A stretch of 64,000 nucleotides of DNA. It comes from Helicostylum pulchrum. Taxonomy: Eukaryota; Mucoromycota; Mucoromycetes; Mucorales; Mucoraceae. The stretch is taken from assembly GCA_025677825.1 (NCBI GenBank), contig JAIXMO010000022.1, positions 1 through 64,000 on the forward strand, written 5' to 3'. The notes beneath the pieces were generated by a model. That model worked only from the letters and a program-made list of their open reading frames with translations, ran no database searches and was not told where the DNA came from. Within the stretch, counting starts at the first letter, position 1, and each line of letters opens with the position of its first letter. The translations under genes and the position numbers were made by a program. Of the stretch, positions 1 through 64,000 are shown piece after piece.

Positions 1-1566
1 ACAGTGTGAAAAGCTGCAATTTAAACTTAAAGACAATTTTACGTAAATGGCAATTCAAAGGTTACTGTGTTACAACAAGAAACATCAAATGTAGTAGTTG
101 TTATGAGTACCTCATTTGAATATAGCTTGTTAAGATCATTTTGCAAGTCAGTCAAAAAATTGAAAGCACTTGAAATATGCTCGGCATTGATCAGTAGAGC
201 TTCATTGATGGATGTCTTGAGAATTGCTAACCTTGACTGCAAAAACATCAAGAATATTAATGTGCCTTCCGAAGACTTCCCACGTTGGCAAAAGCAAAAT
301 AAAAAGCATAAAGATTCAACTGTTACTTTTACAAGAAGAACAAACGTGGTAATTTTTTTAGGCTTTTTTTATGAATAAGCATTATTAATAAATTCTTTTA
401 TTGACAAATAGGAATACTATCATGAAATTGCAGAGTTAGCCAACCCTTTATTAGCTAACGTTAGCTTTGAAGCAGTATGCAATGAAAGTAGAAAGCACTG
501 GGTAGTCAATAATACAAACATGACAGAAAAATTAGAGGCAATCCGTACAGCATCCATTTTGAAGTTGAAAAAAAAGCCCAAGCTCAATTCACCTGTAGAG
601 GCATTATCGTTAAACTATATTATCATTATCTCACCCGAGTATCACCTTGATTACTCAGTTGATTTAACACAATGGGAGAAAGTAGTCAAAACTTGCAAGA
701 AAATATATCTCAAGGAAGAAGAGTCAGTAAAGAAAGATGAATGGAGAATGATCAAAGATAGTATTGACGAATTTTCTAGCTGGTGTAACTCTTCCATCTC
801 TAGCATCCAAGAATCAATTGATGAAACTAAAGTCCCTGCAGAATATAAGAAAAATGGCAATTACAAGAGAACAATCAATATGTTTAACAATATTATACAG
901 CATATATCTTATAATTGGGACACTAAAAAGTTATCCGAGAACACTTTCATTAATCAAATCATTGATCCAATTATTGTTGCTTTCCTTGACAAAGAAAATC
1001 CTGCAATAATGTACAAAGGTTCTGATTCTGAATTACAAGAATCCAAAGAAAGAAAATTCGAACAAGCAAGAGTAAATAACCATGATACTACCAATATCAA
1101 AGGTCGTATTCCTGACAGGTCGGCTTACGTTACCAGTACTAGCAGCAATAACCACCATATTTTCCTTTGTGAGGTAAAGACCGAATCATGTTCCAACGGA
1201 AGACCAGATTTAGTGAAGCTTGGTTCAATGATGAAAGATTGTATTGATAATGCCATAAAGAAAGGAATCAGAGATTATTTTGCTGTTGGTTTATTAGTTG
1301 AAGGTAGAACGGCTACATTGTATTCCGCAAGCTTACCATCTGAAGGGGTATACGCACTTGTTGCAATGGATACTTTCTTCATTCCTACAAGTAGCAAAGA
1401 TATGGATACCTTGGTGTCAACTAGCAGAGGAATGATAAAGTGCAGAGCACTCGTAGTAAAAGCAGCAAGTATAATAAGTAATGATGATAGCAATGAAGAA
1501 CCAAATTTGGGAATGATTCGTAAAAGCTGCAGCTCACCTTCGCACCATACCGAGTATTATATGTAA
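1..1566 (+). CDS. PD-(D/E)XK-like hypothetical protein, 5'-truncated at window edge
   Basis: Two exons are visible, ending at 348 and starting at 412. The intron 349-411 is GT...AG and the reading frame is continuous across it. The last 385 codons are uninterrupted and stop at 1566. Near the C-terminus there is Pro-Asp (nt 1111-1116), a short variable loop, then a hydrophobic strand ending Glu-Val-Lys (nt 1171-1179). This D...E-x-K spacing is that of PD-(D/E)XK nuclease folds, so a nuclease-like fold is inferred; activity is not shown. The 5' end is incomplete: the frame open at base 2 and the frame open at base 31 differ by one base near 41-46, so a frameshift or an unseen junction lies there, and no ATG precedes 106. 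I do not know the function. The C-terminal half reads like a multicopy Mucorales family. Confidence 0.6.
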
Positions 1567-1784
1567 ATAAGTCACTACTGTTACAATATTGTCATTATAC
1601 CTTTATCGATTCTCGTTTGGTAGCATTGATATTACATATTCATTACCGTTTTATATTATTATCATGTACATTTAATAAAATTGTTTTATTAAAAATTAAT
1701 TTAAAGAGGGGAAAAAAAAGGGGGGGGGGATTATATACATACCACTCTAGTAGTAGTAGTAATGCTTAAACCTTATCCATGCTT

Positions 1785-2060
1785 TCAATGTTGAAAGTCA
1801 TCGATGATCATTTCCCTATTTTCTTCAATTATTTCCTGCCAGTCTTGGAAACGAACACCGTTTCTGATGTGGAACGCCATGGCGCGCACCTCACGATCGT
1901 TCTTTACAGCATCTTTCACCTCTTTTACCTGAATATGGCTGAGAACTTGGTACAGCTGGAATTTCTCAGGAATTACCAAGGCAATTAACCCGTGGTTGTT
2001 GATGATGTCTACCTCTGCGTGGCAATCACTGGCCATGTTTTTGAGGTTTCTTTCATTCAT
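1785..2060 (-). CDS. Small hypothetical protein (91 aa)
   Basis: A single ATG-initiated frame of 91 codons with mixed charged and hydrophobic composition, rich in Asn, Ile, Glu and Val. It is not low-complexity, unlike most spurious frames here. No domain is recognised and no signal peptide or membrane segment is visible. The upstream side on this strand is a poly-A/T stretch with no obvious acceptor, so it is either a one-exon small gene or the 3' exon of a lost gene. The opposite-strand frame of 69 codons is judged a shadow. Confidence 0.35.
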   Translation of the reverse strand: MNERNLKNMASDCHAEVDIINNHGLIALVIPEKFQLYQVLSHIQVKEVKDAVKNDREVRAMAFHIRNGVRFQDWQEIIEENREMIIDDFQH

Positions 2061-2352
2061 GGCAGGAAATGTTTGAGCTTTTTTTAATTTTTTTTTTTTT
2101 CAGAACACATGCCATACGACTGATTATTTGACACCCGAAGGGAATTTCTTAACGACCACAGAATCATGTAGAAATTGTACATGTTGATTACTAGCTTCAA
2201 GTTTTTTTATTTATTTATTTAATTCTAAAATTCAAAGCTGCAAGTTATTTTTTTCTTTGTAATAAATAGTATTAGTAGCTAACTGGTCAAGATGTGTTAT
2301 TAACGCTATCTGTTTTGTTTTTACTTTTCTAATGCTTTGCGGTCGTTGGGAT

Positions 2353-2640
2353 CTATGCCATTAAGCTGTATTCGTAGCCATCAGACAAGGGCTTCAAAGT
2401 ATCACTTATCTTATTTTTAGTGCCACCTGTAATAATCATACACACGTCAGTTTTATTAAAAAGAAAATGTCAAAAAAAAATACAGTACCCATCTTGGCCT
2501 TCTTCTTAGTAGGCAATATCACTGTTTTCTTCTTAGCCTCGTTACCCTCTGTTTCTTTATCTTCTTTTATTATGAACCCACTTATCTCCAACAGAAAAAC
2601 ATATATCAAGTAGTCTTGGATTATTTCATATTTAACCTAA
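2353..2640 (-). pseudogene. Two-exon gene fragment (C-terminal end only)
   Basis: On the minus strand a frame enters after an AG near 2640 and reads a lysine/glutamate-rich segment to a GTACTG donor at 2488. After an intron (2427-2488, ending TTACAG) it continues in phase to TAG at 2353-2355. The second exon ends with residues GYEYSLMA. Basic clusters AKKKTV and PTKKKAK could be nuclear-localisation-like. No start codon or upstream exons are found, so this is either the tail of a lost gene or a fortuitous frame. Family not recognised. Confidence 0.3.
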
Positions 2641-3151
2641 CCAAACTATACTTACCTATATTATATCCTAAACAAACTATACTTATTTACATTATATCCT
2701 ATACAATATTATATATTAAATATCAATAAACTCTTACTGCAATATTTTTTTACAAAAAACTTTTAATTCAAACATTGTAAGCGAGTTTTCTATTATTTTT
2801 TAGAGCAATTATTTTTTAGGTAGCCTTTACAGTTTTTGGAGTGGTCTTTTTTTTCAAGGGCAGTTGTGTGAGAAAAAAAAAACGGGCCATCTGACAAAAC
2901 ATGAGTGCGCATCGAGCCTTTAGTTTATTATATATATATCTTTTATTCTACCCCATTTACCACATCTTCTTTCTATATCATGCATTAACGACATGTACAC
3001 CTGTATAGCTTTATTTACTTACTTTGCGGTTGATTTTCCAATATGTCTATCCATGTTATTAAAATGTTAACAATTTACTTGCTATAAAAAAAGTATTTTT
3101 TTAGTATCGTCAAAATACGTGCCTAAAAGATTTTTTTACCTGCATATCAGT

Positions 3152-3360
3152 ACCTCTTGTTTTCGTAAAATTGTCCTTTGCTCAATTCGTAAGAGATCTA
3201 CCTATTAACAGAGTGTCTGCTGTAGATGAATCTTATCTTTTTTTAAGGTACTTTCATGTCTCTAGCATTTTTTTCTGATTTTTAGTTAGTGTCGACAACT
3301 ATTGCCTTGATCTTTTTTTTTTTTAATCCACAAGAAATTTTATGCGTCGGTATTTTAATA
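3152..3360 (+). repeat. Dispersed ~210-bp direct repeat, copy 1
   Basis: Starts ACCTCTTGTTTTCG and ends near GTCGGTATTTTAAT. It aligns along its whole length with 4261-4471 in the same orientation, with scattered substitutions and small indels. Shared blocks include GCTCAATTCGTAAG, TCTGCTGTAGATGAAT and ATTTTATGC. It has no coding frame. It looks like an old duplicated non-autonomous element or a duplicated intergenic segment. Confidence 0.75.
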
Positions 3361-4222
3361 GGACGCATAAAAAAAAAATGGGAATGATTTATTATAAAAC
3401 TACTTACGATTTAAGGAGAACCCAACAGAGTCTTCTAAGCTTCTAAATAAAAGATATGTTTAATACTTTACTTGAGTATCTTAATGGACCTTTCACTTAC
3501 GTTACCATTTGTTTTATTTATTTATTTTTGATTTTGTGCATTTTCGTCATTTTCAATTTAAAAAGTACGATTTCTTTTTCAAAATAGGAAAAGTCATCTG
3601 TATTATTCTTTCACTTCAATTTTGAGCTACTTAAAGGGGTTTCTCTTCATACGATCTTGTAACCCAAACTTGAATATACTTATAACAAATCTTGGACGCA
3701 ATGTTTTATATCTAGCTGCTTAAAATATTAAGTACGAAAAAAAAAAAGGGAAAAAGGTTAATTTAATCAACACATAAAAAGCTGATAAAAGAGGACAATG
3801 CTTTTTTTCAAGCTAACTTTTTTTATCGGAAGTAATTTACGCTCATCATGGTATGGAATTGGTTTTTTTTATGGACTGGGATTATCATTATTTAATCCTT
3901 ACAAATATATTGCTTTTTAAGTCGGTTCTTTAATTCCTATCAAGTCAAACTGCATTATATGTTGAGAATTCTTTTTAATGCATTCATATATAAAATAAAA
4001 TCAGATGGAAACAGTAACGATAAAAAAGACCTTCATTATTTCGAATCGACTTGATCTATAACCCTTGCAAGTATAATCTTGTAAAGATGTAGGTTTCTAA
4101 ATATCGTAAATGTTTTTTCATTTTAACAAATTGTCTTTAAACACTAATACGACAATTATACCCACGTAATTTTATAGTTCAAGTATACGCTTTAATCGAT
4201 TCATATTTATTGATGTGTGGCG

Positions 4223-4254
4223 TCACCTCCGCGCATATTTCAAATATGCGGGTG
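4223..4254. repeat. Short hairpin abutting repeat copy 2
   Basis: CGCATATTT and AAATATGCG form nine perfect pairs around one base. They are flanked by CACC on the left and GGTG on the right, which can extend the stem with a small bulge. It sits a few bases before the second 210-bp repeat copy and may mark an element end. Confidence 0.55.
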
Positions 4255-4260
4255 AACGAC

Positions 4261-4471
4261 ACCTCTTGTTTTCAGGAAATTCGTATTTGCTCAATTCGTA
4301 AGGGATCAATCTATAAACTGAGCTTCTGCTGTAGATGAATTGTATCTTTTTTTAAAGGTAGTTTCATGCCTGTAGCTTTTTTTCCTGATTTTTAACAACT
4401 ATCTACAACTCTTTGCTTGATCATTTTTTATTTAATCCACCAAAGAAATTTTATGCATCGGTATTTCATTA
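4261..4471 (+). repeat. Dispersed ~210-bp direct repeat, copy 2
   Basis: Second copy of the repeat at 3152-3360, same orientation, about 1.1 kb downstream. The two differ by many substitutions, so the duplication is not recent. No frame is conserved between them. Confidence 0.75.
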
Positions 4472-5027
4472 CATACACAGCAGCAGGCATTCATGATGTA
4501 AATATATTAATAAGAAAGTAAGTATTAAAATAACTTTTGTTGGTTTATATAAAGAAAAATCTGATTTCATTCCCCATGAGTAATAAAGGTCTACAAACAC
4601 GTTTGCTATAAAGTGTAACGATAGGGCTCTCTGACTAAGGCTATGTAGTTTTGCTATTTTCTTATCTTTTTAGCCGATGGATGAGCAGGACAATTTTAGT
4701 TACTTGATTTTACGTTTGTTGGTAACATCAAACTTAAACTACCAAAAGACAAGTTAGCCTCTAAATTCAAGACCGGATGCTATTATGAGCATAGGTATAA
4801 CGAGCGAAACCTGTCGCAGAATTGAAATTATATGCACCTCAGTAATAGTTACCTTTTTTTTTTAGACTTCAACAACATCAGAGTAAGTGTCAATGTATTG
4901 CCTTTATCTCCTTTATCTCCTTTAACACACACACACAAAACCTCAGTCTCCTTTGTGGTAGAATCACACATATAAAACATCACTGGATCCAGTCTATAAA
5001 AGTCATTAAACCCAATCTAAGTGTAAC

Positions 5028-5173
5028 AATCAATCACAATAGTGTGACCACTATTGAAATTAGTATAAATAACAAACTAAAGTCTGCAATCCCTTTTACC
5101 GGGATTGATTTTACACCTAAGAATAAGAAATAAACAATCTTATTCCTTAATTTTTCTGTGTATTTTTCCACAA
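5028..5173 (+). repeat. Shared 5'-flank repeat (inverted homologue at 61921-62093)
   Basis: About 145 bp that align, in reverse orientation, with the sequence immediately upstream of the gene start at 61918. The match includes a conserved stem CAATCCC-ttttacc-GGGATTG and a tail TTTTTCTGTGT...TATTTTTCCACA that in the other copy lies just before the ATG. In this copy there is also a perfect 8-bp inverted repeat CAATAGTG-tgac-CACTATTG at its left end. It looks like a promoter/5'UTR of a mobile or multicopy gene, stranded here without its coding start. Confidence 0.7.
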
Positions 5174-5221
5174 TAACAATATTATTATATTTGTATAGAA
5201 TGCTTATTTTACACGACTAGG

Positions 5222-6095
5222 TTATACCATCTCGTAATTGGGGAAATCAGAATCAACCTTACGGAAATGGAAGTGGAGGTTGTGAACAACCTGGGTATAC
5301 CCCTAATAGATTGCTAAGCAACTTGTTGAGGATAAAGTGGCAGAAAGTACTTTGTTTTTTTTTTATATATGATGTTTGTATACATATTCATTTTATTTTT
5401 ATATAGGCTACACGTAGTTCTGGAGGTAGATATGGAGGATATAATAATAGTAATGATAGTTATAGTAATACTAGTAGAGGAGGTGGTTATAAACCTCAAA
5501 ATCAAGATTATCGTCAACAGTCTGGATATCAACAAGGTGGTAATGAAGGTTATGATACTCTCAATATAATCAATATTATGCACAATACGGTTATGGTCAA
5601 TCAGGACAAGAAGGTGAAGGTTATCAGCAATACCCAGGATATCAATATGCAGGATATAATGAACAAATACCAGGATATAATGAACAAATACCAGGATATA
5701 ATGAACAAATACCAGGAACTGAGCAATAACAAGCTAGTGATTCATCCGCTCCACCACCAACAGGAAGTGATGATAAAAAATCATCAGATACTTCAAATAA
5801 AGAGTACGAAAAGTCTAATGAAACAAATACAGATTCTTCTGCTTACTATGCTCAATATTATGCTGTTCAACAAACTACTCCTGAACAACAAGCCTATTAT
5901 CAATGGTATCAACAATTTTATGCTGGTCGGCAACCACAGCAAGCTTATGGTTCTTATGATCAAGCTCAACAACAAGAGCAACAACAAGAGCAACAACAAA
6001 ACGAGGAACATTCAAACCAACACTATTCTGATGTAGATGGTGAACCAATTGACAACAATAATAACAAAAAAGACTCTACAAACACTAAATATTAA
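5222..6095 (+). pseudogene. Relic of a KH/FUBP-type protein, tyrosine/glutamine-rich C-terminal region
   Basis: A first stretch (from ~5234) encodes Asn/Gly/Gln-rich sequence. After a probable intron ending TATATAG at 5406 come Gly-rich segments such as SSGGRYGGYN. The frame then shifts near 5555-5575 into Tyr/Gln-rich sequence with NQYYAQYGYGQ, hits TAA at 5727-5729, and continues in that frame to TAA at 6093-6095. The downstream part has SAYYAQYYA and QAYYQWYQQFYAG, resembling the tyrosine-rich repeats C-terminal to KH domains in FUBP/KSRP-type single-stranded nucleic-acid-binding proteins. No KH domain is present, so this is a 5'-truncated, frameshifted and nonsense-interrupted copy. The assignment rests on composition and the YYAQYY-type motifs only. 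Confidence 0.6.
5652..5714 (+). repeat. Three perfect 21-bp tandem repeats
   Basis: Three identical 21-bp units encode PGYNEQI three times within the relic at 5222-6095. They lie just before the in-frame TAA. Perfect identity in an otherwise decayed gene implies recent replication slippage or a recent loss of function. Confidence 0.9.
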
Positions 6096-6520
6096 TACAA
6101 TCTATAAAACTATTTTTTTTCTTTTTTTTTTCTCTTTAATTAAAAAAAAATATGAGGTTTTCGTGTAAATAATAAGAAAGGAAATAGGAGTTTTTGTTAG
6201 GATAACGTGCTTTTCAAAGAAGAATATGATGGCACCTTAAATACTTTATTATTATAAAGAGTTTAATGTTTGATACTGAAGCAAAAACTCTCTTAACTAA
6301 AATTACAATATCTTGTATATCCTGATTGCGTTTAAAAGAGCTACCTTCTCTAATATGTTTAAATCATCTATACCCGATCGTATCTGCTTTTGAATAATGT
6401 GATCCTACTCGCAAGAATTGATTCCCATCTTCCGTTTAGCTTAATAAATCCATAGATTTCAGCAGCTACCTTTTTTTTTGAATGTTAAGGTAGCGACATA
6501 ATGATTTTGCCAAAGCTAAC

Positions 6521-8762
6521 AAAAGCTTATTATATGTGTAATAATGAATGAATGTGGAGAAAACATCCTAGCACAAACCTTAAGACACCCACCAAGACTT
6601 GCTAAAGCTTATTTAATTCCAAGCACTGATAGGAATACTATAATGTAGTACTACGCTCAAGAATTGGAGTAAAAAATAGAAAATAAATGATGTAAGTATA
6701 CATGTGAAAAGTAAGAGTTATGATTGCGTACATACCGCCATCAATTTTAACAGAGTTCTTCAATTCAGTGATTCTGGAAAAACTTGCAAAAGCTTATCGT
6801 ATGTGTAATAATGAATGACAGGGCGAAGGAATGTGGAGAAAACATCCTAGCACAAACCTTAAGACACCCACCAAAACCTACTAAAGCTTATTACCCACAC
6901 AATAAAAAGAAATGACGGGGCGAAGGAACGTGGAGAAAACATCCTAGCACAAACCTTAAGACACCCACCAAGACTTGCTAAAGCTTATTTAATTCCAAGC
7001 ACTGATAGGAATACTATAATGTAGTACTACGCTCAAGAATTGGAGTAAAAAACAGAAAATAAATGATGTAAGTATACATGTGAAAAGTAAGAGTTATGAT
7101 TGCATACATACCGCCATCAATTTTAACAGAGTTCTTCAATTCAGTGATTCTGGAAAAACTTGCAAAAGCTTATCGTATGTGTAATAATGAATGACAGGGC
7201 GAAGGAATGTGGAGGTAACATCCTAGCACAAACCTTAAGACACCCACCAAAACCTACTAAAGCTTATTACCCACACAATAAAAAGAAATGACGGGGCGAA
7301 GGAACGTGGAGAAAACATCCTAGCACAAACCTTAAGACACCCACCAAGACTTGCTAAAGCTTATTTAATTCCAAGCACTGATAGGAATACTATAATGTAG
7401 TACTACGCTCAAGAATTGGAGTAAAAAATAGAAAATAAATGATGTAAGTATACATGTGAAAAGTAAGAGTTATGATTGCGTACATACCGCCATCAATTTT
7501 AACAGAGTTCTTCAATTCAGTGATTCTGGAAAAACTTGCAAAAGCTTATCATATGTGTAATAATGAATGACAGGGCGAAGAAATGTGGAGAAAACATCCT
7601 AGCACAAACCTTAAGACACCCACCAAAACCTACTAAAGCTTATTACCCACACAATAAAAAGAAATGACGGGGCGAAGGAACGTGGAGAAAACATCCTAGC
7701 ACAAACCTTAAGACACCCACCAAGACTTGCTAAAGCTTATTTAATTCCAAGCACTGATAGGAATACTATAATGTAGTACTACGCTCAAGAATTGGAGTAA
7801 AAAATAGAAAATAAATGATGTAAGTATACATGTGAAAAGTAAGAGTTATGATTGCATACATACCGCCATCAATTTTAACAGAGTTCTTCAATTCAGTGAT
7901 TCTGGAAAAACTTGCAAAAGCTTATCGTATGTGTAATAATGAATGACAGGGCGAAGGAATGTGGAGGTAACATCCTAGCACAAACCTTAAGACACCCACC
8001 AAAACCTACTAAAGCTTATTACCCACACAATAAAAAGAAATGACGGGGCGAAGGAACGTGGAGAAAACATCCTAGCACAAACCTTAAGACACCCACCAAG
8101 ACTTGCTAAAGCTTATTTAATTCCAAGCACTGATAGGAATACTATAATGTAGTACTACGCTCAAGAATTGGAGTAAAAAATAGAAAATAAATGATGTAAG
8201 TATACATGTGAAAAGTAAGAGTTATGATTGCGTACATACCGCCATCAATTTTAACAGAGTTCTTCAATTCAGTGATTCTGGAAAAACTTGCAAAAGCTTA
8301 TCGTATGTGTAATAATGAATGACAGGGCGAAGGAATGTGGAGAAAACATCCTAGCACAAACCTTAAGACACCCACCAAAACCTACTAAAGCTTATTACCC
8401 ACACAATAAAAAGAAATGACGGGGCGAAGGAACGTGGAGAAAACATCCTAGCACAAACCTTAAGACACCCACCAAGACTTGCTAAAGCTTATTTAATTCC
8501 AAGCACTGATAGGAATACTATAATGTAGTACTACGCTCAAGAATTGGAGTAAAAAACAGAAAATAAATGATGTAAGTATACATGTGAAAAGTAAGAGTTA
8601 TGATTGCGTACATACCGCCATCAATTTTAACAGAGTTCTTCAATTCAGTGATTCTGGAAAAACTTGCAAAAGCTTATCATATGTGTAATAATGAATGACA
8701 GGGCGAAGAAATGTGGAGGTAACATTCCCGTGCAAACCTTAAGACTTGCTAAAGCTTATTTT
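6521..8762. repeat. Tandem array, ~6 copies of a 376-bp unit
   Basis: The landmark AATTCCAAGCACTG recurs at 6615, 6991, 7367, 7743, 8119 and 8495, exactly 376 bp apart. Inside each unit a block beginning GGGCGAAGGAA...GTGGAG and running to CTAAAGCTTATT occurs twice, 97 bp apart, so the unit is 97 + 279. Units are nearly identical. Variant positions (GTGGAGAAAAC versus GTGGAGGTAAC; GCGTAC versus GCATAC) mostly alternate between neighbours, suggesting a 752-bp dimer as the amplified unit. There is no sustained reading frame. On the minus strand each unit holds a 38-nt exon-like block (6736-6773 in the first) between a pyrimidine-rich AG and GTATGT. Confidence 0.95.
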
Positions 8763-8941
8763 ACAATAGTAGTACATGTCTTTGACCAAACGATTTTAGG
8801 AAACAGAAAAGCCAGCAACCTCGAAGAGAAGTGAGTCAAAACTAAACCACAACAAAATACCTTCAAGCAACGATACTGTAGTATACCAATTTTGCAAGAA
8901 TTGCTTGTAAGTGCAAAAAGCTAAAAAAAAACGTAAACAGT

Positions 8942-9026
8942 GTGACGTACTACTACTGACATGAACACCCTTATTTACCTAACAGATAAGCGGTTTTTAA
9001 ATATCTTTATTTTATCGAAAATAGTC
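8942..9026 (+). repeat. Dispersed repeat, copy 1 (second copy at 21453-21541)
   Basis: Contains CCCTTATTTACCTAACAG followed by TAAGC-GTTTTT, matching 21481-21510 closely, with looser similarity upstream from GTGACGTA. It lies just downstream of the 376-bp array, in the gene-less gap 8763-9293, where nothing else is seen. Confidence 0.6.
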
Positions 9027-9293
9027 TCTTTTTTTTAATTAATCAATTAATATTCAATCTTATAAACTTTACACGCAAGGATTACATAAACAGTAAACAT
9101 TGCGCCAAAAAGCCAACTTTTATCACTAAGTAATATTTTTTATTATTAAATTGCTAATTATCAAACAGGGAAAAGAAAAAAGAATTATTATTGCTTGGTT
9201 AAATTGAGTTGGGGGTGGGAGTTAAAAAAGAAAAAGAAAATAAATAAGTATCTGTATTTATATATTCTATAATATACAAGTCGCTTTTATATG

Positions 9294-12200
9294 TTAGCTG
9301 GTAGATTCGCAGGGAATGTTAGCCGCATTACGCCCGACAACATATCTACCTGGGCATTCATTCGATTGACATTTTCCACATTTGTTGACGCAGAGAATTC
9401 TTTTTGAACGACCACCGCAATCGTTCTGGTTACAAAGTTTACAGATATTTCTTCTTCTTTTTTTAAGTGGTGTCAACACAGCAGAAGTTGGGCCATTTGG
9501 GGCTAAAAATCGGGCGGTATAATTGGACGTAGTAGCAACAGAATATGCAGGTGCTATAGCTCTATACCCTTCATTAGAAGTAGCATTTGGCGTCTCAGAA
9601 AACATACTGATAATTACTTCCGATGTTGGTGGGACAGGTCTTGTTACAGCAGGCGTAATAAGGCAGTTTGTACATCTTGCAGGATTTTGGGTCACCGATC
9701 TAACAGATTGAGATATTTCAGTATTTAATAATACTGTATTGCCATATCTTGCTCGGTCTTCTTTGATATTGAAATAAGTATTTAAGTGGTCTTCTGTTTT
9801 ATAAAAAATATTACTATTTTCAAGGCAGTATACGGACCAAAGTTTGGCAAAAATGCTAAAAGTAGGCAATTGGGAACTTCCAAAAATTAAATCGTGTTCA
9901 GTAACCAAAAGCTCGTCGAACAACTCCATTTCTTCTTTGGTATGAACGGCGGTAACGGCAAAGGAAGTACCTTGAAAATATGCCAGAAAACGATATAAAA
10001 ATTGTTTTCCGGAATAATTGAGATATGGAAGCTTGACGACTGGAAGAATGCAGAGGTCAAAGACTCTTTTTTGCGTTAAAGGGATGACGGCAGGAAAATT
10101 ACATTCGGAATAATCCAGTGGAAGCATATCATATTTTCTGGATATTTCTAATGGGATTTTTGTAATACCGAACGTTTCATTTGTTCTGCTATAAGAAAAC
10201 GTGTTCCCGATGCGATTTCCAAAATAGTTGTCTACGGGGTTATGACCTAATTTGATACGTAACGTGTTTATAGCCTCGGATAGCCACGGAGAAAAGTGCC
10301 AATTGTGAAATCTGGAATGGCGCGTAATACTTCCCATCTTTAAGAATAGAAGTAATTTTAGTATTTATATATATAGTTATGCGGTTTAAAAAAAAAGAAG
10401 CTTACACTGATATTGTGATACAGCCTATAATCAGAAAGAATAGCATCGGTTAACCTAAGACCTGCATTATATGAAGCAAATTTCCTAATAATGTTGAAAT
10501 GTACGGAATCTTCGACGGAAGATGTGCCTCTACTGCACCTATACTTCATCAAACCATTTTTATCTTCCCCTATTTCTGTATACAAAGAAGGTCCGCCAAC
10601 AACGTCGGAAACATTACCTTGTCTAATTTCTTCCAAAATTCGTTGCGATGTGGCTGCAGCTTCATTATCAAACAATAGTAAGCCAGTTCTAGAACAAAGA
10701 TCATTTGCATATTTATCAAAAACTAATTTGACGTTTGGATATAGTTCTTCTGGAGGTGGAATATATCTTCTAACACGAGAAAAAATAAATTCTGGGCCGC
10801 TTACTAGTCGTGTATTCCAATCTGTACTAATAGAAGCCAAGTAAGTTTCGACCTTTTGTTTATCTTCAGTGTCTACAACAAATAAAGCGTCGCGGAATTG
10901 GCGGATAAAGTCTTTGCTTAATCCATGCCTCAGTGACACTTTAATCAAGTCTAACAAGTGAAATGCATCTTTAAGTACCCGGGAAGGGACGGTATACGAT
11001 TCAGCAGAATTAATCTCGTGATGGCTTGTGCTATCCAATTGATTTTCAATAGGGGAAGAGATGGCATTAACGAAAGAAGACAAATAATTCGATTCAGATG
11101 CAGTGAAAATATGAGTTCTATCGACAGAAATGATAAATTTTGGCTGCCCGAAATCATCAAGAGACAAACCATTTTTATAACGATTCAGAAGAGTACCAGG
11201 TATTAACACTTTTACAACTTCCATTCCAATCAAACATTCACTACCAGAATAAAGTAATTCCTGACTTCTTGCCACGGAAGATTCTCAAAATATCACGCAA
11301 GTAACCTAGAGCAGCAGGAAATGCTTTATCAGCAGAAGATGCATACGAAGCAACAAAGGTACCAGGTGGAGTACGTGAAGTAACAGGTTTCTTAACCGTC
11401 TCGAGGTCCTTTAACTTCTTATATACCCTAAGAGATATATAGGCATCAACGGCTGCATACTGCACATGCTCAGGCGAAAGAGTATCCATCTCCCAGTTAC
11501 TTTTTCTGACATCAGCGGGTTTTAGCAAATTAAGCATCAAAACTTCACCACATATTCTTTGTAAAGAGTAATTTCGTCGTGTAGCCACTTCCTTATCATA
11601 ACAAAGGGTACCAATATCCAACTGGTTAGGACAATTGATGATACCATATTGAGCAAATTTTGTCAGGTCACCACCAATTTGTCAACCAACTTTCATTATT
11701 CTTTTACATTCAATTATGTCTCTTAATTTTTCAGGAAAAGTAGTCGCATTGAAAGAAAATGTTCTAAACAAGTATATACTAGTATCAAAATAAATTTGAA
11801 CAAGAGCAACAGGTATAGGAGAACCAGTTAATCTTGCACGAACACCAATTGGATAAACGAAAGAGGGAGTCCATTCGATGTCAAATCCAACGCATAATTC
11901 AGAGTTGTTATCTCTAACCATTTCCAAAATAGTATCACAAGCAGCATTGATATCATCCTTTGTAGAAAATACAGTTACATTAACACCAGAAGGTATAATC
12001 GCTACTGGAAATCTGTTATACGGGCTATTTCTATCGATAAGTTCGGCTTGCGAAGGAGCAACGTGCAATACATTTTCCGTAAGCGAAGGGATCACCTCCT
12101 CCAAGAACTTTCTATCTCCAGTGACATTATCCGTATATGCTACTTGAGGCATATCAAGGTTGTACTTACGATAACTGTTCATCATGTTGTTAAATGAAGG

Positions 12201-13986
12201 TATTAAGCAGCTATGACCTTTTGCGGGGACAAGTAATTGCATGCGAATTTCTCCATATTCATTCAATACAGTAAATAAACCATTAAATGTTGATACATCG
12301 TTAAATTTGCCCATGCGTTTGATGATTTTAAAGCTGTGATCGAGTTTTAGGATAATACCATCGAGCTGGGACGTATGTTGGTCAATAAAAATTCAATATT
12401 CAGCAACTAAAGAACTATAAACATAGCTCAAATAATTGGACGAAGGAGTATAGCCATTATACTTCATTCTATCAGAAAAATTAGAAAATTGATCAAAAGT
12501 TTGAGATTCGGCTCCGTTCAACAATTGAGATGCTACGTTAGGTTTAAAGTCATTGATTCCATTATAGTAGACAAATTGAAGTTCGTCAAAACGTTGGGTA
12601 TGCAAGATACGAATGACTTTGCTCAATCTGTGAGGACCAACACCATGTTGAAATAATGGTCGCATTACATTGCACAAATCCTTGGAGATTCCAGATTTAT
12701 GAGTGAGGATGGCAGGAAAAGCTCTCTGATGACCTGGATTTAACTGCTTAACGATATCTTGATCACACCCGCTAAATGTTGTTCTACATACAGCTCTAGT
12801 ACACCTATAGTTCATACTCATCAGATAAAAGCAGCTAGAAAATGCAATAGGGTGTATCAGCAATCTTTTTTTCTCAAATATATATGTGTATACTATTTAA
12901 TACATACTCAAACTGATCAATGATTCTCCGGGCTTTCGTCTTCTTCGAAAATTCTTTTCTTTCCAAATTGGCTGTTTTACATTCAGGACATTTCAAATAT
13001 CTTTTCCCTGTACCACTAATTTTATAGCTGATGAGAAGATCCGGAAGCCATATAAAGACTCTTGGGCGATAGAATATATCTGGGTTTGTTCTGGTGTCAT
13101 AATCGAACCCTTCACATTCAACGTCTACCCAATACGTTTTTTTCTGGTACTCTAACGGCATGACTCCTCCTTTCAATCTGTTTTGAATAGAGGCGAGATA
13201 TTTACTGACGAAGCTATCTTCACAAGTGCTTCCGCCAGCCTCTTCATCAACTGCTTCGAACTCGTCTTCAGTGTATTCTTGTACAATAGGATCTTCAACC
13301 AAGTTATCCCTAACATTATTGAAGTTTTGGAGATCTTCTTCATCACTTTCAGTCCCCTCTTCAGCATCCTCATTTTCAATAGTAGCCTGAGACAAATTAT
13401 TGTCCTATTTTTATTAAATGTTAGTACCTCTATTTTTTCAAGTTTTTTTTTTTTTCCTACAAAGTATACATTACCAAGAAAATGTTATCGAATGTTACAT
13501 TGGTTGTTGATTCTTCAGTAATATTTAGCTCGACGGAATTGTCATCATTTACATTACTCTATAGTACATACATCAATATTATGAATATTACGTGTTAAAC
13601 ACATATATTATTGATCTACTTACGGTTGCTACACTGGGAACATTATCTTCAGCATCCTGCGTTACATTGTCACACAAAGAACTAGCGCCCTATTAATGAT
13701 AAAAATTAGTATATTACCAAAGACTGGGGTATGTATATATTACCTCTTCAGAATTTATAATATTAAGGGGGGATACTTGCTGATCGTCTTACAGGATACT
13801 AGAAGAACTAGACGAGGATTGAAATAAAGTCATTTGATCAAGTCGCTGCTGTTGTAAATTAGGTTGATCCATCAAACGCTTAGGGCCAGGTCTATTTGCG
13901 CGAGGATCTCTCTTCGAGCCGACTTTGGGTCCTGGTTTCTTTTTGGAAATACCTCCATTTTTATTAGAGGGTCTGCTACCAAACAT
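9294..13986 (-). pseudogene. Broken DUF6729 / 3'-5' exonuclease family gene
   Basis: Exons run from ATG at 13986. The N-terminus is basic (KKKPGPKVGSKRDPRANRPG, AT-hook-like). Small acidic exons at 13741-13790, 13621-13687 and 13440-13560 follow, then a region with RPRVFIWLPDLL and CPEC typical of DUF6729 proteins. The DEDD exonuclease domain follows: FDIEW (motif I) and YAAVDAYISLRVYKKL (motif III). The C-terminus has CKLC...CGKC zinc-ribbon-like pairs and ends at 9294. Introns 12835-12907 and 10338-10405 keep phase. Breaks: TAA at 13789-13791; TGA where Trp is expected between 12314 and 12393 and at 11682-11684, both with the frame continuing; and a frameshift near 11260. Four lesions make one active protein unlikely unless stops are read through. 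Confidence 0.8.
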
Positions 13987-14284
13987 ATTTAAAATAAAAT
14001 TGACAGTAAAGAAATAAAAGCTAAAGACAATGGCCTAGATTATTTTAATATATATAATAGAATTGCTGTTTGTTGTCAAAGATAATTGTATTTGTTTAAA
14101 AAGATTTTTATTTTTATTAGGCTGAAACTCAGTTTCCTTTTTGGTCTACAGCGGTTCTAGCATTATGATTGGCTAAATCGCCCCTCTCTACAAGCGTACC
14201 GCCCCACTGACATCCTTATTAAAAAAAACAGGTTTGGGACGGAGATATTAACGCTCTTTTTTTTTGTATTTTTACGCGTCTCAA

Positions 14285-16320
14285 ATGGAAATACTGCAAG
14301 CATATACTAGAAACACCAAAGACAAGGAGATAAAACTAAGCACTTTTATCACTAAGAACGAAAATGTTATTGCTAAAGTTTTAGCTTCTCAAACAAAAGA
14401 AGAAGATCTAACTGAGGGTTTTATTGAAACCTATTGGGTTCGCATTTTTCAACACGTAAAAAAGCAATATGATTCAAACGATAAAATGGTATGATATATA
14501 CTTTCTAAAATTAACATAATTCTAGCTAAATCTTGTAAACTTTTATAGTTTATTACCGATAAAGAAGAAGTTAATTGGTTTAGAATCAATGATGAAGTGC
14601 TAAAAGTAAGTCTGATAGACCTTGCTTTCGAATCTAAATTTTTTTATGTTATAGATTAAAACGAAAAATGCCAAAGCAAGGATACAACAACTTGCTCACA
14701 AAAGACAAAAACTTCATTGTGAATTGCATTTACAAGCAGAAGACGAGGTTGTTGGATTATTAGTTGTAAGTTTACTTAATCACAAGAGTGTTATATTATA
14801 TGTTAACCTTAACATAACCTTTGTATTTTTGTATAGCAGGGTGGATCATCCACTGAAGGAATTGATACCGATGATGCTGATGCTTTATTTAACACTGGGC
14901 CTAGTTTTAGTATCTTAGATATTAAACATAAAATTGCTAACTGGAGAGAAGCAGCTCAGAGAATTGATCCTCTTCATAAGCAAGAGTAAGTTATTTGTGA
15001 TTTCATAAAAGACCATAATTGAACTAAACACTGATCCATGTTATTTAGCTTGCTTTTTTACAATATTTTAGATTTTGTAACCACTCGTCAAGATGTTGGT
15101 GTTAAATTTATTTTACAAAATCAATATAGTTCTGCCAAAGAACATTTAAGCTCCGTATTCTCTATAAACAATTTAATTGATGAAGAAGTTAATTTATTAC
15201 TTCAATCGGTTGATAGTGATGCTATTAAAAAAATAAGCAAAAAAGTTATGAAACATGAGGTAAGGTTTGTGACTATAATAGTATAACACGGATTAAAACA
15301 ATAAAAATTTAGAATAACGAGATGAATTGTAAAACAAGCAAGACTTTAACAAAACTATATGACCTCATGTAAGTGTATATATACTTTAAAATATTGAACA
15401 CATTTTGTAACTTTCTATATACATATCAGTGACACACAATTTAAAGATGATCTCAATTCATTTGTTGATTCAACAATGAACGAGCATCACTTTATAATGA
15501 TTTTTGTTTTCCCTCTTTTTTATGAATTATTTTATGATGTTTCACAAAAAAATATATATCAAAGATGGTAAGCTAACGGAAAGAACCGACGCATGACTTA
15601 ATTACTTAAAGTGTTTTTATTTTTAAAGGGAAACAAAGTTATATTGTGCCAAGAAAAATGAGCATAGTTCATTACTGGACGCAGAGAGAAGAACTCCGGG
15701 ACCAAGCATTGACGCTGTGTTCATTATTCCATTTTTAAATAACTTGGAATTTTTTATTATTGAGGTATCCGGTGGTCCTGCTCAAGAAGATTTTGAGCAT
15801 TTTATTGGTGATCGTAATAAGATTGCTAAAAATCTTAAAATAATGATGAAGCATATTATTTCTTTACGTACTGACTGGACAACCTATAAAGCATCAACAT
15901 TAAAATTATATGGATTACACATTTACAGTATGTTCAATTAATTTATTATTATGTCTTTAGATTCTCACGCGTAATTATGTAGGGAACGAAGTATACGTAT
16001 ATAGTTTAACAAACCCTTATGGAAATGTGTATATTTTTATCACTGAAATGAACTTCTCTTTTCCTACTATGCCTGTTTTACTTAATCAGAATTTTTCATT
16101 ATTTATGGAAAACTTATGGAAGTTGAAGGTAATACGTTTTGCTATATATTTACAAAAGTATATTGTTACTGACTTTAGTTGACAGAAAATGCTTTTATAC
16201 AGTAGTAAGAGCGTAGAGCATTACATTGTGGATGAAGAAAGTAACAGTGAAAATGAGGCTGGCAGTAATCTTTCCTCCCCATACGTATCACCGACAAAAA
16301 GAAAAGAAACAAAGAGATAA
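14285..16320 (+). CDS. PD-(D/E)XK-like hypothetical protein, ten exons (500 aa)
   Basis: Join 14285-14488, 14549-14605, 14655-14765, 14840-14985, 15049-15259, 15313-15368, 15430-15567, 15629-15927, 15983-16128, 16186-16320. All junctions are GT-AG, introns are 45-75 bp, and the sum is 501 codons with no internal stop. Around residue 337 there is SIDAVF, then a strand LEFFIIEVSGGP with Glu near 354: a D...E-x-S pattern where active PD-(D/E)XK enzymes have D...E-x-K. This fits a nuclease-like fold with a substituted Lys. The C-terminus SPTKRKETKR is basic and may be a nuclear signal. The acceptor of exon 4 is a NAGNAG pair. It is the only clean long gene in a neighbourhood of broken ones. Function unknown; family membership is inferred. 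Confidence 0.7.
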
Positions 16321-18403
16321 AATTTAATCTTTTGCTTATAATCTTTTTCTTATAATAAAATAAATATACTCTTTACAGTTTTACAAAGAAAGTTTATAAA
16401 GGTGAATTTAGTCTGTATGGTTGGTCTTTGTTCAACGGTAATCTAACCAGATATGTAAGTGAGGTTATAAAGGTGAATAATGTAAACTAGTATTACTGTA
16501 ATTACATAGAAAATTATATAGGGTGCGTCTGGATTATAACCTGACAAAGGCTGTTCCCAAGCTTGGGAACAGCCTAATTGATCCATCAATCTTTATCCCT
16601 CCCAGAAAAAAAAATTGAATTTAATTAGCTTGCTTGAAAGATCTGGAGAAAACGGGAATAGTACTATAGTTTTTTTATTATGTAATATCTGAAAATAAAG
16701 CGTGGCTCAGAGAGCTTGTACCACTTCTTCATCCTTCGCCTCGGCAACTTCAGTATTGTCGTGCGAATTAGTGTAACACGCCTTCTTTTTTTTTTTTGGA
16801 AATAAATCAATTCATTTTGTTACTCTTAACTTATAAAAGACCTTTAGGTATTATATATTATCTTATATCTTATATTGCGCATGAATTGATTCTATTGTAT
16901 CTTACGTTCCGCTTTACCATACTGTTTAATACCTTTTATGTTTCATTAATTAAGTCCTTCCACTTTAAACCAGGAACTACTGCTCAATTCTCTTACTATT
17001 AACTTACTGTACATTTTACCGCACTTTACAGAGTATGCATATTTACATATTTACGCTAAAACAACTCTTTATTGATCTGTTATGGATCTGCATGATATTT
17101 TTTTTTTAATTAATTAATGAACTAAATGATATCTTCAGTATTAGAAATTTGGTCTCTTCTATCTGTAAAATTGAAACAAGTCAAAAATGGAAAAGAGAGA
17201 CATTACAAACGCCATTATTTGAAGATTACATCCCAATAAACGTTAACCTTAGGCCAGTCAAGAAAGGTAAAAGAAAAGACAGCAAGATGAAGAGTAGGCG
17301 AACGATAAAATTGGCTTTAAAAAGTAAAAAAAAAAATACATTTATTATATTGTACAAACGAAATAAAGTTCTCCCTTTCTTATTATCATTGTCTTTGGCT
17401 TTTTTAATAATCGAAACTAACTTACAGAAATATCCTTTAAAAGTACGTATCGTATGACGCTATAAATTTATGTTCATTTATCTTGGTTGAGTAAAAAACC
17501 GTTTAACAGTTACACAGTTACTTTGCCTCTTTTAAGACAAAACTTACTTAATTATAGGTATTCACGGACGTCTAATGAACTATATACCGACGTAACAATT
17601 TCTTATTGTCTTGGTATATAGCCTGTACTGATTATTGATAGATGAAAAAAGGGGGCTGTGTTGCGTGGGCGAAATCATTTATCTATTTGTTAATGAATAG
17701 TAATCCACACTTTCGATTTTTTCAAGGGATTTGGAGTTCACGTTACTATAAAGCGTATACTTTGTGAACTGATGTTCAAAGTAACACATGTAGAACGTAG
17801 CTCAATTTTATTTAAAAGTCTAAATTTTTTCACTCTATATTTGACGTTAAAAACTTAATAAGAAAAACAGTTATATATTACCGTGCAGTTCTTCGTCAGG
17901 AATAGTTCTTTGTATTCGTCTTACTGGTTTTTTTTTTACAATATGTAAAGATGGTTACAGTAAAGTACGATATATTAAATATAGTACTGTTCTACAAGCG
18001 CTTCCTTTTTTAAAAAAGAAAAGAAAAAGAAAATAATACCCATATCACGTAGTATGTAGCACTTTTTTATATTTTCGTTTTTGTGAAACCAAAAAAAAAA
18101 CTTTTTTTAATACAACTTTAGAGAATGCATTATATCGATGTAATAACACGGCGTACTTGCGATAAATTTATTTGGATTATCGATACTTGCAACAACAACA
18201 AAAAAGAAAGATGCAATAAAGTGTACGTATCAAGATTGTATTGATTGCGGTTTTATCGGATTCGTGTTACAGAACATTAAACTTTGGTAACGTATGGGCG
18301 GTTAATTATATATGTATGTTGGTTCGCAAACAAAGTCTATTTTCGCCCCCTTTTTTCATTTTTCATTTTTCGTCTTTGTTTTTTTTAAAAAAAAGGCTCT
18401 AGT
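16321..18403. other. Gene-poor stretch with possible coding scraps
   Basis: Apart from the 26-bp palindrome, two weak coding scraps are visible. On the minus strand 16708-16790 reads an acidic C-terminal-like segment (NTEVAEAKDEEVVQAL, then TGA). On the plus strand 17131-17457 is an open frame with a lysine-rich core, preceded by an AG. Neither has a start or partner exons, so neither is called as a gene. The rest (17460-18400) is A/T-rich with many homopolymers and nothing recognisable. Confidence 0.5.
16549..16574. repeat. Perfect 26-bp palindrome
   Basis: GGCTGTTCCCAAG is followed directly by its exact reverse complement, with no loop base. It is more G/C-rich than its surroundings. It is followed at 16575 by CTAATTGATCCATCAAT, which is itself partly self-complementary. 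Confidence 0.95.
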
Positions 18404-20845
18404 ATGGAAAATGTATATGATCTTCATCACTATTCCCAGTGTTTAGCTATTTGTAAGTGTGCTTTTTTTTATAATTTTTTGGAATTACCGTATTTTGGTA
18501 TTCATAAAGATTTTTCTTATTGTTCATAGATATAGGAAGTACTAAAATTAGCATTGAATCTTTTTCTACCGCAAGAAGAAATTCAGCAAAATTTTACAAT
18601 TCGCTAACGTATGTATGAAATCAAATTTATAAAATAACGTGATTTAACCAATACGAAATATTAGAAGAGACACTTTTATTGAATATGATGAACAGAAAAA
18701 AAATATTTCAAGTTGGGGAAATCGTGGCGTTCAAAGTGGTAATGATAATGGTGTAAGGATTGATAAATTTATAGAGAGGTTATATCAGTTATTTGAAAAG
18801 GGTAAAGATAACTGGAACAAAGACGATCTATTCTCGTTAAAAGCAATATCGGATTTTATGCGTCTGTCAATACAAGAACTGATAAAAGAATCGATCCAAG
18901 AAATTAAAGATACTGGTGCACTTCAATATATGTTTATTATTCCCTCAGGATGTGAAGAAGAAGTTAGAGAACTTATTATTAGACCTATTTTTGCTCAATC
19001 CAATTTAATATCAAACGATGATCACAACGGTAGACTTTTGTTCTGTTCCGACCTGGAATCATTTTACTATGACAAATCAGAAATTTTTAAAGTGGAAAAA
19101 TATACACTTTTTTGTAGACTAACTCCTATTAATAAGGAACAAGTGATGATCAAGTTGGATTCAGTTTCTTGCGTAAATAATTTGTTTGATTTTTCCGGCT
19201 CTATGCTATTTCCAAAAGTTGTCAATTCAGAATCGACTGTTTTTAGTATCAAACATATTAAAAACAGCATTAGAGCAGTTTTAAAGGCTAATTTATCTCT
19301 TTGTATCCAAGAAAAACATTTACAGAGTATAATAGACGCAGCTTTCAGTGGAGTTCCATCCAATTTGGTAACGCGATGCATTATTATTAAAAACAACCTT
19401 AACTAACAGCTGATTGAGATAGGATGAAAACGAGGACGATGTAATGGCTTTAATGATACCTTTGATTACCGGTATAAACCAATGGGATTAAATTCACGCC
19501 AGGAAGCTATTATCAAGTCTATCCGTCCTTATGATATATGCGCCGAAATTGGTAAAACTCTGTTAAATAATGTGGCGAATTTAATATGAAGCAACCGCAC
19601 GAAGGAGTACTATATTATAACACTTGTGGATGGATACTCTTCTGAAATTAAATTAGATCAGGATCTAGTAAACTGGTCTAAAAGTATGCTGGAATATAAT
19701 CGAATGACTTCTGATATTAAAATTAGACGATATGAAGAAAACAGTTTAATTCTAATATGCGATAAACATTTAAATAAGGAATTATTAGAAATATTTTCTG
19801 TACAAAACCAAATATGCTTTACAAGTAATCCGGCGAGATATTTATCTAATAACGTAAGAATATATAGTATTTTAACATGCACGTTATATTTATAGATTCT
19901 AAAAACGAATTCAATATTGCAAGACAATGAAAAAACAGTTATAAATATAAGCACTTCTTGCAGCTGCAGAGTTTTTTTTAGCTGTCAATGATATAGTAGA
20001 AATTTGCTTCTGACCTGTTATACAGGACCTTATATCACTTGTTTCTTCATCATTGATAAATAGAGAACTGTTTGGAAAATATAGTAATATTCAATATATA
20101 TTTCACTTGATATGCTTCAACTATAATCCACAGTTTCAACCTATCCTCATAAAAATACTAGAAGATGAAACAGATCAATTTATGTATGAGCAAGAAATGG
20201 ACATACCTCATTATATTATAACAATATTATCCGATCAACTTTCGCAACCTGTTCTTCGATAACGACCACTTTCATATAAAGGATTTCAAGTCGGTGTTTT
20301 ACAACATATTTGTAGTGAAAATTATGGGTACGGATTTTATTTTCCAAGTGAATGTAAAGGTTTTAGTTATAAAAACAGTAGGCCAGATACGAAGAGTATT
20401 TTAATAGACAGAGAAACAGTATTTCCGATTTTAAAAAAAGGAGATAAAATAACAAGTAATCAGATCGATAGAGTATTTTATGTCTATTCTGAAACTACTA
20501 CCACAACTGAAACGCCCTTTTGGATACGTAAGTAATTTAACTACTAATACAAATAATTAATTTATAAACTTACACAAAAAAAAAAAAGATTACTATACCC
20601 TTAAAAATGCAGACGGTCTAAAGATGGATGAAACAGTACTTTTAAAGGATATATCAGAAAGAATTACTACTTCCTATCTTGATACAAGTGATATAAAAAA
20701 AAATCAATATTTGCCGATTGTCATCTCTATAGTTTACAACGGGCACTCTTCGTCCTTTTCTTTGATCGTAAAAATCGTTGGTGGTGACTTAAAAAGTGAT
20801 TCTTCTGTTACTGTTGGAGAACCAATGACTTTAATACGCGTTTAA
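18404..20845 (+). pseudogene. Broken Hsp70-like (HSPA12-type) gene
   Basis: ATG at 18404; intron 18453-18529; the next exon gives LAI-Y-IGSTK, the phosphate-1 loop of the Hsp70/actin ATPase fold with Tyr in place of the expected Asp. A second intron precedes YDEQKKNISSWGNRG, a segment typical of the divergent Hsp70-like proteins abundant in Mucorales. A long exon to 19406 encodes much of the N-terminal ATPase region. After that the frame is lost near 19410-19450, TGA interrupts at about 19588, and further stops follow at about 19950-20050 and at 20260-20262. The C-terminal segment DRETVFPILKKGDKI and the final exon (20594-20845) are still recognisable. The lesions and the lost Asp argue that it is non-functional. 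Confidence 0.8.
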
Positions 20846-21226
20846 AAGAGACATTTTTCTTGTCTTTGGTATCGTAGTAGTGGAAAATATAACTTTATAG
20901 CTAATAAAACTGATTGGATATTTAATATTTGATATGAAAATACTTATTGATAACCGACAAGAAAATAAACGAAGAACTTGTTTTTTAACAAGTCAAGAAA
21001 GAGTAACACTTCTACTAAAAAAAACACGGCGAAAAAGCCGGGCGCGTAAATATTTCCCCCGTTTTTCATTTCGGCTGAATCTAATTAGGCGTATTTTGTT
21101 AATTAAATGGTTTGAATCTTATACAAAAGAATACTTTTTATGAAAAAAAGATTGACACGCGTTTTTAATCATAGATTCAAAACCTAAAAATATAAGGCTA
21201 AATAGAATTAGTATGGATGTTGGCTT

Positions 21227-21334
21227 GTTTGATTACAGAATAGTTTATCTTCTTTTGCCTTCATTTTGTTGGGGGATGTTTGATTGCAGAATAGTTTACC
21301 TTCTTTTGCTTCATTTTTGCTGGGAGATGTTTGA
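21227..21334 (+). repeat. 51-bp tandem duplication
   Basis: GTTTGATT-CAGAATAGTTT starts at 21227, recurs at 21278 and begins a third, truncated copy at 21329 (GTTTGA). The period is 51 bp. The two full copies differ at a few positions. Confidence 0.9.
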
Positions 21335-21452
21335 AACTGTCGAAATCAGCTTAGCCCGTACAAGACAATAAAGGGCCTCAAGCAGCCAGAGTCCAAAAAA
21401 AAGAAAACAAAAGACCCAAAAAGTAAAAGAAAACAATGCAAATTATTCGCTA

Positions 21453-21541
21453 GGTGACGTAATAAGTTCGTTTCATGGAACGCCCTTATTTACCTAACAG
21501 TTAAGCTGTTTTTGAAAATAAATAAAATCATATTTTAGTCT
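21453..21541 (+). repeat. Dispersed repeat, copy 2 (first copy at 8942-9026)
   Basis: Same-orientation match to 8942-9026 centred on CCCTTATTTACCTAACAG, 12.5 kb away. Both copies lie immediately before a region with a decayed gene. Confidence 0.6.
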
Positions 21542-21589
21542 TTTCACTTTAATGATACCAAATCTTTTTATTTTAAACAGTGTCAAGTA

Positions 21590-22500
21590 ATAACGCTACA
21601 TCTATTCATATCAGTTGTTATACGCTCATTTCAGAGAGACTTACCGTACCTTTGACCAATTGGGAGAAAGCGGTAGCAGACTATATTCCCCTCCACGGTG
21701 TCAGATTTGTGAAAGGCACAACTAGAACCGCAGAGGAGCAAGAGAGGGCATAAGCTCAGCGATTAAATGCCACCAAAGGTCCTAAGCCCAGAACCCGCTA
21801 TATTGATTACGTTTTCAAAACGTATTACTCTTGTCACCATTCCGGTGAAAAGAGGCACGCTAAAACAGAGCAAAACAATAGCAGCGAAGGGTCTAGAAAG
21901 TTACAAAAAAAAGTAACGAAAAATTGAATGTACTGCTAACTAGTTTGGTAGCTACCTGTTTATAAAAGCGATCCTAATAACGTTGTCTTGTATCACGCTG
22001 GTAACCATAATAATCAGATCGCTGAGCTTGAAGACTTGAAGTTTCTACTATTGTCACAAGTAGCTAAACAGTTGAATGAGAAAAAATTATGCAAAGGGTT
22101 TAGAAAGAGAGACCAGAATTTAAGCTCGAAATAATTTTCTTCGTTATAGTCAAGCCAACTTGAATATCGATGTAGAGCAATCTCTTGGCAACGAAGCTCA
22201 AGTTATTGTTCGCCGTGGTCAGGTAGTTCATTTCACAGAGATTTATATTATCTATAAAAAAATCCAAGAAGCTTTCTACAAAAAAGCAGAAGATCTGAAA
22301 GAGTCTGTTAAACGTTGGTTGACCGAGTTAAAAAAAGTTATTTTATGGAGTCAATCTGCGTTGTGTTTCAAAATTTCAGTTAGTAGGTTGATTGTTACTG
22401 TTGAGGATGTTACCAATTGTGCTTTATTTAAAGCTCTAATTATATTACCACTACTAGTAGTAAGAATCGAATTCCTGTTAATGTACTTTTAAACCTTCAA
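21590..22500 (+). pseudogene. FAR1/MULE-like transposase relic
   Basis: One frame reads HGVRFVKGTTRT, a TAA, then TRYIDYVFKTYYSCHHSGEK, and after further stops KSDPNNVVLYHAGNHNNQ. The spaced Cys-His-His-x-Gly and later His-Asn-His pairs are typical of FAR1-type zinc-binding DNA-binding domains attached to MULE transposases. Downstream, 22160-22492 encodes a helical basic segment (KRWLTELKK) that would correspond to the linker before the transposase core. Many stops and frame changes show long-term decay. The family call rests on residue spacing only. Confidence 0.45.
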
Positions 22501-23037
22501 CTTTTAGCTCCGATTTCCCCCCTTTTTTTCTTATTGATAAAACACGACCGCAAACCCTTTTAAGTATAAAACAATTGGATGGAATTGGTTATGAACGGTC
22601 CAAGTACCTCGCCGTACAACGGTATCAAGGAAAAAGTACTTGAATGGTTTCGATCAATACCAAAGTTCCAAAGAAACATTCCTACTTTACAGAACGAACT
22701 TCGAACTGTGATCCTTCCTGCAGCTATTGAAAACCAGACGTTGAATGTTGAAGTTGATGATAGCGGGGGCCATTACTAATCCTTTGTCTATCGAATGCAT
22801 TAGAAATAAGCTTATACAATGGGTAAGTCATTTACGCCAGAATGAAAAAAAAAACCAGATAATACTTGGTTAATAACCTCTCTCATATTTAGACTTATTT
22901 CCTTATATAGAATCGAGATATCAATCCTCATGTTACTTACCAATTAGGCTATTCACTTAAGTACTAAGTGTCCACTTCAGTAATAAGTTTCATGTTACTT
23001 AGCAATTAGGCTCTTTTTATTTTACTTTTTATTCAAC
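22501..23037. other. Intergenic, one weak open frame
   Basis: A 66-codon frame (22579-22779) is open but has no recognised family and may belong to the decaying relic upstream. A short direct repeat, CATGTTACTTA-CAATTAGGCT, occurs near 22929 and 22990. Nothing else is seen. Confidence 0.4.
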
Positions 23038-23298
23038 ATGACGGAAACATACAGTGGTCAAACCGGTAAGTACTATACGTCTCAAAAGAGAAAGCAGCTA
23101 ACATGAAATTTAGAATTACGACATTATTTAGAATCGAACAACAAAACATCTTTTAAAAAGTTTTTACAACATTTTAAGTATGATTTCGTTACTTTGTACG
23201 ATGAAGAAACAAATCACAGGGAATTTTTAGACTTATGGTATGATCGATACATTACAATGTACCACCAAGTAAAGGGTGGTGACTTGCTAACTGCCGAT
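23038..23298 (+). pseudogene. Truncated gene: first two exons only
   Basis: ATG at 23038. Exon 1 is 23038-23065, with donor GTAAGT; exon 2 is 23114-23298, again with donor GTAAGT, giving 71 codons in phase. The product is rich in aromatic and charged residues (LWYDRYITMYHQVKGGDLL). No in-frame exon follows before the minus-strand relic at 23460, so the 3' part appears lost or replaced. Not recognised. Confidence 0.45.
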
Positions 23299-23459
23299 GT
23301 AAGTTAAACGCGTTTATTGAAAAGCAGAAGATTAAATGTATCGTAGGATATCATTAACCGCGCCGTGAAAAAAATGTGTTCAAAAATATGCAGTGATATC
23401 AATGTAACGTAACTTAATTCATGGAGTCTTGCAATAAAATATATTAAATTTTGTTTAGA

Positions 23460-24488
23460 AATACTTATGTTCATCTTACCAACCCTCTTCGGTCGAGAAT
23501 GAGCCTGTTCTGGAACCCCAGGTACAAAGCAATTCGTGTTTAATATTTTCTTTTCTAAAATTGTTTTATTATCTGTAACAATCAAAGATCCTGCTAGTAA
23601 TTGTGCTGATGCTACTTTCATGTACGGTCTTCGTTCCCAGCTTGTGTCATAGCTAGTTGGTACAGTAACTTGCGTCGGATTGTCGCTTTCTTTTTGGCAA
23701 CATGAGATTCTCATGACTTTCTTGGGAAACTCTTCTTGAAGTTGTAATGATCTTTTAATGACGCTCGACGAAGAGAAATAAGGTAACCTAATCTCTTCAT
23801 CTTCGTTTCCTAAGCTTACACAATGGTACCCAGGCGTTTTTACTATATCACAAGAAGTAATGGAGCTTGGCGGGGGATCTGCAACTGTTCAAACAATACA
23901 GCTTCTGAGAGGGGGTTTTTTTTGCCCTCAACAGATGGAATATCGATAGCGGAAGAGAACTGAATAGAGTCTGGCGCAATAATAAGTGACTCATTGTCTT
24001 ACTCTTCTAAAAAGACCGTCAAAATAATCTATTAGTTCTCTTAAATTTTAAATAATAGTCTATTATTATTACCACCGTTAACATGATTTTGCATGAAGTG
24101 ATCTTTGTATAATTCAAGCTCCGAGAATGATAAGTAGCATCCGCAGCATACAAAAGCCTTTCGTGAAAGATTAGTTATAAATAAAGCAGTTCTTAAATGA
24201 TTTGGTACTTACTTTTCCCTCGTTCTCACTATAATAAAAATATCAAATGAATTGTTAATAAAATGCTTTTAAAAAAAAATACAAACTGACCTGATTTCTT
24301 TGTTTGATGGCGTTTTTCTTTCCATGTCCTGACATTCAGCTTGGGAGGGAGGAATGAGTCAAAATATACACGTTCATTTTGTAGACTAAACTTACTTTTA
24401 TGAATATCTTTTTTAAGTGCCTTCTAATATTATAAGCACTAGAAATTTCTTTTTCGCAAATTGGACAAATGTTACTTTCTGTTGTCAT
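23460..24488 (-). pseudogene. C2H2 zinc-finger protein relic
   Basis: ATG at 24488 opens with CPICEKEISSAYNIRRHLKK, a C2H2 finger whose second His is displaced. One base fewer in the A-run would give HLKKDIH and restore the spacing. Exons further down encode PDSIQFSSAIDIPSVEG, a frame change, then KTPGYHCVSLGNEDEEIRL, leading into the frame 23460-23714 that ends after AHSRPKRVG at a GTAAGA donor. The breaks suggest decay. A DNA-binding role would be expected of an intact member. Confidence 0.45.
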
Positions 24489-24720
24489 ATTGTACCAGGA
24501 GTTACAGAATAAAGAAAGAAAAGATTTATATATTTCCTGGTACACGAAAAAATGTTTAACTTTTCAAGTCTTAGTCTGTTACTTTTCACTTACCTTTACG
24601 AATGGCCAGTGCTCTAAGAGGAACTTTATCAGTTAGAATAAATGTATTTAAAAAGGCTATTTAGATGTGATAAAATAGGATGATAAAATAGGAAGAGGAG
24701 TCACTTTTATTTACTCTAGT

Positions 24721-24940
24721 GATTTATTTACTCGTTCAATTTCGTTTTATCCGCACAAAAAAGAATCAAATTAGGACAAGTACACATACGTACAATAAAA
24801 ATAATTAGCTAACGTATAAGTATGTCAATATGAGTAAATATTACAAAGTTAGCTAATTATTTTTATTGTACGTATGTGTACTTGTCCTAATTTGATTCTT
24901 TTTTGTGCGGATAAAACGAAATTGAACGAGTAAATAAATC
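24721..24940. repeat. Perfect 93-bp inverted repeat with 34-nt loop
   Basis: Left arm 24721-24813 and right arm 24848-24940 are exact reverse complements over all 93 positions. The loop is 24814-24847. Outside the arms the pairing continues imperfectly (TTTTA...ACT against the complement of AGTAAAAG). A transcript across it would fold into a long uninterrupted hairpin. Perfect arms imply recent origin or gene conversion. There is no reading frame of note inside. The remaining gap to 25265 holds only A/G-rich tracts. Confidence 0.97.
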
Positions 24941-25265
24941 ATCAAGTAAAAGCCAAACGCGAAATAAACAAGTGTTGACTATCACTTTTCGGCTAACTAG
25001 ACATTTAGATTGTTAATGGAACATATGTAACTAACTGGACCAAACTTTTAAAACTTTCCAATTCTGATAAATACATTCTCTTAATATGTAACGCTTAAAT
25101 TTTTTCGTTTTTTATTTTTGAACAATTTGATAGTTATAAAAGAGAAGGGAGGAGATCAATTGAGGCTAGCTAAAAAAAAAAAAAAAGAAAAAGATAAAGA
25201 TAAAGAAAAAAGAGTATTTGAATAAAGTGAGAGGGGAGGGGGGTTATTTTATACAAAAAAAAAAG

Positions 25266-26694
25266 TTACTTTTCTTCATGAGTTAAAGAAGAAGTAAGGT
25301 CGGGAGAGCTCTTTAACTCTTCTACAGAATATTGCCTTGATTCAGACTGCATATCTTGTTGCTTTTTTACATCAGGTTCTTCACTTTCAACAGAGATAGC
25401 ACACTTTACAGTTAAATCAGAAGTTCTATTAATCTTTTGGTACCATTCTTCTTCTGTTTGACCATTTAAGAACGCAACAATTTCTACAGTCATATTATCA
25501 CAACCAACACCACCTGTACCAGTTTTTTCAGCAAGACAATGATCCATCAATCTCTCACAAATCTCCTTTAATGAGATTCCTTCAACAATACGAGATCTAA
25601 TAAATGTTGCCACTTCTTGATTTGTTAAACAATCCCAAATACCATCGCAAGCTAATACCATAAACTCATCTTTTTCAGTCATCGTATGAGCAGTAATATC
25701 GGGGTCTGCTGTAACAGCTTGTTCTTCTGCAGGTAAATCTCTGGCTGTTTTGAATTCGAAATCACCTAAAGCTCTTGATAATGCGAGATTACCTATTTGT
25801 ATGATACTTTTTTTAGTTTAATTGTTTCAATAGAAAAAAAATGGAGGGGGGGGGGTTTGTAGTACCATTTACACGTCCAAACTCTACGTGTCCTCCAGCC
25901 TTAGTAATTCTTTCGGTTTCTTTAGGATTACCAGGTTTATGATCATCAGATAAAGGATGGGCAACACCAGCAGTGCATAAAATAGCACGAGAATCACCGG
26001 CATTACTCTTTTTTTTTTGATTATTACACGTATCAGAATATGTGTATAAACAATAAAACCAAGTTTTAAAAAAGTAAAAATAAAATGAAACTTACTACAT
26101 ATAACACGTTATCTTTTGTCAATAATGCAACAATGGCGGTACACCCAGAAGCCTCGCTTACATAGGTGGGGTCTAACATTTTTTTAAAATTAATACACAA
26201 GAACATTATTCTATTTTGTTTTGAAGTTTCATCATCACCTTCACGAAGATCAGAATCAATCTTTAAGAATCCTTTTCTAAGACTGGATTCAAAGTCACCC
26301 ATTTCAAAGTCTGCTGAGTCGATAACATTTTCGGGTAACTTTTCACTGCTGTACTTTGCTACGTTGGCGCCTTTTTTTTTACACGAAAAAAAAAAAAAAA
26401 GTTAATAATACATGTATAAAAAAGGACAAAAAAAAAGACAACTTTTACCTCCGTGGCCATCGAATACAGCAAAGAAAGCAGCACCGGTATCTTTATACTG
26501 TAAAATATGTGTATGTGCATCTTCCATAGCTATGAAACGCGTTTTAATTATTTAAATAAAAATAAAAAAAAAAGTACAAACAGAAGCTTACTTATTCTCC
26601 AGCCTTGCATAGAGGAAGCACCAAACATCAAACGGTCATCTTTTCCTTCACTAGAATTCTTTGTCGTAATGGGCGCGGAAAGAATTTGACCCAT
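25266..26694 (-). CDS. Protein phosphatase 2C (PTC2/PTC3 type)
   Basis: Join (minus) 26592-26694, 26449-26529, 26096-26370, 25866-26007, 25266-25792; 375 aa with all phases consistent. The N-terminus MGQ is a possible myristoylation site. Metal-binding motifs of the PPM family are present: GWRI(T)MEDAH, FDGHGG, SGCTA, NAGDSRA, SRALGDF, ACDGIWD and [10 protein letters not shown]. It is therefore a Mg/Mn-dependent Ser/Thr phosphatase, most like the PTC2/3 group that down-regulates stress MAP kinases and checkpoint kinases. A C-terminal tail of about 80 residues rich in Ser and Glu is probably regulatory. Intron acceptors sit in homopolymer runs. The gene marks the left border of the conserved block. 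Confidence 0.93.
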
Positions 26695-26920
26695 ATTATT
26701 ACCTTTGAAAGTTGTAAACAGGATTGGAAGATGGGAGAAAAAGGGTATTTTTTTTTTTGGTAAAAAAGAGAAAGAGAGAGAGTATACAAAAGAAAAAAAA
26801 AGCCTCTTTTTTTAAAAAAAAAAAGAACAACAATGAGCCATGCAACACAAACAACAAAAAAGTAGTTAGTTTAAACCTCCGTTTAATGCAATTTTTTATG
26901 ACGTTAAAACTACATGATTA

Positions 26921-28103
<1,183 letters not shown>

Positions 28104-28259
28104 TGTTTAGGGGAAAGAAAAGCAGATATTTAAAATGACTAAAAAAAATAAAAACAGAATAAGGGAAAACTTCAAACGGTAGTACAGAAAAAAAAAAGGT
28201 ACACAAAAGGAGAAGGGAACCTTTTTTTTTTCCTTTTTTTTTCTTTTTTACTTTTAAAC
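28104..28259. promoter_or_regulatory. Bidirectional promoter region, NMO / Kelch gene
   Basis: The two start codons are 156 bp apart on opposite strands. The gap is dominated by poly-A and poly-T tracts (28181-28196, 28222-28250), nucleosome-excluding sequence common at fungal promoters. No TATA box is clear. Confidence 0.5.
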
Positions 28260-28386
28260 ATGTCATTCCAACCAGAACCTAATGCAACAGCTGGCTTTGA
28301 TGTATTTGGCACAGCTATAAAAAAGAACAAAGGACTCATCTCTCGTATGAAAAGGTCTCTTTCTTCCAGCGGTAGACCAATGAAGT

Positions 28387-28422
<36 letters not shown>

Positions 28423-29970
28423 ATAGCGAATAGTTTATTAACACTCTTTTTTTTAAAAAAAAAAAAGATTACCGGGACAAGAAACCTTTGCAACAGAAAA
28501 GAATTCGTTGGAACAACGTAACTTATCAAGCCCTATACCCAAAAGTTATTTTACGCCTTCACCTACTACACACTTGAGTTATGAAACATTTGCGTCTTCT
28601 TCTTCTTCAAACTTATCCATCAGGTCGTTTCCTACCACGGCAAGAAAACCTTCTCATGATACAACAAGTAATAAAGTATATATATTATATAAAGTTTTTA
28701 TATATTATTATACATGTATTTAGTTTTAATAATTCTTTTTTTTTTCTTAGAAAAGGTGATGCCGAATGAAAAGTTACAAGCAAAGTCCATGTTTGAAAGT
28801 AAATTACTTGAGAATGAGAGAGCGTCGATGACCAAACTTGTGGTACAAGAAATAAATGCTGTGGATGTAGAACATGCACCAGCACCAGCAATGTACTGGT
28901 CTTGTCCACCTGTATTTGGAACTAAACCGCCCAAGATGAGAGCCCATTCAAGTGTTGTCTTTCAAGATAAAATGTTTGTTTTTGGTGGTACAAGTAAAAC
29001 GCTATGTTCTGATATTCTTTATATTCTAGAATTAGGTAACCTATATACAGTTTACCCATACACGAAGAAAGAAAAAAAAATTAACATTTTTGCGTGAGTA
29101 GATACATTTACTTGGTCAATACCTAAAGTATCAGGTACTTTACCTCCACCTTGTAGAGCACATTGTTTACTAGTAGATGAAAGTAACGGTAAAATTTACT
29201 TGTTTGGTGGAGGAGATGGACAACAATATCATAATCACTTGTATGTACTTGATACTTTTACAATGGCATGGTCTCGACCCAAGACAACAGGAGATAAACC
29301 AACAGAACGTAGAGCTCATGCTACAGTACTATGGCAGAATTCATTATATGTATTTGGAGGAGGAGACGGTACAAAAGCATTAAATGATGTATATCGATTG
29401 GACCTAAGTACAAAAGAATGGCATTGTATTGAAACTATTGGTACTAAACCTACATCAAGGGGTTATCATACGGGTACATTGGTTGGTAATAAATTGGTTA
29501 TATTTGGCGGATCAGATGGTAAAGAATGTTTTGGTGGTATTCATGTATTGGATTTAGAAACAAATACTTGGTATCCAATCGAATTAGATGAACAACTACC
29601 AAGGTTATCTCATTCTGCTATTTGTATTGGTTCCTTTTTATTTGTCATTGCTGGGCATGATGGAGCGAAATATTGTAACAATTTGTTAATGTTGAATTTA
29701 GGTAACCAAAAAAAAAATGTTTAGCGAAACACCCTTTTATATAACACCCTTTTTTACTATGAACTAGTGAATATGACTTGGGAAACTAGAAGTGTGTATG
29801 GACAGGCTCCTACCCCTCGTGGATATCATACTACTATTTTATATGACAGTAGAATCTTTTTATTTGGCGGTTATAATGGTACTAACTTTTCTAATGATAT
29901 TCATATTCTTGACCTTAGCTCTTATGCTTATTTACCTCAAATTGTAAAATTTTCAATTGACACCAATTAA
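28260..29970 (+). CDS. Kelch-repeat protein
   Basis: Join 28260-28384, 28468-28675, 28756-29035, 29102-29701, 29768-29970; 471 aa. After a Ser/Thr-rich N-terminal ~150 residues come six Kelch-type blades: RAHSSVVFQ..FVFGG, RAHCLLV..IYLFGGGDG, RRAHATVL..LYVFGGGDG, RGYHTGTL..LVIFGGSDG, LSHSAICI..LFVIAGHDG and RGYHTTIL..IFLFGGYNG. This predicts a beta-propeller scaffold like those of cell-polarity (Tea1) or Rab9-effector Kelch proteins; which one cannot be told. There is no coiled coil after the propeller, so it is not full-length Tea1. The exon 3 acceptor at 28755 was preferred because the upstream AG gives an immediate stop. Confidence 0.88.
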
Positions 29971-30038
29971 AAAAATTAAAATTCAGTTTTTTTGTCTTTC
30001 TTCTTTTTTGCTTATTCACTTATACATAAAAAAAAAAC

Positions 30039-32424
30039 ATGTTCCGTTTTGACTCCTTTAAAAAACATAATACTGCAGAGAATAATAATGAACCACCTAC
30101 TTTTCTACAACGTATTGCAAGCGCAGACTCTATTTTAGGAGTAACTAAACAACGTTCAAGTTCAAACGTGTCTACTACTTCGTTTTCCATACCCATGCCG
30201 ACCAATTCGTGGGGAATGTTGGCTTTAACAAAGCTACAAAATGAACAAGATGGTGAACTAGACGACATTGTTGATCTATTATTAACAAGAGACAAGGTAA
30301 ATACTACCAACAACAAAAATGTATTTATACTAACACAAGAAAAAAAACACACAAAATTAGGCGATTTTATTGTTACCTGTATCTACACCTTCTCATCCCT
30401 CTACTATTATTGACCGTGAATTTATTATGGATCACGTTGTTGTTTATAAAGATAAACAAAGAGATTCAAACCAAGTTATATCACTTAGTGGTATACGTGG
30501 CCTATTTCAAAAGTAAGGAGTTTTTTGTTGTTGTTGATGATGATTACCTTTTTGTTTTGACTGTTTATTGTTTATTTATTAGAGACCAGTTTATTGCATT
30601 GGGCATATTTCCATTTGAAATATCTAGTTTAATGACGGAAGAGCCTAAAAAGTAAGCTTCTATAGTCTATACTACTACTGCTACTACTACTACTACTTGC
30701 TAACATATTATTCTTTTAGATCAGTGTTTGATTCATTCAACTTGGATCCTTCTTCTATCACGCCTGATCACCCTAAATACAACATTTTAGCAAGCCATGT
30801 TCAACTTCCACTAAGAAACGATAAATTGATTACAGTCATGTTGATTCAACGACCTCTATCTAAAAAGGAAGTGTCAGAATGGATTGATACTAAAGCAAAA
30901 AATGTCAAATCGATCGACTCTACGCCAGATGCATGCAGTAGTAAAGCAGACGAGTAAAGTGTGAATATGTACACACACACCCTCATATATATACATGCAA
31001 AAATCTAACAAATATCAATTATATAGATTCATCAAAAAGTATAAAAAGAGTCGACCTAAAAATATAGAAGCAGCTAGTAATAAATTATTAGACTTTCTTG
31101 ATGATTTACGTGACGAGGGAGTTGAAAATGAACGATTAGATGTGATTGAAACGTATATTTGTAATCAACTTTACGATGAATTATTTGCCAATCCAGACGG
31201 AGATGAAGCAATGCAAGATGAAGCATTAGAATCACGTATTGCAGCATTAAACTTACTTGATTTAAGCTTAGAGCACTTGGGCGTATTATTACAACCTGAC
31301 GAGATTGAAAAGATGAATGATATTGTTAAATTAGCAGGTAGTCAATTACAACAATTAAATACGATTATGGGTGCAAAAGAAAAATTAAATACGCTTGTCA
31401 AAACACACGAAATTATTGTTCATGCAATTGAAGAATTCGCTAAACGAAATCAAACATTAGATACCGATGCTGAAGTAGTACAAGAAATGAAACATGCAAT
31501 GTCTACTGTAGAAGAACCACAACGAACGGAATTATCAAGTGTCAATGCCGATATATTGTTACCAGTTTTAATATTTACCATTGTTAAATCAAATCCAACC
31601 AATTTTCTGTCTAACCTACGATTTATTCAAAGGTATAGAAGATCAGAAGAGCTATCCTCTGGTCAAGCTAGTTATTGCCTGACAAATATGGTAATCTATT
31701 TTTTATATTATTAAATAGTAAGTAATGTCGTGCTAATTAATATATAAAGATGGCGTCTGTATCATTTTTAGAAACTACAAATTTAGTTGGATTGGGTTTA
31801 TCTGCTGACAGAGTCTACAGCCATATTACAGATTTAAATGCTACCAAATTAATCGAACCTGTGAAACAACAACAACAGCAACAACAAGGTGGATTAAAAA
31901 TAATGTCAGATGTAGTAGATGGATCTTATAAAGTATTTGATGGTATTGGCAAATTTTGGCAAAGAAATACACAAGAACTGGAGAATAGTAAAACTGTTAC
32001 TGGACTAGTAAATCGGGTTAGAAAAGTGAGCGATGCTGCACAACCGATGATAAAAGAAGGGTTATCCGAATTAAAAGAAATGACTACTACTACCTCTACT
32101 TCTACCACTACTACTACCAATACTACAAAGCCATCTTCTATTCATTCAGATTCAACTACTTCTTCTTTACCTAGTTTTATGGAAGGTAGAAACAACCGTA
32201 CAATTAAAAACAAGGTATATTAGTAATAACTTTCTTAATATTTTTTATTTTTATTTTTACTTATTCCTTAAATATAATAATAGACATCCGTCATAGTTGA
32301 TGGTCCTATAAGTAAATTTTTGGATATGAAATCAGTGGAAGAACTAACAATTGGTGATGTTACTGTATTGTTGGCTGATTATAAACGATTAGCTGCTATT
32401 ATAAAACAAGCAGGCCTTGCATAA
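30039..32424 (+). CDS. VPS9-domain protein (Rab5-family GEF)
   Basis: Join 30039-30296, 30361-30512, 30583-30651, 30720-30953, 31027-31690, 31750-32214, 32284-32424; 660 aa with all phases consistent. The VPS9 domain spans roughly residues 240-500, with the hallmark segments VNADILLPVLIFTIVKSNP, NLRFIQRYRR and GQASYCLTNMMASVSFLE. Such domains activate Rab5/Vps21 GTPases on early endosomes. The N-terminal ~230 residues are of unknown function and include a Ser-rich stretch. A C-terminal Gln-run and Thr-runs precede a conserved final exon. A stop at 30955-30957 is bypassed by the GTAAAG donor at 30954. A two-gene reading is possible but less likely, since the join restores phase. Confidence 0.85.
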
Positions 32425-32800
32425 ATTAATAGATTATCATTTTTTATTATTCCTCATCACACACACTTCTATAAAAAGAAAAAAGGCTTTTTTTAAGCGC
32501 AACTTTTTTAATTTTTCAGCGTTAGTAGTTATTAGTAGACTCGACATACTATGTATACCAACATATATCGCGTGTAGATGTTGGACAAACAGGATACATT
32601 CATCAAGGACTTTACAGTTATACGGACAGAAGTATGTATAGCTGTTGACCCTGGAAGACGCGGGAACGACTTGACGAAATAATATGACTTGGTAAATGGT
32701 ATTTAAGAGAGATACGCACACTATTTTTCTTGTTACGGTCCAGACTCTTTTTTTTTTTTTCTTTTTTCCTTTTTTTTTTTTTGCCAGTAATTACAAATAA

Positions 32801-33956
32801 ATGAATCCAAACGATTTGACACTTGTTTCGCCTATAATGAAGAAGATATTGGATGGAGTAATGAGTGATTCAATAGATTCAATGAGTTCAAACAATGCGG
32901 ACGATGATACACCTTTCGAACGTTCCTTATGTGCAGCTTGGGACGTTTGTACAGTACAAGATTACGCTTTAGCTTTAACCAACGCCCAATTCCACAGAGT
33001 ATTATTAAAGGTAACAACACTTTTTTATTTTATTTTACAAAGAAAGGAAACCTTGCTTAAGCAAAGTATATTATTTATAGGTTGTAACAATGACAAGTAG
33101 AATCCGAACCAGAGAGTTAGCAATGGGTACGTTGGCCAATTTAGCTTGCCATTGGGAAAGTGGTATTGGACCTTTACTGCTTGACGATATGGATATATTG
33201 AAATTATGTCGATCCATCCTATGGAGTGAAAATGACGCACGAGTACTATTAGAGACGACACGATTATTAAATACATTTTTATCTTGTTCTATTGATACCA
33301 GTCATCAAACTGTAATTGAACATGATAACCTTACCGAATTTCTTACACCTTTACCTATGGCACCTTCTATTTTTCATCAGTATACAATTATTATTTGTAA
33401 CACACTTTATTCTGAATTACTGTTAAAGAGTTTAGAACTAATGACTCGCATTGTGGTCTATACAAATGCAATCACACACAGTATCACTAGACGTAGACAG
33501 AGGCTACAACAACAACAACATCACCATTATGATAAAGATGGTCAGATGGCTGAAGATGATGATAGATATCAGTTTATGGATAAATCAGATACATTGGCAC
33601 TTGTCACTTGGGGTGCTGAAAGATTAGAAGAAGAAGGAAGAGGAGTAGGCATTGGCATGGGCTTTCATAGAGGTGTAGCAAAAAATGTCATGCATTTACT
33701 TTGGGCATTATTAGCTTATAATCAAGTTGGTATTACTGAATGCGGTAAGTGAGAGATTATTATATTAAATATTACTTGTTTGTGTATACTAAATTACGTA
33801 CATATGTAAGGTCCGGAAATGACACATGGTTTAGGCCAATCCATGTCACGATTAGTTTCTTATATTCAAGAAGATGAATACGATGTTAGAGTCGAAGATG
33901 AAGATATTCAAAATTTAGCACAAGCATTAAATACGAAACTATCCATGGCCAGTTAA
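32801..33956 (+). CDS. SAAL1-like armadillo-type protein
   Basis: Join 32801-33010, 33081-33744, 33811-33956; 339 aa. The region CAAWDVCTVQDYALALTNAQFHRVLLKVVTM...RELAMGTLANLACH matches the pattern of SAAL1 proteins, helical repeats of ARM type, with an acidic SYIQEDEYDV segment near the end. A glutamine/histidine-rich insertion and an acidic stretch follow the first repeats. SAAL1 is poorly characterised, so no specific role can be given. The 5' flank has long T tracts (32747-32782). Confidence 0.75.
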
Positions 33957-34001
33957 ACAGGCAAAAAAAAAAAAAGAAAAAAAAGACAACTTCCATTTGT
34001 A

Positions 34002-34002
<1 letters not shown>

Positions 34003-34035
<33 letters not shown>
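34003..34035. repeat. (CT)n microsatellite
   Basis: An uninterrupted run of about 16 CT dinucleotides in the 3' flank between the SAAL1-like gene and the convergent small gene. Confidence 0.95.
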
Positions 34036-34037
<2 letters not shown>

Positions 34038-34109
34038 TTTTTTTTTATTATTACTACTATTATTATTTATTATAATAATTACTATCAAAATAAAAAAAAT
34101 AAACTGCAA

Positions 34110-34388
34110 CTAGGTTCTTGAACAAACAGTGTCATTGGTAAATGAAAAGCCATTGTTAACCAAGTAATTACGAATGGTAGTTTGGTCAAGACGCATATTG
34201 ACTGCTTGCTTTTGACTGGTTCCGACTGTTGAAAGCATACCCATGCCATGGTTATCATCTTCAACCTTGAATGATTTGACTGTTGGGTTCTTGCTGATAA
34301 ACTCATCAATACGAGCATATGAATCTGCTATCGTCATATCATTAGGCGCAGCTGGTGTCATTGGTTTAGAATTCATCAAACTTGGCAT
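34110..34388 (-). CDS. Small hypothetical protein (92 aa)
   Basis: Single-exon ATG-started frame, hydrophilic, with balanced composition and no signal peptide. The middle (YARIDEFISKNPTVKSFKV) could be a helix-strand unit, and the tail TTIRNYLVNNGFSF is hydrophobic. It lies between convergent SAAL1-like and the PDI gene on its own strand, about 150 bp beyond the PDI stop. Composition and the clean ATG argue it is real. No family recognised. Confidence 0.55.
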   Translation of the reverse strand: MPSLMNSKPMTPAAPNDMTIADSYARIDEFISKNPTVKSFKVEDDNHGMGMLSTVGTSQKQAVNMRLDQTTIRNYLVNNGFSFTNDTVCSRT

Positions 34389-34535
34389 ATTGTACTTATA
34401 TAATTATTTTTTAACAAGTAAAAAAGACGAAAAGGAAAAGTAATAATTTATTTTATTTTGTGTGTATTAAAAATGGGGGGAGAGGGAGGATTACCCGCAG
34501 TGTCGTCATGGGGGGTTTTGTGCGCCGTGTAACTA

Positions 34536-36056
34536 CTAGAGTTCGTCATGAATTCTACTCAAGTCAATATCAAAGGTTTGTCTTGAAGATTCTTGTTTCA
34601 AGAATTGAACAAAGTCATGTAAAGTACGTTTTCCATTATAGTCGACAATAGTATTTGTATCAGCCTTAAATAACTTAATGGTAGGGTAACCCGTTACTCG
34701 AAAGCCAGCCGATAAGGGTACATCATTAACAGTACCATCCATTTTCGCAACGACAATACCGTGTTTATCACCTTCATAATCTTCCATAATTTGACCCAAT
34801 TGCTTCCAAGTAGGAGCCATTGCTTGACAGTGACCACACCAAGGTGCATAAATCTCAATAAACACGTCCTTTGATTTATCCATCACAATATTTTCAAAAT
34901 CATTACCAACTACTACTTTAACAACATCTTCTTCGCCACCGAAATTTTGTGATCTTAATGCTGGTTCTAATTTATTTTGTTCCACGTCATCCAAGAAACT
35001 TTCAATGGCTTGCACATCCTTTAAATCATTGGTTTGTTCAAACGGAAATCGTGCACCTGTATTAAAATTATGCACTGCCATAGCTGGCCATTGGTTAGGT
35101 TGTAAAGCCAAGAAATCAGCCTGCGAAACATATTCGTTAGCGTCAATATGAGCAAATGCAAATTTGCCCTTGTATTTCATCGCCAATGGAAAGAAGACGT
35201 TGTGTAAATCACGTTGCATTTCGTCTGAGTTAGAGAACAAGTAGACTAAAGGTCGATTCGCATCCACGTAATCCATAAATGTATCCGGTCGAATAGTATC
35301 TAGTAAAGGTACTGCGTTTAACTTTATAAAGTCGTCTAGTGTACGTGAACTATAGTGTCCTGATTGAACGTTCTTGAGTTCATCAAAGTGTTTGTAGACT
35401 ACGTAGCTAGGTAATTCGGTAATTCCTTCTGCGGTTGCAAAGTCCTTGTCGGTAACATATCCAAATGCATAATCGTCAATTAAACGACCTGATAAAGCTT
35501 TCCACTGTTCAATATGATGATCGTCTGAGGGATCCAAGTAAGCTACTGCTAAAATAGATTCATCTTTTTTAAACGATTCCAAATCTTGTTGAGTTTGTAA
35601 TAAACTTAATCCAGGTACTAAATGTCTGAGCAAATATTAGTCACTATAAAATACATATTTGTGTAAGCGTATATCTTACCTCTTCATAAATGTGATAATT
35701 CTTTCAGATGTACGCTCGTGAGGATATAAATCACTAACACGGCCTTGACGAAATATTTGTATAGTTGGGTATCCTAATAAGGTATATCGGTTGCATACAT
35801 CGTCGTTGACAGAGCAATCAATTTCTGCTAATGTGATATTATCTGCCTTCAAGGTCTCTGCTGCCTTTTCGAATTCCGGAGATAAACTAGCACAATCTTC
35901 ACAAGGGTTGGAATAGAAATTCATCAACATGAGCTGGTTGGAGTCAATGGCCTCATCAAACTCTTGAGCATTGGTTAAACTAAGTACGTGTGAAGCGTAT
36001 ACAGCACTTGTAAACACAGCTGTAATAGCAGACCAAAGAATAGTTTTTTTCACCAT
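34536..36056 (-). CDS. Protein disulfide isomerase (ER, HDEL)
   Basis: Join (minus) 35680-36056, 34536-35625; 488 aa. A signal peptide covers residues 1-21. Thioredoxin domain a follows, with FYSNPCEDCASL; then b and b' domains; then thioredoxin domain a' with APWCGHCQAMAPTW; it ends RIHDEL, an ER-retrieval signal. It catalyses disulfide formation and isomerisation in secretory folding. Oddity: the first active site is C-E-D-C instead of C-G-H-C, so that domain probably has altered redox behaviour while a' is canonical. The length fits family PDIs. The upstream frame continues 59 codons further, but the ATG at 36056 starts the signal peptide. Divergent from the CDGSH gene. Confidence 0.95.
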
Positions 36057-36381
36057 TTTTATTTTATTATAGTATATAAAAAAAGTAAAACTGACAGAAA
36101 AAACAGTTGAATATTTATACATGTCAAAATTTTTAACGAGTGTTGTGTTGTTGTCGTTTGATTGGCACTGGGTTCTTGTTAGTTCTTTTTGTTTGTAGTG
36201 CAAATAAAATATTTGAACCGAACTTACAACCACGATTGTGTTACTTTTCCAACAAAAAAAAAACTAGGCACCCATAAGAAAAATTTTACATCTGTTTTCT
36301 TTTCTTCTTTATCTCTTTTTATCTTTTTTTTATATTACCTCTCTTACATTAAAAAAAGATATAAAAAAATAAATTGATATC
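36057..36381. promoter_or_regulatory. Bidirectional promoter region, PDI / CDGSH genes
   Basis: 325 bp between divergent starts. It contains ATTGG at 36159-36163 (CCAAT-type on the minus strand) and pyrimidine-rich tracts upstream of the CDGSH start. No unfolded-protein-response element is evident by eye. Confidence 0.4.
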
Positions 36382-37003
36382 ATGTCTAGCTCAGAAGTCG
36401 AAAAAAAGCAACCTGAACCTGTTTTCGTTCAAGCAAAGCCTTACAAGGTAGACCTTGAACCCGGAAAGGTAAAATTATTTTATTAGAACAAATGTGGTCA
36501 AATGAATTCTTATGCATTGATATTTATATGTATAGGAATATTACTGGTAAAGAACTAGACAAGTAAATTGAATAATTACATTCTTGACCTTTTTTTATTA
36601 TTATTAGGTGTTCTTGCGGTGAATCCAAGAATCAGCCTTTTTGTGACGGATCTGTAAGTTTTTTTTTAGTAAAAAGTAACGATTGCCTAAATATATATGT
36701 ATACAGCATAGAGCTGCAGGTGTATTCAAACCTAAAAAGATCACTGTAGAAGAAGCCAAAACGTACTTCTTGTGCGGATGTAAATATACCCACAACGAAC
36801 AAGGTTTCTGTGATGGAACGCATCGTAAAGAAGAAGGTATTAGAAAATACAATGAGTTTCTGTTAAAGGCCAATAGTAAGCTCAAGACCGATCTTGCTCA
36901 AGCCCAACGTAAACAAAAGGCAGCTAATATTGTTGCTGGCTTATCTGTCGCTCTCATTGCTGTTGGTATTGCCGCAAAGTACCTTCATTTATGTAAAAAA
37001 TAA
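36382..37003 (+). CDS. CDGSH iron-sulfur domain protein, two CDGSH motifs
   Basis: Join 36382-36468, 36536-36546, 36609-36654, 36707-37003; 146 aa. Exon 2 is an 11-nt microexon. Two 2Fe-2S ligand sets are seen: C-S-C...PFCDGSH and C-G-C...GFCDGTH, as in CISD3/MiNT-type proteins. Unlike small matrix MiNT, this one has a C-terminal hydrophobic segment (NIVAGLSVALIAVGIAAKYL), so it is probably tail-anchored in the outer mitochondrial or ER membrane. A role in iron-sulfur or redox handling is inferred from the family. The GSH of the first motif is split across the intron at 36655-36706. Confidence 0.92.
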
Positions 37004-37006
37004 AAT

Positions 37007-38370
37007 TTATTTAATATGGTGAGAACCATATAATTGATATGTGTATGCAGATTGCACTTTTGGTAATAATAAAAATGTATAATCATTTTCTCCATTCAAA
37101 TAATGATAGTGTTGAACTTTGTTCCATGTGTAGGGTGAGTCCTTGTATCCCCAAACAGATAAAGATGTCCATTCAGATGTGACACCAGATGCCATCATTT
37201 TTCTAATATATTATTTGCTGTATGAGATGGAGATCCAATTGTTAAACAAGTAAACTTTTTTTTTTCTTACCTGGTAATGATCATTGTATTTTGAATGACG
37301 CTAGTAGGAATAAAACCTTTCCATTTAACTAATGTACCTGTTTGACTCTTTAATAAATCATTTGGTGTTTGATAAACAGAAATAAAAGGGTTTAATTCCT
37401 TGTTGGATTTTTTAATTCTACTTGCTTTTAAATGAGCTAATCCAAGCCATTCAAGTGCTTCCATTGCTTCATTATCCCAATTCTCTAAAGGTGATTGACT
37501 GATATCATGTCCAATATGTTGAAAGCTTGGTATATTTATGTCTGTTAATGTTTCCAATTCGGGTTCCATATCCATCTTGACAATACTCTTTGTACTACTA
37601 GGCCATTGTATATCCATAGTAATTCCTGTCACTATACCATTTTATTTAGTTACTTGACCAACCTCGAGTAAAAAAAAAACTTACATGTATCCGTAGCACA
37701 AAATACCATTTTAAACGTAGCTGTCAAAGTGTTTTCTAAACACCATTTTAATCTATCGTACTGCTTGCTTCCAGATTTAAAGTTGGGACTTTTAAGATCA
37801 ACCATAATAATATGCTTATCGTGTTTAACATCCATTTTAGTTCTTTTAATACCCTCCATTCCAAATGTTTCATATGTATTCTTGACTAAACTAAGGTATA
37901 ATTTACCGTCAGGGTTTAATACTACTACATCGTCCGAGTTTAAGTTGGTTTCAATACTGTGCATCATTAGTTGATATTGATCTATGTATATAACCTGTCA
38001 AATTTCTATTTCGTACAAAGTTTTTTTTTTTTTTTTTTGCGTACCAGACTTGATATATAAATCAAAAAATGAAGGCTCTAATAATAAGCTAAGAGAAGCT
38101 TCTACTTGGTAGTAGCTTCCTAAAGACTTGTTAAAGTATTCATTGGCTACGTTAATAGAACACGTTGGTAAAAATACAGTAACCTAACAAAAGAAAAAGG
38201 GATCAGTCGTTAAAAAAAAAAAAGTTTTTTTGGTATTTTACAGCTTGATTGAATGCGTGTGAGTCGATAATATTCTTCCAGATTTTTTCGTGTGTATTGA
38301 GATCAACATAGTTTAGGTTTGTAAATGACTTTACAGAGTCATGGTTTGTCATGTAACTCTTTTCTGCCAT
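37007..38370 (-). CDS. RPP40: RNase P/MRP subunit Rpp40-like
   Basis: Join (minus) 38242-38370, 38045-38183, 37685-37981, 37271-37631, 37007-37202; 373 aa, all phases consistent. The C-terminal part carries the family hallmark ALEWLGLAHL...FISVYQ and then SVWGYKDSPYTWN...HYLNGENDYTFLLLP, as in Rpp40 proteins of nuclear RNase P. The middle shows NPDGKLYLSLVKNTYETFGMEG. It is a protein subunit for tRNA 5' maturation. It converges with the CDGSH gene, with only 3 bp between the two stop codons, so the transcripts' 3' ends must overlap. The acceptor of exon 3 was placed at 37982 to hold phase. Confidence 0.8.
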
Positions 38371-39302
38371 TGTTATTACAAAGTATAGATTTTTTTTTCT
38401 TTGAGCGACCACTATAAAACCAAGGGGACTTTGCTTTATTATGGCTGCGTAAAAAAGTCATTCAAGTCACACATAAGCGGAGAAGATGAGTATAGTTAAT
38501 TAAGCATTGATTGGTTATGAACAGTCGATATTTTAACCCATTGTGTTCATATTAGGTAAGTTAGCGTGGGATTATTGTTACATGAATGTAATTAACACAA
38601 AGTAGAGTATTGTTTATCTTTTTATACTTTGCTTGCTAGATCAATGTATCATTATATAGATAATAAAGAGGAACGTGACGGGGGTGCTACTGATGTAGTT
38701 TAATTGGACACAGTGCACGGTCCAATCAAACTGTAATCCAAGTTCTAGTTTAGGGGATATTGTTCTACAAAGTTCGTTTACAAAAAAGGATGTTTTGATA
38801 TCAAAAGAGAGAAGGAGAAAAAAAAGAAAGAAAGGGGGGTAGTGCTTCATGTGTACAATGACCAATAGTAGCAGCAATGATAACAATAACAGCTAAAAAA
38901 CCTTATTAAATCACATATTATTACTTTTAAAGAATACACACACACACACAAACATACTATATTTTTTTAAACGAGCGAAACACTAGTTTTTTTTTAAAAA
39001 AAGAAAATAGAAACAACATATTTCCTTTTCTCTTCTTTTTTTCCCTTTCAATACAATCCTTTTTTTTTATATAACATAATCTTACACACATACAAAACAA
39101 AACTATAAAAAATCAAAAAAAAAATCAAAAAACAAAAAAATCAAAAAAACAAACATACACGCATTATAGTTTCCTCTTTTTTATATCTTTTTTTTTTGCT
39201 TTTTACATATTCAACTTTTGCAGAAAAAAACCTAAAAAAAACCCCCCCAACCCCCACATAAAAAAACCAACAACAATAACAACAACAAAACAACAACAAA
39301 AT
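38371..39302. promoter_or_regulatory. Divergent intergenic region, Rpp40 / BTG; pyrimidine-rich 5' flank
   Basis: 932 bp between starts. From about 38940 to 39300 it is almost pure homopolymer (T-runs, C-rich CCCCCCCAACCCCC, then CAACAACAAC just before the BTG ATG), typical of a strong fungal promoter and unstructured 5'UTR. The only long frame (38641-38886, minus) is judged noise. Confidence 0.5.
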
Positions 39303-39954
39303 ATGCATATCGAAATAGCACAAGCAGTTGAATTCTTGGGTAGACTGTTACAATCAAAAGTAGATCAAGAGATTGTCAGCACTTTCAAGGAAAGATTAAC
39401 AGAGTTACTCAAGGTTCGTTTCCAAGACCATTGGGATCCTCAACAACCTTATCGTGGTAATGGCTATCGTGCTCTTTCAAACTTTAATGGTCAACTAGAT
39501 CCTATCTTGACTAACGGTAAGAAACACAATATATATTTTTAATACAGTAAAAAAAAATACTCATCTCTCTCTTTTAGCTTCCATTCAAGCATCTGTTCAA
39601 CCAAGTACTATTCATGCACATTTACCTCGTGATTTCGTTTTATGGATTGACCCTTTCTCCGTCTCTTATAGAGTAGGCGATCATGGTAATATTATGACTT
39701 TGTTTGAAGACCGTTCTCGTGGACGTATTACATTAAAGATGGATCCGAACCCAACACCAACTATTACTGCTCCTGTCAGCCCCAATAGTTCACCATTATT
39801 GCAGTATATCCAACCAAGAACTTCAACTCCCATTCGCATTTCGCCTCCTAATAGTCCTGAATCCACTTTGATTAAAAATCAAAACCATACTTCTTCTCCT
39901 TTAGCTAAAAAGGATACTCAAGAGAAACAAAAAGGTTTAGTTTTAGCAAACTAA
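39303..39954 (+). CDS. BTG/TOB anti-proliferative family protein
   Basis: Join 39303-39516, 39578-39954; 196 aa. The BTG domain covers about residues 1-115: MHIEIAQAVEFLGRLL, the box A-type DHWDPQQPYRGNGYRAL and the box B-type PRDFVLWIDPFSVSYRVGD. Members bind the Caf1 deadenylase and link proliferation control to mRNA deadenylation. A Pro/Ser-rich C-terminal tail is probably disordered. The family is well known in animals and also found in early-diverging fungi. The start ATG follows a CAACAA leader. Confidence 0.93.
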
Positions 39955-40125
39955 AAAAAAACAAACTTTGTCTCTTTCTCCTACATCACCCCCACCCCTT
40001 TCATATTAGTTGTATATTCTTTTTTTTTATTATTATTATTCTCTCTTTGTAAATCATTTTTTTCATCAGTAAAAAAAAAAAGGAGAAAAAACTAAAGGAT
40101 CCCTTTCTTTCTTTCTTCTTTATAT

Positions 40126-42453
40126 CTAAAAACTACCTCTGCGTTGTAAATGTTCACGAGCTGAAGTACGCATTGATAACAATGGGTGCTACACATATAA
40201 AAAAAAATTAGTTGTCATAATTTGTTGTATTTCTTTATTTATTTACCTGAATAGATTCGGCTTCTGCTATTCTTTCCAAAGGTACAAGTATCAATAAAAA
40301 ACAACCAGTAAGACCTGACAAGACATACAAGACTACTTTCTATATATACATTCATCAGTCATAATCTAACAATGAAATAAAAACGATTACCTCTTGTAAC
40401 AAGTATGTGATTAGTTTACTAGAAGCTGTCAAATATCCTAGCGTAAATGCTAAAACTACACCAATAACTTTAAGCATTCGTTTTTTATTCTAATGTAAGC
40501 ATCAAAGAAAAAAAGACTGACAAAAAAAGAGAGAGAGAGAGAGAAAAATTAAAAAAAAACATCGGACCCTCTGTGTGTGTACTTCAGAAAGTTAAACAGG
40601 ATAATGGTATATCCCTAAAATAAAAAAACTACGTTGCTGTCTCGTCTTTATTTAACCATTGAACCCATTCACGTACTTTAATCCAGTAATGATTCAAGTA
40701 ATTACCAATAATTAACATTGTAGTTATACTCTGTTGAGAATCATCCATTCTCCTTTCCAGTAACCCTACCTTTCCATAAAAAGTACCCACATTATCTTCA
40801 ATATCTTTTAATTTATCGTTCAGTACTCTTAGTTCGTAGTATAATTTCGCACTATTATCTTCTACATCCTTTAATCTTCTCTCTGTCAAGTTTTGTTCAT
40901 CCATGACCCCTCTCGATTCCTTTTGAACATTTTCAAATATCTTTAATCTGCTTTCATACGTTTCTTTTAAATCTGTCGCGGTCTTTTCATAAACATCTGC
41001 TATATGCTTCATCTCATCGTATTTTTGCTGTAAGTAACGTTGCTGTTGCACCAATTTCTCGTATGTCATGTACGTTTGTATATCCATAGCTGCCATGGGT
41101 CTTTGATGCGTACTTTCCATTAAGGATGATGTAGTGAATGATCTCTTACGTACTAAAGGTTGTTTATGCTTTAAAGGCACACGTAATGTATCTGTTTTCC
41201 CTAACAATGTATTCAAGTAATTTGGATCCAATAATATACCATCCGAAACAGTTCTCTTATGATTCGATTCCTTTTTTTGATTTACGAGTGGTATAAAATC
41301 ACCTTGATCTTTACTATAAATAAATTGTTGGTGATTTGTATTAGAAGATCGTGATAATCTTAACTTAGGTAAAGGTGGTGTACTAGGTGCAGTTTGAACA
41401 TAAGATGGAATATCTTGGTCTAGATGGCCTGGTGATATACCTTGTGCAACAGACGATTGTGGATCATTATTATCTATAACCGAAAGGTTGGTCTGTATCG
41501 AAAGTGGAGATGGCTTTCGAGAAGGAATACCAGAAGAGATACGAGAAGTATCTTCAAGAGCTGAAGTGTATTCGTAATCTGTCGAAGAGGGAGATAGCTG
41601 ATGTCTTTTATTATCAGTTGTAATCCACGGTATAGATCCAGCTACTCTACTTAATGCAGCACCACTTGATCTGGATACTCCTTTAATCATATGAATTAAT
41701 TCGCTTTGAGGTTGCAATGAATCATTACTGTGATTACTACTACCACTAGGAGAACCTAATATAGGTCCTCGTAATCTAGGTCTCCAAATAGCACGTAAAC
41801 TATCAATGGTAGCATGGTGTCGAAATACTTCGGGGTCTGATGTTTCGTTAAATAAAGGCGAATTGGTTATACCTGATATATCATCTAGTTTTGATTTAAT
41901 CACTTTCTTCACTTTAAGTTGACTGAATGAATGTTCGTTTAATTTTGCTAGTGTTTCCAAATCGATGAATTTAGTCGCTCGAATATTTTTGTACCGTTGA
42001 TAGTCACCAATATCGACACGAAAATTATCGTAATCTGTAAAAGGGTCTTTCAGTGTAGTAAAACTGTTAACTTGTAATTTGTTTCTACACATTAATAATT
42101 TCGATATAATAGCAGCTAATAAATGTGGTTCCATCCAAGGTTCTTTTAACGAAAACTAAATAAAAAATTGGCAGTTAGTTTATTAAACAAATCATCCCCC
42201 TTTTTTTGTTTACCTCAGTCGTCTTGATTGGATTATACTTTGTATAAAATATCCATAACGCATTATTTGTTTCATTACATATAAGTCCATCAATATAATC
42301 TTTATCTAATAACTTGAACAAGTATAATGCAATTTGAACAAGACTGACAAGTAAAATAACTGCGTCTTGAAAATTCACTGAATCTGCAATCTTATATAAA
42401 GTTCGAAATTTTTCTTCAGACGCAGGACTATAGAGGAAAAAAACACATTAATC

Positions 42454-42498
<45 letters not shown>

Positions 42499-43168
42499 CT
42501 GTAAGTGTGTTTTCGTTTTCTTACTTTGGTGGACGGAGATTTAGTGAACTTCTGCCTGTACAGTTGGTTCGTCTTAGATTGATATTTACATACGCTTGAT
42601 GTACCCAACGATCATAATCTCCATCTGGTATTAATACCATATCCATATCGAACGGTAACTCACTAGGATCCGTCAATTGAATATCTCCTAGTGGTGTCTA
42701 CACATAAAAATAAATTAATTGTTTATGTTGAAAATATATAAAACACATACTGGTTTTAACTTCAAGTTTGAACCTAGGTTTAGAAAAGACTGAATTTGAG
42801 GTCGAGGATGTTGTAACTCTGCTGTTGAAATAGCAATGACTGCAACCAGAATCTATTAAAAGTAAGTTATAACCCGTACTTTTTTATAACTACTGTTCTA
42901 TACTTGTATACAATATGACTATCGTCTCCAGTAAATACATTGACAACATTAGAAGCTATTTTTCTATCACAAACCCTAAAAAATAAAATAACCAGTTTAA
43001 AAAGAGACATATAAAAAGGAAGGGGGGTTATGTTTACCACTGTTCAACAATATAAATTTGATACCCAGTGAGTACTTGTAATTCAGACATAACACTGAGT
43101 CCACATGTAGCTGCCATTTGAAGTGCTTTTGCCCTTTCAGCAAATACAAAACGTTTTTTATCTGACAT
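40126..43168 (-). CDS. STB6-like N-terminal domain protein with C-terminal membrane segments
   Basis: Join (minus) 43038-43168, 42912-42975, 42751-42852, 42525-42697, 42214-42427, 40677-42155, 40561-40614, 40391-40489, 40247-40339, 40126-40188; 823 aa. The N-terminus GYQIYIVEQWVCDRKIASNV followed by the VFTGDDSH region resembles the STB6/STB2 N-terminal domain of fungi (SIN3-binding in yeast). A long Ser/Pro-rich linker follows, then ~120 residues of coiled coil (YEKLVQQQRYLQQKYDEM onward). The last four exons carry hydrophobic helices (VIGVVLAFTLGYL, VVLYVLSGLTGCFLLILV). Using the GTACGT donor at 40676 gives the membrane tail in phase; without it the frame stops at 40629. The donor at 40560 (GTTTTT) is weak, so the tail is less certain than the body. 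Confidence 0.7.
42456..42498. repeat. 43-nt poly-T tract in an intron
   Basis: Uninterrupted T run in the STB6-like intron between exons at 42427 and 42525. On the transcribed strand it is poly-A, not a polypyrimidine tract. Length is likely polymorphic or assembly-sensitive. Confidence 0.95.
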
Positions 43169-43456
43169 TATTCAAGTGTTTACAAAAAAGGGGAAGAAAA
43201 AGGGGGAATTGAAAAAATATATAATCGTCAGCATAAATAAATATCCAGGTAAGAAGCCGGTCACCGGAAGCATATGTTAATACGTCGAAAGGCGTGATAC
43301 TTTTTGGTATTGTGATGTACTTTAGAGGTTTTGGAGCGTGATAAAACTATTTATTTTATTTAAAAATTGATATGAAAGCGTATCTACTATTTTTTTTATA
43401 ATGGAGGCCATATAACATAAAGAAACACTATGTGTATGGCGATTTTACTTATTTGA

Positions 43457-45466
43457 TCATGCAGTAACACGGACAATGTATCTACTAAATGCAGCAGCAA
43501 TCAACGCCATTAAACCACCAAAGACCAGTACAGGTGTAACACTAGACAAGATCTTGTCTTGTCCGTCTTTAATTGCATCAGAAGCAGCGAAAATAAACGA
43601 AGAAACGATAGCTACAGCGAATTGGGGGAATACAATATACATGTTATGAACTCCTAAAATCATACCGGCATCAAATTCATCGTTGGATTCTTGTCTTTCT
43701 TCTTCATTACTTGAACCTGCTACTACAACTGCAGCATAACTAGGTGCACGAGCAGCAGTAGAGGATATTATAGTTTGTCTCTTTTCATCTTCATAACTTA
43801 CGTATTCACCAACAAGAGAGAACGGAATCCAAAGTACAATGGCCCAAGGTATACCCATTATTGACAGAATAACAGTAGCCCATGTTACGGTTCGGACGAA
43901 GTAAGCAGATATCAACGCGATAGCCACGGTGAAATGAGATAAGGTATAAATATTTATAAGATTGACCCATTTGATATGTTTAAAGTGGTTTACTAATGCT
44001 GGAATAGCGAGACCTGCCAGTACAGAAACAATAGAATAACAGAGTAACGCGAACGAACCAGCTCTAGTACCTTCAGCCCAATCAATTGGTATTTCTGGCT
44101 CACTTGATAAATGAGTAGCAAAGTAAATATCGGATACCCACTGTGTACTGTAAAATAAGAATGGGAACCAACCCATCCAAGCAAAGAATTGCGTATTACA
44201 TAATGTTTGAATAGGTCTTGGTAAAAATCGAAATGCTCTCCAAATATAAAAGAACGTACTGTACCAAGGTCTTTTTTTTTTTTTATAAAGTAAAAAGATT
44301 TAGCAATAAATAATGTTTTTCGTTTTAGCAATACTTACTGATTAATATCTAAATCTTCCTTTTTATCATTTACTTTCTCCTTGGTTGTAACACAAGTAAT
44401 AGCCAACGTAATTAAAAACACCACAATAGCCACATTACAAAACACTTTTACTTGAGAGTTTCCGATCCAAGGTAAATATTTTACGAGATCGACAAATCCA
44501 ACGAAATATCCAATTACCATAGCTGAATTACTCATACGTGCACTCCAAGCGTTTGCGTCATCCTGTTGCCAAAGAGGTGGTATATCTAAAATCAAAGCGC
44601 GACAAATAGCTTGCACGGCATTTAACGTGAAATCTAGAAAGTAAAATGAAGTAACAGCTACAATAATAGCATTGCTATGAGCCTATATATTCTTATTTTA
44701 GTATGTGTATCACCTTGTTTACTTTAATTGTGTAACACTTACGGCGCTTTTAATGACATCAGGATCGTTACTGAAAAATTTAGCAAACGCTAATCCGATT
44801 TCTTTAGCATACGCAACACCAACCATAGAGATACAAGTAAGCAATCCGGATACAATAATAAAAGGTCTTCTTTTGCCTAAACTAGAAGTACATTTATCAC
44901 TGAAAGCACCGATTAACTACAAATAGAGGGAGGGGGTTTAGTTCTCATTAACCATCCATGACGTCTTCATAACACTTACGGGTTGAACTAGTAAACCGGA
45001 TAACGGTCCAGCTAACCAAACTAAAGCTGTCATTTCCTTTGATAGATCAAGCGATAAAAGATAAGGCGTTCCGTAACTAAATAAACAAGGAAATTATTGT
45101 ACGTTTTTATTTTTACGGATCCTGTATACTCATTTTACTTACGATAATTCCACAGTCCCTATTATATAATGAAGCAATCATGATGTCAGGGGTGAGTGTT
45201 TGTTTGAGAGAAAGGGAACATAGATAAAGGTATAACTTACAAGTAAACTGTACACCTGCCATACATACAGTCAGACATAACATTTGTAATATATTTAATC
45301 CTGGTAAATTTGCATCTTCCTCTAACAAGTGCTTTTTACTGAAACTTAAAGATCTTCCTGCACTATTATATGCCGACGCTTCAAAAGATGATCTTCTTCT
45401 TTGATACTTTGGCCTACTAACAGGCGGTTTTTTACCCAATAGTGGTGTGTTTGTATGATCAGGCAT
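43457..45466 (-). CDS. SLC45/SUT-type sugar transporter (MFS)
   Basis: Join (minus) 45241-45466, 45143-45158, 44980-45076, 44743-44916, 44339-44682, 43457-44270; 556 aa. Exon 2 is a 16-nt microexon that completes GVQFTWTVELSYGTPYLLSL, the first-helix signature of glycoside-pentoside-hexuronide/sucrose carriers. Further signatures: GPLSGLLVQPLIGAFSDKC, LGKRRPFI (the R-x-G-R-R-like loop) and DQ-type helices. About 12 membrane helices are predicted, with a basic cytosolic N-terminus (RPKYQRRRSS). Expected role: proton-coupled uptake of sucrose, maltose or other alpha-glucosides, as in fission-yeast Sut1; substrate unknown. The loop between helices 10 and 11 is long and acidic (SSNEEERQESNDEF). 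Confidence 0.92.
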
Positions 45467-45711
45467 AGTCTTGTTTTGTTAAAAAAAGAAAAAAAAAAGA
45501 TTGAAAAAAAAGAAAAAATAAAAGTTGTAATGCTTTATTTTGGCCTTTTAAACGTTTGGGAAAAGGTATTGGTCCGTGTAACTTTTGGTTAAGCCAATCA
45601 AGTGTATACAATTTTGGTTCGCATTAATAAATGACGTAAAAAGTATGTTTAATAAAAAAAAATAGTATTAGCGATGAGGGGGATATTAGGTAAAAAGTAA
45701 GTAATTAATAA

Positions 45712-47100
45712 TTAAAATGATTTTGGATTCAATGATAAAGAAGTATAATTTCTTTTCAAAGGTGGTAATATTGTAATCTGGTGAGGTTTTTGTGCAGTGT
45801 AAAAGTAATAGTTACTGAAGCTCTTATAAAGTTCCATTTCCTTCATAATGATGGCTATTTCGAGATCAAACGATTTCTTATCTTCTTCAGGTTTTCCAAA
45901 ATAGGCGTATACTGCCGGTTGAAATTTAGTCAGCATATTAATCATGTCATCACGACAAAGTACGCCTATACGTCCACCCCAAGTACCAATAGGTATAGAT
46001 CGATATTTCACTTGTCTATTAATACCTTCAACGGGTATTAACGTACTTAGATCACCTGCTTGTTCTCTAGGTGATAATCCTCTACTTGTTGCAACTTCTA
46101 GCACTATAATACGAAGGTTAGATATAACGAAGGGAACGTCATTTTATACGTAATTGAGAACTTACTCTCGCCGTTCAGTTTATTAGTCACTGGTCCTGGA
46201 GAATATACAGTTAAATCAGTTTCTAATATTTCAATATATCCGCCAGGTTTCAAAAGACGCCAACAATCATTTACGACTTGAAGGTACTCTTGTGTATTTA
46301 AAGATAAAACCATGAATCGTACATGAATCACATCAAAGCTGGCATCAGGGAATTCTCTGAGACCGTTCAAAACGTTGCACACAAGTAATTGACAGTTGTT
46401 GGGTAAATTATGTTGTGGAGGAAACATATCATCGCTGTCCACGCCAATTACTTCAATTCTAGGGTATTTTTGTGATAGGTCAATGCACCAAGAACCTGGT
46501 CCACAACCAACATCAAGAATTCTACCACTTTCTAAGTCTTTGTAATCAAATGGTAAAGAAAATTCTCTAAAATAATTTTTAATGTTAATAAAGTTACACT
46601 TTTTTTTTAAAAAAAAAAAGCAAAGTACTTTACCCTTCAAAGGCTAATTTTACTAGATCGTTCTTTAACTGAATGCGATCTGCTTCTTCTTCATCGGATT
46701 TCAGTAATTGCCTTTGTTGAGATTTCTGAAAGTAAGAGTTTTCGTTATTGCGGTGATCGATATCTGATATAGTGGTAGCATCACTTCTGCTACTACTTCT
46801 TCGTAAAGACGAAGCATAATCGAAAATAGACGACTGAGAGTCTTGTGTCAAATTGGAAGGTTCACGTTTATGCTGCTTTTTTGTTGCCTTTGATAACATG
46901 GTCGTTAAAGCGGTTTTTAATTTAGGTCGCTCAAGAGGTGTCAACGATCGCCTTTTAGCCATAACTAAACTAGGGTCCTCAATATTTTTTCTGTCAGGCG
47001 AAGGCGGCGCAGAAGAGAACATAGTGAATATATTATTGCCATTAAACCAAGAACGCCGACGACTATTCTTTCTTTCATGCCCTGATTTAGAACGTCGCAT
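45712..47100 (-). CDS. SAM-dependent methyltransferase (class I)
   Basis: Join (minus) 46634-47100, 46166-46566, 45712-46103; 419 aa. The N-terminal ~150 residues are basic and Ser/Arg-rich (MRRSKSGHERKNSRRRS), probably disordered and phosphorylated. The Rossmann methyltransferase follows: motif I ILDVGCGPGSWCIDL, then IEVIGVDSDDMFPP, then FDVIHVRFMVLSL, and the post-motif LLKPGGYIEILETDL. Layout and motifs resemble the fungal LaeA/UMTA-like methyltransferases. Substrate unknown. The frame extends upstream of 47100 but only as low-complexity Phe/Lys, so the ATG at 47100 is chosen. Confidence 0.88.
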
Positions 47101-48204
47101 TTTTTTTTTATAAAAAAAAACTGTATATAGTATACAATATATATATATATATCTTTGAAGTAATAAAAAAAAGAAGAAAAAGCTTTTTTTAATTAGGAAA
47201 AAATATTTTTTTATATTACCAACAAACTGGGCTTTAATACGTGCCTCAATCACTTTTTTCTTTTTTATATACGCTTAAAAAAAAGAATAATCCATGTAAG
47301 AATGATTCTCAGCGTTACTATTATTGGATACTACTGTACCTTTTATTACTCTTTTAATTTTCCTCACTGTATTTACAAGGAAGCCATTGCTTTTGTCTTT
47401 CCATTTATAGATTGCATACGTGTTTGATACACAGCAAATATTAAAAAAAAAGGTTTGATTAACTCACAACCTTGTTTTTTTATAGCTCCGTTACGAAACA
47501 ATTACGAATCATTTGTAGTGGTATAAAAGGGTTTTTGGGGGCTTTTTTTTTTTTTTGCTTTAAACCTGGGGTCTTGTATATAATCACTGCCTAAACCTAT
47601 AACAGCACACGGTACTATGTAGATTTGATAATGTGCCGAAAAGTATATTTTGAATGAAAAATACAATTTATACATCGGAGTACAACTTTTTTTTAACTTT
47701 TTTTAATTAGCAGCCTCTATTATTATCATTAAAATATTCGTCCTCCCCCTAATCAAAATGTACCTCTTTGTAGAGCCCTCAAAAGTCTATAAAGCTAAAC
47801 AAAATATAGTTTGAATTATTAATCGTAATAGTTTCGATACCCGATTAAGTTCCACTTTTTTCCAAGCAGTTTTTAAATATAGTAGGAAGTTAAAATGATA
47901 TATTTAGAATCCTTTATCGTATATATGCAAAAGAAAGAGAAAGATTGAGATGGTTTCATCCCTCTTCCCATATATATTTCCGTGTTTCTTCTAATCTTGT
48001 ATCTAGGTAACGTCCTAAAAGAAGCACATCCCATAACCGTTCTTTAGAAAATTTTAGTCAGCGTCGATCGTTACACCCCCTATACCGTTCTCTTGGTTTC
48101 AAGTCTATAGTTTCGAAGCTTGAACAATAACCAGTTATAAACATATAAATATTAACATTAATCTATCAAAGGCAATCTAAAACGACTTTCTACATGCTTT
48201 TCTC

Positions 48205-48240
<36 letters not shown>

Positions 48241-49185
48241 GAGTTAACCATTTGTTTTATTATTAGAACGAAATTGTCCCGGTGCCTTTTTTTTTTATGG
48301 CGGGATATTTCTTCTAACGAATCTTTTTGACGTGGTGAGAACATGAGGAAATCTCGGAACAGCCAATAAGAACGCAAGTAAAAGCTATGCTATGCATTTT
48401 AAAGACACTCTTGCGTATTAAATATGAAGACAAATCATATGTTAATATAACCATATTCATGCACTTTCTCTCCTAAAGGCTCTTTTTTTTTCCCAGTACA
48501 TACCTATTTTAGGTTCAGGAGTGCGAGGATATATGAACCTTACCCACTTGTAAGACGCCTAATAGTTTAATCATTCGTTATATAACACATTTTGTTTTCT
48601 AATTAATATATGTCGGATGCTACTAACTACCTAGATCTTTTGTGGCACTCGGCACATCTAAATTAGGCGTACCAATTGTGTCTTTACTAAAATAAATGTC
48701 GATCAATATTTGAAACATTAGATATGATCTTCAATGCGTAAGAAAAAAGCACAAGACAAATGGTAATTCATTAATAGCTAACCAATTTAATTAACTAGCT
48801 TTGTATACGTTTCAGTTCCAATTAATCGAGAATTACAATATCATTAACTATTCTAGATATCTTGGTATAAATTTTAAAATGAAATAAATTTTCTTATTAG
48901 GGTTTCGCACTAGTTGAAACTAAAGTGCCAATCAGCATTGGTAACACCAAAAAAAAATGTATAGTGGTTGATAGACTACGCTAAAACAGGTGTTTAATGC
49001 CGCTCTAATTTGTTTAAAGTAACTATTCGTGGTATACAGCATTTGGTATACACTTGGGTTTTTTTTTCTGTTGGATAGGTCGATCAAGAAAACAAGTTAT
49101 TTATTCAACGCTACGTTATGAACAGTGTGTGTATATATATATTTTTAAAAAACGATCGCATATTTTAATGAACATGTTGAAATAA
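47101..49185. other. Gene-poor A/T-rich stretch
   Basis: About 2.1 kb with no frame showing coding character on either strand. It holds poly-A at 48211-48238 and one copy of a dispersed repeat at 48899-49056. Nothing else is recognised. Confidence 0.6.
48899..49056 (+). repeat. Dispersed repeat, copy 1 (second copy at 53238-53386)
   Basis: Shares blocks TTGATAGACTACGCTAAAAC, AGGTGTTTAAT, CTCTAATTTGTTT, AAAGTAACTATTC and CAGCATTTGGTATAC with 53238-53386, same orientation, 4.3 kb apart. No coding frame. It ends about 130 bp before the 3' end of the gene at 49186. Confidence 0.75.
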
Positions 49186-50524
49186 TTAAATGTTAAACAT
49201 GTCATCAATTGATTCTCCAGGTGAGACTTCAACCCAACCTTGTTCTTCTTTTTCCAAGGTTCCTGCTAGAACCTGCTGTTCTTCAAGATTATCCTAAAAG
49301 TAAGTTAGGTTAGAATATGGGGGTATGTATTTATTTTTATTAGTACTATTGTTTATAAAATATACCTTCGTGCATAACATGAGATCAAATACTTTTAACC
49401 AGCGGAGTCGGGTATCCCATGTTTTCGGAATACGAGCGTCTCTTACGTACACAAATCCCCAATGATCTTTATCTATAACTGAAGTTATCAGCATAGTCAG
49501 CTTATCATTGGCATAGAGGTAACTAAGAAACTTTCTTTTTTTATATGTGGCGAAAGAAACAGATTTCATTCTTTCCATTTCCATTTTGAGAACTCGTATG
49601 CTACATTCCAGTAACTTGATTGTATCCTCCTCTTTATGTTCTTCGTTATTCTCTCTGATTTCAAACTTTATATATTAATATATAATCACTAAATATATAA
49701 TATAGTAACAAAAAGCTTACCCTGATGATTCGATTAACATACTCTCGGTGTTATCAGCAACCACATAACCGATACCATCGGCGAGACGTTTTTTTTCCTT
49801 TTCCCTCCGAATCATAATATTTAAGGCATCTGTTACCTTCCAGACCTTTTTCACACCTAAGATGAAAGTAACTTATTGAGTCAATACTATATATGTAATA
49901 AGTATTACCATTGGAAATTGACATCTTGGTAAACTGCACTATAGTATTTAAAGACAGGTACGAAGTACTCAACAAAAGGAGTTCTTTCGTTTGCTTTATT
50001 TTTTAGTGGAGGCTTCATACAATTTGCGTAAAAGTCAGTCAAGACCAAACGAATAAAAAGTATTGCCTTTTTTTCTTCTTCAGGAAGTTTGTCCTCGAAT
50101 CCATTGCTACCTAACCAAGGTAAGAGCTTTTTGATGTCTTGATCCAATGCGCCACTAAGAAACGCGAAAGCCACTGGAAGACGTTTGATACATGGCTTTG
50201 CTCTTGATTCTTCAACATTCTTTCGATATTCATTTTCTAATGACTGCTCTTCACAAATGCAATCGTCATTTATTTTAATCCGAGCAGCGCCAACAACTTT
50301 AGCCATGGTTTCTTCATCAAAACAAGGGCTGTCCAAAGAAAAAGAAACATTTGGCGTGATAGGCTTTATTAAAGAGTACGACCCTTTATTTTTTTTAATT
50401 GATATCGTGTTGCCTATTATTTATACATATTGAAACATAAGGTTAGTAGGAATTACCATGTCTTTTTACAGGACGCATAAGAATTGGTTTATTTACTTGT
50501 TGACGGCAATGACTCTCTTCTTCG

Positions 50525-50564
<40 letters not shown>

Positions 50565-51069
50565 GACGTTAGTAACTACGTACCTACGTACCTACGTATT
50601 AAGCAATATATAAATACCTTTGGTGGCGTAAGTAATACATTTGAGTTGCTTTGGGCTGAAATTATATTCGAATTGTTTACTGTTGAGTTAATTATGTTGA
50701 CACTTCCTTCAGGCGCCTCCTTCAGCTCCTCACGCAACTGTTTCAGCTCGATATCAGAAAACTACATTGTTGAGAATGGTGCAAGTATGTAACTATTTTA
50801 TTATTTTTTATTTCACCTTTTTTTTTTATCAAATTAGCGACATATTCGCAAAGATCACGATCCATTTTTTGTTTCTTTGATAAAGAGGTAAGACTGTTCT
50901 GATAATCATTGTAATATGTCTTTATACGTCTTAAAAAAACGTCGCCAGTCCATATCAGATAGTTTTTTAATGTCCACTTGTTGACAACATTTCCTGAAAA
51001 AAAATTGTGATTCTTCACACTTTCTTTTATCTCGATTTTTTTGTTGAGGTACTCTTGTGGACACAACAT
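49186..51069 (-). pseudogene. Frameshifted gene of an unnamed multicopy family
   Basis: Exons run from ATG at 51069 to TAA at 49186. Recognisable blocks in order: LCEYVANLIKKK; FSDIELKQLREELKE; RPVKRHGNTISIKK leading into VVGAARIKI...CIKRLPVAFAF and TPFVEYFVPVFKYYSAVY; KKRLADGIGYVVADNTESMLIESSG; YLYANDKLTMLITSVIDKDHWGFVYV...TRLRWLKVFDLML; and a last exon EEQGWVEVSPGESIDDMF. Two joins fail by one base, at the 10-A run near 50818-50827 and at the 8-A run near 49790-49797, both in homopolymers. It is therefore either a decayed copy or a gene with indel errors in the assembly. The other junctions keep phase. No enzymatic motif is seen; function unknown. Confidence 0.6.
50525..50558. repeat. (TA)n microsatellite in an intron
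   Basis: About 17 TA units directly before the splice acceptor of an intron in the gene at 49186-51069. Length change here would alter acceptor context. Confidence 0.95.
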
Positions 51070-51160
51070 TTTCGATAAAGGAGAGATTTTTTTTTGTTGT
51101 TGTAAAAGTAGTTTTTATTAATAAAATAAATTATTAGTCACACGTCAATGAGCGGTGGAA

Positions 51161-51637
51161 CTACACAACCAGGTGAAAAAACCTGAAATTACCCAAACAA
51201 ATGGATATATGTAGTTTGCAAGTAAAATAAACAAAAAAAAAAAAACATTAAAAATTGAAAATTGGATGTTCAAAACCAGTTTTGTGTTTATATTTTTGAA
51301 TGTGGTAAAGTTACAAATAACCAATGCACTATTTTGGCCTTGTGCCCTCAGGATTATTTATGCCATTTATTTCTTCCCTGAAAATTACATACGGCGCAAT
51401 AACTTTCAGCTCTTCTTTGGTCGTCATGAAAGCTAACCAAACGGTTGTCTTTTCAACAGAATAATCCATATTAAATACAGCAATAATGGAGAAATAAAGG
51501 TAAGTATTGATTTAAAATACTCACGTAATTAACTTAATTAACAGTTTTCAAGTTTCAGACTTTTTTTGGCTTGCAAATATTTGTAATCTGAAGATTTGAG
51601 GCGTTTTTAGCTCAATTTTTTTCACCTGGTTGTGTAG
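51161..51637. mobile_element. Short TIR element (477 bp), non-autonomous
   Basis: The 21-bp termini CTACACAACCAGGTGAAAAAA (51161-51181) and its exact reverse complement (51617-51637) bracket 435 bp of A/T-rich DNA. No clear target-site duplication is seen outside. It contains no transposase; one small frame of 46 codons is present on the minus strand. It lies directly beside a non-LTR reverse transcriptase fragment. Confidence 0.75.
51329..51469 (-). CDS. 46-aa open frame inside the TIR element
   Basis: ATG at 51469, TAG at 51329-51331. It begins MDYSVEKTTVWLAFMTTKEE and ends NNPEGTRPK. Its composition is balanced and less A/T-biased than the surroundings. It could be an exon or remnant of a gene captured by, or native to, the element. 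No family recognised, and a chance frame is possible. Confidence 0.25.
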   Translation of the reverse strand: MDYSVEKTTVWLAFMTTKEELKVIAPYVIFREEINGINNPEGTRPK

Positions 51638-51649
51638 AATAAAACGGGG

Positions 51650-52130
51650 ACTGTGGAAAGAGAAAGAGAAATCGCTCGATATAAGTAATTATCTGTAAGA
51701 AGGAGGGTTCAATTTGGGAAAGAGGATAAGTGGATAGGTTATCATTTCCATGTTGCCAATAAATAATCCACAGTTGGTGTAAAGTAGTGGAGAGAATCGA
51801 GAAATATTTTTTGGTTTTATGAATACCTTGAGGGACTTTTAGATGTCGTATTGGTTTGTATATATCGTCGGCAGAGAGACCAACAAGAGGGAAATAATTT
51901 TGTAGTACTTGTTTCCAAAGCTTCCATTTAATATCGCATTCTACTAGAAAATGACGTCTATTGTCGGTATCACGGCTACATAGGGAGCAGGTTGAGGAGG
52001 AGACTATACCATACTTAAGGAGAGCCTTTTTGGTAGGAATACAGTCAGAGAGACAACGAAAGTACAGGGTATATCTTCAAGAATATAGGGCCAAATGCTG
52101 GAGTGGAGTTGTAAAATGACGTATCATCCT
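51650..52130 (-). pseudogene. Non-LTR retrotransposon fragment (zf-RVT C-terminal region)
   Basis: An open stretch on the minus strand reads LYFRCLSDCIPTKKALLKYG, then CSLCSRDTDNRRHFLVEC and DIKWKLWKQVL. The C-x2-C...H-x4-C spacing after a K-rich segment is the zinc-binding reverse-transcriptase domain (zf-RVT) found at the 3' end of LINE-type ORF2 proteins. No catalytic reverse-transcriptase core or endonuclease is present, so it is a truncated copy. The frame continues toward 51690 without a functional 3' end visible. Confidence 0.7.
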
Positions 52131-52242
52131 GTTCCCATGAACCAATCCCCGCAGCACAGCGACATTTTTTCTTGTATAAGTAAAACGCAACTACGTCACT
52201 TTAGGGCGGTTTCTTTCTTATTCCTAATTGTCATTGCTCACA

Positions 52243-52435
52243 GAGATTATTCCGATAAAAAGGATAAAAGGGTAATCTTATACTGAAGGATTCCATTAAG
52301 GTATAACGGTACTCATCTCTAGCTTATACTTGGGAGCTTGACAGCTGTCCTTGGCTGGGACAAATCCTATTATGCCAGTGGTAAGATTACTTTTTAGTAT
52401 CTTGTTGCTTCATCGTAGTAGCGAACAGGTGTAAG
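52243..52435 (+). repeat. 193-bp direct duplication, copy 1
   Basis: 193 bp starting GAGATTATTCCGATAAAAAGG and ending GCGAACAGGTGTAAG. It recurs at 52468-52660 with one difference (ATACTTGGG versus ATACCTGGG), separated by 32 bp. Internally GTAATCTTA...TAAGATTAC can pair, so each copy could fold. No coding frame. Confidence 0.97.
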
Positions 52436-52467
52436 TGCTCAATGATGGAACAAAACAAAAGCAAAAG

Positions 52468-52660
52468 GAGATTATTCCGATAAAAAGGATAAAAGGGTAA
52501 TCTTATACTGAAGGATTCCATTAAGGTATAACGGTACTCATCTCTAGCTTATACCTGGGAGCTTGACAGCTGTCCTTGGCTGGGACAAATCCTATTATGC
52601 CAGTGGTAAGATTACTTTTTAGTATCTTGTTGCTTCATCGTAGTAGCGAACAGGTGTAAG
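52468..52660 (+). repeat. 193-bp direct duplication, copy 2
   Basis: Second copy, 225 bp downstream of the first. The 32-bp spacer (TGCTCAATGATGG to GCAAAAG) is not repeated after it. Confidence 0.97.
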
Positions 52661-53060
52661 CAGTTTTGTTCATATGAATCCGTCCGAATAAGCTAAATGG
52701 GTTGTATTTTATAAAATCATAAATGATAATAGAGGAGTTTTTCTAATAATGTATATTGTAGGAAAGCTTTTTTTCGTAAAGGACAAGGAACCAAAAGATA
52801 CCGTCTAGCTGTGCTTTTATTAACTGGTTCCCTATCCACTTTTGGGCAATTGTCATTGTTTCTTGTCAAGTAAAGCAAGATGCCAATTTATTTACGGTCA
52901 TAAACATGTACTTCTCAATACTAAATAGACAAAATATCTTTTTCCGCTTCAATTTGGTTGTTCATAATATATTGAATCAATAAATAAAAAGATTCTAATA
53001 CAACAATTAAAACCTCTTAGACCTTTTCAGCGATATAACAATATCTAAATTCTTATAAAA

Positions 53061-53155
53061 ACGAGCTGACCCTCGCAGAACAGCATAGGTAGAAATTTAC
53101 CGTAGCGAAGCGAAGGTCAAAATTTCACCGAAGCTGGCGGGGGTAGTCAGCTCGT
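53061..53155. mobile_element. 95-bp TIR miniature element with 10-bp target-site duplication
   Basis: Termini ACGAGCTGAC and GTCAGCTCGT are exact 10-bp inverted repeats, with looser pairing of CCTCGC against GCGGGGG inside. The flanks carry a perfect 10-bp direct repeat TCTTATAAAA (53051-53060 and 53156-53165). A target duplication of 9-11 bp is typical of MULE-type transposons, so a MULE-derived miniature element is inferred. It is more G/C-rich than its surroundings. Confidence 0.85.
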
Positions 53156-53237
53156 TCTTATAAAAATAAATAGCAGATTTACGAAAATAATTGTCGCTTT
53201 GACTAAAAATAATAAACGTTCATTTCGTTTTCTCATT

Positions 53238-53386
53238 GGGGTCTCATACTAGTGCCAATGTATGTAGTCGTTGATAGACTACGCTAAAACAGGTGTTTAA
53301 TACCGCGGCTCTAATTTGTTTTGAAAGTAACTATTCATGGTTGATAACTGCTTTTTTTTTTCTTACAGCATTTGGTATACGCTTGT
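53238..53386 (+). repeat. Dispersed repeat, copy 2 (first copy at 48899-49056)
   Basis: Same-orientation match to 48899-49056. It differs by small indels, including an extra T-rich insert before CAGCATTTGGTATAC. Confidence 0.75.
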
Positions 53387-54189
53387 TTTTTTTTCTGCTT
53401 GGATATAGTATATTTTATTCGCAGTGCATTATTGTGATTTTTTGTCTTTGAGCTTAGAATTATTAGAAAAACCTTATTTGATAGCTGCGTACCAACTGTC
53501 TTGAATGTATCCAATAGAAATTATTTGAACCATACAGTTTGATATACTTTTTTAATAAACCCTTTTTTTTTAAAAAAAAAGGGACACACGCATTTCTTTT
53601 TTTACGGGAAGAAGCATTTATTCGATTAAACGTTAGTTTAACAGCGAGTATATCGGTGGCTTTCCTAAATGCAAACAAAGAGTCTTTTTTTCTTCTTTTT
53701 TTTTTGTGCGACGCAGTGCGAAAAAAAAAAAAAATTGCCTTCAATTTTGTATTAAAATTTCGATCGAAAATAACCACGAGTGCCTTTACTCATGACGCGT
53801 AAGCTGTACAATACATCTTACTCTTTTACTATACTACGAGGGGGTTTTTACCTCCCCATCCCCTTTTTTTTTCTGTATATTTTACATCGGATTTCAGTTT
53901 CTTATTATCTAAGCCCACGTATTAAAGAAAGAAGAGAGAGATATAAATATTTATGTACCTGTATTTCTATTGTTATCAGTTCCTATTTAGTCTATCCGAA
54001 CCTACCTCTCCAAAAAAGTTTTATTTCTAGCATCTGGATTTCATTTAGCCCCAAAGATACTAAGTAAACCGAATTGTAGATGGTTTTGTATAGGCGTCGA
54101 TTTCTCCAATTATGATGGATGACAAACTGCATTTGTATCGTAAACAGTACTTATTAGAGATATAGAATTAATTACGCTTCAACTAAAGG

Positions 54190-54723
54190 TTAAAAGTGAG
54201 TGCAATACTCTCCTTGATTTGAAATTTTTTTTTGAAAATCCACCTCGTTTTGTAAATAAATACGGTAGTAGATCTGTACGTCTTTTGGTATCATTATATC
54301 AAGCTTGAGATTAAAAGTAGTGATCGGTACATCATTAACTACGCGAAATGTCAACCAACAAATACACTTTTTTTTTAAGTTTAACTCCTCAGTAACTCCC
54401 ACTTGTGTTATAATTATGGGGAGAATACTACATATAAATATATCTGTATTTAGCAATCAAAAAGTCCCTGAATAGTATCTTATGTTATTAAATGAACTTT
54501 TGGATTTGTTTCGATTTAAAGATGAAGAGCGCTTAATAACATTTTTATGAATGAGATTCGAGATAACCCAACATTTATGACACACTGGAATTTTAATATT
54601 CACGTAGTCAAATATAAAAATGGTGATATATAAAATAATTTGTGATTTTAAATACCATGCAATAATAATATCAATCGACTCTAATCCCTTTCTATATTTT
54701 TTTTGTTTAAAAAAAAACCTCAT
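54190..54723 (-). pseudogene. Open frame of 177 codons broken by one TGA
   Basis: From ATG at 54723 the frame runs 88 codons to TGA at 54457-54459, then continues in the same frame 88 codons to 54190. The second half (LTFRVVNDVPITTFNLKLDI) alternates hydrophobic and polar residues like a beta-rich protein. In this A/T-rich DNA a 177-codon frame with one stop is unusual. It may be a recently broken gene or a missed intron. Not recognised. Confidence 0.35.
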
Positions 54724-54788
54724 TTTAAAATAATTTCATCCCTTGTTTTTTTGTTTTTGTCTTTACTTTTCTTTTTTATATAACTTAT

Positions 54789-55548
54789 ATGTTAGCTGTA
54801 AATAATACTATTAGATTTGCATCGTATTTTCGGGGTAAAAAGAAACTCGAAAGAGATAATTCATCGCTGATTGAACTTTTGGCTAGAGCGGAAGATGATG
54901 AAAAATTACAAAGTAATTTAGATTTGATGTTATTATCACTAACCTCAGACGAAAGAGATAGAGAGAGAAAAGAAGCTGAAGTTTCATTAAAAGAAGCTTT
55001 ATATGGTCTTATTGAACAAATTCAAAAGGCTACAAAAAGAACTCTAGACAATCAAACAGCAAACCCAAGCGCAAGATTACAGAGAGAGCTTGATATTTCT
55101 TCATTAGGTGTATTGATAGATCGTATGAACAAAAGGCGATTAGTAGATCAGGTAAATAGTTAGTAACGATTTTATTGGGAAGGGGGGTTATTTGTAAAGA
55201 TTAAAGCTGTTTTTATTTTATTTTTTATGAAAAAAAAAGGAATGGGTCTCGAACTCGGAGCAATTAAAAAGGGATATAAATGAGCTAGTTGCAAAATCAG
55301 CTTCTTTATTTGCAACAGATAACCAGTTTGACGAACAAAGATTTGAATTATCACCTATTAAAGAACGAGACTTGTATCTTTTTCAAATATTTTCAAAAAT
55401 CGATAGACAAACAAGTAGAAGAATGTCAAATCAAGATGCTAAACCAAGAAGAAATTTTGAAGACGATGAATTATTTTCATTAATAAATAAAATGCAACAG
55501 TCAAGTGGATTTAACAATCAAAGGGCTAGTCTAAGACATAGAGCATAG
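54789..55548 (+). CDS. Coiled-coil hypothetical protein (223 aa)
   Basis: Join 54789-55151, 55240-55548; the phase is kept and the acceptor AAAAAAAAG|GAA lies in an A-run. The product is mostly helical and charged: LLARAEDDEKLQSNLDLMLL, then ERDRERKEAEVSLKEALYGL, a short conserved-looking LGVLIDRMNKRRLVDQEW, and a Lys/Arg-rich C-terminus. No catalytic motif, signal peptide or membrane segment. The coherent second exon and clean splice argue that it is real. Role unknown. Confidence 0.7.
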
Positions 55549-56412
55549 CTCTCTCTCTCTCACCCTTTTTTCTTCTTCTTTAAAACCCTCCAGCCATATT
55601 ATATATCCCTACATGATCATACATGCATTTTATATCTTCTAAACTACTATTCTAAATCATATAAATCATATATATGTTTATATGATTTTCTTTCTTTTTT
55701 AAAATGCGTATAAAATATATCTTATTTTAACTACTTCTCCCGTTGAAAGCCAAAAAAAAAAAAAAATGCGCTCATATATCCACACTCATCAATTACACAT
55801 ATTGTCTGTTTTTTACTTTTCTCATGTTCCAGTAATATACTTAAGTTTACCGGAAGCACATGTGGCATTCAAATGTAACTTTATACTTGTATCGTGCAGT
55901 ACATATAATGCAGAATCAAAGGTTGTTTACAAGTACCAACGCAGTACTTATTTCCGAAATAGGTGTAGCAAATAATAGTTGTCTGGTAAAATTGTCCAAA
56001 GGATTAATCATCAGGTAACTGTGAATTACTTAGTAAGCAGTTTTTGTAAAATACGTACCCTTTTAAGTTGTACGCTAGCTGGACCAGTTGCTTCAGAAAC
56101 ATTTTGCTGCGTAACTTTTTATTTCAAGTATCATTTTTGACCTGCCACATCGATCGACTATTTTTTGTACACTCCTATTGGTTACTATTGATTTTGGATG
56201 CTCCCGCCATCGATTTAACCGTGCCGGCGGCGGTAGTTGAATAAACTTATGCAACAAAAAGTGTGGGAGTGTCTTGCTGCGGTTACTTGATACTAATAAT
56301 AATGATAAAAACCGCAGTAAACTAAAAAAAAAAGAGGGTATATAAAGGGTAAAATTTGAATTTAATATCAAATCATTATTTTCTTACAAGCTATTTACTT
56401 TTCAATCAAACG
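55549..56412. promoter_or_regulatory. Upstream region of the first tandem paralogue
   Basis: The proximal part has ATTGGTTA at about 56177 (CCAAT-type), G/C-rich CTCCCGCC and GCCGGCGGCGG boxes, an inverted pair CTGCGGTT...AACCGCAG (about 56276 and 56311) and a TATA box TATATAAAGG at 56338-56347, 66-75 bp before the ATG. This is an unusually complete promoter for this window. The distal part (55549-56050) is A/T-rich with nothing recognised. Confidence 0.5.
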
Positions 56413-57252
56413 ATGCTATCTAATACAACGCCTACTTTAACTCAACAAGAAGACTTCCCAGTTGGCTTTGCTGAACATAAAGACACCGACCATCAAATGA
56501 ACGATGATACTGTATTCTACGTAGAATGGCTCGATAACAGTTCTGAATTCCCTTCTTTATCCGCACCGAATGAAACTAACTTTACTCGTGGAACCTGGGA
56601 ATTACTTCAACGAAAAGAAATCAATGGAGAAGATGAACATACTTTAATTCCTGTCGAGGGCGACGCTTGTTGGTCCAAGCTTAGCACTCCGGGTTTAAAC
56701 GAACTCTATGTTGACGTAGCTGAAAAGAATGCAGAATTAAAACCCACCAAACGCACTGTTCAACCTCTTTGGTCCGAGATGAGCGTCAAGAAGAAGACTG
56801 TAAAGCAAGGCCCCGTTACCGATGAAGACTTGTATCAAGACGACTTGGGCTCTGAATTATTGAACAACCAAAAGACACAAAGCAGAAGAGCAAATCGACT
56901 TGGTAGTAGACGTCAATTGCATGACTTGAAGACTGTAGATATTCACGTAGAAGGTATCCTTAAATTGGCTACTACTCGTCTCGGTAAAACCAATATTACT
57001 TGGGTTCCTTATGAAAAGAAACAACCTGCTATGGACAGAGAAGAAAGATTGGCTGTGGAAGAGTATTTTTATGCTTCTATTAATCACGTAATTACAAGTA
57101 AACCAGATGCTCTCAGATTCTCTTCAAGATTTTCACAAAACGTAAAGCGATCTCTTCATAATTATTCAACGAGCAACAACAGTGAATCGAAACGACCTCT
57201 TTTCCCTGATAATAGTGAATTTTCTGTTCATTCTCATATCTTTGCCAAATAA
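56413..57252 (+). CDS. Hypothetical protein, tandem paralogue 1 (279 aa)
   Basis: Intronless; ATG at 56413, 3' of a clear TATA box. Motifs shared with the next gene: DFPV-FAE near the N-terminus, YVEWL-NSSEFP-LS, WELLQRKE, EKNAEL-P-KRTV-PLWS, DLG-EL, SRR-N-L, HDLKTV and the C-terminal EFSVHS. It is acidic in the first half and basic in the second. No known domain. It has no signal peptide and no membrane helix. The G/C content is higher than in the flanks, so it is probably expressed and under selection. Confidence 0.75.
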   Translation: MLSNTTPTLTQQEDFPVGFAEHKDTDHQMNDDTVFYVEWLDNSSEFPSLSAPNETNFTRGTWELLQRKEINGEDEHTLIPVEGDACWSKLSTPGLNELYVDVAEKNAELKPTKRTVQPLWSEMSVKKKTVKQGPVTDEDLYQDDLGSELLNNQKTQSRRANRLGSRRQLHDLKTVDIHVEGILKLATTRLGKTNITWVPYEKKQPAMDREERLAVEEYFYASINHVITSKPDALRFSSRFSQNVKRSLHNYSTSNNSESKRPLFPDNSEFSVHSHIFAK

Positions 57253-57461
57253 CTTTTTTTTTTTTTTCTTTTAAAAATACCCCTTTATATTAGCATCCCC
57301 CTCTCAATTTAATTGTGTATTGCAACTTCATCTTTCTTCATTTGTTTATACAACTACAATATTTAATAACTTAATAAAAAAAAACCGTTAAATATTACAT
57401 TTTAAAGACTCTTATTTATTTATTAAAAGGCATCCTATTTTTTATATAACCAACACCGTGA

Positions 57462-57498
<37 letters not shown>

Positions 57499-57838
57499 AT
57501 AAGTAACATGTATGTTGTATTTACAAACACATTATGCTCTTACAGACATTATATCAGATGCAGACAGGTAAGAAGGAGGATACTTTTTTATCAGTGTTTT
57601 TGTTTTTTTAAAGGAATAGTCGTCATATACTGTAATGAGCTCCTTTAAATCATGCTACGGAAATTTTATATTTCATTATGTGAGATAAAATAAAAGGTCA
57701 CTGATCACAAGACGGAATACACCAGTGATTCGAACCGCAGTCAGTGATTGATAAATAACAATAAATGTTTCCTATCTTCCCCCTTTTTTCTCCTTTTATA
57801 TTATTTCAATAGATACCACCAAAAAACACATATTCATA
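57253..57838. other. Spacer between tandem paralogues
   Basis: 586 bp with a 26-nt poly-A run near 57469-57494 and pyrimidine-rich DNA just before the next ATG. A T-loop-like GGTTCGAATC on the minus strand near 57729-57738 has no matching tRNA arms. No TATA box as clear as that of paralogue 1 is seen. Confidence 0.5.
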
Positions 57839-58615
57839 ATGTCTAATAATATAAAACAAGACTTTCCTGTAGCTTTTGCCGAAGAAGTCAACTATCCTTC
57901 CAATACAGAAATGTATGTTGAATGGCTTGAGAACAGTTCTGAATTTCCTACTTTATCTTGCTCTTCAGCAACACATGCTACTAACTTGGATGGCGATAAT
58001 TGGGAGCTCTTACAAAGAAAAGAAACTGTAGAAGAAGATAAACATATTTTGGTTCCGTTGGAAGACGACGACGAATGGTTAAACGCAGAGTTTGAAGAGG
58101 ATGTATTATACTCTGAAGTAACAGAGAAAAATGCGACCGAGTTACAACCTAAAAAACGTACAGTAAAACCACTCTGGTCAGATGAAATCAAATCATTGAT
58201 TGTACCCACAGAAGAAAATAACGATAATGATAATGATGATGATTATGAAGACGAAGCTGACTTGGGTGCTGAACTTATGGACGTAAAAAGATCACAAAGT
58301 AGAAGAACCAATAAACTCTCTCATTTGAGACGTATTCATGACTTAAAAACGGTGGAAAATTATGTACATGGTATTTATAAAACGGCTACAACAAAAGGCG
58401 TAATTAAATCAGGTGCGGAAACTGATAGAATTATTAAAACAAGAGGTGGTCATGCACGATCTGATAAACAAAATGCCCTAGTTTTGTGTTCCAAGTATAC
58501 ACATAATATGAATAGGTACACTTTCAAGTATGTGGGTATGGGTAAAAGACGTTCTACATCTTCCCAAAACAATTGTGAGTTCTCTGTTCATTCTGATATC
58601 ATTGTAAAGTTATAG
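57839..58615 (+). CDS. Hypothetical protein, tandem paralogue 2 (258 aa)
   Basis: Intronless; ATG at 57839. It shares the ordered blocks listed for paralogue 1 and ends EFSVHSDIIVKL. It differs by an acidic Asn/Asp run (NDNDNDDDYEDE) in the middle and by a different basic region after GIYKTATT. The level of divergence implies an old tandem duplication with both copies kept open. Unknown function. Confidence 0.75.
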   Translation: MSNNIKQDFPVAFAEEVNYPSNTEMYVEWLENSSEFPTLSCSSATHATNLDGDNWELLQRKETVEEDKHILVPLEDDDEWLNAEFEEDVLYSEVTEKNATELQPKKRTVKPLWSDEIKSLIVPTEENNDNDNDDDYEDEADLGAELMDVKRSQSRRTNKLSHLRRIHDLKTVENYVHGIYKTATTKGVIKSGAETDRIIKTRGGHARSDKQNALVLCSKYTHNMNRYTFKYVGMGKRRSTSSQNNCEFSVHSDIIVKL

Positions 58616-59465
58616 TAGTCTACTATAGTATAATTGTTGGCCTTTGTTTACATCTATGACGAAGATCACCGTCTATAATACGCTCCTTTTCAAACTCCTG
58701 ATCTCATAATGGTTTTTTTTTTGCCCCTCAAGTATAACATTATAATAAAAATAAAGAAAAACATACAACATATTTGCAGTCATGTGTCCGTCGCATGTAA
58801 TACACGACCGCAGTTTTCTTACAATTTGAGATTAAAGTATAGTATCACAAATTTTTTTTTATTTTAAGATATCTTCAAACTAAAAAGAAAGGAAAACGAC
58901 CAAGAGTAATTCATGTTACGGCCATCAAGCAATATACATATTCTGGAATAAACACTTGCCGAATAATCCACTGATTTTTGTGTGTGTGTGTGTGTGTGTG
59001 CTGGAAGCTTATAAATCGAAACAAGACACGTTTTTACTTATATTAGTTGATGTTAACTATCATTATAGTGATTTACAAATAAAAATAAAAACCAATGATA
59101 GGTTCCACCTCGTTTTATTGTAACATTATATGCAAGTCAATCCGCAAAAAAAAAAAAAAAACTAAAAAGCTCTTCTGACGGTTTCTCGTATTCCTCAGTC
59201 ATAGAGAGATTAGATACTTATAAACTATTTTTTATTATTATTAAAGATTGTCTTTTTAAATCAAAAAGACAAGAAAGACAATCTATCAACTTTACAGGAT
59301 GAGCATCCAATATCAGTATCAAATCACTTTGTAAAGCGGCTCTACGTAAAGACATACGGAAAAGGAGGGCGAAGAAGGGAGTTGACCAAATCTTTGTTCT
59401 TCATCATCATTATTATTTTGAATTTTTTTGTTGAGCAGTTGTGATATAATAATAAGATAACGCGT
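58616..59465. other. Intergenic, microsatellite and short hairpin
   Basis: A (TG)n run of about ten units lies at 58979-58999. A stem pairs AGATTGTCTTT (about 59245) with AAAGACAATCT (about 59274). The rest is A/T-rich with nothing recognised. Confidence 0.6.
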
Positions 59466-61140
59466 ATGTACAATTTTTTCTGTAATTCTAGTGTCAACTA
59501 TAACTTTTTATATTGGAGTATGGAAACATTGGATAAGATGTTCTTGGCTTGTTGCTTCATGATGGCTGACCAGATGCTCAAAAACGCACGATTTGAGAAT
59601 AAAAGCACTCTATATTTATTTTCTCAACCACTATTTTTAAGTATTAGCTTCAGTGGCTGGTATATTTTCATTCATTTGATCATCAGAAACATATACTTTT
59701 ACATACGGAACGACCAGCTTCTTCGAAGTCTTCTTATAATTAGTGCAATAAAAAATGCTAGACATTTCAGCCTTTTCTTTTTTTGTAGGAAGTGGTCATT
59801 ACCGTATCTTCTTTTCTGCCGTAGGTGTGGCCCGAATTACGAGAACCAATGTCTTTCATCATCAAAAGAAGACTATCTTTGGTAGACGTCGAAATAGGTT
59901 CTCCACCATACAAAAAAGTACAATGGAGGTTCGAAGAAAGTTCTATCAAACATTTAGATAAACCGGAAGGTCATTCCATTCGCCAAAATATTCAATCCTA
60001 AATAAATAAATTATGTGTATTAGTTATCTACTATCTGGTAGACAGTACCGCTGCTATTAACATTGTGAGGAGTCCTTACATTGATTCCATGATCTTCAAT
60101 GTTTTGTATGAATTACTTTGCTTTTTTCCTCTCTTTAGCATTGAGGATAAATGGTCATGAACTTCCGCTAGCATGACATCTCTGTTATCACTGATAAACG
60201 AGTATCAAGATATATATTAGAGTCAAACATTAGTCTTACATGGAGATGATTGAATGAAACAAGCTTTTGAAACTATTGGCTTCAAGTACGGCAAGATCAT
60301 TTTTTATCAAGAATATTTCTGAATACGCTATATGTTTCCGGATTGATAGGATTGATTACAGAAGACAAAGACCATTCTGCAAGAGTAAAATTCTGTTTTC
60401 ATATATCTTATTGTAATTTAATTATCACTTGCCTCAGCATAGTTTTCTCAGAAGATCCGAAGGAATAACCGCTCAACAGTATGTTTTGCTCCATATACCA
60501 AGGTCTTTTTTACGGATAATGTTGGTAGTAGATAATACCGATATGTTTCTTAGTTGTAATTTGTCAGTATCAGAAAAGTCTTAAAGTTTTTTTATTATTT
60601 ACTTTTTTCAATTTTGGTGGGTACTCTCAACTTGCACTAATTATGAATAAAACTCTAGTCAATTTTATAATATGAATATACACTGGTAAGGATGATAAAC
60701 ATTTCCGAATTATTTCTGTACGATCAAAGTTTGAATTTAAACGGTTACGGAGAACACGATTTATTGCATGGCATATGGCGTTTTATATACCGAATTTTCA
60801 CAAACAATCATATTTAAGCACGACTAGGTGGGAAGACTGGCATAGCAGTGACACTTACCAGAAACAAAAGTAGAAGCTTAAAATTTATAGAGAAGAGGCC
60901 AGGAAAAAATATGGGTACCGGAGGAGGCATTCTTTTTACATTCCAAGGTTAAGGAGTTAGAATTCAGTGAAGCTGGAAAGGATACAGTACTTACTATCGA
61001 TGAAAAGTGCCTTAATGATGGGTTGTTGAAACTATAAAAGACGCTAAGAGAAGTTTTCTCTGGCTTTGTGGAAACAGGTTCTTCTCGAATCAGTCAACTC
61101 GTTTCTGCGGGGTTTCTTGTAATGGGTAAGGAGAAAATAA
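59466..61140 (+). pseudogene. Heavily degraded coding fragments
   Basis: Scattered frames keep protein-like character: near 59825-59998 one frame reads REPMSFIIKRRLSLVDVEIG and EGHSIRQNIQS to a stop. At 60735-61120 broken frames read GEHDLLHGIWRFIYRIF, GKTGIAVTLTRNKSRSLKFI, VLTIDEK and GSSRISQLVSAGFLVMG. The second set looks like a Mucorales multicopy family I cannot name. Numerous stops and shifts show long decay. Between them (60000-60700) I see no frame worth calling. Confidence 0.4.
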
Positions 61141-61398
61141 AGTGATAAAATCAGTTAATTAAATCAATGTAATCTACTTCAAGACCATCAATTTTTAGAA
61201 AGTCTTTATTCTAAATAAATACGCATGCACTTTTACACATATATATAGAAGAATAGCAGGTTTTTTTTTTATTTAATAACTTGAGATGTGATTGATTATA
61301 TTAATAAAACAAAAAAATTCAAGTTCGCTGGTTTTTTTTTTTCATGTGGAATGGCTAAAAATAAATAAAAAAGGTTTACTTTTTTGAATATGTCCTCT

Positions 61399-61918
61399 TT
61401 ATATGTTTTTTTCGCTTACAGTTTCGTGTGATTTTGAGCCTGACACTAATTCATCATAATATTCATCGTTACATTGTGATGTTATTAAAGTTGCATTTCT
61501 GCGTCCTTGTGTTCTGTTGAATTTCTTCGGTTCCTCCGTTTGAAATTTTATGATCCTTGGGGCGAACGTTTTATCAAACAGACTTTTAATATGATCCTGT
61601 TTTAAATAAAGACTACACTTCAAGCTATACGAGGCCAATGTAGTATTATTTTTCGTTTTTTGATGTATCGATTCCAAAGAGGTAACAATATCATTAAAAA
61701 ATTGTGCTTTCAAGCGTATCGTGATAACATTTAATAGATTCAGCAATCAGTTTAGTCACATTAGACCATTGAATTGTTGGTAGATTTTTCAACAACTCAT
61801 CAATCATTAGTGAACTGCATTGTTTCTCTGTCAACTTAAAATCTTTGATTCTTTTTTCCGGAGTAGGTTTTCTCATTATTGTATTCGAATCACTACTTCC
61901 TGCTTTTCTTTTAAGCAT
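61399..61918 (-). pseudogene. Hypothetical gene with one frameshift
   Basis: ATG at 61918 starts a lysine-rich N-terminus (KPTPEKRIKDFKLTEKQC), and the frame ends at 61694. A second frame overlapping at 61694-61746 continues the protein to TAA at 61399, so a single one-base shift near 61700, at the T6 run, would join about 173 codons. The product is helical and basic with no known domain. Its 5' flank is the repeat shared with 5028-5173. A homopolymer slip, an assembly error or true decay are all possible. Confidence 0.5.
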
Positions 61919-61920
61919 AG

Positions 61921-62093
61921 TGTGGAAAAATACTTTTATATTTGACACAGAAAAATTAATAAAACAGGAGGAATAAGATTAAAGGTGTATTTCTTATTCT
62001 TTGGTGTAAAATCAATCCCGGTAAAAGGGATTGCAAACTCTCGTTTGTTATTTATACTAATTTTAATAGCGGTCGCATTATTGTGATTGATTG
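61921..62093 (-). promoter_or_regulatory. 5' flank of the 61399-61918 gene, inverted homologue of 5028-5173
   Basis: Read on the minus strand it starts CAATCAATCACAAT, passes the conserved stem CAATCCC...GGGATTG and ends TATTTTTCCACAC three bases before ATG. Similarity to 5028-5173 covers nearly the whole length with small insertions. Its position just before a start codon suggests a promoter/5'UTR that is part of a repeated unit. Confidence 0.7.
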
Positions 62094-62259
62094 TTGCTTT
62101 TACAGACTAAAAGATCTTGAATATTTACTAGATTCAGTGTTATTTTACTTATGTTATGTTTTATAATCGATGGTTCATCGATTATTAATTATATTTATTT
62201 TATGTGGTGATTTCACCACACATAGTATATTTTGTTAAAGTGAAAAAAAAAGGTTAATA

Positions 62260-62329
62260 CTTGATGCACGCACTATTTACACGCGTCACACTTTATGAAT
62301 TTGTGCGTGTAAATAGTGTGTACATCAAG
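62260..62329. repeat. Hairpin with 25-bp arms and 20-nt loop
   Basis: Left arm 62260-62284 and right arm 62305-62329 pair at 23 of 25 positions (CTTGATG-ACGCACTATTTACACGC against its complement). The hairpin lies 170 bp upstream of the repeated 5' flank and may be a terminal structure of the same element. Confidence 0.9.
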
Positions 62330-62339
62330 AATTACTCTT

Positions 62340-63852
62340 GTTTCTGCAATATCAATGTTATTCCAAGGTAGTTTTTTTTTTGTGAATTTAATTACAATCT
62401 CTTCTAGTTTTAGTTTATAATGTACTGACATTGTACTTCACTTTTACCACTATTTATTCTTATCTTGATCTGAATTGGGCCCGGGTATTAAGTCGGGCTA
62501 GCGTATATCTTTGGGACTTGGTTGTGGTATATGCTCCCGGCTAGATTAATCTTGTGAGCTTGGGTGGTTTCCCATACCATCGACGATAGCCTTCCTTTAG
62601 GATCTTCTTTACTACTAGCGATTAACTAGGAAGGATCATTTCTTTAAAGTATTGTACCTTAAAAAAAATCTCCTCTCCAAAGGGGGGGAGCCAATTGAAC
62701 CCATCTGCCATTTTACAAAAAGCCCAACACCTTCTAGTTATGCCAATAGAAACTGGATACATTCACTCCGAGTTATCTTATGTAAAAGAAGCAGTAGTTT
62801 TATGCTAATAATCTGTTTGTTATTTATACATGTACTACAGGGTTTTGCAAAGTTTATCATCGTAGGTAACATAAGATAGTTTTCATTCTACTTGACATAA
62901 TCACTGACACCACCAGCCCCATTAATAGTGTACAAACAAACCTACTAAACTTTTCTTCCCGAAACCTTATTACTGTCATTGCATTAAGGGTACCTGCATT
63001 TTTTTTTTTTTTTTTCACTTCTGCACAAAAGAGTACCCTGTAAAAGTAACGATATAGCTCTTAACCTATTATCCTGACGGCGAAATTAGGCCCATTTTTG
63101 GATGGTTACATTTCTGTATATTGTTTGAAATAAGCAGGTTTTTTTTTATTTTTTTACAAAAGAGAGAGGCCAAGCGAGCTTAGTCTCCGACATTTGGTTA
63201 GCCTTTTCATTACGGACAGTAAAATATCGGTCAATGCCCAAATATACTTTTTAAGAAAAAAACATACAACAAACTCCAATATTTGCGGTCAAGAAGAAGA
63301 AGGAAAAAAAAAGCATGATATTCCCATGGAATTATGTACTACCGGAACGAAATATACGGAAAGAACGAGTTTTACCACTGAAATATTAAAAAACGAACGT
63401 GTTATACAGGTACCAAAACGGTTTTTTTTTTTATCGATTGAGTCAAATTTGCAATTCAAGTTTTTTTGAGCAATAGTTGAATTACGTCCCCCAGCAAAGA
63501 AGATTTTACTGATACCAACGAGACAAAACATATAGCAAACGTAGGATCTAGATACTTTTTAAACGATTCAAGATATACTTTTTTTTGCCAGCAAGCATTT
63601 TTCGCTGTATTATCTCTCAAACCAGGTTAGGCTCGATGCCAGATGAGGCGCCGAACAAAAAAAAAAGAAAGGGAAAAAAAAAAGAAAAAGGTTGATAAAG
63701 AACAATTAATAAAAAAGATGAAACGATAACGAGAATTATTTAAAAAGACCTACATGTGCGCGCGTATATGTGTGGCTTACTGATAATCGACATTTGGGCT
63801 GTTGAAAAAAAATAAAGACACGAATAGATTATTTTTTTTTTTTTTTTTGCAG
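62340..63852. other. Gene-poor stretch with a G/C-richer patch
   Basis: 62470-62640 is richer in G and C than its surroundings and ends GGAAGGATCATT, identical to the conserved 3' end of eukaryotic 18S rRNA, but the preceding bases do not read as 18S to my eye. An exon-like frame at 63284-63410 (DIPMELCTTGTKYTERTSFT) precedes a GTACCA. Nothing else is recognised. Confidence 0.4.
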
Positions 63853-64000
63853 GGAACACAACACACATTTGTATATGACCAAGAATCAAACAGGAACTTG
63901 TGTGTGTGTTGTCCTACAACAAAAACTGACTTTGTATATTTCCCAAAAAAATTTTCCAGCTATAAAAACTTGACATCCATCACTTGCCCTTGTCCAATTT
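63853..64000 (+). CDS. Partial exon at right window edge
   Basis: A long T tract and TTTGCAG at 63846-63852 form a strong acceptor. The following frame is open for 49 codons to the window end: GTQHTFVYDQESNRNLCVCC, then KTDFVYFPKKFSSYKNLTSI and TCPCP. Paired cysteines (CVCC, CPC) suggest a metal-binding or disulfide-rich region. The upstream exon is not certain; 63284-63410 is a candidate. Family unknown. Confidence 0.4.

Follow-up and report, generated by a model that had tools for sequence, protein, structure and literature searches.

A perfect inverted repeat in a 64,000-nucleotide stretch of DNA from Helicostylum pulchrum (hereafter, the window) probably arose by a recent mutation in a diverged copy of a terminal inverted repeat (TIR) transposon, through a template switch between strands during replication (probability of around 0.8). 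Point mutations alone would not easily produce a long perfect stem. The hairpin is a readable case, probably formed in one step; the native order of the element is preserved in its sister copies. RNAi operates in the fungal group to which the host belongs, which makes the dicing of a newborn hairpin directly testable. The initial annotation had offered an inverted-duplication mutation as an alternative, and it is this origin that the evidence supports.

Geometry and folding of the hairpin

A repeat search placed the arms of the hairpin at 24720–24813 and 24848–24941; they are 94 bp each, 100% complementary and separated by a 34-nt spacer. The perfect pairing and the 34-nt loop had been recognized in the initial annotation, but the arms were given there as 93 bp, with the outer coordinates one base short at each end. 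Its view that the arms are young or homogenized within diverged DNA agrees with their identity at 94 of 94 positions; from 0 differences in 94, arm divergence is at most 3.1% (95%). Folded as RNA, a 232-nt stretch that contains the hairpin has an energy of −150.1 kcal/mol, compared with a mean of −34.7 kcal/mol (s.d. 4.2) for 200 dinucleotide shuffles (z = −27.7). Three inverted-repeat pairs were detected in the window (≥40 nt, partners within 3 kb, exact seed of 12): the hairpin, at 100%, and two others, at 82% and 71%.

A dispersed TIR transposon family

Rather than standing free as a hairpin gene or foldback element, the hairpin lies inside one diverged copy of a dispersed, MITE-like TIR transposon, a copy on the minus strand at about 24527–24999. 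On one side of the hairpin is the 3′ part of the element (24527–24719, minus strand), including the 3′ TIR (24527 to about 24560); on the other is the native upstream (5′) flank (24942–24999, minus strand), in which similarity to the family stops near 24996–24999. Only the 3′ TIR is clear in this copy, and the 5′ TIR, beyond 24996–24999, is diverged or lost.

Used as a query against the host genome (32.2 Mb, 168 contigs), the hairpin gave at least 80 matches, spread over the window and 39 further loci; the count is a lower bound because 40 of 44 candidates were scored. These 39 loci and 32 more from two flank queries make up a set of 71 sister loci that includes many partial copies; four family ends on host contigs C98 and C145 lie outside this set and were examined separately. 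The TIR core TTTATATTTCCTGGTAYANGAAAA occurs at 86 sites with up to 2 mismatches, versus 0 sites for the reversed control. A motif search located both TIR ends in 14 of the 71 copies, 358–611 bp apart, with 4 of the 14 (L015, L032, L044 and L065) being loose two-end matches. The family thus has the terminal inverted repeats and the many copies by which MITEs are defined. No open reading frame of ≥90 amino acids overlaps the window copy, the one copy that was examined for coding, and no target-site duplication was clear by eye in the flanks of the element. A phage collection queried with positions 24600–25000 gave no match, and the literature on MITEs in Mucorales held nothing about this TIR family among the matches listed.

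Rearranged order of the window copy

We compared the order of three diagnostic blocks (the arm start, the arm end with the loop, and the block ahead of the 3′ part) between the window and its sisters, with motifs that were derived from one alignment and that match L009 best, a point against the comparison. All three blocks are held by 16 of the 71 copies, and their order is linear in 16 of 16. In the window, the minus strand reads native 5′ flank, right arm, inverted loop, reverse complement of the arm and 3′ part; that is, it contains a local reverse-complement copy of adjacent sequence. Compared with L009, about 50 bp (49 bp) of native sequence is missing.

By context, the right arm (24848–24941, minus strand) is probably the original, because it is contiguous with the native upstream flank; in 10 of the 16 in-order copies, a single alignment covers the flank and the arm, up to the arm end or close to it. 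The left arm (24720–24813, plus strand) would then be the copy, and sisters hold other sequence at its position, just ahead of the 3′ part.

The loop (24814–24847, plus strand) is inverted relative to the native element, as it follows the left arm in the sense of the family: its first ~23 nt come after the left arm just as they come after the arm end in the family. In 13 of the 16 in-order copies, alignments of the left arm plus loop take in 19–32 nt of the loop, and the first-listed hits reach at least 19 nt of the loop at 18 of 39 loci. Aligned alone, the loop scores higher in the left-arm sense in 14 of the 16 copies and ties in 2 (L028 and L041). Counting against this, its own best match lies apart from the arm in 4 of 16 (L024, L066, L072 and L080), and its last ~11 nt have no clear alignment to the sisters. 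A spacer inversion is found relative to 13 of the 16 copies, the paralogues serving as the guide to the ancestral order.

Long reads and libraries are known to produce perfect inverted repeats as artefacts, and the initial annotation had raised the possibility of an assembly foldback, in which one arm would be a chimeric read product of the assembly or library. Such a product is expected to have mirror-image flanks, whereas the left flank here is the 3′ part of the element and the right flank its 5′ part; moreover, the loop is inverted and the outer junction lies at an inverted microhomology. The asymmetry of the flanks makes a simple foldback a poor fit, and we consider such an artefact quite unlikely.

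Absence of the hairpin from sister copies

No hairpin comparable to that of the window was found in the 71 sister loci (0/71), in searches for exact repeats and for imperfect repeats of ≥35 columns, or in the four further family ends on C98 and C145. The search for imperfect repeats recovered the window hairpin as a control. With two-letter runs ignored, the longest exact inverted repeat among the 71 loci is 29 nt, at L014, outside the element. Imperfect inverted repeats of ≥35 columns occur at 14 of the 71 loci and are mostly TIR pairs or short palindromes, none of them resembling the window hairpin; the longest, at L076, extends over 118 columns (68.6%), and 202 nt separate its two halves. 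In a mobile foldback family, several members would share the long palindrome, and 0 of the 71 loci have it. The suggestion of a newborn foldback element is therefore unsupported: the hairpin is the product of rearrangement within a larger TIR element, and none of the 71 sister loci shares it.

Arms of inverted repeats are known to homogenize, as the available part of one report describes (PMC8604942), and the arms here are perfect although the element is diverged. The hairpin could be older, its arms having been made identical again and again by template switching or gene conversion, whether or not selection favoured a hairpin RNA. A degraded version of it is present in 0 of the 71 loci, many of which are partial; the 0 of 94 differences between the arms suits one recent event, yet is compatible with homogenization. 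We regard such an older origin as improbable.

Even less probable, in our estimation, is a nested insertion, in which a second copy of the family entered in inverse orientation and a deletion came afterwards. The family has many dispersed copies from which such an insertion could come, but no near-100% match to the arm exists elsewhere among the matches listed, the longest of which are below 85%. For the left arm plus loop, the first-listed hit has 71.5–83.9% identity at 32 of the 39 loci, and identities of 85–93% at the remaining 7 are confined to blocks of 42–61 nt. The loop pattern, with up to 3 mismatches, occurs in the window alone, so the exact parent was not found. An 11-nt gap common to both arms was considered as a private mark of the window copy and was dropped as an argument, because it is also present in L014–L016.

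Junctions and a proposed template switch

The outer junction (24697–24732, minus strand) reads AGTAAATAAATCA (24732–24720) followed by CTAGAGTAAATAAAAGTGACTCC. At the corresponding place L013 natively has AGTAAATAAATCACATGAGTACATAAAA, L028 and L032 have close forms, and most other sisters have AGTAAATAGATCAC. An inverted microhomology of 12–13 nt is present here, between the sisters’ native AGTAAATA(A/G)ATCAC and the arm start TGATTTATTTACT. At the inner junction the arm ends in TTAGCTAAC, and past the loop sisters have GAAGCTAATGG or GAAGTTAATGG. These suggest an inverted microhomology of 4–7 nt. As the final ~11 nt of the loop align poorly, we infer this match from diverged relatives rather than from the true parent.

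We propose that, during synthesis of the element’s minus strand, the growing end (the end of the right arm) quit its template and annealed to the opposite strand just past the loop through a few bases of inverted homology. Copying would then have run back across the loop and along the arm, until a second inverted match, of ~13 nt (TGATTTATTTACT/AGTAAATAAATCA), allowed a return to the original template. The product would be the order observed: flank, arm, inverted loop, arm′ and 3′ part. One switch between strands would explain the duplication of the arm, the inversion of the loop, the loss of native sequence and the microhomologies together. A two-step route, with correction of the arm followed by a flip of the loop through recombination, would leave an identical product and could also have operated.

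A forward–reverse–forward alignment (match 1, mismatch −1, gap −2, jump −8) is consistent with a template switch. Aligned against the 16 in-order copies, the window gains 48–95 in score (mean 72.2); as a control, the same copies used as queries against one another have average gains of 23.4–46.5, with single values of up to 72. The gains of the window exceed every control value in 8 of the 16 comparisons and are at or below 72 in the other 8, an overlap that counts against the proposal. Against all 71 loci, they range from 15 to 122. The first switch falls at 24834–24860 in 11 of 16 comparisons and the second at 24711–24741 in 10 of 16; counting against the proposal, both are as expected in just 7 of 16.

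Comparison with known systems

The mutation mechanism itself is already known. In MITEs that act as sources of microRNAs, such as Made1 for hsa-mir-548, the source is the element’s own TIR palindrome. The window hairpin resembles hsa-mir-548 in that MITE sequence forms a hairpin; there, in the portion of the report available, the MITE itself is the source (PMC1784062), whereas in the window a new palindrome probably arose inside the element.

In yeast REG2, arm conversion with spacer inversion lengthened the arms from 5 to 16 bp within a gene, according to the accessible part of the study (PMC8604942). Both there and here, one switch between strands would have extended a short inverted repeat into a perfect one of greater length and inverted its spacer. 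The window differs from what that part of the study describes in that short microhomologies would have given rise to 94-bp arms, far longer than those of REG2, around a 34-nt spacer and inside a transposon (PMC8604942). The hairpin of MIR633 has been attributed to template switching, and its loop was later inverted in the baboon lineage, as far as the available sections of that report go (PMC8794818). It shares with the window hairpin a perfect stem from a reverse-complement copy and an inverted loop, the inversion being a later event in MIR633; unlike the window hairpin, which is known from its sequence alone, MIR633 is an annotated microRNA with a phylogeny. Mitochondrial genes of nematomorphs likewise hold perfect inverted repeats, of up to 284 bp in the sections available (PMC6649704); those repeats are many and lie in conserved coding regions, whereas the window has one, in a nuclear transposon.

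The maize locus Mu killer, as presented in the part of the report available (PMC3440606), is also an inverted duplication in a rearranged copy of a DNA transposon, beside a gene, and the window hairpin too would in principle be able to yield a hairpin RNA matching sister elements. The inverted duplication of Mu killer is ~1.3 kb, contains transposase sequence and silences MuDR; that of the window is 94 bp, has no known coding part and has been described as DNA sequence only. Among the literature matches listed, which mostly leave subscription papers outside their coverage, we found no template-switch hairpin inside a fungal MITE.

Potential for small RNA production

The best-scoring Argonaute match of the host, ranked among the 7,999 candidates that share most words, is from Mucor saturninus (95% identity over 91% of the query), in line with the placement in Mucorales made by the initial annotation. 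The active RNAi pathway presumed there is matched by the gene content of the host, which comprises one Piwi-domain match, RdRP matches on three contigs (one with two internal stop codons, in matching without introns) and RNase III domains that are paired at two places, plus a single one. Equipped with genes for Argonaute, RdRP and paired RNase III domains, this Mucorales host could dice a transcript of the hairpin. Our default reading is that the hairpin is an unselected mutation scar and, if transcribed, a putative Dicer substrate.

By analogy with Mu killer, the hairpin might instead be a natural hairpin RNA locus, the diced transcript of which silences sister elements in trans. This reading concerns function and is compatible with an origin by template switching; we consider it unlikely. 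The RNAi genes of the host fit it, and exact matches to arm 21-mers occur in 15 of the 71 sister copies, with one 23-mer exact at 5 other places. In Mucor circinelloides, an expressed hairpin RNA silences genes, according to the available part of the report (PMC3720535). A source of transcription could be the neighbouring gene on the same strand, the C-terminal part of a PP2C phosphatase (25266–25682, minus strand), whose stop lies 324 bp before the hairpin; an AATAAA, the only one between that stop and the hairpin, precedes the hairpin at 25116 and counts against this. For Mu killer, the accessible sections dispute read-through from a flanking gene as the source of silencing (PMC3440606). There is also no clear target worth silencing, because the sister copies are diverged and no open reading frame of ≥90 amino acids lies over the window element. 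Rfam searches of 5 loci gave 8 matches to the hairpin, all to microRNA families and on the perfect stem, and all below the gathering scores. It is similarly doubtful that one replication error turned a gene-adjacent MITE into a hairpin that serves, as Mu killer does, as a source of small RNAs in trans, which would make it a newborn silencing locus whose arms have yet to mutate.

Other repeats in the window and the family

Elsewhere in the window, positions 62241–62348 hold a 44-nt inverted repeat that is 82% complementary with a 20-nt spacer. It was considered as an older relative of the hairpin and rejected, having only weak similarity to parts of the TIR family. A repeat at 61989–62220 is shared with the flank of copy L036 (75% over 246 columns) and is another dispersed sequence. 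Among the sisters, the 29-nt exact repeat of L014 is part of a 104-nt near-palindrome (L014:184–287) beside the family copy. The inverted stretches of L076 (oriented positions 319–435 and 638–745) are perhaps two old inverted repeats or pieces of elements.

An inverted pair of family ends 11 kb apart on C98 was examined as a candidate autonomous partner and proved to consist of duplicated DNA arranged as a large palindrome, in which stop-to-stop frames reach 170 amino acids at most. The palindrome (C98:320600–332100; L081 and L082) spans ~11 kb, with arms of several kb at 98.75–99.5% identity, and stems either from inverted duplication of a genome segment or from the assembly itself. Related DNA on C145 comprises L083, which has one candidate frame of 513 amino acids, and L084, near the contig end.

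Within the family 3′ part (24527–24719 in the window, minus strand), several sisters have a stretch like ..AGAGCAATGGTCATCCGTAAAGGTAAGTGA.., which resembles a short exon with a splice donor, or a coding tail, and has perhaps survived from an autonomous parent. A second type of 3′ end (..CACGTACCAGCAAGTATAAT) occurs in L032, L044 and L065, which suggests that the family includes subfamilies with different ends.
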